The notes below the pieces were generated by a model. It was not told where the DNA came from, did no database searches, and was given only the letters and a program-made list of their open reading frames with translations. The position numbers and the translations under genes were made by a program. Shown piece by piece: positions 1 to 36,770 of a DNA stretch of 36,770 bases. The stretch covers positions 1 through 36,770 of the forward strand of contig CALWRN010000036.1 of the NCBI GenBank assembly GCA_944383975.1. The letters are read 5' to 3'. The number at the start of each line of letters is the position of its first letter. Positions within the stretch are counted from its first letter, which is position 1. The DNA comes from an uncultured Clostridia bacterium. GTDB taxonomy: Bacteria > Bacillota > Clostridia > Christensenellales > UBA1242.

Positions 1-88
1 AAAACAATGTAGAAAATAAGATACATAAAGAAACAAAAGCAATCATTATAAATGTTTTAACTTTTGTCATTTTATAATTAGTTTCCAT
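1..88 (-). CDS. 5' end of a membrane or secreted protein (partial, runs off the left edge)
   Basis: Leftward reading frame of 29 codons that stays open to the window edge. The ATG at 86-88 is preceded on its own strand by a good ribosome binding site (AAGGGAG, six bases before the ATG), and a promoter lies further upstream at 111-139. The N-terminus is a short charged stretch (METNYKMTKVK) followed by a hydrophobic run (residues 12-29), so it is either a signal peptide or a first transmembrane helix. An internal Met7 is a possible alternative start but is too far from the ribosome binding site. Nothing can be said about function from so short a piece; family unknown. Confidence 0.65.
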   Translation of the reverse strand, partial: METNYKMTKVKTFIMIAFVSLCILFSTLF

Positions 89-110
89 TTTACTCTCCCT
101 TTTTCTTTTA

Positions 111-139
111 CTTTAACATTTACAAAAAGCTGATGTCAA
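111..139 (-). promoter_or_regulatory. Sigma-A type promoter for the leftward partial gene
   Basis: On the minus strand a perfect TTGACA (134-139) is followed after 17 bp by TTAAAG (111-116); shifting by one gives TAAAGT with an upstream TG (extended -10). The start codon at 88 is about 20 bp from the predicted transcription start. The -35 is strong and the -10 weak. Confidence 0.55.
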
Positions 140-298
140 TTAATAAAGACTTATTGTTCATAAATAATTTAATAAGAATATTAAAATAAATATAATTTAA
201 AAATATAAATATATGCTTATTTATATAATGTTAATTTTTACAATCAATATGTATAATAATTTTTTTTAAAAAGGGTCTTTTATTTTAGAAAATAATAT

Positions 299-306
299 GA
301 TATAAT
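299..306 (+). promoter_or_regulatory. Extended -10 promoter of the 313-948 gene (leaderless)
   Basis: TGATATAAT (TG at 298-299, TATAAT at 301-306) is a consensus extended -10. The start codon of the next gene begins at 313, only six bases after the -10, where transcription itself should begin, and no Shine-Dalgarno sequence is present. The -35 region (TTTTAT, 278-283) is weak, as is common with an extended -10. Confidence 0.6.
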
Positions 307-312
307 CAAATT

Positions 313-948
313 ATGGAAATAAAGGCAATATTAAAATTAGAAAAAAAATATTTAAAACATTGTGATTATGTATTAACTAATGCAAAAGTTTTATACTGGA
401 AAAAAGATTTAAAAACAGAAAAGGTTGACTTAACGCATGAAGATAACAAAGATTTAGTAAATAGAATTTTACTAAGAAATAACATAAGCGATATAAATAA
501 AGCAATTAATCATTATCTTGTTGAAAGATTAAGAAAAGCTAATTTAGAGGTAAAGCCATATATAAAAAATTATTGGAATGAGATAATAGAAGGGTTTGGA
601 TATACGAAGAATAAATATTCAAATCAAAATTCTTTCCATAATACTTTTTTAACAAACAAAGATTCTGCTTTATATAGAAAATTTCCAGATTGCTTAACTG
701 CAGAGTCAATGAAAAATTATATTATTTATTTAAGATATTATTTAAACAATTTGAAGAGTGTGGGACATAAAGAAGCAATAGAAATCACAAAAAAACATTT
801 TGCTGAAGATGAAAGAATTAAAGCATACTATCAAGAACCTGCATTGCCAGATAATTGGTCGGAAATTTATAAACAAATTCAATTTTTAAAATCGCGAGAG
901 CGTTTGCTGGGTGTTGATAGTGAAGATGAATCAGACAAAGAAAAATAA
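313..948 (+). CDS. Unrecognised 211-residue protein, probably cytoplasmic and helical
   Basis: I do not recognise a family. The protein is charged and lysine-rich, with no signal peptide and no membrane segment. Predicted content is mostly helical: residues about 1-75 (Lys/Glu/Leu-rich), a loop rich in Asn/Ser/Tyr around 95-115, a second helical block around 130-170, and an acidic tail (DSEDESDKEK). The ATG at 313 is the only reasonable start, yet no ribosome binding site precedes it: a consensus extended -10 ends at 306, so the mRNA would begin at or one base from the A of the ATG (leaderless). A weak hairpin follows the stop. Codon and base use match the surrounding genes, so there is no sign of recent transfer. 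It is transcribed alone. Confidence 0.75.
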   Translation: MEIKAILKLEKKYLKHCDYVLTNAKVLYWKKDLKTEKVDLTHEDNKDLVNRILLRNNISDINKAINHYLVERLRKANLEVKPYIKNYWNEIIEGFGYTKNKYSNQNSFHNTFLTNKDSALYRKFPDCLTAESMKNYIIYLRYYLNNLKSVGHKEAIEITKKHFAEDERIKAYYQEPALPDNWSEIYKQIQFLKSRERLLGVDSEDESDKEK

Positions 949-949
949 T

Positions 950-977
950 CTAGGGTAAGTCCTAGTTTATTTTTTAT
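950..977 (+). terminator. Possible weak intrinsic terminator
   Basis: CTAGG (950-954) and CCTAG (961-965) form a 5-bp stem with a 6-nt loop, followed by TTTATTTTTTATT. The stem is short, so termination may be partial. Confidence 0.45.
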
Positions 978-1038
978 TAATCATTTTTATTAGCAGTTAG
1001 TCATATTGAAAATTTTATAATTTCAAATATTCTTTTGC

Positions 1039-1067
1039 TTTACAAAAACACTAAATTTTGTTATTCT
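1039..1067 (+). promoter_or_regulatory. Promoter of the guanylate-kinase-like gene
   Basis: TTTACA (1039-1044), 17-bp spacer, TATTCT (1062-1067) with a TG one base before it (extended -10). The start codon at 1090 follows after a short leader carrying AAGGAG. Confidence 0.6.
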
Positions 1068-1089
1068 ATTGCAAAAAAAAGGAGAATTT

Positions 1090-1659
1090 ATGTTTGTTGC
1101 TATATCAGGAATATCTGCAAGTGGGAAAAATACGGTTATTCAAAAATTAATTGAAAGAAGAAAAAATTTAAAGGTTCTAAAAAAGTCTTCATGCACGACG
1201 AGAACTCCACGAAATACCGATAAAGATTTTGAAACATACAATTATTTGACAAAGGAAGAATTTGAAAAAGGTATAAAAGACGGCATCTTTATTGAGCATG
1301 AACTTGTTCATGAAAATTATTATGGAACATTAAAGTCTGCATTTAATAAAGTTATTGAAGATAAAGACAATGATTATATGCGAGATATAGATGTTAAAGG
1401 GACTGTAAATTTAAAAAAATATTTACAGGGAAAAGCGAAAATGGTTTCAATATTTTTAGATGCACCAGACGAGATATTAAAAGATAGATTAAAAAATCGT
1501 GGTGAAAGTGAAGAACAAATATTGAAAAGGCTTTCAAGAAGTGACCTTGAAAGAAGTTATAAAAATCACTACGATTTAGTTATAGAAAATATTGATTTAG
1601 AAAAAACATTAAAAACAATAATTGATTTTTTAGATAAGGAAAGAAAAAATTTAAAATAA
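1090..1659 (+). CDS. Guanylate kinase-like protein (divergent Gmk)
   Basis: Guanylate kinases phosphorylate GMP to GDP with ATP. The start is placed at the ATG at 1090, six bases after AGGAG, rather than the upstream in-frame TTG at 1069; this gives 189 residues, close to the usual 190-210. Visible family features: a P-loop GISASGKNT near residues 7-15 (family form GPSGxGKGT), the GMP-binding segment with TTRTPR and an NYYGT motif, DIDVKG in place of the usual DIDVQG, and RLKNRGESEEQILKRL as the lid region. The P-loop is unusual (Ala for Gly, Asn after the Lys) and the sequence is clearly more diverged than a housekeeping Gmk, so it may be a paralogue; the window cannot show whether another gmk exists. 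It has its own promoter and is followed 76 bp later by a MazG-like gene, another nucleotide-metabolism protein. Confidence 0.75.
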   Translation: MFVAISGISASGKNTVIQKLIERRKNLKVLKKSSCTTRTPRNTDKDFETYNYLTKEEFEKGIKDGIFIEHELVHENYYGTLKSAFNKVIEDKDNDYMRDIDVKGTVNLKKYLQGKAKMVSIFLDAPDEILKDRLKNRGESEEQILKRLSRSDLERSYKNHYDLVIENIDLEKTLKTIIDFLDKERKNLK

Positions 1660-1735
1660 TCATTAAGTTTATATAAATTAGTTTAATTTGATGCTAAAGT
1701 GTATTATAATTTACATTTGAAGAAGGGGAAATAAA

Positions 1736-2044
1736 ATGGTTGATTTAAATGAGTTACAAAAGAGAATCTATGAAAACAAGGTGAAAAAGGGATTTAATTT
1801 AACAGATATTTGCAAAGAGTTTTGCTATATTTATGGAGAGGTTGGAGAAGCTTTTGAAGCTTATAATAAACATTATGACAAAAAAGAATTAGGAAAAGAA
1901 TTTGCAGATATTGCCATTTATCTTTTAGGACTTTGTGAAATTTTAGGATTTTCATTGGAAGATGAGATTTTAAAGAAAGTTAAAATAAATGAAAAAAGAG
2001 TCTATGTTGACGGAAAAAAGATAGAACCAGATGAAGAAAATTAA
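1736..2044 (+). CDS. MazG-like nucleotide pyrophosphohydrolase
   Basis: A 102-residue all-alpha NTP-PPase of the MazG/dUTPase superfamily, which hydrolyses nucleoside triphosphates to monophosphate plus pyrophosphate. The metal-binding pattern is visible: GEVGEAFEA (ExxE) near residues 35-43 and KEFADIAIYLLG (ExxD) near residues 54-65. The single short domain is typical of the small MazG-like proteins that clean up non-canonical nucleotides; the substrate cannot be told. The ribosome binding site AAGGGG and a TATAAT (1705-1710) precede it, and a strong terminator follows directly after the stop. It lies next to the guanylate-kinase-like gene, so both may serve nucleotide pool control, but each has its own promoter. 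Confidence 0.8.
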   Translation: MVDLNELQKRIYENKVKKGFNLTDICKEFCYIYGEVGEAFEAYNKHYDKKELGKEFADIAIYLLGLCEILGFSLEDEILKKVKINEKRVYVDGKKIEPDEEN

Positions 2045-2070
2045 GCGAACAAAATGTTCGCTTTTTATTT
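2045..2070 (+). terminator. Intrinsic terminator after the MazG-like gene
   Basis: GCGAACA / TGTTCGC (2045-2051, 2055-2061), 7-bp perfect stem with an AAA loop, followed by a T-run. It begins at the base after the stop codon. Confidence 0.9.
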
Positions 2071-2162
2071 TAGTAAAAATATAAAATGGATATATTCCGA
2101 TTTGTATTTTGAATTAATGTATATATATTGGATTTTACAAAATTTAATCTTTTTATATATGA

Positions 2163-2208
2163 TCCGACACTTTATTATTAAAAAGAAATTTATTATTAAT
2201 TATATAAT
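2163..2208 (+). promoter_or_regulatory. spoIIE promoter region with a possible Spo0A box
   Basis: TCCGACA (2163-2169) differs by one base from the 0A-box TTCGACA, and TATAAT (2203-2208) lies 33 bp downstream, 18 bp before the spoIIE start. spoIIE is a known Spo0A target in Bacillus, which makes the match plausible, but a single 6/7 match in AT-rich DNA is weak evidence. Confidence 0.35.
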
Positions 2209-2226
2209 TTAAGTTATGGAGAATTT

Positions 2227-4503
2227 ATGAAAAGCAAGTTTAATTTTGTTATTTTATTCTTAAGCTATACATTGTTATTTTTTATTCTTTCAAGAGCAAG
2301 TATATATGGAGTGATTTTTCCGTTTGCTTATTCAATGTTTTTTGCATTAGCTTGGGTAAATCAAAAAGTATGGCTATTAATTCCTTCATATATAATTGGA
2401 GCAATTGCAAACAATTATCATTTTGAAGGAATTATATCATGCTTGGTTACTATTTTTATGTTGGCTTTGCCATATTATATTCATTTAGTTGCAAAGAAAC
2501 CAATGAAAAAATGGGAGCTTTTTATTTATGCCGGATTAAGTCAAGTTGCATATTTAATTTTCAACATATTAGGTGGCGAAAATCCTATTTACTATATTGG
2601 GACAATTTTATTAGGACTTCTCTTTTTATTCATTTCCATATCAATATTTGAACCACTGATTATAAGGGGAATGAGATATAAACTTACAACTTCTGAACTT
2701 GTTTGTGGTGCAATTGTATTAATGGGCATTAGTGATGGTCTTTCAACTTGTGATATTTATGGATTTTCTTTGCTAAAGTTAGTTGTTTCATTTTTGATAC
2801 TATCTATATCATATACATCAAATATTTCTTATACAATTTTATTTTCATCAATAATGGGGCTTGGCACACTATTAAGAACGAATAATCCGATATTTATTGC
2901 TCCTTTTATGATTTGGACACTTGCAATTATTATATTTAGAATGAGAAATAGAATTTTTCCAGCAATAGCTATGATTGCAAGTGAGATGCTTATAGTTTAT
3001 TATTTTGAATTATATTATTCAAATTCTGTAATCACATTTATTCCAGTTATTGTAAGTGCTTTGATTTTTATTATAATACCAACTAAAATATATGATGAAA
3101 TATCAGTATTGCTTTCTAATAATAATGAAAGACTAGCAATGAAAAATATTGTTAATAAAAATAGAGAATTTCTATATAGAAGACTTAACAACTTGTCTGA
3201 AGTTTTCTATGATATGAATCAGGTTTTCAGAAAACTTATAAAAAGAAATATGAATGAAGAAGAAGTCAAAGATATGCTTTATGAAGAGATTAAAGCTTCA
3301 GTTTGCAATGGTTGTCCAGAGCAAAAACATTGTCATCGCACTTTCAATGATGATACAAAAAGGATATTTAAAGAACTTATAACCATAGCATTTGAAAGAG
3401 GAAGAATAACACTGCTAGACCTTCCAAGCTATCTATCTTCTCGCTGTGGGAAAGCCAATTATTTGATAAGCGAGATAAACACACTCACAAAGCAATATAA
3501 ATCATATTCACAATTGGTTGGAAATGTTGACACAAGCAAGCTTCTTATTTCAGACCAGTTATCTGGCATTTCAGGAATTATGAAAAGTTTAGCAAGCGAA
3601 GTTGATAGCAATATTTCATTTGATAATGTGAGAGAAAACAAACTGATAGAAGAACTTGCAAGCAATAATATTATTTGTGCAGATGCTGTGGTTTATGAGC
3701 AAGATGCAAGAACAACAATGACATCAGTGATTGTTCGTGAAGAAGATGTGAATAAATTGAAATTACAGCAAGTCGTTTCAAAAATTTGTGGTAATAAGAT
3801 GACAATATTTGAAACCTATCCTACCGTGAAAGCGGGGCTTATCAATGTGAATTTAAAAACAGCACCAATGTATGATTGCTTATTTGGTTTAGCCAGTCAA
3901 CCTAAAAGTGGAAATAATGTGTCAGGAGATTGCCATAGCATTGAAAGACTTGATGGAGAAAAATTCATGTTTGCAATTTGCGATGGAATGGGAAGTGGAA
4001 AAGAGGCAGGAGAAAAATCTGAAACTGCAATAAATCTAGTTGAAGGTTTTTATAAGGCTGGCTTTGAAAATGAAATAATATTATCATCTGTTAATAAACT
4101 TCTAAACCTTGAAAGTGATGATATTTTTTCAACAATTGATATTTGTGTTATAGATTTAAAAAACGGAATAGCCGATTTTGTAAAAATGGGAAGTGCGTCA
4201 TCATTTATTAGAAGTCAAGATGAATGTAAGATAATAGAATGTGAAGCTTTGCCAATAGGGGTTTTACAAGATATATCACCAATGACTAAAAAAATTGTAT
4301 TAAAAGATAAAGATTTTATTATTTTATGTTCAGATGGAATAACGGATACTTTTGGAAGTGACCAAGAAATGAAAGATTTTATTCTGACAATAAAGACAGC
4401 AAACCCACAAGAATTTGCAGATAAAATTTTAGAGAAAGCTCTTGCCAATAACAACGGATATGCTGTTGATGATATGACATGTTTGGTTGTCAAAATTTTT
4501 TAA
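2227..4503 (+). CDS. spoIIE: Stage II sporulation protein E (membrane PP2C phosphatase)
   Basis: SpoIIE dephosphorylates SpoIIAA at the asymmetric septum, releasing sigma-F in the forespore; it also helps place the polar septum. The 758-residue protein has the full plan: about ten hydrophobic helices in residues 1-285, a central regulatory region with a Cys/His cluster (CNGCPEQKHC, residues 360-369), and a C-terminal PP2C domain (about 550-758) with the metal-binding aspartates in SGDCHS (Asp568), DGMGSGK (586-592), CSDGITD and VDDMT. It is slightly shorter than the roughly 800-residue Bacillus protein. GGAG lies before the ATG at 2227. tilS follows, the usual order in spore formers, but a terminator separates the two here and tilS has its own promoter. 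Its presence argues that the organism or a recent ancestor sporulates. Confidence 0.95.
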   Translation: MKSKFNFVILFLSYTLLFFILSRASIYGVIFPFAYSMFFALAWVNQKVWLLIPSYIIGAIANNYHFEGIISCLVTIFMLALPYYIHLVAKKPMKKWELFIYAGLSQVAYLIFNILGGENPIYYIGTILLGLLFLFISISIFEPLIIRGMRYKLTTSELVCGAIVLMGISDGLSTCDIYGFSLLKLVVSFLILSISYTSNISYTILFSSIMGLGTLLRTNNPIFIAPFMIWTLAIIIFRMRNRIFPAIAMIASEMLIVYYFELYYSNSVITFIPVIVSALIFIIIPTKIYDEISVLLSNNNERLAMKNIVNKNREFLYRRLNNLSEVFYDMNQVFRKLIKRNMNEEEVKDMLYEEIKASVCNGCPEQKHCHRTFNDDTKRIFKELITIAFERGRITLLDLPSYLSSRCGKANYLISEINTLTKQYKSYSQLVGNVDTSKLLISDQLSGISGIMKSLASEVDSNISFDNVRENKLIEELASNNIICADAVVYEQDARTTMTSVIVREEDVNKLKLQQVVSKICGNKMTIFETYPTVKAGLINVNLKTAPMYDCLFGLASQPKSGNNVSGDCHSIERLDGEKFMFAICDGMGSGKEAGEKSETAINLVEGFYKAGFENEIILSSVNKLLNLESDDIFSTIDICVIDLKNGIADFVKMGSASSFIRSQDECKIIECEALPIGVLQDISPMTKKIVLKDKDFIILCSDGITDTFGSDQEMKDFILTIKTANPQEFADKILEKALANNNGYAVDDMTCLVVKIF

Positions 4504-4526
4504 GTGCATTTTAGATGCACTTTTTT
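4502..4526 (+). terminator. Intrinsic terminator after spoIIE
   Basis: GTGCAT (4504-4509) / ATGCAC (4515-4520) with flanking A/T pairs, TTTAG loop, then six T. It overlaps the spoIIE stop codon. Confidence 0.9.
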
Positions 4527-4632
4527 ATAACTCATATTTAAGCAAAATTAACAAAAAAACACTAAATTTTAATAAAAAAATAACAAAAATATAAAAAATA
4601 TTATAAATTTTTATTTTTATATATAAATCATA

Positions 4633-4661
4633 TTGCAAGCAAAAATAAATTATTGTATAAT
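4633..4661 (+). promoter_or_regulatory. tilS promoter
   Basis: TTGCAA (4633-4638), exactly 17 bp, TATAAT (4656-4661); the start codon follows 26 bp after the -10 with TTAGGAG in between. Confidence 0.8.
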
Positions 4662-4687
4662 ATTGATAGAAAATTTAGGAGTATAAA

Positions 4688-6016
4688 ATGCTTAATTGTG
4701 AAAATTTTATAATTGAAAATAATTTATTTAAGAGTGGCGAAATAATTGGTGTTGGATGTAGCGGTGGAAGCGACTCTTTGGCATTACTTCATTATCTTGC
4801 AAGTAATCAAGAAAAATTTGATATTGAAGTTGTAGCAATTCATGTTGATCATGAAATTCGTGAAAACAGTTATATTGATGCAGATTTTGTTAAAGACAAA
4901 GCACGCGAGCTGGGAGTAAGATTTTATAAGTTTAGGGTAGATGCACCTAAAATTGCAAAAGAAAAAGGAATAAGCATTGAAACAGCAGCAAGAGAAGCAA
5001 GATATGGGGTTTTCAAAACTCTTTTAAATAAAGGATTGATTGATAAAATTGCACTAGCTCACCATGTTTCAGATCAAGCAGAAACAATTTTAATGCATTT
5101 ATTTAGAGGCTCTGGAATTACTGGGGCTAAGGGAATGAGCCCTATAAGCGATAAAGTATATGTAAGACCTTTCTTAAATACTACAAAAGAAGAAATATTA
5201 CAATATTTGGCAGAGAACCACTTAGATTATTGCGAAGATGAAACTAATGGTGATATAAGTTATAATAGAAATTTTGTTCGTAATGTTTTGATGAAAGAGA
5301 TAAAATCTCGTTGGCCAAACGCTGAACAATCTTTAGTTAATTTTGCAAAATCGGTTAGAGAAGATGATGAATATATAAATAAACAGATTTATGCAGAGGC
5401 AATTATAACTGAAGATAAAGTGGTAAAAATTCCAACATCATACTTTTTATATGATAAAGCCCTTGTAAGCAGAATTATTTTTAGGGCAGTAAAGTCAATT
5501 GGAATAAATCAAGATATTGAAAGAAAACATATAGAGGCTATCACCGATCTTGCACTGAATGGTGAAAATGGGAAAAGATTATATTTACCTTTTGAAGCCA
5601 TTGCAATTAAAGAATATGACTATTTAACTATATATAATAGACATAAAGAAGAAGTCAAATTTGAGCAAGAGTTAAAGTCGGGAGAGTTTGATGTTCCAAA
5701 CTTTGGGAAATTAATAGTAAAGAGAGTAAAAGATTTCAACATTAATCCAGGGCAATTATTAATAGACTATAGAAAAGTTCCTAAAGATGCAAAATGGAGA
5801 TTTAGACAAGATGGAGATGTGTTCACAAAATTTGGTGGTGGGACAAAAAAACTTAAATCTTATATGATAGATAAGAAAATTCCTTTAAGATTAAGAGATT
5901 ATATTCCAGTGCTTGCAAGTGGGAATGAAGTATTTGCAATTGCAGGTGTTGAAATTTCTGACAAGGTGAAAGTAGAAGATGTGCCAACAGCATATTTGAT
6001 TGAAGTTAAAAAATAA
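4688..6016 (+). CDS. tilS: tRNA(Ile)-lysidine synthetase
   Basis: TilS ligates lysine to C34 of the CAT-anticodon tRNA-Ile, changing its decoding from AUG to AUA. It is essential in nearly all bacteria and matters especially here because AUA codons are abundant. The N-terminal PP-loop ATP pyrophosphatase domain shows SGGSDS (residues 25-30), HVDHEIR and the RNFVRN motif near residue 195. The length of 442 residues includes the C-terminal TilS substrate-binding domains (the stretch with WRFRQDGD and IPLRLRDYIPVL). The ribosome binding site TAGGAG precedes the ATG. In many Firmicutes the order is spoIIE-tilS-hpt-ftsH; here hpt and ftsH are missing after tilS, and a terminator followed by the SAM riboswitch takes their place. 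Confidence 0.95.
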   Translation: MLNCENFIIENNLFKSGEIIGVGCSGGSDSLALLHYLASNQEKFDIEVVAIHVDHEIRENSYIDADFVKDKARELGVRFYKFRVDAPKIAKEKGISIETAAREARYGVFKTLLNKGLIDKIALAHHVSDQAETILMHLFRGSGITGAKGMSPISDKVYVRPFLNTTKEEILQYLAENHLDYCEDETNGDISYNRNFVRNVLMKEIKSRWPNAEQSLVNFAKSVREDDEYINKQIYAEAIITEDKVVKIPTSYFLYDKALVSRIIFRAVKSIGINQDIERKHIEAITDLALNGENGKRLYLPFEAIAIKEYDYLTIYNRHKEEVKFEQELKSGEFDVPNFGKLIVKRVKDFNINPGQLLIDYRKVPKDAKWRFRQDGDVFTKFGGGTKKLKSYMIDKKIPLRLRDYIPVLASGNEVFAIAGVEISDKVKVEDVPTAYLIEVKK

Positions 6017-6017
6017 C

Positions 6018-6048
6018 AAAAAAGCACTTTTAACTAAAGTGCTTTTTA
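6018..6048 (+). terminator. Intrinsic terminator after tilS
   Basis: AAAGCACTTT (6021-6030) / AAAGTGCTTT (6036-6045), 10-bp perfect stem with TAACT loop and a T-run; it could work in both directions. Confidence 0.9.
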
Positions 6049-6076
6049 TATTTTTTAAAAAATTTTTCATTTAAAG

Positions 6077-6105
6077 TTGCAAAAATAATCTTAATTTAAT
6101 ATAAT
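6077..6105 (+). promoter_or_regulatory. Promoter of the SAM-riboswitch/metK operon
   Basis: TTGCAA (6077-6082), 17-bp spacer, TATAAT (6100-6105). Predicted start near 6112, immediately before the aptamer. Confidence 0.85.
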
Positions 6106-6110
6106 TGTAA

Positions 6111-6196
6111 TATCCATAAAGAGTGTGCGAGGGACAGCCCCTTTGACCACACAGCAACCTGATTCTTTTCAAGGTGCTAAAGGCTGACCGATGGTA
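6111..6196 (+). ncRNA. SAM riboswitch aptamer (S-box / SAM-I family, short P4 variant)
   Basis: The conserved core is plain: AAGAG before P2, GAGGGACAGCCC (6129-6140), TTTGACC, AGCAACC, the P3 arms CCT...AAGG and GGTGCTAA (6173-6180). P2 is closed by TGTG / CACA. P1 is short: CCAT (6114-6117) with ATGG (6191-6194). P4 seems reduced to GG-CTGA-CC (6182-6189), much shorter than in textbook S-box aptamers, which suggests a variant of the SAM-I/SAM-IV clan. The S-box binds S-adenosylmethionine and switches off methionine/SAM genes; the metK gene downstream fits that role. Confidence 0.9.
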
Positions 6197-6242
6197 GAGT
6201 TATATTTAAGAGTAATCCCATCGGAGACGATGGGGTTTTTTA
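6188..6242 (+). promoter_or_regulatory. SAM riboswitch expression platform (antiterminator / terminator)
   Basis: Terminator: CCCATCG (6217-6223), GAGA loop, CGATGGG (6228-6234), then GTTTTTT. Antiterminator: CCGATGG (6188-6194) is complementary to CCATCGG (6218-6224) and would destroy the terminator stem. The ATGG of this strand is also the 3' arm of P1, so SAM binding (P1 formed) frees the terminator: a transcriptional OFF switch. A further segment, CTCTTTATGGA (6249-6259), beyond the T-run is a perfect complement of the aptamer 5' end (6113-6123). Confidence 0.85.
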
Positions 6243-6282
6243 TTCAATCTCTTTATGGAAATAAATTTCAAAAGGAGATAAT

Positions 6283-6552
6283 ATGAAAAATTTAAATGAA
6301 ATTTTAAAAAGCAACAAACAGGTTTGGTTTGAGATTGAGAAAAAGGACCTACAAAATTTTTTACAATTTGCAAAAAATAATGGTTGCAAATGGATTGGTG
6401 GAGATGAAATTGATGTTTCAAAAGATAAATGTGGAAATCATATGGGAATAGGAAACGAAAAGGAATTAGGATTTGTATCTATGATGTGTTGGGTTTTAAA
6501 CTCAGATGAAAGAGTTGTTAAATTGAAATTTAGTGAACTAAAGGAGATGTAA
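6283..6552 (+). CDS. Unrecognised 89-residue protein under SAM riboswitch control
   Basis: I do not recognise the family. It is a soluble, charged small protein without signal peptide; the N-terminal half is helical (KKDLQNFLQFAKNNGCKW), followed by two short stretches that look like beta strands with a Trp-Ile-Gly-Gly turn, and a Cys at 29, 41 and 63. The start has a strong AAAGGAG nine bases upstream. Its last codons contain the ribosome binding site of metK, whose ATG begins at the base after the TAA, so the two are translationally adjacent and share the SAM riboswitch. This arrangement implies a role in or around SAM or methionine metabolism, but the sequence itself gives no chemistry. 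Its frame and base use look like a real gene. Confidence 0.75.
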   Translation: MKNLNEILKSNKQVWFEIEKKDLQNFLQFAKNNGCKWIGGDEIDVSKDKCGNHMGIGNEKELGFVSMMCWVLNSDERVVKLKFSELKEM

Positions 6553-7644
6553 ATGAGAAAAATTATAACTAGCGAAAGTGTAAATATAGGACATCCAGAT
6601 AAAACTTGTGATTATATTTCAGATGCTTTTTTAGATGAAGCATTAGAACAAGATAAAGACAGTCAAATGGCTGTAGAATGTGCAATTAAAAATGATAAAT
6701 TGTTTATATATGGAGAAGCTACAACAAAAGCGAAAATTGACTATGATAATATTGCTAAAACAATTTTAAAAAATATAGGATATAAAAATGATTTTAAAAT
6801 TATAAAAGAAATAAGCAATCAGAGCCCAGATATCAATCAAGCGGTGGTTAAAAATGAGTTATGTGCTAATGATCAAGGAATGGTTTATGGATATGCAACA
6901 AATGAAACAAAGGAATATATGCCTTTACCAATAGTGTTGGCACATAAACTTATGATGCAATATGAAAAATTTAGAAAAAACAACGAAGAATTTTTTGCAG
7001 ATGCTAAAAGTCAAGTTTCTGTTTGTTATGATGAAAAAAAGCCTATTTATATTGATACAATTTTAATAAGCGTTTCTCATAGTGAAAAAATAAGCATTGA
7101 AGAAATTAAAAAACAAATAATTGAAAACGTTATTAATAATGTTTTATTAAGCTATAAAGATTTGGTCAATGACAAAACGAAGTTTATTGTAAATCCAAGT
7201 GGGAAATTTACGATTTGGGGATCTTTTAGTGATAGTGGCTGTGTTGGACGAAAAATAGTTGTTGATACTTATGGTGGTATAGGACGTGTTGGTGGCGGAT
7301 GTTTTAGTTCAAAGAATGCAACTAAAATTGACAGATCTGGGGCATACTATGCACGATATGTTGCAAAAAATATTGTTGCAAATGGTTTTGCAGATAAATG
7401 TGAAATTCAAATAAGTTATGCTATTGGAATTGCAAAGCCGATTAGTTTTTATGTAGATTGTTTCAACACCAATCATATAGAGATGACAAAAATTCTTGAT
7501 ATAATCAACAAAAATTTTGATTTTTCACTTAGCAATATAATAAATGAATTGGATTTATTAAAACCAATATACAAAAAAACAGCCTGTTACGGACATTTCG
7601 GGAGAGATGAATTTTCTTGGGAAAGGATAAAAAATCTTACTTGA
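6553..7644 (+). CDS. metK: S-adenosylmethionine synthetase (divergent)
   Basis: MetK makes SAM from ATP and methionine. The three-part fold is recognisable throughout: GHPDK at residues 13-17 (His14 and Asp16 as in the E. coli enzyme), NDQGMVYGYA, DAKSQVSV, VNPSGKF, GRKIVVDTYGG, GGGCFSSKNATKIDRS (both lysines and the aspartate kept) and C-terminal YGHFGRDEFSWE. At 363 residues it is somewhat short, and several normally near-invariant positions differ: Ile12 for Glu in EGHPDK, Tyr for Gln in CDxISDA, Asn for Gly in GDQG, Trp in FTIWG for the usual Gly. It is therefore a diverged but probably active enzyme; a paralogue of changed function cannot be excluded. It sits in a riboswitch operon, with no terminator before the GNAT gene. 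Confidence 0.9.
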   Translation: MRKIITSESVNIGHPDKTCDYISDAFLDEALEQDKDSQMAVECAIKNDKLFIYGEATTKAKIDYDNIAKTILKNIGYKNDFKIIKEISNQSPDINQAVVKNELCANDQGMVYGYATNETKEYMPLPIVLAHKLMMQYEKFRKNNEEFFADAKSQVSVCYDEKKPIYIDTILISVSHSEKISIEEIKKQIIENVINNVLLSYKDLVNDKTKFIVNPSGKFTIWGSFSDSGCVGRKIVVDTYGGIGRVGGGCFSSKNATKIDRSGAYYARYVAKNIVANGFADKCEIQISYAIGIAKPISFYVDCFNTNHIEMTKILDIINKNFDFSLSNIINELDLLKPIYKKTACYGHFGRDEFSWERIKNLT

Positions 7645-7669
7645 AAGTCAATATACAAAATGATATAAT
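7641..7669 (+). promoter_or_regulatory. Promoter of the GNAT gene, inside the metK stop region
   Basis: TTGAAA (7641-7646) overlaps the metK stop codon; 17 bp later TATAAT (7664-7669) with upstream TGA makes an extended -10. The gene can thus be expressed independently of the riboswitch. Confidence 0.75.
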
Positions 7670-7690
7670 TGTTCATAAGGAAGAAAAGTA

Positions 7691-8542
7691 ATGGCAAAAA
7701 TTAAAATCTTTAGAAATTGTAAGGGAATAGGTTATTTTGATAAGACATCGCTTGAAAACATTTTGTCTGAATGTGAATTAATAGGCAATCCTGATTTAGA
7801 AAATTTAATTGATAAAGTGCAAGAAAAATATCTTGTTTGTGCTTATGACAATAATGATGAAATTATAGGTTTTATGGCATTAGAAAATGAAGACTATAAT
7901 TTGTCCATAAACACTTTGTATGTTCATTATAATAATAGAAGAAAAGGGGTTGCGTCTTCTTTATTGAAAGCAGCAACAAAAATTGCAAAATCATATAATA
8001 AAGATACTTTAGACCTAGTGGTAAAATATGATAATGATAATGCAAGAAAATTATATAAGGATAGTCATTTTATAGAAATAAAATTTCAAGATAAAAACAT
8101 TATACACATGGTTAAGTTTTCAGATAACATTACCTATATAATAGGCGGAATATTATATGAAACATTATCAGCTGAAGGGGCTGAAAAATCATTAAGCAAT
8201 TTAAATGAAATAGATGAGAAAAGTTTTCCAAAATTTTATAAATATTTAAGGACTGAGAATAAAGATGAACTATTAAATAAAATAATAGCAAGTGATTTAT
8301 TCAAAAAAACAAAAGAAATATTAAGCAAAATAGAAGAAAATCATTATCAAACAAATGATATTAAAAGTTTAATTTTTAAAATCAACAATAATGAGCAATT
8401 TGAAAATCAATATAAACCATTCCAATCAGAAGATAAAGAGATCTTAAAAAAGATTCTTCTTTCAATAATGGCAAAAGAATATTTTAGTCATCAACAAGAA
8501 GTTGAAGATGAATTGGATGATTTTCGTTCATTAAAAATTTGA
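7691..8542 (+). CDS. GNAT-family N-acetyltransferase with an extra helical C-terminal region
   Basis: Residues about 40-145 form a GNAT acyltransferase domain: VCAYDNNDEIIGFMAL as the beta2-beta4 region, the acetyl-CoA loop NNRRKGVASSLL (RRKGVA at 83-88), and the DNDNARKLYKDSHF helix-strand typical of the C-terminal half. Such enzymes transfer acetyl from acetyl-CoA to amines on proteins or small molecules; the substrate is unknown. Residues about 150-283 are a charged, mostly helical extension that I do not recognise and that is absent from ordinary single-domain GNATs. AGGAAG lies before the ATG. It follows metK without a terminator but has its own extended -10 promoter, so it may be expressed both ways. 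Confidence 0.8.
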   Translation: MAKIKIFRNCKGIGYFDKTSLENILSECELIGNPDLENLIDKVQEKYLVCAYDNNDEIIGFMALENEDYNLSINTLYVHYNNRRKGVASSLLKAATKIAKSYNKDTLDLVVKYDNDNARKLYKDSHFIEIKFQDKNIIHMVKFSDNITYIIGGILYETLSAEGAEKSLSNLNEIDEKSFPKFYKYLRTENKDELLNKIIASDLFKKTKEILSKIEENHYQTNDIKSLIFKINNNEQFENQYKPFQSEDKEILKKILLSIMAKEYFSHQQEVEDELDDFRSLKI

Positions 8543-8588
8543 AAAATTAAAAAAAGAATAACTTTATTTATAAAAAATTAATATAAGT

Positions 8589-8616
8589 GTTGTATGGGGG
8601 ACCATACAACTTTTTT
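8589..8616 (+). terminator. Intrinsic terminator abutting the next start codon
   Basis: GTTGTATGG (8589-8597), GGGA loop, CCATACAAC (8602-8610): a perfect 9-bp stem followed by six T. The ATG of the ygjV-like gene is the very next base (8617). Inside the hairpin an ATG at 8594 opens an 8-codon frame (MGDHTTFL) whose TGA overlaps that ATG as ATGA. Confidence 0.8.
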
Positions 8617-9153
8617 ATGACATGGCAATTTATTTTAGCACAGGTTTTGGGACTAATAGCCCTAGTGCTGGTATGTATATCGTATAGTTATAATACAAGA
8701 AAAATTTTTTTATTTTATCAAATTATTGCAAATATTTTTTATGCAGCATCATTTCTTGCTTTGGGTGTTTTAGTCGGTGGACTTAGCACTGTTATTTCAA
8801 TTTTCAGGGTGGTTTTACTTTATATATGTGAAAAATTAAATAAAAAGCCATCTAAAATTATATTTATTTTATTTTCAAGCTTTTACTTAATTTCCGGAAT
8901 AATCTTTTATGAAAATGCTTTAGATATAATAGCAATTATAAGCTATGAAATTTTTAATTTTGCAATGTTTGTTAAAAATATCAACATGGTGCGAATTTTG
9001 ATGTTGCCACCTAATATAATGATAATTACATATAATATATTAAGTTTGACATATACAAATGCAATATTGGACTTTATAGAAATTTTGGTTTTAATCATAA
9101 CTATTATAAAATTTAGAAAGAATGATGTAAAAAAGATAAAATATTTGTTATGA
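8617..9153 (+). CDS. YgjV-like inner membrane protein
   Basis: 178 residues, nearly all hydrophobic, with about six membrane helices. The N-terminus MTWQFILAQVLGLIAL resembles E. coli YgjV (a short stretch ending in AQ, then a helix), followed by an SYNTRK-type loop and a QIIANIFYAASFLALG segment, all typical of the YgjV family (Pfam Imp-YgjV), whose function is unknown. The start is taken at 8617 because the homology begins there; the upstream in-frame GTG at 8587 lies in the terminator hairpin. No normal ribosome binding site exists: GGGGGA sits in the hairpin loop, 14 bases away. Expression may be leaderless (TACAAC at 8605-8610 as -10), or coupled to the 8-codon frame that ends in ATGA. 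Confidence 0.75.
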   Translation: MTWQFILAQVLGLIALVLVCISYSYNTRKIFLFYQIIANIFYAASFLALGVLVGGLSTVISIFRVVLLYICEKLNKKPSKIIFILFSSFYLISGIIFYENALDIIAIISYEIFNFAMFVKNINMVRILMLPPNIMIITYNILSLTYTNAILDFIEILVLIITIIKFRKNDVKKIKYLL

Positions 9154-9163
9154 AATATTTGTT

Positions 9164-9234
9164 GAAATATACATCTTTTTGATTTTTAATGACGAGTTAT
9201 AGAAAACATAAATATTTTGAAGAGAAATATACAT
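9164..9234 (+). repeat. Direct repeat GAAATATACAT, two copies
   Basis: GAAATATACAT occurs at 9164-9174 and again at 9224-9234, 60 bp apart, just upstream of the SIMPL-domain gene. It may be a regulator site or chance in AT-rich DNA. Confidence 0.3.
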
Positions 9235-9254
9235 TCTAAAATAGGAGGCTAGTT

Positions 9255-10037
9255 ATGAAAAAATCAAAGGGATTGATAATATGTTTATTTGCACTAATAT
9301 TGGTAATTGTAGGAGGGGTAGGTTTATCATTTGCACCTAAAAATCCAATTATTGCAAAAAAACTTGCAGACTCTTATGCAGAAGAAATAGTTGAATATTC
9401 GTCAGACTCAGAAGAAGTTGAATCTTCAAATCAGTTAAACACGGAAGAAAATTTAAATTTATGTATTATAGGAAATGCGAGCGAAAGTGTAGCACCTGAT
9501 TCAGCAAGTATTACAGCGGTTATAGAGACATTAGATTTAGATATAAAAAAGTCTAAAGATTCTAATTTTGAAATTTTTGATAAAATAGTTGATGGGCTGG
9601 AAAAAGCAGGAATAACTAGAGAAAATATTGTTGTTGACAGTTATACTTCCTATCCAAGTTATGACTATAGTTCAGGAAGAAACCTAATTGGATATTACTC
9701 AGTAACTGCGTTTAGTTTTGATGTTGATGATTTAAATAATCTTAAAAACTTTATAGATGTTGCTATGGAGAATGGTGCAACTAGTATAAGAAATGTTGTA
9801 TACAAAATTTCAAATATTGAAGAAGTTTATTCAAATGTAATGTTGTCTGCTTTAGAAAATGCCAAAATTAAGGCACAAAAAATTTCAAACAGAGATGATT
9901 TACAAATAAAAAGTATTAAGGAAGAATATGTCTATTCATGTGCCAGCCTTTATAAGACTTATAATGAAGGGTTAAATGATAATTCTATGGTAGGGAATGT
10001 AGATGTTCAAGCCAGGGTAGTCGTTGAGTTTGAATAG
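9255..10037 (+). CDS. Membrane-anchored SIMPL-domain (DUF541) protein
   Basis: 260 residues. A single hydrophobic segment at about 7-27 (an uncleaved anchor or signal peptide) puts the rest outside the membrane. After an acidic linker (SSDSEEVESS) comes the SIMPL/DUF541 domain from about 65 to the end: LCIIGNASESVAPDSASITAVIET is the typical first strand pattern (G-x-A-x-x-x-x-x-P-D-x-A), and KAGITRENIVVDSY with the Ser/Tyr-rich loop follows as in the family. SIMPL proteins (E. coli YggE, Brucella BP26) form oligomeric channel-like rings and are linked to oxidative stress, but the biochemical role is unsettled. The strong ribosome binding site AGGAGG fixes the start at 9255. A terminator shared with the convergent TM2 gene follows. 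Confidence 0.85.
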   Translation: MKKSKGLIICLFALILVIVGGVGLSFAPKNPIIAKKLADSYAEEIVEYSSDSEEVESSNQLNTEENLNLCIIGNASESVAPDSASITAVIETLDLDIKKSKDSNFEIFDKIVDGLEKAGITRENIVVDSYTSYPSYDYSSGRNLIGYYSVTAFSFDVDDLNNLKNFIDVAMENGATSIRNVVYKISNIEEVYSNVMLSALENAKIKAQKISNRDDLQIKSIKEEYVYSCASLYKTYNEGLNDNSMVGNVDVQARVVVEFE

Positions 10038-10068
10038 GATAATAAAGAGCTAATAAGAATAAGATAAA

Positions 10069-10096
10069 AAAGCCTTTACGAAAAGTAAAGGTTTTT
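10069..10096. terminator. Bidirectional intrinsic terminator
   Basis: CCTTTAC (10073-10079), GAAAA loop, GTAAAGG (10085-10091), flanked by A-run and T-run. It separates the convergent SIMPL and TM2 genes. Confidence 0.85.
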
Positions 10097-10099
10097 AAT

Positions 10100-10441
10100 T
10101 TAACTAATTAATGAAAGTAAATTTTCTAAGTTTTTAGCTTTTGCTTTTTTAAATGAAAAAAATATATCAATTAAAGGCCAAATTCCAAAAGTTAAGAAAC
10201 CAAACAAAAGTTTACAAATTCCAAGTCCAATATCTCTTATGTAAAATCTATCTATTCCAAGTGTGCCTAACAAAATTGATAATATTAAGGTTGTAGTTGG
10301 ATTATAGGTTTTAGCAGATAAAATATTTTCAAAAGCATCATCACTAGTTTTTTCAAGAACTGATTTTAGATATGCAATTTTATCATTTGGAATATAATCC
10401 TTATAACTAATAAGTATTTGATTTATTTTTTCTTTTTCCAT
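10100..10441 (-). CDS. TM2-domain membrane protein
   Basis: 113 residues. The N-terminal 45 are soluble and helical; residues about 48-100 are a TM2 domain: two membrane helices around LGTLGIDRFYIRDIGLG (the G-x-x-G-x-DRFY signature) and FGFLTFGIWPLIDIFF. TM2 proteins are common in bacteria, and their function is mostly unknown. AAGGAG lies before the ATG. The gene is divergent from the XRE regulator at 10565, and its promoter is perfect: TTGACA, then a 17-bp palindrome TGGAACATTTTGTTCCA that exactly fills the spacer, then TATAAT. A repressor on that palindrome would block RNA polymerase, so the gene is very likely under control of its neighbour. Confidence 0.85.
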   Translation of the reverse strand: MEKEKINQILISYKDYIPNDKIAYLKSVLEKTSDDAFENILSAKTYNPTTTLILSILLGTLGIDRFYIRDIGLGICKLLFGFLTFGIWPLIDIFFSFKKAKAKNLENLLSLIS

Positions 10442-10500
10442 AAAAATATCTCCTTATTGAAAATTTATAAATTTTGTATAAATAATACAATTATACAAAT

Positions 10501-10529
10501 ATTATATGGAACAAAATGTTCCATGTCAA
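10501..10529 (-). promoter_or_regulatory. Promoter of the TM2 gene with operator filling its spacer
   Basis: Minus strand: TTGACA (10524-10529), 17 bp (10507-10523) that are entirely the palindrome TGGAACATTTTGTTCCA, TATAAT (10501-10506). Both hexamers are perfect consensus. Confidence 0.9.
10507..10523. promoter_or_regulatory. Operator 1, inverted repeat TGGAACAAAATGTTCCA
   Basis: Perfect 6-bp arms (half-site TGGAAC extended by A/T pairs) around an A/T centre; GAAC-N5-GTTC core. A second copy of the same core lies at 10536-10552. Confidence 0.75.
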
Positions 10530-10535
10530 GCAATT

Positions 10536-10552
10536 TAGAACAAAAAGTTCTA
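10536..10552. promoter_or_regulatory. Operator 2, inverted repeat TAGAACAAAAAGTTCTA
   Basis: Same GAAC-N5-GTTC core as operator 1, centres 29 bp apart (near three helical turns). It overlaps the first two bases of the TATAAT (10551-10556) that serves the XRE gene, so binding would also repress the regulator itself. Confidence 0.75.
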
Positions 10553-10564
10553 TAATTTTTAAAA

Positions 10565-10771
10565 ATGAATAAATTTAAAGATAGATTAAAGGAAATAAGA
10601 TTAGAAAAGAAAATGACAAGAAAACAACTTGCAGATAAGTTGTTTGTCAGTGAAAGATTAATATCATATTGGGAGAATGGGAAAAGGGAGTGCAATTTTG
10701 ATACATTAATAAAGATATCAGAAATATTTAATGTAAGCACTGATTTTTTGCTAGGGAAAAGTGATTTTTAA
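10565..10771 (+). CDS. XRE-family HTH repressor (68 residues)
   Basis: A single helix-turn-helix domain of the Cro/C1 type covers the whole protein: LKEIRLEKKMTRKQLADKLF, then the recognition helix VSERLISYWENGKRECN, then LIKISEIFNVSTDFLLG. Proteins of this length act as dimeric DNA-binding repressors without a sensor domain. It is transcribed away from the TM2 gene, and the 123-bp gap carries two near-identical palindromes, one in each promoter, so autorepression and control of the TM2 gene are the natural reading (inference). No ribosome binding site precedes the ATG: TATAAT ends at 10556, eight bases before it, so the mRNA is leaderless or nearly so. How the switch is released cannot be seen. 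Confidence 0.9.
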   Translation: MNKFKDRLKEIRLEKKMTRKQLADKLFVSERLISYWENGKRECNFDTLIKISEIFNVSTDFLLGKSDF

Positions 10772-10800
10772 AAAAATAAAAATTAAAATATAAAAAACAC

Positions 10801-10828
10801 TTGCAAAATAAAAAAAAATATGTATAAT
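10801..10828 (+). promoter_or_regulatory. Promoter of tRNA-Ser
   Basis: TTGCAA (10801-10806), 16-bp spacer, TATAAT (10823-10828), about 20 bp before the tRNA. Confidence 0.75.
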
Positions 10829-10847
10829 GAATAATGCAATTAAATAT

Positions 10848-10936
10848 GGAGAGATGGCTGAGCGGTCGAAAGCGGCGGTCTTGAAAACCGTTGAGGTTAA
10901 TAGCCTCCTGGGGTTCGAATCCCTATCTCTCCGCCA
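10848..10936 (+). tRNA. tRNA-Ser (anticodon TGA), CCA encoded
   Basis: Full cloverleaf: acceptor GGAGAGA / TCTCTCC with discriminator G and encoded CCA, D-arm GCTGAGCGGTC, anticodon loop CTTGAAA (TGA), a long variable arm (TTGAGGTTAATAGCCTC) that marks a class II serine tRNA, and T-arm GGGGTTCGAATCCC. It reads UCA and, by wobble, other UCN codons. Confidence 0.97.
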
Positions 10937-10940
10937 AGTG

Positions 10941-10972
10941 AAACTGATAAGAAAACCTTATCAGTTTTTTTA
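10941..10972 (+). terminator. Terminator after tRNA-Ser
   Basis: AAACTGATAAG (10941-10951) / CTTATCAGTTT (10957-10967), 11-bp perfect stem with AAAAC loop and a T-run. Confidence 0.92.
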
Positions 10973-11030
10973 TAGTAAATTTTGTATTGTTTGATTTTGA
11001 CTTTAATATGTTTTCATATATGATAAATGC

Positions 11031-11054
11031 CGTTTTAAAGAATATATTAAAACG
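11031..11054. repeat. Inverted repeat CGTTTTAA-N8-TTAAAACG
   Basis: 8-bp perfect arms with an 8-bp A/T centre and no T-run after it, so not a terminator; possibly a protein site. It lies about 150 bp upstream of the lipoprotein gene. Nothing else stands out between 10973 and 11170. Confidence 0.35.
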
Positions 11055-11178
11055 TCAATGGAGATTTTTAAATTATATTAATAATCTTATTTATTGTTTA
11101 ATGAGTAAAAGAAAATAATTATTATAAAAAATATATAAATTAGTAAAATATGATTTATTAAAATTGTAAATTATATGA

Positions 11179-11184
11179 TATAAT
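11179..11184 (+). promoter_or_regulatory. Extended -10 promoter of the lipoprotein gene
   Basis: TGATATAAT (TG at 11176-11177, TATAAT at 11179-11184), weak -35. The ribosome binding site AGGGG and ATG follow. Confidence 0.6.
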
Positions 11185-11202
11185 ATTAATAGGGGAATTA
11201 AA

Positions 11203-12324
11203 ATGAAAAAATTGTTAATGACAATAGGGCTTTGTGCAATATTGATGATAAGTGGAATATCTCTTGCTGCATGCGGGGAAAGTCAGAGTCCTGAAACATA
11301 TATGATAAATTTACCAACTTCTTCTGATTACACAGTTGAAAGTGATAAAGAGTATGCTGAGCCTGGACAAAAGGTTACATTAACCATAAAATTATTAAAT
11401 AATGAAATAGTGATTGAAGATGTTTTTGCGAATGAAACTGCTTGTGAAGAAAACTATGATGGCACATTCTTCTTTATGATGCCGGCAGAAGATGTTACAA
11501 TCACCATAACGACAAATCAATTAGAAGAAGTTTTGTCAACAAACTTTGTTTGGTTAGATGATGACAATCTTTATACCATAGCTACGGCAGGAGAGGGGAC
11601 TTTTGATGGAGATACAAGAGATTTAAATATTACATTTGCAGACAAACAGGGAATGACTATTGTTAAATCTACTATTTCTTCTTCAAATCAAAATGTTATT
11701 CCTAAAAATGCAATAGAATTTAGTCCTGTGAGAGATTATGATATAAATGGCTCAAGTGGTTCTAACCAAATCGTAAAGGGAGTTGTTAAAATAAATCCTT
11801 TTCTAATAAATCCTGGAACTTCATATTTAACAATGGAATTTGCTAATGGAAATAACAGCACAGGAATATCAAATAGGGGAACTCTTGTAGTTAAGGTTAC
11901 AGTAGTTGCTTATGGCGAATTATATTTTGAGTCTGTAAAAGAAACATTGGTTATTGATTTATTTAGTGAGTTACAATATCAAACAGGTGATACTTTTTGC
12001 TTAAGAATCGGGGATAGCGATCATGTTGATGGTTCATCTAATCCAGTTTATGTTGACTATGTTTTAAGTATGGAATCTGGAAGAAGATTGACAATAGAAT
12101 TTGATTATATATTAGGACATAAATTTTGGATAAGACTTGTTGAAGGAGAAGTTCAACCAGATTTTCAGCCAGGAGACATTGAACAATTTGTTTTTGAAGG
12201 AGGCACAATTGAAGGTGATAAAGAAGGAGAGTATACCGGCTTTTATAACAATAAATTAATGTATATGGAGGCTGATGACAGAGTTACAATTGATGCCCAA
12301 AGAAACCCTGCACTTGATAATTAA
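11203..12324 (+). CDS. Surface lipoprotein of unknown function
   Basis: 373 residues with a clear lipoprotein signal peptide: MKK, a hydrophobic core and the lipobox LAAC with the modified cysteine at 24, so the mature protein is tethered to the outer face of the membrane. Residues about 30-105 contain an Ig-like/bacterial-repeat type module (the phrase YTVESDKEYAEPGQKVTLTI and the strand FFFMMPAEDVTITI are typical of repeats found in Clostridia surface proteins). The rest (110-373) looks all-beta and Gly/Asn/Ser-rich, and I do not recognise it. No catalytic motif is visible. The gene is monocistronic: its own extended -10 promoter, then a strong terminator after the stop. Confidence 0.8.
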   Translation: MKKLLMTIGLCAILMISGISLAACGESQSPETYMINLPTSSDYTVESDKEYAEPGQKVTLTIKLLNNEIVIEDVFANETACEENYDGTFFFMMPAEDVTITITTNQLEEVLSTNFVWLDDDNLYTIATAGEGTFDGDTRDLNITFADKQGMTIVKSTISSSNQNVIPKNAIEFSPVRDYDINGSSGSNQIVKGVVKINPFLINPGTSYLTMEFANGNNSTGISNRGTLVVKVTVVAYGELYFESVKETLVIDLFSELQYQTGDTFCLRIGDSDHVDGSSNPVYVDYVLSMESGRRLTIEFDYILGHKFWIRLVEGEVQPDFQPGDIEQFVFEGGTIEGDKEGEYTGFYNNKLMYMEADDRVTIDAQRNPALDN

Positions 12325-12326
12325 AA

Positions 12327-12362
12327 AAATAAGGATTAGAAAGACTAATCCTTATTTTTTTA
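12327..12362. terminator. Intrinsic terminator after the lipoprotein gene
   Basis: AAATAAGGATTAG / CTAATCCTTATTT, 13-bp stem with AAAGA loop and A/T runs on both sides. It can serve both strands and is the only terminator seen between the convergent lipoprotein and M60 genes. From 12363 to 12519 the DNA is almost pure A/T, with no other recognisable signal. Confidence 0.9.
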
Positions 12363-12519
12363 TATTACCAATATATTTTATTATTATATTTAAAAATGAG
12401 AATATATTTTTTATTTTTATAAAAAATTAAATTATTTAATAAATATATTAATAAAAAGTATTTTAATTAATAAAATATTTTAATTTTTATATAATTTTAA
12501 TTATTTTTTTATTTAATAT

Positions 12520-15500
12520 TTATTTTTTATTTTTATTTTTCTTTTTCCTTAAAATAATACATATTATAGTGATGATAATTAAAAGTGCAATACTTCCAAA
12601 TATAATCAAGTATATTGTCACTTGGTTTTCTGGATCATTTTGATTTTGTGCATTTTCATCTATAATGGCAGTAATTTCAGTATAGTATTTATCAAAGATT
12701 ATTTTTTCATCTGTATCATAAATATCTCCAGCATAATACCAACCAATTATATTGTTTTTATTTGTGTCAACCAAAGAATTTAAAGTTATTGTTTCACCAT
12801 CAGAGAATAGTGTTGTGGTTGTGATTACTTCATCTTTAATAACTATTTTAAGATCAAAAAGAAGTTGATTTAAAACTGCAACAATATTAGCATTTTGTGT
12901 TATTGTTATTGTTTCACCAGGGTTATAATTGTTATTAGCATATTCCCAAGATATAAATTGATATTTATTTGAAATATCTATTGTTGGTAAGGTGTAAGTG
13001 TCACCATAACTAAATTCTTGATCAATAGGGGTGGTTTTTCCGGCGATTGTTATTCCTATTTGATATGTTGCTTTTGCTGATTTTATTTCTTTTTTATTTT
13101 CTGAAAGATAAAGAGCGTATTTTGATGCTAATTTAGGCGATATTTTTATGTGCTCTTTAAAATCTTCTGACATTTGTGAGTTGTTGATTAATAAAGTTTG
13201 ATCAAAGCCCTTGTCTATGTAGATTGTTGCGTTTATGTTTGTTAAAGAACCATTTAATTTCAAAGTATTTGATCCATTTATATACATTTCGCCTTCAATT
13301 TTATTATCATTTACATTAAGGGTGATAGAACCACTATTTAAGTATAAAACATCACCACTGTTAGATTTATTTGAATAGATATCTGTGTTTGTTGCTGTTA
13401 TAGAACTATATTGATTTGCATATATTGTTGCACCTTGGACGGTTGCGGAATTTTTTGTTAATACACATTTAGAAAAGGTTATTTGTGAATAACTTTGTCC
13501 ATAGAGAACACCTGCATATTGGGCAGTATTTTCTTCAAAAGTGCAATCTTCAAATTTTACCGTTCCGTATGCAAAACAAACACCACCAAAGCCACTAGCA
13601 CTATTTTGAATAAAATTACAATTGGAAATTGTGCATGTGTTTTGATTATTAATAAAAGCACCCGCACTTGAAGCCTTATTTGCGATAAAACTAGAATTTT
13701 TTATATCTGCTTTGCACTTTAATTCAAGGGCTCCACCATTTCCATTTACAGAATTATTTGAAAATGTGCATAAATTTATGTTGATTGTTGCATTATTTGA
13801 AGTTGTTATAGCACCACCATTATCTGTTGCTTTGTTGTTAAAAAATTCTGTGTTTTCAAAATTTGCAATACCTTCTGCGACATAGATTACACCTCCAGCA
13901 GAGATATTAGAATTAAAATTTCTAAAAATAACATTTTTTGTTGTTAAATTGCCATTTGAGACAATAACTCTTTGACCAAGTTTTGCATTATTTCCTTCAA
14001 AAATTATTTTATTTTGGTCATTTCCTTCAATTACGAAAGTTTTTGATTGGTTTATTGCAAAAATATTATAAGAAGTTGTCTTGTAGAGAGTTATATCTTT
14101 TGTAACATTTGAATCTATTTTTAAAGTTAAATTTTTATCTATTATAATGTTATTTTCTTTAATATCATTTAAAAGATATATGGTATCATTATCATTTGCG
14201 TTATTTACTGCTTCCTTAAGACTTGTATAATAACTATCATTGATTCTGCATACTGTATTTCTTTGATTTGTGAATACATCGCTATAATCGGTTGCGTTCA
14301 GCCTTCTATCATAAGCTCTTATTTTATAATTAGGGGTATATCCATCTTCATAGGTTTTTGTATCGGTATAGCAATTTGAATTTGTAAAAGCTATAACCTT
14401 ATATCCGTCTATATCATTACCTTCAAGAATTTCATAACCAAGATGTCCTATGTTGTCCTGTTTATAAGGCATAAGAATATTATAACCGTTTTCATTTTTT
14501 TCAATGGAAATGATGTTTATTTTCATTGAATTATTGTAAATAGAAAGTTTGTCACCATATTCAAGAAGGTATGTATAAGTCATATTATCAACATACCAAA
14601 ACTTTAGTTGTTTGTTGATTATTGTGCCGTTATCATGCAGACCTTGCATAGCAGATTTAAAAGCCTCACTTGCTGATGATTCAACAAACATTGTTCCACC
14701 AAGAGCATATCCATATCTTTCAAAGTAATACGAAAGGTCAATACCGGTTACAATACTGCTGAAATAAACTTGCTTTTCAACTTTATTCATTCCTTTTGCT
14801 GTAGAATTGCGATACATATTTTCAAGTTTGCCCCAGTAGCCGGGGAAAATACTTTCTATATTCCACCAAATTGCTGCATTTCCAGAATTCTTTTGCCAAA
14901 CATTTGCAGGATTGACATCATCAGGAGCCATTAAGTTTGTTATTGTTGAATGATTTTCTCTTGAGCCAGTTTTTTCATTTGCTGATTTATTAAAGTTAGA
15001 AACCATATTGTTTGTTGTCTCTGACACAACGCGTTCACTTATATCCATCATGTGTCCTAATTCATGAGTCATGCCCCAGCCAAAATTTTCTCCAGTTAAG
15101 GCTGTGTCCTGCCAGTTGTTTGTTTGGATTCCAACGTGTTCAGTATAAGCATAGGCTGCTGCATATGGTTGCATAATTCTTATATTGACATTAAGATGTT
15201 CAGCTCTGTTGTCGTAGTTTAAATCTTCTTTTTCAAAATTTACACCTTCAAAAATGTATAAACTTTTAAGATAGTTATCCCAATTTTCACAAACTTTTTC
15301 AACGCTATAATTTTGTGATATATAAAAATCATAAGCACGCGATGCTTGAACGGTGAGAATAACTTTATTAGAAACTATTTCAGTTAGGTCCAAATAATTT
15401 TCTGGTTGTAAGTCTAAAAGTTCGTTGTAGTCTCTTAAATTTTTTTCATATTTAATTTCGTCTTGTCCCATATAAAATACAGGGAATAGAGTGCCACCTT

Positions 15501-16704
15501 CAATATAAATTTTCACATCTTGACTTTGTTCGTTATTTGTGTAAGGATTTATTAAATAGATTGGACCTCCAGCCAATGTTTTAGTTGACCAAGATGAATT
15601 GTAAAGGTTAGGGGTAGAGATACTGTTTTCACCAATCTGAAGTGAATAATTTCCACTTTTCCATTTATCCCATCTGCCTTGGTGTTGTGTAAATACAATT
15701 TGTGGTAATGGATCTGTTGATTTTGCATCAACATATATTGTGATTGTTTCATTAGGTTTTGCATATATTCCAGTTACTTGTCTATTTGTTCCTTGCCAAA
15801 CCATATCTAAATCATATCTTGCATAATCCGAAATATTTCCAACTTGTTTTATATATTTACCTTTTGAGTTAGGATTGGTTGAAAATTCTCTATATCTTAT
15901 ATCAAATGTTAAATTTCCATTTAAAATATCTTTTGCTCTTTGAATATTTTGTTGCACTTTGCTTGGAATATAATTAAGTTTATTGATTTCTTCTTCTAAT
16001 TTGTTAATAGAAGATAAAGAGTTGTATTGAGGAATAATTGTGCTTTTCTTATAATCAGAAAATAGATTTCTTGCATAACTTAAAATATCTTCCTCAGGTT
16101 TAAAGAAAATTATTTCGCTGGCAGAACAATGTTGTGTTAAATTGTTGTTTACTTGTGTATATTCAAATTTGAAATATTTGAATGTGTAAGTCTTATTTAA
16201 ATTATAAATCAGAATGTTTGTATTTAATTCAGAAGATGCTTCTCCAATTTTTTGATATTCATTTCCGTCATTTGATATATAGAATGTTGCAGTCAAAGGA
16301 AAGCCTTTCAATTTGTCGTCTCTTCTTGTTGCAAATATCAATCGGTCAACATCTACTTGCTTATTAAATTCAATCAAAATATAATTTTTATAAGTGTTGC
16401 TATTTACAATATTTGTTTCCCAAAATGTATTAAAGTTTAAGTCAAAGGCATTTGAAAGCACATTATTTGGATAATTTCCACCATTATTTGAATAGTTTTG
16501 TATGTATTCATCATTTTCAGTATTAGTTGTTATTGCATAGTTACTTAAATAATCAGTTTGTAAAAATTCACTTGATGTAGTTGTGTAACTTACATCAAAA
16601 TTAACATTTTCATCTGCATTTGTTGAAATGTAAGATGGGTTATTAAAAAAAATAGACACACCCAAAAACATTGCAAAGAAAATTGCAATAATATATTTTT
16701 TCAT
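12520..16704 (-). CDS. Giant cell-surface M60-type (mucin-directed) metalloprotease with F5/8C and beta-helix regions
   Basis: 1394 residues. Order: signal peptide (1-30); an F5/8 type C (discoidin, carbohydrate-binding) domain about 70-210; a linker; an M60-like/enhancin peptidase region about 280-770 with the zinc motif HELGH (547-551) and a downstream glutamate as in the M60 pattern HExxHx(8-28)E; a right-handed beta-helix about 840-1190 built of GGAI/GNGGAL-type repeats like those of chlamydial Pmp proteins; two beta-rich repeats about 1225-1340 (FSYGDTYTLPTI, YQFISWEY); and a C-terminal membrane helix with a KKKNKNKK tail, no LPxTG. M60 enzymes cleave O-glycoproteins such as mucins, with lectin-like modules holding the glycans, so this is probably a host-mucin or glycoprotein attack enzyme anchored on the surface. 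Its promoter carries a palindromic site in the spacer. Confidence 0.88.
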   Translation of the reverse strand: MKKYIIAIFFAMFLGVSIFFNNPSYISTNADENVNFDVSYTTTSSEFLQTDYLSNYAITTNTENDEYIQNYSNNGGNYPNNVLSNAFDLNFNTFWETNIVNSNTYKNYILIEFNKQVDVDRLIFATRRDDKLKGFPLTATFYISNDGNEYQKIGEASSELNTNILIYNLNKTYTFKYFKFEYTQVNNNLTQHCSASEIIFFKPEEDILSYARNLFSDYKKSTIIPQYNSLSSINKLEEEINKLNYIPSKVQQNIQRAKDILNGNLTFDIRYREFSTNPNSKGKYIKQVGNISDYARYDLDMVWQGTNRQVTGIYAKPNETITIYVDAKSTDPLPQIVFTQHQGRWDKWKSGNYSLQIGENSISTPNLYNSSWSTKTLAGGPIYLINPYTNNEQSQDVKIYIEGGTLFPVFYMGQDEIKYEKNLRDYNELLDLQPENYLDLTEIVSNKVILTVQASRAYDFYISQNYSVEKVCENWDNYLKSLYIFEGVNFEKEDLNYDNRAEHLNVNIRIMQPYAAAYAYTEHVGIQTNNWQDTALTGENFGWGMTHELGHMMDISERVVSETTNNMVSNFNKSANEKTGSRENHSTITNLMAPDDVNPANVWQKNSGNAAIWWNIESIFPGYWGKLENMYRNSTAKGMNKVEKQVYFSSIVTGIDLSYYFERYGYALGGTMFVESSASEAFKSAMQGLHDNGTIINKQLKFWYVDNMTYTYLLEYGDKLSIYNNSMKINIISIEKNENGYNILMPYKQDNIGHLGYEILEGNDIDGYKVIAFTNSNCYTDTKTYEDGYTPNYKIRAYDRRLNATDYSDVFTNQRNTVCRINDSYYTSLKEAVNNANDNDTIYLLNDIKENNIIIDKNLTLKIDSNVTKDITLYKTTSYNIFAINQSKTFVIEGNDQNKIIFEGNNAKLGQRVIVSNGNLTTKNVIFRNFNSNISAGGVIYVAEGIANFENTEFFNNKATDNGGAITTSNNATININLCTFSNNSVNGNGGALELKCKADIKNSSFIANKASSAGAFINNQNTCTISNCNFIQNSASGFGGVCFAYGTVKFEDCTFEENTAQYAGVLYGQSYSQITFSKCVLTKNSATVQGATIYANQYSSITATNTDIYSNKSNSGDVLYLNSGSITLNVNDNKIEGEMYINGSNTLKLNGSLTNINATIYIDKGFDQTLLINNSQMSEDFKEHIKISPKLASKYALYLSENKKEIKSAKATYQIGITIAGKTTPIDQEFSYGDTYTLPTIDISNKYQFISWEYANNNYNPGETITITQNANIVAVLNQLLFDLKIVIKDEVITTTTLFSDGETITLNSLVDTNKNNIIGWYYAGDIYDTDEKIIFDKYYTEITAIIDENAQNQNDPENQVTIYLIIFGSIALLIIITIICIILRKKKNKNKK

Positions 16705-16740
16705 ATGAAACCTCTTTTTTATTAATATTTTTATATTTTA

Positions 16741-16769
16741 ATTATACATGTTTGCAAACATAATTTCAA
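16741..16769 (-). promoter_or_regulatory. Promoter of the M60 protease gene
   Basis: Minus strand: TTGAAA (16764-16769), 17-bp spacer, TATAAT (16741-16746). The spacer contains the 14-bp palindrome listed separately. Confidence 0.85.
16748..16761. promoter_or_regulatory. Operator, perfect palindrome ATGTTTGCAAACAT
   Basis: 14-bp perfect palindrome with a central GC, between -35 and -10 of the M60 gene. The form resembles LacI/GalR-family (including CcpA-cre-like) operators but does not match the cre consensus exactly. The regulator is not in this window as far as I can tell. Confidence 0.6.
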
Positions 16770-16844
16770 TATAAATGGAAAAAACTAAAAATAATTTAAA
16801 TCAAATGAAAGAGAATATAGTTACTGAAAAAACAAATGTAAATA

Positions 16845-16880
16845 TAAAAAAAGAGTTGACTATTGTCAAACCCTTTTTAT
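16845..16880 (-). terminator. Terminator of the NTF2/flavin reductase operon
   Basis: On the minus strand an imperfect stem (AAAGGGTTTGAC / GTCAACTCTTT with AATA loop, one bulge and one G-T pair) followed by seven T. Confidence 0.6.
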
Positions 16881-16919
16881 TGATTTTCTTAAATTTATTA
16901 TCAAAATTAAAAGTTATAA

Positions 16920-17258
16920 TTAAAATCCTGTAAATACTTTTGCTACGATTTTCCAACCAGCTTTATCTTTTAATAAAAGATGATAGTCAACAAAATTTTC
17001 TCCCAAATAATCTTCCATTGTGATTCTAATAACAGCAATATTGTTAGAAACATCTAAAACATCAATTCTTCCTTCTACATTTGATTTTCCAGCCTTATCA
17101 ACACCATCAAATAAAGTTTGAATAGGCTCTCCATTGATAGTTGCATTTTTATGAAAAGCAGATTTCATGATTTCACTTTTTCCTTTCAAACAGCTATCTA
17201 AATATTTTTGTGCAGTTTCTATAATCTCGTTATAATCTTTTAAATATGTGTCTTTCAT
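16920..17258 (-). CDS. NTF2-like (SnoaL/lumazine-binding type) protein, copy B
   Basis: 112 residues, single NTF2-like fold: long N-terminal helices (YNEIIETAQKYLDSCLKGKSE), AFHKNATI, then strands IDVLDVSNNIAVIRITMED, FVDYHLLLKDKAGWKIVAKVF. The same pattern is seen in the 17791-18174 gene of this operon, so the two are paralogues. NTF2-like proteins bind small hydrophobic molecules or act as ring-forming enzymes; here the activity is unknown. It is the last gene of a three-gene operon, 19 bp after the flavin reductase stop, with a weak ribosome binding site. The flanking of a flavin reductase by two such proteins suggests a redox or detoxification role (inference). Confidence 0.75.
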   Translation of the reverse strand: MKDTYLKDYNEIIETAQKYLDSCLKGKSEIMKSAFHKNATINGEPIQTLFDGVDKAGKSNVEGRIDVLDVSNNIAVIRITMEDYLGENFVDYHLLLKDKAGWKIVAKVFTGF

Positions 17259-17277
17259 AATATTTGCTCATTTCATT

Positions 17278-17778
17278 TTAATCTTTTATTGACTTTATTT
17301 GAGAGTAGCCATTAAAAGCAAACAATGCTTTTTCATTTGGATTACCATATACATCTTTGACGTTGCAAATGTATAAGTAGTGATCTCCAACTTCTATAAA
17401 TTCTTTTAATTCACAAACAATAGCAACACGAGAGTGGAGTGGAATTTCAATATCGCAATTTTCAAGAGATTGCATTTCAATGTTGAATTTTTTTATTTTA
17501 TCTGTATTTCTTCCAGTTGTGCTTCCACATGATAAAACCTCATTTGCTATTTGTTCGCCTGGAATTGTAAGCACAACTTTTTTATTTTGTCTTACCATTT
17601 CTCCACTATATGAAGTTTTTGCCATTGCATAGGCAATCATAGATGGATTAAAAGAAAGATAAGTCCACCATGAAACAGTTGCAAGATTTGTTGTTCCATC
17701 TGTTTTTTGAGTGCAAACAATTGTTACTGGATTTGGCGAACTATAAATAGATGCCATAGGTAAATTGATTTTTTTCAT
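17278..17778 (-). CDS. Flavin reductase-like / flavoredoxin protein (FMN-binding split barrel)
   Basis: 166 residues of the flavin reductase-like family (Pfam Flavin_Reduct). Seen: PNPVTIVCTQKTDGTTNLATVSWWTYLSFNP is the first strand-loop-strand with the FMN-contacting Thr/Ser region, AMAKTSYSGEMVRQNKKVVLTIPGEQ the typical middle, and HYLYICNVKDVY the C-terminal strands. Members reduce flavins with NAD(P)H or carry electrons as flavoredoxin; in strict anaerobes they often act in detoxifying oxidants or metals. AAAAGGAG precedes the ATG. It is the middle gene of an operon with two NTF2-like genes, 12 bp after the first, and is regulated by the divergent HxlR protein. Confidence 0.88.
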   Translation of the reverse strand: MKKINLPMASIYSSPNPVTIVCTQKTDGTTNLATVSWWTYLSFNPSMIAYAMAKTSYSGEMVRQNKKVVLTIPGEQIANEVLSCGSTTGRNTDKIKKFNIEMQSLENCDIEIPLHSRVAIVCELKEFIEVGDHYLYICNVKDVYGNPNEKALFAFNGYSQIKSIKD

Positions 17779-17790
17779 AAATTTCTCCTT

Positions 17791-18174
17791 TTATTTTTTG
17801 ATTGTATTAGAATTTTGATTATATGCTTTTGCAACACACTTCCATTCTCCGTCCATTTTAAGAAGTAGTAAATAATCGGTGAAATCTATACGATTTCCCC
17901 AATTTTCTTCAAGGACACGGACAACAGCAAGAGTTTCTTCTAATGCAATAACATCAATGCGAGCTTTAAAATTTTTATCTCCGCCAACACTATCTACATT
18001 GTTATAAAATTGTTGGATTGAACCATGTTCAAGTTTTCCATCAAGGTATCCAAACAAAACCGCTTCGTCAATAAATAAATTTTTTGCATATTTACTGTTT
18101 CCTTCTGCAACACTTTTTACAAAATTCATAGCGGCTTTTTCCACTGCTTGATATTCTTCAATTTTTGCTCTCAT
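17791..18174 (-). CDS. NTF2-like protein, copy A
   Basis: 127 residues. The start is set at the ATG whose codon ends at 18174, nine bases after AGGGAG; an upstream in-frame ATG at 18210 has no ribosome binding site. NTF2-like fold: YQAVEKAAMNFVKSVAEGNSKYAKNLF as the helical start, AVLFGYLDGKLEHGS, then strands IDVIALEETLAVVRVLEENW and FTDYLLLLKMDGEWKCVAKAY. It is clearly a paralogue of copy B at 16920 (IDV-L/A-V-R-V and DY-LLLK-D-G-W-VAK positions match). First gene of the operon, transcribed from a perfect TTGACA-17-TATAAT promoter that overlaps the promoter of the HxlR gene on the other strand. Confidence 0.8.
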   Translation of the reverse strand: MRAKIEEYQAVEKAAMNFVKSVAEGNSKYAKNLFIDEAVLFGYLDGKLEHGSIQQFYNNVDSVGGDKNFKARIDVIALEETLAVVRVLEENWGNRIDFTDYLLLLKMDGEWKCVAKAYNQNSNTIKK

Positions 18175-18233
18175 ATATATTCTCCCTTTAATTTTGTAAG
18201 ATGATTTCAACTTTATATATTCATAAACTCATC

Positions 18234-18262
18234 TTGACAAACACATTATATTCTTATATAAT
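18234..18262 (+). promoter_or_regulatory. Promoter of the HxlR regulator
   Basis: TTGACA (18234-18239), 17 bp, TATAAT (18257-18262), perfect consensus. It overlaps the opposite-strand promoter at 18245-18273 over 18 bp. Confidence 0.85.
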
Positions 18263-18273
18263 CAGCATGTCAA
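18245..18273 (-). promoter_or_regulatory. Promoter of the NTF2/flavin reductase operon
   Basis: Minus strand: TTGACA (18268-18273), 17 bp, TATAAT (18245-18250), perfect consensus. The two promoters face each other and cannot be occupied by two RNA polymerases at once. Confidence 0.85.
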
Positions 18274-18286
18274 TAAAAGTTGCATA

Positions 18287-18302
18287 CGCACATTAAAGTG
18301 CG
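18287..18302. promoter_or_regulatory. Probable HxlR operator CGCACATTAAAGTGCG
   Basis: Perfect 5-bp arms CGCAC/GTGCG around ATTAAA. It is about 20 bp inside the transcript of the regulator and just upstream of the -35 of the operon, so a bound HxlR dimer could block its own gene and favour the operon promoter. Confidence 0.6.
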
Positions 18303-18334
18303 ATACTATCATAAAGTAGAGTGTTGGAGGAGAT

Positions 18335-18667
18335 ATGAATAAAAGATGTATAAATAATGAAAAATTGTGCGACACTGGTTTTAGTTATACTTTATCATTA
18401 ATAAGTGGGAAATATAAAATGACAATTTTATATACTTTAATGGAATTTGAAGTTGTGAGATATAATGAATTAAAAAGATATATAAATGGAATAACATATA
18501 AAACACTTACAAGTGCTTTAAGAGAATTGGAAGATGACGGACTTGTTATCAGAAAGGAATATCCACAAATACCACCAAGGGTTGAATATAGTTTGTCTCA
18601 AACAGGAAAGTCTTTAATGCCAATTCTTGATCAAATGTGTGAATGGGGTGATAAGAATAGAAAATAA
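18335..18667 (+). CDS. HxlR-family winged-helix regulator
   Basis: 110 residues, whole-length HxlR domain: short N-terminal helix with CINNEKLCDTGFSYTLSLISGKYKMTIL (the family start with a Cys before the first helix), RYNELKRYINGITYKTLTSALRELEDDGLVIRKEY as the winged-helix recognition part, and a C-terminal dimer helix with LMPILDQMCEW. Cysteines at 5, 12 and 103 could sense oxidants or electrophiles, as in YodB/CatR-type members (inference). GGAGGAG precedes the ATG. It is divergent from the NTF2/flavin reductase operon, and a 16-bp inverted repeat lies in its leader, so it probably controls both. No terminator is seen directly at its stop; one is found at 18773. Confidence 0.9.
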   Translation: MNKRCINNEKLCDTGFSYTLSLISGKYKMTILYTLMEFEVVRYNELKRYINGITYKTLTSALRELEDDGLVIRKEYPQIPPRVEYSLSQTGKSLMPILDQMCEWGDKNRK

Positions 18668-18772
18668 TTAGAAATTGAATTGTTTTTAACTCGTCATCTT
18701 TAATTTTTAAATATAAAAATAGCAATAATGAATGAAATAAGAAAATCAATTTAACAAAAAATTAATTAAAAT

Positions 18773-18806
18773 AAATCTATACAAATATTGTGTATAGATT
18801 TTTTAT
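18773..18806 (+). terminator. Terminator after the HxlR gene
   Basis: AAATCTATACA (18773-18783) / TGTATAGATTT (18791-18801), 11-bp perfect stem and long T-run. Confidence 0.9.
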
Positions 18807-18983
18807 TTTTAAAGATTTTGCACACAATTTGTTTTATTTTTTAAATATATTTTGGATATGTAAAAATGTTAGCAAATAATAAATATAGAATGGTTATAAT
18901 ATTTATATTGATTATATATAATTATTATATATATATACTTAATATAGTATTTATACATATTATTTTTCTTATTTATTTTTTAT

Positions 18984-19012
18984 TTGCATTATGGCTAAAG
19001 TTGTGTTATATT
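18984..19012 (+). promoter_or_regulatory. Promoter of the glycosyltransferase gene
   Basis: TTGCAT (18984-18989), 17 bp, TATATT (19007-19012) with an upstream TG. The TGTGTTATATTA around the -10 recurs at 20551-20561. Confidence 0.7.
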
Positions 19013-19061
19013 AAATAAAGATTTTTTTTATAAATTTAAAAAATCAAATGAGGAGTGTGTT

Positions 19062-20402
19062 ATGGATGCTGTCCAGATCATTAATTTTGTCGTCTCTACT
19101 TTATTTACGGTTTTGTTATCATACAAAATTGTTATAGGTATAATAGGACTTTTTGCGAAGAAAAGATTTCCTGAAGCGAAGAAAAACCATACTTTTGCAG
19201 TGCTTATCGCAGGAAGAAACGAAGAAAAAGTTATAGGACAATTAATTGAAAGTATAGCAGCAACAAATTATGATAAAAAACTTTTAAGTGTTTTTGTAGT
19301 TGCAGATAATTGTACTGATAATACTGCCAAAGTAGCACGAGAAGCAATTGAAAAAGCACAACTACATGATGGGGCAGTTTTTGAAAGATTTAATAATGAA
19401 AAAATAGGAAAAGGATATGCTCTTGACTTCTTGTTAGAGAAAATAAGAGAAAGAGAAAATTTCCACGAAGAGGAATTTGATGCTTTTGTAATATTTGATG
19501 CTGACAACCTTTTAGATGCAAATTATTTTTATGAAATTAACAAAGCACTTGATGCTGGATATGATGTTGCAACCACTTATAGAAATTCAAAAAATTTCAA
19601 TACAAATACAATCTCAGCCAATACCGGAATGATGTTTTTAAGAGAATGTCGTTTTCTCCACACTCCAAGAGCAATTTTAAATTCAAGCACATTTGTTTCT
19701 GGAACAGGATTTATGGTCAGTTCAAAGGTGCTTAATACTGATACCGGTTGGAAATATACAACGCTTACAGAAGATATAGAGTTTTCATCATGTCAGATTG
19801 CAAAGGGAAGAAAAATTACATATTGTGATGATGCTATTTTTTATGATGAACAACCAGTAACATTTAAGGCTAGTTGGAACCAAAGGTTAAGATGGCAAAA
19901 AGGCTTTTATCAATGTTTTTCAAAATGCTTTTTATTGTTAGGGTCAACATTCTTTTCTAGGCATTGGTTTGCTTCTTATGAAATGATGGTAATGATTTTT
20001 CCTTTATCACCTGTTACACTTTTTTGGTCAGTTTTTTATAACATATATCTTTTTATTAAATATTTAGTTTCTGCAATTCCGTTTATGAATTCGTTTTTTA
20101 TGTATGCGATTGTGGGAATTGTTTCCTCCTTAATAATGGGTTACATTTTATTTTTCCTTTATGGAATGTTGATTTTGATAATGGAAAGAAAAAGGGTTAA
20201 ATGTAGTTTTTGGAAAAAGATTAAATATAGTTTAACATATCCAATTTTCATGGCAACATATGTTCCAATTTCTATTGTTTGCTTGTTTAAAAAAGTCAAA
20301 TGGAAACAAATTCCACATACTGATTCAAGAACTATTGAGGATATAAATAAAGCAGATAAAGCGGTAGTATTAAAAAATAATAGTGAAACAAATGATAAAT
20401 AG
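19062..20402 (+). CDS. Membrane glycosyltransferase, family GT2 (processive-synthase-like)
   Basis: 446 residues: an N-terminal membrane helix (5-30), a GT-A domain of family 2 (about 45-290) and three to four C-terminal membrane helices (about 300-425). Motifs: AVLIAGRNEEKVIG and VVADNCTDNTA for nucleotide-sugar binding, IFDADNL (the D-x-D metal site, near 145), TLTEDIEF (catalytic Asp), and QRLRWQKG (the QxxRW motif of synthases and polysaccharide-forming GT2). Such proteins make and may export surface polysaccharide or glycolipid; the sugar is unknown. The start follows GAGGAG. It is a single gene with its own promoter; no other polysaccharide genes lie nearby, so it is not part of a visible cluster. 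Confidence 0.88.
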   Translation: MDAVQIINFVVSTLFTVLLSYKIVIGIIGLFAKKRFPEAKKNHTFAVLIAGRNEEKVIGQLIESIAATNYDKKLLSVFVVADNCTDNTAKVAREAIEKAQLHDGAVFERFNNEKIGKGYALDFLLEKIRERENFHEEEFDAFVIFDADNLLDANYFYEINKALDAGYDVATTYRNSKNFNTNTISANTGMMFLRECRFLHTPRAILNSSTFVSGTGFMVSSKVLNTDTGWKYTTLTEDIEFSSCQIAKGRKITYCDDAIFYDEQPVTFKASWNQRLRWQKGFYQCFSKCFLLLGSTFFSRHWFASYEMMVMIFPLSPVTLFWSVFYNIYLFIKYLVSAIPFMNSFFMYAIVGIVSSLIMGYILFFLYGMLILIMERKRVKCSFWKKIKYSLTYPIFMATYVPISIVCLFKKVKWKQIPHTDSRTIEDINKADKAVVLKNNSETNDK

Positions 20403-20452
20403 AAATATTAAATAGTAGAAACTGTACGTACATAAGGACAATTCTAGAAATC

Positions 20453-20491
20453 TTAAACGAACAAATTATGCATAAAATTTGTTTAGTTTAA
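20453..20491 (+). terminator. Long hairpin after the glycosyltransferase gene
   Basis: TTAAACGAACAAATT and AATTTGTTTAGTTTAA form an 8-bp inner stem and a 6-bp outer stem with a small bulge, 8-nt loop. No good T-run follows, so a terminator, processing site or mRNA 3' end structure are all possible. Confidence 0.4.
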
Positions 20492-20531
20492 ATAAAAATA
20501 TTTTAATCTTAATTAAAAATTATTTAAAATA

Positions 20532-20560
20532 TTGAAAATCTATAAAAGATGTGTTATATT
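20532..20560 (+). promoter_or_regulatory. Promoter of the 172-residue membrane protein gene
   Basis: TTGAAA (20532-20537), 17 bp, TATATT (20555-20560) with upstream TG. Confidence 0.75.
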
Positions 20561-20632
20561 ATTTTTAGGTTAATGTCAGAAGTTGTTTATAACAACATAT
20601 TAAAGATTACTTAAGCCATTAAAGGGGGAGAA

Positions 20633-21151
20633 ATGGAAAGAAAATCTTTTGAAAGAGGAACTGTTAGTGGTGGAATTACAAGAATAGTGATTGCTTGTGT
20701 TGCTATCATAGTTGCCACTATTGTTCTAATAAATGCAATTCAAACATGGGATCCAGAAGAAATTGGTGGCAAAGTTTTCATGTGTGTTATTTCGGGAATA
20801 CTAATTATAGCGGCTGTTTTATTTATCATAAATGGTATAAAGATGGTCATAAATGGTAAAAAGTCGCTGGTAGTATCAAAGAAAGGACACTCTGAGCGAG
20901 GGCGCATAATTGATTTAGTTGTTACAGAAGTAACTGAAAATAATAATGGTGCGATAACAAGATATAATATTTATACCCTTAAATTTGAATATACAGATGA
21001 TTTTGGAAATTTATGCGAAAACTCTGAGCAAATTAGTGAAAAGTTTTATAATAAAATGCAAGGGATGCAACTTGTGCCTATATTAGTATTGGGAGAGCGT
21101 GCAATTTTTGACAGAAAGAAGTTTGAAGAAGAAAATTTTATGAATAATTAA
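20633..21151 (+). CDS. Two-helix membrane protein, DUF3592-like
   Basis: 172 residues. Two membrane helices at about 18-37 and 50-70 form a hairpin with a short acidic outer loop (WDPEEIGG); the soluble C-terminal part (75-172) is a small beta-domain (GRIIDLVVTEVTE, YTLKFEYTDDFGN, LVPILVLGERAIFDRKKF) that resembles DUF3592-type domains. Function unknown; such proteins are widespread in Gram-positive bacteria. GGGGGAG precedes the ATG at 20633. Monocistronic, with own promoter and a strong terminator that starts at the stop codon. Confidence 0.75.
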   Translation: MERKSFERGTVSGGITRIVIACVAIIVATIVLINAIQTWDPEEIGGKVFMCVISGILIIAAVLFIINGIKMVINGKKSLVVSKKGHSERGRIIDLVVTEVTENNNGAITRYNIYTLKFEYTDDFGNLCENSEQISEKFYNKMQGMQLVPILVLGERAIFDRKKFEEENFMNN

Positions 21152-21178
21152 AACGAGTATATAACTCGTTTTTTTTAT
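21151..21178 (+). terminator. Terminator after the 172-residue protein gene
   Basis: AAACGAGT / ACTCGTTT, 8-bp perfect stem, ATATA loop, T-run. Confidence 0.9.
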
Positions 21179-21211
21179 TTAATTTTATTTTATTTAAAGG
21201 TGAGTATTTGC

Positions 21212-21217
21212 TATAAT
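21212..21217 (+). promoter_or_regulatory. Extended -10 promoter before the deoxyribosyltransferase-like gene
   Basis: TGCTATAAT at 21209-21217; weak -35. Confidence 0.55.
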
Positions 21218-21237
21218 CAATCAAAGGAGTGATTATT

Positions 21238-21555
21238 ATGGTAGGTAAATATAAGGTTATTACTTTATGTGGAAGCACAAAATTCAAAGATGATTTTATA
21301 AGAGAACAAAAAAGACTTTCATTGGAGGGGAATATAGTAATTTCTGTTGGTCTGTTTGGTCATAGTGGAGATGATGAAGTTTGGAATGACAATGTCAAAG
21401 AAATGCTTGATGATATGCATAAAAGAAAAATAGATATGGCAGATGAAATTTTTGTTATAAACAAAAATGGTTATATTGGTTCAAGCACAAAATCAGAAAT
21501 TGAATATGCTTTAAAAAACAATAAAAAAGTGAATTATATGGAGCCGCAAAAGTAA
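21238..21555 (+). CDS. Nucleoside 2-deoxyribosyltransferase-like protein (DUF4406 type)
   Basis: 105 residues from the ATG at 21238 (AAAGGAG nine bases upstream; the in-frame GTG at 21229 overlaps that site and is not the start). The fold is that of small nucleoside 2-deoxyribosyltransferase-like proteins: VITLCGSTKFKDDF (residues about 7-20) binds the nucleotide, VISVGLFGHSGDDEVW the middle, KIDMADEIFVINKNGYIGSSTKSEIEYA carries the catalytic-type Glu and the GxSTxxEI motif. Relatives act in nucleotide salvage or hydrolyse deoxynucleoside monophosphates. It could serve the same nucleotide cleaning as the MazG-like and RdgB proteins in this window, but no operon links them. Monocistronic. Confidence 0.82.
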   Translation: MVGKYKVITLCGSTKFKDDFIREQKRLSLEGNIVISVGLFGHSGDDEVWNDNVKEMLDDMHKRKIDMADEIFVINKNGYIGSSTKSEIEYALKNNKKVNYMEPQK

Positions 21556-21594
21556 AAAAATAGACAATACATAAAAGTTTGTCTATTTTTTTTT
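21556..21594 (+). terminator. Terminator after the deoxyribosyltransferase-like gene
   Basis: AAAAATAGACAA / TTGTCTATTTTT, 12-bp stem with an 11-nt loop, then T-run. The following 21595-21833 holds no gene I can support. Confidence 0.9.
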
Positions 21595-21833
21595 ACAGAG
21601 ATTAAAACAAATAAAAGTTAAAGCATTTTATATTATAATGTAATAAAAAGAAAAAATAATGAAAAATATTGTGGAGTTTTAATGAAATTTTCTGAATATA
21701 AACATAATTGAAAAAAGTAGATGTCCCATAAAAGATTTACACTATAGTAAGTAAAATTGGATTTTTACATTGTTTGGAAAATGATGTTTTATACCTACAA
21801 TTTTGAAACCACATAAATCAACAAAATTTATAT

Positions 21834-23189
21834 TTAGGAATTTATAAAGGAAGAGTCTAAAACATAAAATGTTGCTTTATAGGTATATCGCTTTAAGCCA
21901 TTATCAAAAACTAAAAGTTTATAATAAGCATTAGTGCTTTCCGAATAATTTATATTAATATTAATTACCATTTTATAATTATACCACCAAACAGTTCCGT
22001 CATTTACTGTATAGTCATTTATTTCTATTATATCAGATGCTAAGTTTCCATTTTCATCAGTAATAATAAAGGTTATATCTTTGTTAGCAAAATAAAGCAT
22101 AACCAGAGTCTCAATTGGGGTTAAAGTGATTTGGATATTTTGAGATCCTTGATAAACCGTTATTGCTTCATCTTTAGAAAGTTCTATATTTTTTATACTA
22201 ATATTTATTATCTCTCTTACATTTCCGCAATAAGCAAATATTCTTGTTTCACCATAAGAACATGTTGTAATAAGACCCTTATCATCAACCGTTGCAATAT
22301 TTTCATCTTTAGATTCAAAAGTTACATTTTCTTTTCTGCTATAAACAGGATCATATTCAAATTTTAATTGATAAGTTTCTCCAATATTATAAAAAACGAT
22401 ATCATAATTTTCAAAATTTAACCCAATAGGTGTTTCTTGTTCATACTTTTCATCAGCAAACAATATAGATGAGGTTACAATATTGCCTATAATGAAACTG
22501 CATTGAAGACCTATGAAAATTATAAGAAGAACAAAAACAATATTGCCTAGTTTAAATGGACCACTAGATTTAAGAATTTTAAATTCATTCAAAAAATCAA
22601 AGATAAAGGCAATTAACAATAGTGAAATTTGAACAAGTCCGACAATGAAAAAATGTTTAAAGATATTGTCTTGCATTATAACGATAGATGAGATATTTAA
22701 AGCGATCAATCCTAACAATAAAATAAAATTTATTATTTTTAAAACTTTTATTGTTAAACTTTTATTATTTATAAGCAGAATATATAATTGTAATATAACG
22801 AAGGCGATAGAGAAGCTTAATAATATTCCAATTCCATATGGTGGAATATCATCTTTTAATATACTGTATCCAACGCAAATATCAATCAGAGCAAAAAAGC
22901 AAAAAAGACACTCAACTATTGGTATATAATATTTTTTAAAGAAAGTGTAAAACTTTTCATTAGAAGTAAGTTTCTCTTGTTCTTTATTTTGCCCAAGAAG
23001 TTCGCTAATGCTAATATTAAATATATGGCTTAAACTTCTTAATGAACTTATGTCAGGTTCACTTTGATTTAACTCCCATTTGCTTATAACCTTATTTGAA
23101 ACATGTAAAAGGGAGGCAAGCTCTTTTTGCGTCATAGAGTTGTTTTTTCGTAAAGATGAAATTTTTTTCCCTAAATCAAATTCTTCCAT
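21834..23189 (-). CDS. Membrane-spanning XRE regulator with an extracellular Ig-like domain
   Basis: 451 residues in one chain: a Cro/C1-type HTH at 1-65 (ISSLRKNNSMTQKELASLLH, VSNKVISKWELNQSEPD, LRSLSHIFNISISELLG), a linker, five hydrophobic helices between about 85 and 250, then an extracellular part from about 255 to 451. The latter has a BIG2-like Ig module: NVTFESKDENIATVDDKGLI followed by TRIFAYCGNVREIINISI, the usual form of bacterial Ig-like group 2 domains, and a second beta domain. A cytoplasmic DNA-binding head joined to a surface beta domain suggests a one-component sensor of an extracellular ligand. GGAAT-type ribosome binding site and TTGCAA-17-TATACT promoter lie upstream. No cognate target is obvious; an unusual architecture. 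Confidence 0.85.
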   Translation of the reverse strand: MEEFDLGKKISSLRKNNSMTQKELASLLHVSNKVISKWELNQSEPDISSLRSLSHIFNISISELLGQNKEQEKLTSNEKFYTFFKKYYIPIVECLFCFFALIDICVGYSILKDDIPPYGIGILLSFSIAFVILQLYILLINNKSLTIKVLKIINFILLLGLIALNISSIVIMQDNIFKHFFIVGLVQISLLLIAFIFDFLNEFKILKSSGPFKLGNIVFVLLIIFIGLQCSFIIGNIVTSSILFADEKYEQETPIGLNFENYDIVFYNIGETYQLKFEYDPVYSRKENVTFESKDENIATVDDKGLITTCSYGETRIFAYCGNVREIINISIKNIELSKDEAITVYQGSQNIQITLTPIETLVMLYFANKDITFIITDENGNLASDIIEINDYTVNDGTVWWYNYKMVINININYSESTNAYYKLLVFDNGLKRYTYKATFYVLDSSFINS

Positions 23190-23403
23190 ATTAATTCCTT
23201 TTTATTTAATAAAGTATATATTAATAATGATTTATTTGCAATATTTTTAATTCTATGAAATAGAGAATTCGGCTTATTTATAAAGAATAGAATAATTTTC
23301 AATATAATTAAACTTAAATTAATAAAATATTTTCATTTTTTTATGAAAATTAATTAAAAAATAAAAATTAATAAAAAATATTTTATTTAAAAGAAATCTA
23401 TGC

Positions 23404-23409
23404 TATAAT
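23404..23409 (+). promoter_or_regulatory. Extended -10 promoter of proS
   Basis: TGCTATAAT at 23401-23409; weak -35 (TTTTAT, 23381-23386). No T-box leader (no GGUGGnACCGCG element) is seen before proS. Confidence 0.55.
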
Positions 23410-23438
23410 AAACTAGATTTTATTGTTAAGGAGAAAAA

Positions 23439-24863
23439 ATGAAAAACAAAGCAATTACTAGCAGAGATGTAGATTTTGCAAAATGGTACACAGACATTGT
23501 TAGAGCGGCAAGACTTGCTGATTATTCAACTGTAAAAGGTTGTATTGTTTTTGAACCTAATGGTTATGCCATCTGGGAAAAAATGCAAAGTGTATTAGAT
23601 AAAAAATTTAAAGAGTTAGGTCATAAAAATATTTATATGCCACTTTTAATTCCACAATCATTACTACAAAAAGAATCGGATTTAATTGAAGGTTTTGCTC
23701 CAGAAGGTGCATGGGTTACTGAGGGTGGAAATAAAAGACTTGAAGAAAAATTAATGGTTAGACCTACAAGCGAAACTTTATTCAGTGATTATTATGCGTC
23801 AGTTGTAAAATCCTACAAAGATTTACCACTTTTGTATAATCAATGGTGCAATGTAGTTCGTTGGGAAAAAGAAACTAGACCTTTTTTAAGAACGAGAGAA
23901 TTTTTATGGCAAGAGGGGCATACTGTTCATGCAACTGCAGAAGAAGCAGAAAAAGAAGCCTTGCAGATGCTTAATGTTTATAAGGATTTTTTTGAAAATT
24001 ATTTAGCAATTCCTGTTATTGTTGGTAAAAAAACAGAAAAGGAAAAATTTGCTGGCGCAGAATATACATATACCGTAGAATCTTTAATGTATAATGGAGT
24101 TGCTCTTCAAAGTGCAACATCTCATTATTTTGGTCAAAAATTTTCTAAGGCTTACAACATAACATTTTTAAACAAAGAAAACAAACTTGAAAATGTTTAT
24201 CAAACATCATGGGGTTGCACAACAAGAATGATTGGTGGATTGATTATGGTTCACAGTGATGATAATGGGCTTGTTCTTCCTCCAAAGATAGCACCTCGTC
24301 AAGTGGTTATTGTTCCTATTGGCAAAGAAGAAGAAATCTTAAATCTTGCAAAAGAAATCAATAAAAAATTGAATGAAAACAACATTATTTCATTTGTTGA
24401 TGATAGTGAAAAATCACCTGGTTTTAAATTTGCAGAACATGAAGTAAATGGTATTCCTGTAAGAGTTGAAATAGGAATGAGAGATTTGCAAAATGGAAAA
24501 TTGTGTCTTGCAAGAAGAGATACTAGGGAAAGAATCTTTGTAGATAAAGATGTAAATATAGTAGAAAGTGTGCAAAAACTTTTAGACGATATACAACAAA
24601 ACTTATACAATACTGCACTTGAAAGAAATAAGAAAAAAACTTATGAGGCATACAACATAGAAGATGTTGAAAAGATTATGAATACTCAACCAGGATTTAT
24701 TAAGGCAATGTGGTGTGGTGATGAGGCATGCGAACTTAAGATGAAAGAAATAAGGGGAACAAAATCTCGTTGTATTCTTGAAAATGAAAAACCTATATCT
24801 GATAAATGTGTTGTATGTGGAAAGAAAGCAAAACATTTGGTAGTATGGGGAATTCAATATTAA
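23439..24863 (+). CDS. proS: Prolyl-tRNA synthetase, archaeal/eukaryote-like type
   Basis: 474 residues: the short (type 3) ProRS without the bacterial editing insertion. It charges tRNA-Pro. Class II catalytic core: MVRPTSETLFSDYYA (motif 2 region), RWEKETRPFLRTREFLWQEGHT, TSWGCTTRMIGGLIMVH (motif 3), then an anticodon-binding domain (IAPRQVVIVPIG on) and a C-terminal zinc-type domain with four Cys (MWCGDEAC ... KCVVCGKK), ending in WGIQY. This ending, with the terminal Tyr, is typical of the family and shows that the gene is complete. AAGGAG precedes the ATG. It has its own promoter, no attenuator and a terminator behind it. Confidence 0.96.
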   Translation: MKNKAITSRDVDFAKWYTDIVRAARLADYSTVKGCIVFEPNGYAIWEKMQSVLDKKFKELGHKNIYMPLLIPQSLLQKESDLIEGFAPEGAWVTEGGNKRLEEKLMVRPTSETLFSDYYASVVKSYKDLPLLYNQWCNVVRWEKETRPFLRTREFLWQEGHTVHATAEEAEKEALQMLNVYKDFFENYLAIPVIVGKKTEKEKFAGAEYTYTVESLMYNGVALQSATSHYFGQKFSKAYNITFLNKENKLENVYQTSWGCTTRMIGGLIMVHSDDNGLVLPPKIAPRQVVIVPIGKEEEILNLAKEINKKLNENNIISFVDDSEKSPGFKFAEHEVNGIPVRVEIGMRDLQNGKLCLARRDTRERIFVDKDVNIVESVQKLLDDIQQNLYNTALERNKKKTYEAYNIEDVEKIMNTQPGFIKAMWCGDEACELKMKEIRGTKSRCILENEKPISDKCVVCGKKAKHLVVWGIQY

Positions 24864-24905
24864 TTTTAATTTATATAACAAAAAATAATTGTTAAAATAA
24901 AAAAA

Positions 24906-24942
24906 TAAAAAGAATGATTGTTTTAATATCATTCTTTTTTAT
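24906..24942. terminator. Bidirectional terminator between proS and rdgB
   Basis: AAAAGAATGAT / ATCATTCTTTT, 11-bp perfect stem with a 9-nt loop and T-run. The next 60 bases (24943-25006) are a low-complexity TTTAATT repeat. Confidence 0.88.
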
Positions 24943-25006
24943 TTGTTATATATTTTATTTAATTTAATTATTTAATTTAATATTTTTATTAATTAATTTA
25001 TTTTTG

Positions 25007-25612
25007 TTAATTATCATCATCTTTTAATATACTTGTTTGATTCAATAAAGATTTTAAAGCTCTGTATCTATGTGATACATGATTTTTTTCTTCAGATGAA
25101 GCTTCTCCAAAAGTTTTTTGTAAGTCATCTGATAAAAACAAACAATCATATCCAAAAGAGTCGTTTCCTATTTTTGTTGTGGTAATGTTTCCATAAGTTT
25201 TTCCATCACCTATTTTATAGGTTTTATCTGGAAAGTATTCAACTATAACACATTGAAAATAAGCTTTTCTATTGGTAATGTTTTTCATTACATTTAAAAG
25301 TTTTAATCTGTTAGCCTCGTCATTTTCATGAGTTCCGCTATATCTTGCACTATATACTCCAGGCTCGCCATTTAAAGCTTCCACACAAAGTCCGCTATCA
25401 TCGGCTATTACAGGGTAGTATAAAGATTTTTTTGTTAAAAATTTACTAATTGTTCTAGCTTTAATTAACGCATTTTCTAAAAAAGTTTTTCCCGTTTCTT
25501 CTATTTCTTCTGTATAACCAATATCTTTTAAAGTTAAAATTTCTTGATTGTTTAACATTTGTTTGATTTCTTCTATTTTATGTTTGTTATTTGATGCTAA
25601 TACTATTTTCAT
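25007..25612 (-). CDS. rdgB: XTP/dITP diphosphatase (HAM1/RdgB family)
   Basis: 201 residues, the usual length. It removes non-canonical purine nucleotides (ITP, dITP, XTP) by hydrolysis to the monophosphate and pyrophosphate, which protects DNA and RNA from deaminated bases. Motifs: SNNKHKIEEIK at the N-terminus (nucleotide binding), ADDSGLCVEALNGEPGVYSARYSG in the middle (catalytic Asp and metal site) and SHRYRALKSL at the end. AAGGAG lies before the ATG. Divergent from the S51 peptidase gene; its own TTGATT-17-TATAAT promoter is at 25630-25658. Confidence 0.95.
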   Translation of the reverse strand: MKIVLASNNKHKIEEIKQMLNNQEILTLKDIGYTEEIEETGKTFLENALIKARTISKFLTKKSLYYPVIADDSGLCVEALNGEPGVYSARYSGTHENDEANRLKLLNVMKNITNRKAYFQCVIVEYFPDKTYKIGDGKTYGNITTTKIGNDSFGYDCLFLSDDLQKTFGEASSEEKNHVSHRYRALKSLLNQTSILKDDDN

Positions 25613-25629
25613 TTTTACTCCTTATTTTC

Positions 25630-25658
25630 ATTATAAACTTTTTCGCGTTTCAAATCAA
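25630..25658 (-). promoter_or_regulatory. Promoter of rdgB
   Basis: Minus strand: TTGATT (25653-25658), 17 bp, TATAAT (25630-25635). Confidence 0.75.
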
Positions 25659-25672
25659 ATTTCTAAAAAAAG

Positions 25673-25701
25673 TTTAAATATCATTTTCTATATGATATAA
25701 T
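25673..25701 (+). promoter_or_regulatory. Promoter of the S51 peptidase gene
   Basis: TTTAAA (25673-25678), 17 bp, TATAAT (25696-25701) in the TATGATATAAT form. Confidence 0.65.
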
Positions 25702-25733
25702 ATTTTAAATTAACTTATTGGACAGGGGAAATT

Positions 25734-26462
25734 ATGGCTACATTTATTTTAGCAAGTTGCTTGTTTACAAGTGTAAGAGATGAACAAGGGAATAAGTTTT
25801 CAATTCCTATGGAAAACATAAATCAAATAGTTACAAATATTGACAAATTCACACCCAAAAAACGAAGATTTGTTTTTATAGCAAATGATCCGACTGCTTA
25901 TCAAGATAATGATATGAGAGGGAAGGTTTTGTTTGAATCTTTTGATAAAACTGGACTTGGTTTTAAAGAATATGTTGTTTTAGATGGTAGAAATGAAAAT
26001 TTATCAAGTTCTATAATTAAAGATGCTGATTTGATTTTTATTTCAGGCGGTAAAATTTTGTGTGAAAATGAATTTTTGAATAAAATTAATTTTAAAAAAT
26101 TATTAATAGATTTCAATGGACTTGTTATTGGAACATCTGCCGGGGCTATGAATTTATGCAAGACCATTTGCAATTTCCCAGAAGAAATAGCAGATTTACA
26201 AGAGCCACGATTAGTGAATGGTATTGGAGTAAGTGAAAGATATTTAATTCCACACTTTGATGGAAAAAATTGTAAATATGAGTTTTCGTGTGAAGAATTT
26301 GATATTGTTAAAGATTATATTTTGCCATATAGTTTTAAGTTTGAATTGACAGCTTTGACAAATGGGGCATATATTTTGTTAAACGATAATAAAGAAAAAA
26401 TATTCGGCGAATATTCAATTATAAAAGATGGAAAAGTTAAAGTAATAGAAAATAGTAAGTAA
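25734..26462 (+). CDS. Peptidase E-like serine peptidase (family S51)
   Basis: 242 residues, length and pattern of S51 peptidases: LILASCLF-type first strand, DADLIFISGGK (the GG of the active-site loop), GTSAGAM with the nucleophilic Ser after GT near residue 137, and NGIGVSERYLIPHFDG with the catalytic His. Peptidase E cleaves aspartyl dipeptides; the more remote relatives of this kind (type 1 glutamine amidotransferase-like) have other or unknown peptide substrates. No signal peptide: cytoplasmic. AGGGG precedes the ATG. It shares its upstream region with rdgB and is followed by a structured 70-nt spacer before the M16 gene. Confidence 0.88.
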   Translation: MATFILASCLFTSVRDEQGNKFSIPMENINQIVTNIDKFTPKKRRFVFIANDPTAYQDNDMRGKVLFESFDKTGLGFKEYVVLDGRNENLSSSIIKDADLIFISGGKILCENEFLNKINFKKLLIDFNGLVIGTSAGAMNLCKTICNFPEEIADLQEPRLVNGIGVSERYLIPHFDGKNCKYEFSCEEFDIVKDYILPYSFKFELTALTNGAYILLNDNKEKIFGEYSIIKDGKVKVIENSK

Positions 26463-26465
26463 AAA

Positions 26466-26534
26466 ATAAAAGAGAAATTGTACCTCATTTATATGCATTT
26501 TTTGATAAATGAGTCTAGACAAAAACTCTTTTAT
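26466..26534 (+). repeat. Nested hairpin between the S51 and M16 genes
   Basis: Outer arms ATAAAAGAG (26466-26474) and CTCTTTTAT (26526-26534), 9 bp perfect; inner arms CTCATTTAT (26484-26492) and ATAAATGAG (26505-26513), 9 bp perfect, with a 12-nt loop. The outer 3' arm overlaps the promoter spacer of the M16 gene. It could terminate S51 transcription or be a small RNA structure. Confidence 0.5.
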
Positions 26535-26544
26535 ATAGTAAAAT
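26516..26544 (+). promoter_or_regulatory. Possible promoter of the M16 gene
   Basis: TAGACA (26516-26521), 17 bp, TAAAAT (26539-26544). Confidence 0.45.
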
Positions 26545-26562
26545 AGAACAAAGGAAGAAAAA

Positions 26563-28167
26563 ATGGAAGAAATATCAAGATATCATAGACTATATAAGTT
26601 TGAAAATGGAGCAACTTTAATTTATTACAAACATAATGTAAATAATACAACTCAATTTGTTGTAGGTTTTATTGGAGGTTCTCGCAGAGATGGAAAAATA
26701 AAAGGAACTGCACATTTTTTAGAGCATATGTTATGCAAAGAAACACCTAAATTCACAGCAACACAATTTAATAAATTTGTAAGGAATAATGATATAAAAT
26801 CAAATGCGTTTACATCTGAAAATTATTTAGTTTTATATGCTGATACACCAAATTCAAATTTAACTGAAACTTGCAAAGTCTATAGAAAACTATTGACAAA
26901 CAAAAATTTCAATCAAGGATCTATTGATTTAGAGCGTATGGCAATAAATCAAGAAATTTTGATGTCAAAAGAAGAAGATGGAGATTTTGAAAACATAAAA
27001 AGATTAATTCAAAAAAATTTTAGGGAAAATGCAATATTAGGGACAAGTAAATCTATTTCAAAAATAAATGAAAAAGTATTGCAAGATTATATTGACAAAA
27101 ACTTTGTTTCAGAAAATTTAGTTATTTCTGTTGTAAGCAATTTGGAATTTGATCAAGTCAAAGATATTGTAGAAAAGAATTTTGTTCATTATTTCCCATC
27201 TAACCCTGAATTGAAAAATAAGCCTGTTAAGGCGCTTTACTATTCTCCAGCAAATATAATAGTTGCAAATTATATAAAAGATTGTCAAACAATAGACATA
27301 GAAGTTTCTTATGGTGTAAAACAAACGGAAAGAGAGGCAAATTTATATTCTTTAGTAGAGGACTATATTTTTAACGGCTTCAGTGGAAAGTTATTGAAAA
27401 GATTGCGTTCAGATAAGGGTTTAGTTTATAGTGCAAGTTTTTATCCTTTATGTTTACAAAACAATTTATCATTTAAATCTATTAGTGCGTCAACAAGCAA
27501 AAAACATATTAATGAAGTTATTGACACTTTGGGAGAGATAATCGCAGATATTGTTAAAAATGGAATTTCAGAAAGAGATTATAAAGATTTTAAAAAGATG
27601 GTCGCTTCTGTTGAAGAAAGAAGATCAGGAATAAAAACAATAAGTCCTTTGGTTCTTCTTGATAGATATGTTGATAATAGTGAAATATTCTTTAATAATC
27701 AAATTCATGTTGTAAAAAATTTAACCCGAGAAGAAATAAATAATTATTTAAAGAAAGTTTATAAAAAAGCAAATGTAATAGTTAGTATTGAAGGGAATTT
27801 TGATCCTAAGACTTTATATACCGTTCACGAAATAGAAAGACGTTTGCATGCAAAGCAATCAAAACTTCTTTATCATAGACCTAGTGAGATGATGGTTGTG
27901 CCCCACGATTATTCTTTTTTGAATAAACACATATCTGATTATTATTTACTTAAATTAGATGAAAGTGGATCTTTAGGATTTATAGATGGAAATTACTTCT
28001 CTAATATAGTATTTGAAAAGTTGCAAAAAGCATTACTTAATTCAAAAGCAAACTCACAAGTAAAAGAACAAACAGAAAAAACTGAAAATTATGATATAGA
28101 ATTAGATAAAGGTGAAATGAAAATAACAGAAATAGATAATGATAGTATGAAGGAGATGCATAAATAA
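26563..28167 (+). CDS. M16-family (pitrilysin/insulinase-like) zinc peptidase
   Basis: 534 residues. The inverted zinc motif HFLEH is at residues 51-55, and the third ligand lies in a LERMAINQEI helix (about 122-131), so the enzyme should be active. The N-terminal M16 domain (about 10-180) is followed by the second, inactive M16_C domain (about 185-420; GFSGKLLKRLRSDKGLVYSASF is typical). Residues about 430-534 are an extension with a lysine/glutamate-rich tail that I do not recognise. No signal peptide, so cytoplasmic; likely a peptide-clearing or processing enzyme. Many Firmicutes carry adjacent M16 pairs, but here it is single. A good AAGGAAG precedes the ATG. Confidence 0.9.
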   Translation: MEEISRYHRLYKFENGATLIYYKHNVNNTTQFVVGFIGGSRRDGKIKGTAHFLEHMLCKETPKFTATQFNKFVRNNDIKSNAFTSENYLVLYADTPNSNLTETCKVYRKLLTNKNFNQGSIDLERMAINQEILMSKEEDGDFENIKRLIQKNFRENAILGTSKSISKINEKVLQDYIDKNFVSENLVISVVSNLEFDQVKDIVEKNFVHYFPSNPELKNKPVKALYYSPANIIVANYIKDCQTIDIEVSYGVKQTEREANLYSLVEDYIFNGFSGKLLKRLRSDKGLVYSASFYPLCLQNNLSFKSISASTSKKHINEVIDTLGEIIADIVKNGISERDYKDFKKMVASVEERRSGIKTISPLVLLDRYVDNSEIFFNNQIHVVKNLTREEINNYLKKVYKKANVIVSIEGNFDPKTLYTVHEIERRLHAKQSKLLYHRPSEMMVVPHDYSFLNKHISDYYLLKLDESGSLGFIDGNYFSNIVFEKLQKALLNSKANSQVKEQTEKTENYDIELDKGEMKITEIDNDSMKEMHK

Positions 28168-28217
28168 AATTTATATAATCAAAATCTAAATAAAAATAAC
28201 GAAAATGAAAATTATTA

Positions 28218-28248
28218 AAAAAATGTGGGAAAGCCCACATTTTTTATT
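28218..28248 (+). terminator. Bidirectional terminator
   Basis: AAAAAATGTGGG (28218-28229), AAAG loop, CCCACATTTTTT (28234-28245), 12-bp stem. It serves the M16 gene and the convergent 28278-28610 gene. Confidence 0.92.
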
Positions 28249-28277
28249 ATAAAAATATATAAAATTAAAATCAAAAA

Positions 28278-28610
28278 TTAAATTGAAGGAATTTCAAAAT
28301 TTTCTCTTACTATTTCAACAACATTATCAAAGTCTTTTTTTATTTCTTCATCTGTTGGAAAGAAAGGAAAAGGTTGATTATTTTCTATCCTTTTCAAAAT
28401 TTCTTCTTTTATGTATAACTTTAATGCTTTTTTACAATCGTTTAAATTTTTGTATATAACATCTTTTATATGGAAGCCTGGAACAAAGCCATGATATTCA
28501 TTATTTTCTCGTGTATAGACATAAGGAATAGAGACCATGCCGTTTTCTACTGATGTTGCTGGTGGAACGATGTTTTCAAAATTTTTTATATATTCATTAT
28601 ATCCTTTCAT
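28278..28610 (-). CDS. Small HicB-like protein (uncertain)
   Basis: 110 residues. The segment MVSIPYVYTRENNEYHGFVPGFHIKDVIYKNLNDCKKALKLYIKEEILKRIENN follows the HicB/partial RNase H-like pattern (strand, VPG turn, strand, then a helix with an alternating charged face), with a C-terminal PFPFFPTDEEI tail. HicB proteins are antitoxins paired with HicA, but no HicA-sized partner or DNA-binding domain is seen next to it, so it may be an orphan with a regulatory role. AGAGGG precedes the ATG and a TTGACT-17-TATGCT promoter lies at 28662-28690. It is divergent from the FkbM gene. The assignment rests on pattern only; I call it unsure. Confidence 0.6.
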   Translation of the reverse strand: MKGYNEYIKNFENIVPPATSVENGMVSIPYVYTRENNEYHGFVPGFHIKDVIYKNLNDCKKALKLYIKEEILKRIENNQPFPFFPTDEEIKKDFDNVVEIVRENFEIPSI

Positions 28611-28661
28611 AATCCCTCTTTTAAAAGTAATTTGGCAAACTGATTTGTTTTACTTGCAATA

Positions 28662-28690
28662 AGCATACCATTTTTAAAATAAAAAGTCAA
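28662..28690 (-). promoter_or_regulatory. Promoter of the HicB-like gene
   Basis: Minus strand: TTGACT (28685-28690), 17 bp, TATGCT (28662-28667). Confidence 0.65.
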
Positions 28691-28740
28691 AATAAATTAT
28701 TTAAGATATAAAAAACTAAAACAAATTTAATATCAATATA

Positions 28741-28770
28741 TGAACTTTATTGTTTTAAAAATAATACACT
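28741..28770 (+). promoter_or_regulatory. Leaderless promoter of the FkbM gene
   Basis: TACACT (28765-28770) with TGAACT (28741-28746) 18 bp upstream; the ATG at 28777 follows after six bases and no ribosome binding site is present, as at 313. Confidence 0.5.
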
Positions 28771-28776
28771 AATATT

Positions 28777-29739
28777 ATGGAAAAAATAATAAATTATTTA
28801 GATTATCAATTTTATTTGCTTCAAAAAGAAATAAAAGAGCTTTCACCATCTCAACTTTTTGAAAAGATTAAAGCAAATTACAAATCATTACCTCTTGAAA
28901 TTAAAAAGATTCTAGAAAATTATTTTGATAGATTTTCATTTTGGGGCAGTTTACATGAAAAGCAGAATGACTTTAATGAAATAGAAATAAAAGCCAAAAC
29001 TTTATCTTGTCATATTGATGATTTTGTGTGGTTATATAACAAACTTTCAGATTATTCTTCAAAGCATCTTTTATTTTCTATTTTAAATAACTTTGTAAAC
29101 TATGATTTTAAAAATTTAGGCGACTCCATAAAAAGAGTAGGAAAACATTATTTTGATTTTGACATATTGCCAAAATGTGAAAATGAAGTTTTTGTTGATT
29201 TAGGGGCATACACAGGTGATACAGTTTTAGATTTTTTAAATTGTTATAGTATAGACTGTTATAATAAAATTTATTGCTACGAGATAACACCATCAGTATT
29301 TGAAATTTTAAAGAAAAATTTATCGTCTTATAAAAATATTGTTTTTAATAACAAAGCAGCTTCAAACGAAAATGGGTTTATTTCAGTAAAGGATAATTTA
29401 ATAGACAAATCAGCAAACACAACAATCTGTGATGGAAGTGCTAAGATTAAAAGTGTTTGTATTGATGAAGATATAAAAGAAAAAATAACAATAATAAAGA
29501 TGGACATAGAAGGAGATGAAGAAAAAGCGCTGATAGGTTGTAAGAATCATATAAAAGATGATAGTCCTGTGTTAATGATTTCAATCTATCATAACAATGA
29601 TCATTATTGGAAAATTCCTAAACTTATATATAAATTTAACAAAAAATATAATTTCTATCTAAGAAATTTTGGTGGAGAACTTTATCCAACAGAGATTGTT
29701 TTATATGCAATTCCAAAAACTTTTAATAAGAAAAAATAA
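28777..29739 (+). CDS. FkbM-family SAM-dependent methyltransferase
   Basis: 320 residues. Residues 1-130 are a helical N-terminal region without a recognisable domain. From about 136 the FkbM (Methyltransf_21) domain begins: FVDLGAYTGDTVLDF (Asp141, the SAM-binding motif I), YCYEITPSVFEILKKNL (motif II with the acidic residue), a strand with NKAASNE, and IIKMDIEGDEEKALIG, where the DIEG motif is a hallmark of FkbM proteins. Most modify sugars or lipids; here it is a free-standing cytoplasmic enzyme with no sugar cluster around it. No ribosome binding site precedes the ATG, and the -10 ends six bases before it, so the mRNA should be leaderless. Followed by a terminator. Confidence 0.88.
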   Translation: MEKIINYLDYQFYLLQKEIKELSPSQLFEKIKANYKSLPLEIKKILENYFDRFSFWGSLHEKQNDFNEIEIKAKTLSCHIDDFVWLYNKLSDYSSKHLLFSILNNFVNYDFKNLGDSIKRVGKHYFDFDILPKCENEVFVDLGAYTGDTVLDFLNCYSIDCYNKIYCYEITPSVFEILKKNLSSYKNIVFNNKAASNENGFISVKDNLIDKSANTTICDGSAKIKSVCIDEDIKEKITIIKMDIEGDEEKALIGCKNHIKDDSPVLMISIYHNNDHYWKIPKLIYKFNKKYNFYLRNFGGELYPTEIVLYAIPKTFNKKK

Positions 29740-29745
29740 TAAAAT

Positions 29746-29779
29746 AAAAAGATTATAGCTTTTAACTATAATCTTTTTT
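29746..29779. terminator. Bidirectional terminator between FkbM and amidase genes
   Basis: AAAAAGATTATAG / CTATAATCTTTTT, 13-bp stem with a 7-nt loop. Confidence 0.92.
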
Positions 29780-29813
29780 GATTTTTTAAAGTTTTTCAAT
29801 ATCTTTATGTCTT

Positions 29814-30842
29814 TTAAAGTTTTGTTAAAGCATTCCATGTATTGTTTCCAACAATACCATCTACAACAAGATTGTTGTTTTTTTGAAAATTTTTAACAGC
29901 AGTTAAAGTTTTGTTTCCAAATATTCCGTCAATATCTCCCACAGGATATAAATTACTTTCTAAAAGTTGTTGTAAAAATTTTACATATGCTCCACGATAA
30001 TTAATTTTTAAAAGTGGATAAGGTGATAGTGTCAATAAAGTTTTCCATGTATTTTTTCCAACCAATCCATCTTGTGTAAGAGAATTTTCTTTTTGAAAAC
30101 GTAAAACAGCATCCTGTGTTTTATTTCCCCAAATTCCATCAATGGTCAAGTTATTGCCATATTGATTTAAGATAAATTGCAACAAAAATACAAAATTGCC
30201 TTTGTCGCCAAGCCTTAAAAGTGGATAATTAGAGAGGTTATCTCTTGTAATAAAATCAACACCTAAATAATCGCAAACCCCATGACAAGCCTCTTCGCCA
30301 ACTTCTGTTTGGAATAATGGATTAATCATAAGTTGGGCTTCTCTTAAATTGGTCATAAAGCCAGATTCTATTAATGAAGATGGACAATTAACATTTGAAA
30401 GAACTCCAACATTAAGAGTTTTGACACCTCTTCCATTTTGTTCTGTTCCTTTTATTAATTGATTGTAAAGGTCTTGTGCAAGTTGTCTACTTTGAGTTGC
30501 TTTTATATTTGAAGGGGAATAATAAACTTCAAGCCCAGATGCTGAATTAAATGAAGTTCCGAAAGCATTATAAGCAAAGGTTACTAAAAGTGTTAAGTTT
30601 TGAGAATTTATCCTGCGAACTCTTTCTGAGATTGATATATCTTGTAATTCAGGTTTTACATCAAAAACAGAGAAGTCTTGTCGCATACAAGCTTCAATAA
30701 ATTTATTTTTTGCGGCTCTATTAAATTCATTTTCATAAATTTGCCTGTTAAGTCCAGGAACAACAGGAGTTCTTTTTCCTGCAGTTGGAGGATTAACACC
30801 ATGCTCATCATTTGCGCCAATATAAAAATCTTCGTTTGCCAT
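29814..30842 (-). CDS. Peptidoglycan amidase (Amidase_3) with two peptidoglycan-binding domains; one zinc ligand apparently changed
   Basis: 342 residues from the ATG at 30842 (AAAGGAG upstream; an in-frame ATG at 30875 lacks a ribosome binding site). Residues 1-190 form an Amidase_3-type domain with GANDEHGVNPPTAGKRTP, YENEFNRAA (Glu ligand) and LIESGFMTN (catalytic Glu). Residues about 200-342 are two PG_binding_1 repeats, each with the phrases DGIWG/DGIFGNKT and VDGIVGNNTW. Such enzymes cut the bond between MurNAc and L-Ala. The usual SIHxNA motif reads VTFAYNA here: the second zinc His is replaced by Ala, so catalysis may be impaired or altered. There is no signal peptide, as in some spore or cytoplasmic autolysins. 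Confidence 0.82.
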   Translation of the reverse strand: MANEDFYIGANDEHGVNPPTAGKRTPVVPGLNRQIYENEFNRAAKNKFIEACMRQDFSVFDVKPELQDISISERVRRINSQNLTLLVTFAYNAFGTSFNSASGLEVYYSPSNIKATQSRQLAQDLYNQLIKGTEQNGRGVKTLNVGVLSNVNCPSSLIESGFMTNLREAQLMINPLFQTEVGEEACHGVCDYLGVDFITRDNLSNYPLLRLGDKGNFVFLLQFILNQYGNNLTIDGIWGNKTQDAVLRFQKENSLTQDGLVGKNTWKTLLTLSPYPLLKINYRGAYVKFLQQLLESNLYPVGDIDGIFGNKTLTAVKNFQKNNNLVVDGIVGNNTWNALTKL

Positions 30843-30926
30843 TTCATCTCCTTTTATACAAAAATTTATATGCAACGTGAAAATGGAATGTTATTTTAAA
30901 TTGATTGATTTTGTTACATTGCATGT

Positions 30927-30955
30927 TTGATTTTTATATGGGTATATGATATAAT
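30927..30955 (+). promoter_or_regulatory. Promoter of the superoxide reductase/matrixin unit
   Basis: TTGATT (30927-30932), 17 bp, TATAAT (30950-30955) in a TATGATATAAT extended -10. Confidence 0.75.
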
Positions 30956-30978
30956 AGATATGTAATACGGAGGATTTA

Positions 30979-31356
30979 ATGAAAAAGTTAAAATTTTATA
31001 GATGTAAACATTGTGGAAATGTAGTCGTTAAATTAGTTGATAGTGGTGTTCCTGTGATTTGCTGCGGTGAAATAATGCAGGAAATTAATGTAAATACAAC
31101 AGACGGTGCAGTTGAAAAACATAAACCAGTTGTAAGCATTAACGGGAATAATGTTAAAGTTGTGGTTGGCGAAGTTTTGCATCCCATGACAGAAGAGCAT
31201 TATATTTCATTAATCATTTTAGAAACAAATAATGGTTTTTATGTAAAGAATTTAATGCCAAACAACAAACCTCAAGCTGAGTTTGTATTATCAGAAGGGG
31301 AAAGTTATGTAAAAGCTTATTCATATTGCAATTTGCATGGAATGTGGTCTGACTAA
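30979..31356 (+). CDS. dfx: Desulfoferrodoxin (superoxide reductase)
   Basis: 125 residues, two iron centres. The N-terminal desulforedoxin part has CKHCG and CCGE (Fe(Cys)4), and the C-terminal superoxide reductase part has EKHKPVV, EVLHPMTEEHYISL and YCNLHGMW, which hold the Fe(His)4Cys site. The enzyme reduces superoxide to hydrogen peroxide without making oxygen, a mark of strict anaerobes. Length and both motifs are complete. GGAGG precedes the ATG. The matrixin-like gene follows after 11 bp, in the same transcript; a common stress function is possible but not shown. Confidence 0.95.
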   Translation: MKKLKFYRCKHCGNVVVKLVDSGVPVICCGEIMQEINVNTTDGAVEKHKPVVSINGNNVKVVVGEVLHPMTEEHYISLIILETNNGFYVKNLMPNNKPQAEFVLSEGESYVKAYSYCNLHGMWSD

Positions 31357-31367
31357 AGAAGGGAGAA

Positions 31368-32045
31368 ATGTTAAAAAGCAGAAAAATTTATAGAATATTA
31401 ATTCCAATTTTTGTTATGAGTTCTATTATAGGAATTCCATTAAGTTTCTCATACATGGCGGTAAAAGCAAGTCAAGTTAACAGAGAAGGAGATACAAGGT
31501 TTTTTAAAAACTCATTATTTATGGATATGCATTCAAGTATCTCTTCCGATCCAATATTAATAAAAATGAAAGATTTTACTTATGAGGAATCTATAGAAGT
31601 AAAAAAGGCGATTTCTCAAATAGATGAATTATCAGACAATTTAAATTATATTTATGAAAATGATTCAAAAGGAAAGCCTATAAGAGTTATTTATATAAAT
31701 AATAATGTTGAATTACCAAATACTATTGGAGGAACAACTAAATATAAAGCAGATGATTTAAGTGCTGAAATTTTATACCCAATTGAAATAAATATAAGAG
31801 AGGGATTAATAAACTATGTTTATAGTGAAGATCATAGTAAAACATTGCTTGCATCTGTTATTACTCACGAAATGATGCATACATTAGGTTTTTCAGATTT
31901 AAAAACAGAAAAATGGCTAGGTCAATCAATTATGTATTATAATTTAAGTGACTCAAGTGACCATGGTGTTGCAGGGTTAACAGAACAAGATAAAAAAGAC
32001 ATAATCTCAGTTTATGGAGAAAGCGAAGATTTGGAAAATATTTAA
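31368..32045 (+). CDS. Secreted or membrane-anchored matrixin-like metalloprotease
   Basis: 225 residues. An N-terminal hydrophobic helix (about 10-30) acts as anchor or signal peptide. The zinc motif HEMMHTLGFSD is at 167-177, the HExxHxxGxxH/D form of metzincins, and SIMYYN follows as a Met-turn about 20 residues later, which fits a small matrixin. The last Zn ligand is Asp rather than His. The substrate is unknown. GGGAG precedes the ATG at 31368. It is co-transcribed with the superoxide reductase and ends at a bidirectional terminator. Confidence 0.82.
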   Translation: MLKSRKIYRILIPIFVMSSIIGIPLSFSYMAVKASQVNREGDTRFFKNSLFMDMHSSISSDPILIKMKDFTYEESIEVKKAISQIDELSDNLNYIYENDSKGKPIRVIYINNNVELPNTIGGTTKYKADDLSAEILYPIEINIREGLINYVYSEDHSKTLLASVITHEMMHTLGFSDLKTEKWLGQSIMYYNLSDSSDHGVAGLTEQDKKDIISVYGESEDLENI

Positions 32046-32046
32046 A

Positions 32047-32076
32047 AAAAAGAGAACAGATATTTGTTCTCTTTTT
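32047..32076. terminator. Bidirectional terminator
   Basis: AAAAAGAGAACA / TGTTCTCTTTTT, 12-bp stem with a 6-nt loop; lies between convergent genes. Confidence 0.92.
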
Positions 32077-32096
32077 ATATTTAATTAATTTTTAAC

Positions 32097-32750
32097 TTAT
32101 TTTTTATTAATAATATCATTTTCATATTGTGTTTTAAAGCCCCTGTTAACTTCTGGTCTTAATTCATTAGGAAATTCAATATCATTTTTAATATCATTAA
32201 CTATTTTTTGTAGTTTATTAGTAATAAAATATGGATCAGTTATGTCATATAAAACTTGAGAATGGCTTTTGCTGGAAATATATATGTCGCCAACTTTTAA
32301 GAGTTTGTCAATCCAAGATACTTTTAAAGATACAGAAGTTATGTCATTATAATAAATATTTATGATGTCGATTCCAATCACGCCAGATCTTATGATTATT
32401 CTCTCATTTGTAAAGGCATATTCAATATTTTTATGTTTTCTATTTGCACTAACAACATTTGCAAGCCATATCCAAACGGGAGTTAGGTGAATAATAAAGA
32501 ATAAAGATAGTATGATAATTGCATAAACTGGAAGTTCTTCTCCAAATATAAAAAGAGTAGCAATAAACCCACCATCAAAAATTAGCCATATTAAAGCAAG
32601 TGGAAGCATACTGAAAATAGAAGATAGAATAAAAGCAGATTTTTTTGGTTTTCCTCTCCAAAGAAGTTGTTCTCCGTCATTAATCAAATCTTCAATTTTA
32701 TTATTTTGCATTTTATCATTTTTGAAATAGTTTTCATCAATATTTTTCAT
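32097..32750 (-). CDS. Bacterial PH-domain (bPH2/YdbT-like) membrane protein
   Basis: 217 residues: a soluble N-terminal part (1-40), two membrane helices (about 42-68 and 72-98), then a bacterial PH-like domain (about 105-185: NIEYAFTNERIIIRSGVIGIDIINIYYNDITSVSLKVSWIDKLL, where the R-I-I-x-R-S-G turn and the VGDIYI strand are typical) and a charged tail. bPH2 proteins sit at the inner face of the membrane and often act in envelope stress or exist as scaffold proteins; the exact role is unknown. RBS AAGGGT precedes the ATG. The gene is divergent from the Ig-like/MBL pair. Confidence 0.78.
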   Translation of the reverse strand: MKNIDENYFKNDKMQNNKIEDLINDGEQLLWRGKPKKSAFILSSIFSMLPLALIWLIFDGGFIATLFIFGEELPVYAIIILSLFFIIHLTPVWIWLANVVSANRKHKNIEYAFTNERIIIRSGVIGIDIINIYYNDITSVSLKVSWIDKLLKVGDIYISSKSHSQVLYDITDPYFITNKLQKIVNDIKNDIEFPNELRPEVNRGFKTQYENDIINKK

Positions 32751-32884
32751 ACATTACCCTTATTTAATATAAATATGCTTTTTTATAAAAGTTTAGTTTA
32801 TTTACATCTTGTATTTTAAATATAACATAAACTTATTTGAAAAGCAAAGGCTTTTCATTTGATTGTTTTTTTTCTGATTTAAGA

Positions 32885-32914
32885 TTGATTTGATTAACTC
32901 TTTTATGATAGAAT
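32885..32914 (+). promoter_or_regulatory. Promoter of the Ig-like/MBL operon
   Basis: TTGATT (32885-32890), 18 bp, TAGAAT (32909-32914) with upstream TG. Confidence 0.5.
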
Positions 32915-32940
32915 TTATACATAGATTAATAGGAGAATTT

Positions 32941-33303
32941 ATGACAGCAAAAAACAAAATAAAAAAAGTGCAAAAGCGCCATCCTATAAGTTTTTTAATA
33001 GTTGTTGTGGTTTTGGTGGTAACTGCAATTGCAGGATATTTCACTTGTAAACATTTAACTCAAAATGATAAATTTGAAATAATAGGCGAAAAAACAATTA
33101 CTCTTACAGTAGGAAGTGAGTATGAAGATGAAGGTGCTAAAGCTATTGCTTTTGGAAAGGATATATCAAGTCAAATAAAAGCAGAATCAAATGTTGATTT
33201 TAATAAGATTGGGGAATATTACATAAAGTACTCCGTTGATAATATCTTATATAAAGATGTTTATCGCTATAGATATATTAAGATTGTGGACGTGTCAGAA
33301 TGA
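32941..33303 (+). CDS. Membrane-anchored protein with a single Ig-like (DUF5011-type) domain
   Basis: 120 residues from the ATG at 32941 (AGGAG six to seven bases upstream; an ATG at 32890 has none). A basic N-terminus (KNKIKKVQKRH), one membrane helix at about 17-40, then an extracellular Ig-like domain of about 75 residues (FEIIGEKTITLTVGSEYEDEGAKA, GEYYIKYSVDN, YRYIKIVDV) like DUF5011 modules. The last base of the stop overlaps the next start (ATGA), so this protein and the metallo-beta-lactamase protein are translationally coupled and probably interact or act together on the outer surface. Function unknown. Confidence 0.78.
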   Translation: MTAKNKIKKVQKRHPISFLIVVVVLVVTAIAGYFTCKHLTQNDKFEIIGEKTITLTVGSEYEDEGAKAIAFGKDISSQIKAESNVDFNKIGEYYIKYSVDNILYKDVYRYRYIKIVDVSE

Positions 33304-34415
33304 GCAATAAAAAGGTTGTAGTTTTGACAGTTCTTTTAGCCATAGTTTTCTCAATATTAGGCTTTGCAGGTGGTTTTGCTGGTTACATATATTTTAATAA
33401 AGCTGAATCTGATATTTTGTCAATCGGAGATTTGCGTATTCATTTTATGACTTTAGGAAATCGTTATTCTGGAGATTGTATATTGGTTCAAAGTGGAGAT
33501 ACTGATATATTAATAGATGCAGGTTCTCGTCCAGGATCAGCAGAATCAATAATTGATTATGTGGATCAATATGTTCAAGATAATACACTTGAGTTTGTAA
33601 TTGCCACTCATTCTGATAGAGATCATATCGCTGCTTTTCCAAGTTCAACAAGCACTGAAGGAATTTTTGAACATTATAAAGTTGAAACAATAATTGATTT
33701 TCCTCTTACAAACAAAGATAGAGAAGATGTGGCTATTCTTGACAGCTATTATACCGCTAGAGATAATGAGGTTTTGGAAGGGGCTGTGCATTATAATGCT
33801 TTGGAGTGCTATAATAATGAAAATGGAGCAAAGAGAGTTTATCAAATATCTGACAATGTTGAAATGGAAATTTTATATAATTACTATTACGAAAATAAAG
33901 CATCAAATGAAAATGATTATTCAGTATGTTTAATGTTTAATCAAGGCGAAAATCACTATTTGTTTACAGGAGACCTTGAAAAAAGCGGAGAAGAACATTT
34001 GGTTAGTTACTATAATCAAAATCAAGGGGGATTGCCTAAATGCATACTTTATAAAGCAGGGCATCACGGCTCACCAACTTCTTCAAGCCCAGAACTTATG
34101 AGTCAAATTCAACCTGAATATGTTGTTGTATGTTGTTGTGCTGGGACAAGCGAGTTTACAGATGTTAAAGATAATCAATTTCCTTCTCAAGAATTTATAG
34201 ATAACGTTGCTCCATATACTGATAAAATTTATATACCAACAGTAGTTGATTATTATGAGGAAAACGGCAAAACAATGGAAACATATAAACTTCTGAATGG
34301 TAATATTTTGTTTATTATAAATGGACAAAATATAAAAATAGAATTTTCTAACAATGATTTAATATTAAAAGAAACATCATGGTTCAAAGAAAATAGGGTG
34401 TGGCCAGAACAATAA
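33300..34415 (+). CDS. ComEC-like metallo-beta-lactamase-fold protein, extracellular, membrane-anchored
   Basis: 371 residues. One N-terminal membrane helix (about 7-30) places the rest outside. The metallo-beta-lactamase fold is of the ComEC/Rec2 C-terminal type: GDCILVQSGDTDILIDAG, THSDRDHIAAF (the HxDxDH zinc motif), LFTGDLEKSGEE, YKAGHHGSPTSS with another His, and PEYVVVCCCAG. Such free-standing proteins hydrolyse nucleic acid or phosphodiesters; full ComEC with its membrane channel is absent. The pair with the Ig-like protein is overlapping by four bases. A possible role is surface DNA degradation or nutrient scavenging (inference). Followed by a strong terminator. Confidence 0.85.
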   Translation: MSNKKVVVLTVLLAIVFSILGFAGGFAGYIYFNKAESDILSIGDLRIHFMTLGNRYSGDCILVQSGDTDILIDAGSRPGSAESIIDYVDQYVQDNTLEFVIATHSDRDHIAAFPSSTSTEGIFEHYKVETIIDFPLTNKDREDVAILDSYYTARDNEVLEGAVHYNALECYNNENGAKRVYQISDNVEMEILYNYYYENKASNENDYSVCLMFNQGENHYLFTGDLEKSGEEHLVSYYNQNQGGLPKCILYKAGHHGSPTSSSPELMSQIQPEYVVVCCCAGTSEFTDVKDNQFPSQEFIDNVAPYTDKIYIPTVVDYYEENGKTMETYKLLNGNILFIINGQNIKIEFSNNDLILKETSWFKENRVWPEQ

Positions 34416-34446
34416 AAAAAGATGTTTTTAAAACATCTTTTTTTTG
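34416..34446 (+). terminator. Terminator after the MBL gene
   Basis: AAAAAGATGTTT / AAACATCTTTTT with TTA loop, starting right after the stop. Confidence 0.9.
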
Positions 34447-34480
34447 TGATATCAATTTTGTTTTATAAAATCATGTTATA

Positions 34481-34489
34481 TGATATAAT
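34481..34489 (+). promoter_or_regulatory. Extended -10 promoter of the exonuclease gene
   Basis: TGATATAAT (TATAAT 34484-34489); weak -35. Confidence 0.6.
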
Positions 34490-34511
34490 CAAATAAGTTA
34501 AGGAGAGTAAC

Positions 34512-35456
34512 TTGTATTATTTATTTTTTGATATAGAGTGTAGTGACGGAATACATATTTGTTCTTTTGGTTATTGTTTAACAGATGATAAGTTTAATGT
34601 TATAAAAAAGGAAGATATAGTAATAAATCCAGAAAGCAAATTTATTTTATCAAAGAACAGGAGAAGACCTAAAATAAACCTAGCATATAGCGAAGAATTT
34701 TTTGTTAAACAGAAAAATTTTTTAAGTCACTATCCAAAGATTAAAGATATTTTATGCAAAGAAAATCAGATAATTTTGGGACATAGTATTTTAAGTGATT
34801 TTCATTTTTTGTATAATGCTTGTGAAAGATATTCTCTTCCTAACTTGGAATTAACAGGGTTTGATATTCAAAAGTTATATCAAATATATTTCAATAAAAA
34901 GAATGTTCAATCGCTAGAGAGTATATTAAACGAGTTAAATATTGAAAATAATAAAATAAGACTTCACAAAAGTTGTGATGATGCTTTTGCAACAATGCTT
35001 GTGGCAAAAAGAATTTGTGAAATAGAGAAAATATCGCTTGATACTATTGTTAATAAATATAAAGATTGCTTTATAGATGGAAGAAATTTAAAAATAAAGA
35101 ATAAGAAAAAATCTTTTAATGAAGAAATTGCCCAATTAAGAAAAGATTTGCTAAAAAATTACAAATTAAAAATTGCATTTTCAGAAGATTTTAAAACGTT
35201 AAGTAAAAAAGAAAAAATTGAAATCATAAAAGGAATGTTTTCCTATGGTTATGATTTTACAGCTAAAGTTAATGAATGTAATATTTTTGTTAAGGGCAAA
35301 GAAAAACAAAACAGAGAAATATATTGCGATAGGTTAATAGGTAGAGGACAAAACATCAAAAAATTATCATTTAATGAATTTTTAAAAATGGTAGAAACTA
35401 AGAATGATTTATTAAAGGGATATCAGGGGGATATACAAATTAAAAAATTAGGTTAA
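34512..35456 (+). CDS. DEDDh 3'-5' exonuclease (DnaQ-like), TTG start
   Basis: 314 residues. The start codon is a TTG at 34512, seven bases after AAGGAG; no ATG fits because the catalytic Asp and Glu of motif I (YLFFDIE, Asp7 and Glu9) come right after it. Motif II is near ILGHSILSDFHFL and motif III is HKSCDDAFAT (the HxxxD form that makes it DEDDh), so the nuclease core spans about 1-175. Residues about 180-314 are a lysine-rich extension without a recognised domain, possibly for nucleic acid binding. Such enzymes trim DNA or RNA ends in repair or RNA maturation. It lies just before tRNA-Ile, with no terminator between. Confidence 0.85.
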   Translation: MYYLFFDIECSDGIHICSFGYCLTDDKFNVIKKEDIVINPESKFILSKNRRRPKINLAYSEEFFVKQKNFLSHYPKIKDILCKENQIILGHSILSDFHFLYNACERYSLPNLELTGFDIQKLYQIYFNKKNVQSLESILNELNIENNKIRLHKSCDDAFATMLVAKRICEIEKISLDTIVNKYKDCFIDGRNLKIKNKKKSFNEEIAQLRKDLLKNYKLKIAFSEDFKTLSKKEKIEIIKGMFSYGYDFTAKVNECNIFVKGKEKQNREIYCDRLIGRGQNIKKLSFNEFLKMVETKNDLLKGYQGDIQIKKLG

Positions 35457-35496
35457 TACAATGTATATAAAAAATATTTTTTTTCAATAAATATTG

Positions 35497-35525
35497 TTGA
35501 CAAATATGATTAAAATATGTATAAT
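35497..35525 (+). promoter_or_regulatory. Promoter of tRNA-Ile and its leader
   Basis: TTGACA (35497-35502), exactly 17 bp, TATAAT (35520-35525): perfect consensus. Predicted start near 35532, about 94 nt before the tRNA. Confidence 0.92.
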
Positions 35526-35531
35526 CACTAT

Positions 35532-35625
35532 TGCAATCAAAAAATATACCATTTAATCCCTCATCCTTGGTATATTTAAAAATTGTAATATGTTATTTAA
35601 AGAACTTAAATAACAAATTGTTTAT
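35532..35625 (+). ncRNA. Structured 5' leader upstream of tRNA-Ile, possible small RNA
   Basis: Two perfect hairpins lie between promoter and tRNA: AAATATACC (35542-35550) / GGTATATTT (35569-35577) with an 18-nt loop carrying ATCCCTCATCC, and TGTTATTTAA (35591-35600) / TTAAATAACA (35606-35615) with a 5-nt loop. No T-run follows, so the transcript continues into the tRNA and is cut at its 5' end by RNase P. The C-rich loop is an anti-Shine-Dalgarno-like sequence. Confidence 0.5.
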
Positions 35626-35702
35626 AGAGATGTAGCTCAGCCGGTTAGAGCACCACCCTGATAAGGTGGGGGTCGGTGGTTCGAGTCCACTCATCTCTAC
35701 CA
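35626..35702 (+). tRNA. tRNA-Ile (anticodon GAT), CCA encoded
   Basis: Cloverleaf: acceptor AGAGATG / CATCTCT, A73, CCA; D-arm with GCTCAG...TTAGAGC; anticodon arm CCACC-CTGATAA-GGTGG, anticodon GAT; T-arm GGTGGTTCGAGTCCACT. It reads AUU and AUC; AUA decoding needs the CAT tRNA made by TilS. Confidence 0.97.
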
Positions 35703-35704
35703 AT

Positions 35705-35732
35705 AAGAAGTGTTTATAACACTTCTTTTTAA
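35705..35732 (+). terminator. Terminator after tRNA-Ile
   Basis: AAGAAGTGTT / AACACTTCTT with TAT loop, then TTT. Confidence 0.9.
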
Positions 35733-35810
35733 TTTTAACTTTAATGAATTTGAAAAATATTTACTATTGATTATGTTAAAAAACATCTAGCCAATTAAGT
35801 GCATAATGAT

Positions 35811-35947
35811 TTAATTAGTTTTGATGATTTTTATTATAGCATTTATATTAAAATTGTTTATATCAATATCATTGCTTGTTTTAAATAATTCCCACTTATC
35901 TTTAATCATAATATCTATGTAACAATTTTCAGTTTTTTATTTTTCAT
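35811..35947 (-). pseudogene. Possible frameshifted small gene remnant
   Basis: On the minus strand an ATG whose codon ends at 35947 opens MKNKKLKIVT and stops; one frame over, the same stretch reads through about 40 codons and contains a good 32-codon ORF (35909 down to 35811, IKDKWELFKTS and an Asn/Asp/Ile-rich tail). One missing base in the A-run would join them into a protein of about 45 residues. No ribosome binding site stands out. I cannot tell a decayed small gene from chance; the region 35733-36040 holds nothing else I can support. Confidence 0.25.
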
Positions 35948-36047
35948 AAGTCTTCTATCAAAATTATATTAATTTTAAAAATAAAATTAAAAAAGTTTGA
36001 TTTTTTTTACTAAAATGTGTAAAAAACAGAATGTTTGTTTAAGGTAC

Positions 36048-36076
36048 TTGCTTTTTATTTTTAAATATGCTATAAT
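36048..36076 (+). promoter_or_regulatory. Strong promoter of the large noncoding RNA
   Basis: TTGCTT (36048-36053), exactly 17 bp, TATAAT (36071-36076), plus TGC before it (extended -10). Predicted start about 36082-36084. Confidence 0.88.
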
Positions 36077-36080
36077 AATA

Positions 36081-36668
36081 ACGTACGAAGGTGCAGTATT
36101 CTAGTCATTATCTATATATTAGGAAGATGAAATGTATGGCATCGATGGCATATCTGTGAAGTTTCTGGTGTTTGCTTTGATTGCCCAAATTGGGGTAGAT
36201 GCTGGAAGTTAAGATTATTGGGCGCACTATAACGGCATATAGTACCCGACCCAATTTTCGTGGAGACTCAGCAGGGTGAATTGCTCACTCTCTGAGAAGA
36301 ACCTGCAATGCGGTAAAAGTCGTGTGCAGCGTAGCCTACTTTGAGTGGATATATGGGGATTAAGTATCAACGCACAAAATTTATTGGCCGATAAATATTG
36401 TGCCTGCTTATGAAACTATATCTGCAAAACAGGAGAATAATATATAGAAGTGTTAAGGAAAACTTCTAGACTGTTACACCTAAATTGTAGACATTATAAG
36501 GATTATAGTGTGTTCTAAGTGGCGATTCGGTGAAATGTCTTGCTTAAAAGGAAACTGCTTAAACGGTGACGTTGAGTGCGAGAATGGGAAATCCAACCGA
36601 ACCTATGACACAAGGTTTACTTATAATGTTGCCTTCTTATAGAGCCTATCAAGGGCTCTATATTTTTT
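36081..36668 (+). ncRNA. Large structured noncoding RNA, about 585 nt, class not assigned (ROOL/GOLLD/OLE-like candidate)
   Basis: A transcription unit with a strong promoter, an intrinsic terminator, no ORF of useful length on either strand and clearly higher G+C than its flanks (about 43-48% in several 60-nt lines against roughly 20-25% nearby). Many hairpins can be drawn: ACTATA/TATAGT (36226-36243), AGGGTGA/TCACTCT with CTCAG/CTGAG (36266-36295 region), GCACAA-ATTTAT / ATAAAT-TTGTGC (36372-36403), TAGAAGT/ACTTCTA (36445-36468), ACATTATAA/TTATAGTGT (36491-36511), AACG-GTGA-CGTT with a GNRA loop (36562-36573), AACCT/AGGTT (36600-36617). The ends pair: GAAGG (36087-36091) with CCTTC (36632-36636). 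tmRNA, RNase P, 6S and SRP signatures are absent. Length, tRNA neighbour and gut-type host fit ROOL (or GOLLD, OLE); identity is inference. Confidence 0.8.
36640..36668 (+). terminator. Terminator of the large noncoding RNA
   Basis: TAGAGCC (36640-36646) / GGCTCTA (36654-36660), 7-bp perfect stem, 7-nt loop, then TATTTTTT. A second hairpin, AAGAAACAT / ATGTTTCTT followed by TTT, lies just downstream (about 36675-36700). The window ends with AGGAG, probably the ribosome binding site of the next gene. Confidence 0.92.
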
Positions 36669-36770
36669 GAAATATAAGAAACATTTATATGTTTCTTTTG
36701 AATCTTATAAAACATTATAAAAAGTTTGTAATGTTTAATATTAATAATTAAAATAAATATTAGGAGAAAA

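What the first reader, a model, noticed from the sequence alone, without database searches (positions are those of the whole stretch)
36048..36668. Large ORF-less, highly structured transcription unit near tRNA-Ile: candidate ROOL/GOLLD/OLE-class or new large RNA
Seen: extended -10 promoter with exact 17-bp spacing, 7-bp stem terminator, about 585 nt between, no reading frame, raised G+C in a very AT-rich genome, at least seven local hairpins including a GNRA loop, and pairing of the two ends. Known: bacteria carry a few classes of very large RNAs (ROOL, GOLLD, OLE) of 500-800 nt, and ROOL/GOLLD often lie near tRNA genes in Firmicutes; some form multimeric cages, and their functions are open. 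Inference: this is one of these or a new class. No phage genes lie around it, so it would be a chromosomal copy.
Basis: partly seen in the sequence, partly recalled or inferred. Interest (0 to 1): 0.88.

Follow-up and report, generated by a model that had tools for sequence, protein, structure and literature searches.

The report
Portable OLE RNA and orphaned partners
This DNA encodes an OLE RNA, one of the largest known kinds of bacterial noncoding RNA, and its family tree shows that it likely jumped between related Clostridia together with its partner gene oapA, while relatives that lack the RNA keep orphan oapA genes in which one changed loop is predicted to mark where the RNA docks.

Summary
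The "ROOL/GOLLD/OLE-class or new large RNA" is an OLE RNA: Rfam RF01071, 371.9 bits (cut-off 50), E 6e-106, full model length. Promoter, terminator, raised G+C and lack of an ORF are real; stems covary in 29 relatives. The window is a whole contig that breaks just after the RNA; an exact 127-base overlap leads to the partner gene oapA1, 131 nt downstream. The RNA itself is a member of a known family, resembling the published "variant 1".

New is the context. OLE is patchy in the genus (29 of 112 genomes, each with oapA1). Its phylogeny rejects the housekeeping-gene tree (AU p = 9e-32), so promoter-OLE-terminator-oapA1 likely moves horizontally. At the ancestral locus the genus keeps another oapA without OLE; families f6 and f8 also have oapA without OLE. 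These orphans keep the DxxxD core. Of 47 residues conserved in OLE-linked OapA, only A84, M85 and A87 are lost in both large orphan groups; M85 is lost in 41 of 42 orphans. That loop is a candidate OLE-docking site. Function is inferred, not shown.

The parts
36048..36076 (+). predicted promoter: TTGCTT, 17 bp, TGC-TATAAT (extended -10)
   Evidence: sequence and conservation in 24 of 26 genus loci (TATAAT) and 21 of 26 (TGn); not listed by the sigma-70 scan because the -35 is weak
36072..36651 (+). OLE RNA (Rfam RF01071, model 1-616 of 616)
   Evidence: cmscan 371.9 bits, gathering 50, E 6.4e-106; covariation in 29 family sequences
36162..36208 (+). long OLE hairpin, 20 pairs, all canonical
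   Evidence: Rfam-derived structure; helix 2, 96.7% of cells paired
36490..36630 (+). 3' domain closed by 36490-36500/36620-36630, with 36509-36513/36608-36612 and 36526-36531/36596-36601; one consensus hairpin (model about 481-504) is missing
   Evidence: alignment; helices; the outermost helix has 8 of 11 pairs changed on both sides
36536..36585 (+). remaining hairpin of the 3' domain with internal loop and GUGA apical loop
   Evidence: helices 18-20
36638..36662 (+). predicted intrinsic terminator of OLE, followed by a T-run
   Evidence: terminator found in 21 of 26 genus loci
36644..36770 (+). contig end, identical over 127 bases to the start of contig G000:C22, where oapA1 (265 aa) starts at virtual coordinate 36783
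35626..35702 (+). tRNA-Ile (gat), neighbour and not a part of the unit
   Evidence: adjacency not conserved

Best explanation
Window 36072-36651 encodes an OLE RNA with a predicted promoter and terminator of its own, which likely works as a membrane ribonucleoprotein with the CNNM-type protein OapA1 encoded 131 nt downstream and would help the cell handle divalent-metal (Mg2+) stress. Shown by calls: family membership, covarying stems, the oapA1 neighbour across a contig break, patchy presence in the genus, and disagreement of the OLE tree with the housekeeping tree. Inferred: the unit promoter-OLE-terminator-oapA1 moves horizontally within the genus and inserts at different places. Inferred: OLE had been lost earlier at its ancestral place (spoIIIA-asp23-nusB-xseA-xseB-ispA-OLE-oapA), leaving an orphan OapA2 there. 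Inferred: the OLE-dependent part of OapA is the loop around A84-M85-x-A87, while DxxxD serves an OLE-independent (transport) core. Role in metal stress and membrane location are carried over from Halalkalibacterium halodurans work (PMC11332333, PMC12265935) and were not tested here.
For: RF01071 at 371.9 bits. 80 of 145 pairs changed on both sides, score 0.365 against 0.07-0.11 for slid versions and 0.182 for shuffles. oapA1 joined by a 127-base overlap. OLE in 29 of 112 genus genomes, a second, OapA1-type copy in 29 of 29 of them; 80 of the 83 others have one strong OapA copy, and in the 15 of those that I read it was OapA2. MpfA-type CorC in 1 of 29 OLE+ against 21 of 83 OLE- genomes, p = 0.013 without correction for kinship. 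AU test on 24 genomes: OLE data reject the housekeeping topology, p = 9e-32, and the reverse, p = 3e-50. In G016 OLE and OapA2 lie on one 225-kb contig, against mis-binning. Orphan loci: 13 in f6, 2 in f8, 1 in genus g46, 22 in g1, with no OLE by nhmmer or, for 12 of them, cmscan. M85 in 121 of 124 OLE-linked against 1 of 42 orphan OapA; DxxxD in 166 of 166.
Against: No expression data. OapC (L7Ae family) was not found in 18 of 18 genus OLE+ genomes tested, though it is essential in H. halodurans (PMC9723947, passages). OapB is present in G000 (PDB 7k9b, E 5.9e-8), yet one 3'-domain hairpin of the RNA is missing. The loop of f6 and f8 orphans keeps its positive charge, so the signature is the A-M-x-A pattern and not charge. 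Three OLE-linked OapA lack M85 (L016, L258, L261); the last two have only weak OLE matches (74 and 94 bits), L016 has a full one. Orphans are few independent clades (three), so the motif contrast rests on three losses. The structural match of the OapA1 model to CNNM proteins is weak by E-value (best 4.7e-3, TM 0.39).
Confidence: 0.78

Rival explanations
1. Vertical inheritance with massive loss: the genus ancestor had both OapA copies and OLE, most species lost OLE-oapA1, and the tree conflict is an artefact of a short RNA.
For: OLE and OapA1 of the genus form one clade each (26 tips, 0.81; 28 tips plus one 'Bacilli' MAG, 0.98); many OLE nodes have low support, e.g. 22 around G006/G067.
Against: AU p = 9e-32; G040/G127/G133 join G007 (support 91) and G016 joins G000/G145 (83) in the OLE tree, while housekeeping genes place them far apart (100 for G040/G127/G133 with G006/G067). 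Different neighbours (tilS, groEL, tRNA-Ile, ribosomal genes).
Confidence: 0.1
2. The loop change in orphan OapA is relaxed constraint on a fast-evolving paralogue and says nothing about RNA docking.
For: OapA2 is divergent as a whole (34% identity of L063 to OapA1); only three independent losses; f8 keeps most of the loop, losing mainly M85, G92, A93.
Against: Of 47 sites conserved in OLE-linked OapA, only 84, 85 and 87 fall below 20% in both large orphan groups, whereas W22, D68, D112, G115, D116, G123, K162 and K166 stay at 92-100%. The 5 most contrasting of all columns, 85, 83, 84, 81, 87, lie in one loop.
Confidence: 0.35
3. A decayed or silent OLE gene.
For: Lower score than full-length OLEs of the order (up to 531 bits), one consensus hairpin missing.
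Against: The same hairpin is missing in the other family sequences aligned; strong covariation; conserved promoter and terminator; intact oapA1.
Confidence: 0.04
4. ROOL, GOLLD or a new class of large RNA.
For: Size, structure and a tRNA gene nearby.
Against: cmscan of 4227 families gives only OLE over this stretch.
Confidence: 0.01

Closest known systems
OLE RNA, full-length (Rfam RF01071; Halalkalibacterium halodurans, PMC11332333, PMC12265935)
   Same: Full-length covariance match, conserved 5' GGUGCAGUAUUCUAGUCA block, covarying stems, oapA directly downstream, OapB homologue in the genome
   Different: Not in the xseA-xseB-ispA place but in a variable one; one 3'-domain hairpin missing; no OapC found; a second OapA without RNA in the same genome; no CCUCC (anti-Shine-Dalgarno mimic) in the RNA
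OLE 'variant 1' of TANB77-type uncultured Clostridia (PMC11332333, sections read)
   Same: Small genome, shortened RNA, score between 310 and 390 bits (their model, so only a rough match), no OapC
   Different: OapB homologue is present; paper reports OLE and OapA as almost mutually inclusive and set variants aside, and the parts I read mention neither orphan OapA clades nor transfer within a genus
MpfA/CorC CNNM magnesium exporters
   Same: CNNM fold by model (MtCorB 7m1t best hit, prob 1.00 but E 4.7e-3); presence rarely overlaps with OLE in the genus
   Different: OapA has no CBS or CorC domain and has the DxxxD motif
ROOL and GOLLD large RNAs
   Same: Size class, ornate structure
   Different: No covariance match here

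Membership tests
OLE RNA (RF01071) | Covariance-model match over the whole model | tested here: met
   371.9 bits, gathering 50, 1-616 of 616
OLE RNA (RF01071) | Covarying consensus helices | tested here: met
   80 of 145 pairs changed on both sides, 87.7% cells paired against 38-47% for slid versions, 29 sequences; helices 6 and 8 (3 pairs) are not supported
OLE RNA (RF01071) | oapA next to the RNA | tested here: met
   127-base contig overlap, oapA1 131 nt downstream
OLE RNA (RF01071) | OapB in the genome | tested here: met
   86-aa protein between map and infA, best PDB match OapB 7k9b E 5.9e-8
OLE RNA (RF01071) | OapC (L7Ae) in the genome; reported absent in many OLE species, so not required | tested here: not met
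   PF01248: 0 of 18 genus OLE+ genomes including G000, 8 of 9 from other families
OLE RNA (RF01071) | Membrane-bound RNP, stress phenotype | not testable with these tools
   needs experiments
OLE variant 1 (TANB77 type) | Shortened P7-P9, lost OapB site, TANB77 taxonomy | tested here: inconclusive
ROOL / GOLLD | Covariance-model match | tested here: not met
   Only OLE matched the stretch at gathering score
OapA | DxxxD motif, small CNNM-like membrane protein without CBS domains | tested here: met
   OapA1 and orphan OapA: DxxxD in 166 of 166; CNNM match weak, below the Pfam cut-off

The most novel reading that the evidence does not exclude
OLE RNA is a detachable, portable regulator: in this order it has been lost at least three times while its membrane partner OapA lived on as a stand-alone DxxxD protein that dropped only the RNA-docking loop (A84-M85-x-A87), and it has come back by horizontal transfer of a self-contained promoter-OLE-terminator-oapA cassette that restores the docking-competent partner beside the orphan.
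Probability: 0.45. Interest if true: 0.78.

Novelty: new variant of a known kind. Interest (0 to 1): 0.58.

Why it matters
OLE is one of the most complex RNAs of unknown function. Which OapA residues contact it is open: a cytoplasmic cluster of positive residues has been speculated about (PMC12265935, passages). Natural RNA-less OapAs point to three residues, not charge, and give ready controls. Transfer of OLE with oapA alone suggests that these two parts are enough to be useful in a new genome, without OapC. Orphan OapA also qualifies the published view that OLE and OapA may never occur apart (PMC11332333).

Tried and rejected
ROOL/GOLLD and a new class: rejected by cmscan. Decayed gene: rejected (covariation, promoter, terminator). 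Hidden OLE at orphan loci: nhmmer with 31 OLE seeds, cmscan at gathering score on 12 loci (nothing) and at E 0.01 on 6 (only L20 leaders). tRNA as a fixed integration site: not supported. Hairpin at 35664-35803 matched HPnc0260 antisense RNA; it overlaps tRNA-Ile and was not followed. An early count of 0 of 42 orphans with M85 was wrong (1 of 42); the Fisher value for it used the wrong count and is not cited. Independent orphan OapA elsewhere: in 391 class genomes only G498, G509 and G604, 61-77% complete, have a strong OapA without an OLE match outside the own order. Reverse exceptions: G112 and G191 have OLE without an OapA match. Paper searches for orphan OapA or horizontal OLE (CC-licensed PMC papers only) showed none; Harris 2018 is not held. 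Papers: PMC11332333 sections 4 (two of three parts), 9, 11 and outline; PMC12265935, PMC9723947, PMC12054373, PMC10898510 passages; others only in listings.

Full report
What it is. cmscan against Rfam 15 gives one match over the reported stretch, RF01071 OLE, at window 36072-36651 (+), 371.9 bits with a gathering score of 50, covering model positions 1-616. It is the only copy in the genome (1,125,277 bases, 71 contigs, 94% complete). The Rfam structure, carried onto 29 OLE sequences of the same family by MAFFT, has 87.7% of cells paired, 80 of 145 pairs changed on both sides, and a covariation score of 0.365; slid controls give 0.07-0.11 and shuffles 0.182. Helices 6 and 8 (3 pairs) fail. 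One consensus hairpin of the 3' domain is missing, as it is in the other family rows of the alignment.

The partner. The window is a whole contig (C36). Its last 127 bases equal the first 127 of contig C22, where oapA1 (265 aa) begins 131 nt after the OLE model ends. OLE lies at or near contig ends in several relatives too (G021, G048, G055, G070, G123), so OLE may be under-called in draft genomes. The AlphaFold2 model of OapA1 has mean pLDDT 78.7; its best PDB match is the CNNM protein MtCorB, probability 1.00 but E 4.7e-3 and TM 0.39. OapB: an 86-aa protein between map and infA matches PDB OapB (7k9b) at 5.9e-8. OapC: none found in 18 of 18 genus OLE+ genomes tested out of 29, none in 3 of 3 other OLE+ genomes of the family, found in 8 of 9 from other families.

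Distribution. In the genus 29 of 112 genomes have OLE (23 of 72 good ones). All 29 have a second OapA copy, which I read as OapA1 type in each. Of the 83 without OLE, 80 have one strong OapA copy, two have none and one a weak match; the 15 that I read were all of the other type, OapA2. CorC/MpfA is found in 1 of 29 OLE+ (a 174-aa fragment in G158) and 21 of 83 OLE- genomes (p = 0.013, kinship not corrected). This agrees with the published anticorrelation (PMC11332333).

The ancestral place. In other families of the order, OLE and oapA follow spoIIIAF-AG-AH, asp23, nusB, xseA, xseB, ispA (e.g. L105, L107, L109, L117, L278); in genus g48 of the same family the order is xseB-OLE-oapA (L262). In the genus of the window the same place holds oapA2 without OLE, in OLE+ and OLE- species (22 loci). 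Thirteen f6 loci have ispA and oapA overlapping or at most 102 bp apart, and two f8 loci 91 bp apart: no room for a 600-nt RNA. nhmmer and cmscan found no OLE there. A tree of 170 OapA cores puts the family in one clade (0.965) with two halves: OLE-linked (g1 OapA1, g48, g49, plus two outside records L190 and L191) and orphan (g1 OapA2 with g46, 0.944). The f6 orphans form a third group (0.915), f8 a fourth near OLE-linked sequences.

Movement. For 24 genomes I compared OLE with nine housekeeping proteins of the ancestral locus. OLE data reject the housekeeping tree (AU p = 9e-32) and the housekeeping data reject the OLE tree (3e-50). G016 takes OLE from the G000/G145 group, G040/G127/G133 from the G007 group, and G006/G067 fall among other genomes, although their housekeeping genes lie far away. 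Some OLE nodes are weak (support 22 for the node with G006 and G067). In G016 both OLE and OapA2 lie on one 225-kb contig, which speaks against mis-binning. Promoter and terminator travel with the RNA (TATAAT 24 of 26, terminator 21 of 26).

The loop. Alignment of 124 OLE-linked and 42 orphan OapA (numbering of G000 OapA1): D68, D112, G115, D116 are the same in all 166. M85 is present in 121 of 124 linked and 1 of 42 orphan. Among 47 sites conserved by class in at least 90% of linked proteins, only 84, 85 and 87 drop below 20% in both OapA2 and f6; f8 keeps 84 and 87 but lost M85, G92 and A93. The model places the loop between the second and third long helix, with high confidence (mean 97 for residues 81-90); that it faces the cytosol is taken from the published topology, not tested. 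Positive charge is reduced in OapA2 but kept in f6 and f8. The three linked proteins without M85 are L016 (with a full OLE, a true exception), L258 and L261 (weak OLE matches of 74 and 94 bits). The published PM1 mutant removes the two aspartates of DxxxD (PMC9723947, passage), which orphans keep. I therefore read DxxxD as an OLE-independent core and the A-M-x-A loop as an OLE-dependent site; this is inference from three independent losses.

Limits. Across the class sample OLE and OapA are almost always together, so orphans seem special to this order as far as sampled.

Noticed in passing
L064:6678-8471 (G010), L065:4337-6190 (G037), L066:9215-10348 (G042): OapA1 is fused at its C-terminus to a PF01663 phosphodiesterase/nucleotide pyrophosphatase domain in two genomes (597 and 617 aa; E 1.2e-20 in G010); in G042 the phosphodiesterase is a separate gene next to oapA1, 58% identical to the fused part.
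   Followed up: partly
L067:6494-8008 (-) (G054): A Ro60 (TROVE plus vWA) protein gene, E 4.5e-32, lies between OLE and oapA1; Ro proteins bind noncoding RNA (recalled). Seen in this genome only.
   Followed up: partly
L190:5298-6549: A MAG labelled Bacilli (RGIG6178, sheep rectum) has OLE and oapA that place next to or within those of this genus (0.908 and 0.978): transfer across classes or a wrong label.
   Followed up: partly
window 35664-35803 (-): Rfam HPnc0260 antisense RNA match, 64.5 bits (gathering 59), overlapping tRNA-Ile; probably spurious.
   Followed up: no
window 6111-6197 and 6553-7644: SAM riboswitch (52.1 bits) upstream of an ORF that looks like S-adenosylmethionine synthetase (by eye).
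   Followed up: no
window 12520-16704 (-): 1394-aa protein with an M60-like peptidase N-terminal domain and weak polymorphic-membrane-protein repeats.
   Followed up: no
window 26563-28167: M16 peptidase on the same contig; M16-type YmfH/MlpA are listed as OLE-correlated in PMC11332333.
   Followed up: no
L258 and L261: OapA with M85 changed to R or K beside OLE matches of only 74 and 94 bits by nhmmer: perhaps losses in progress.
   Followed up: no
L063:4558-4679, L084:5808-5938, L100:4967-5082, L101:5908-6029: L20 leader-like RNA below its cut-off between oapA2 and infC.
   Followed up: no
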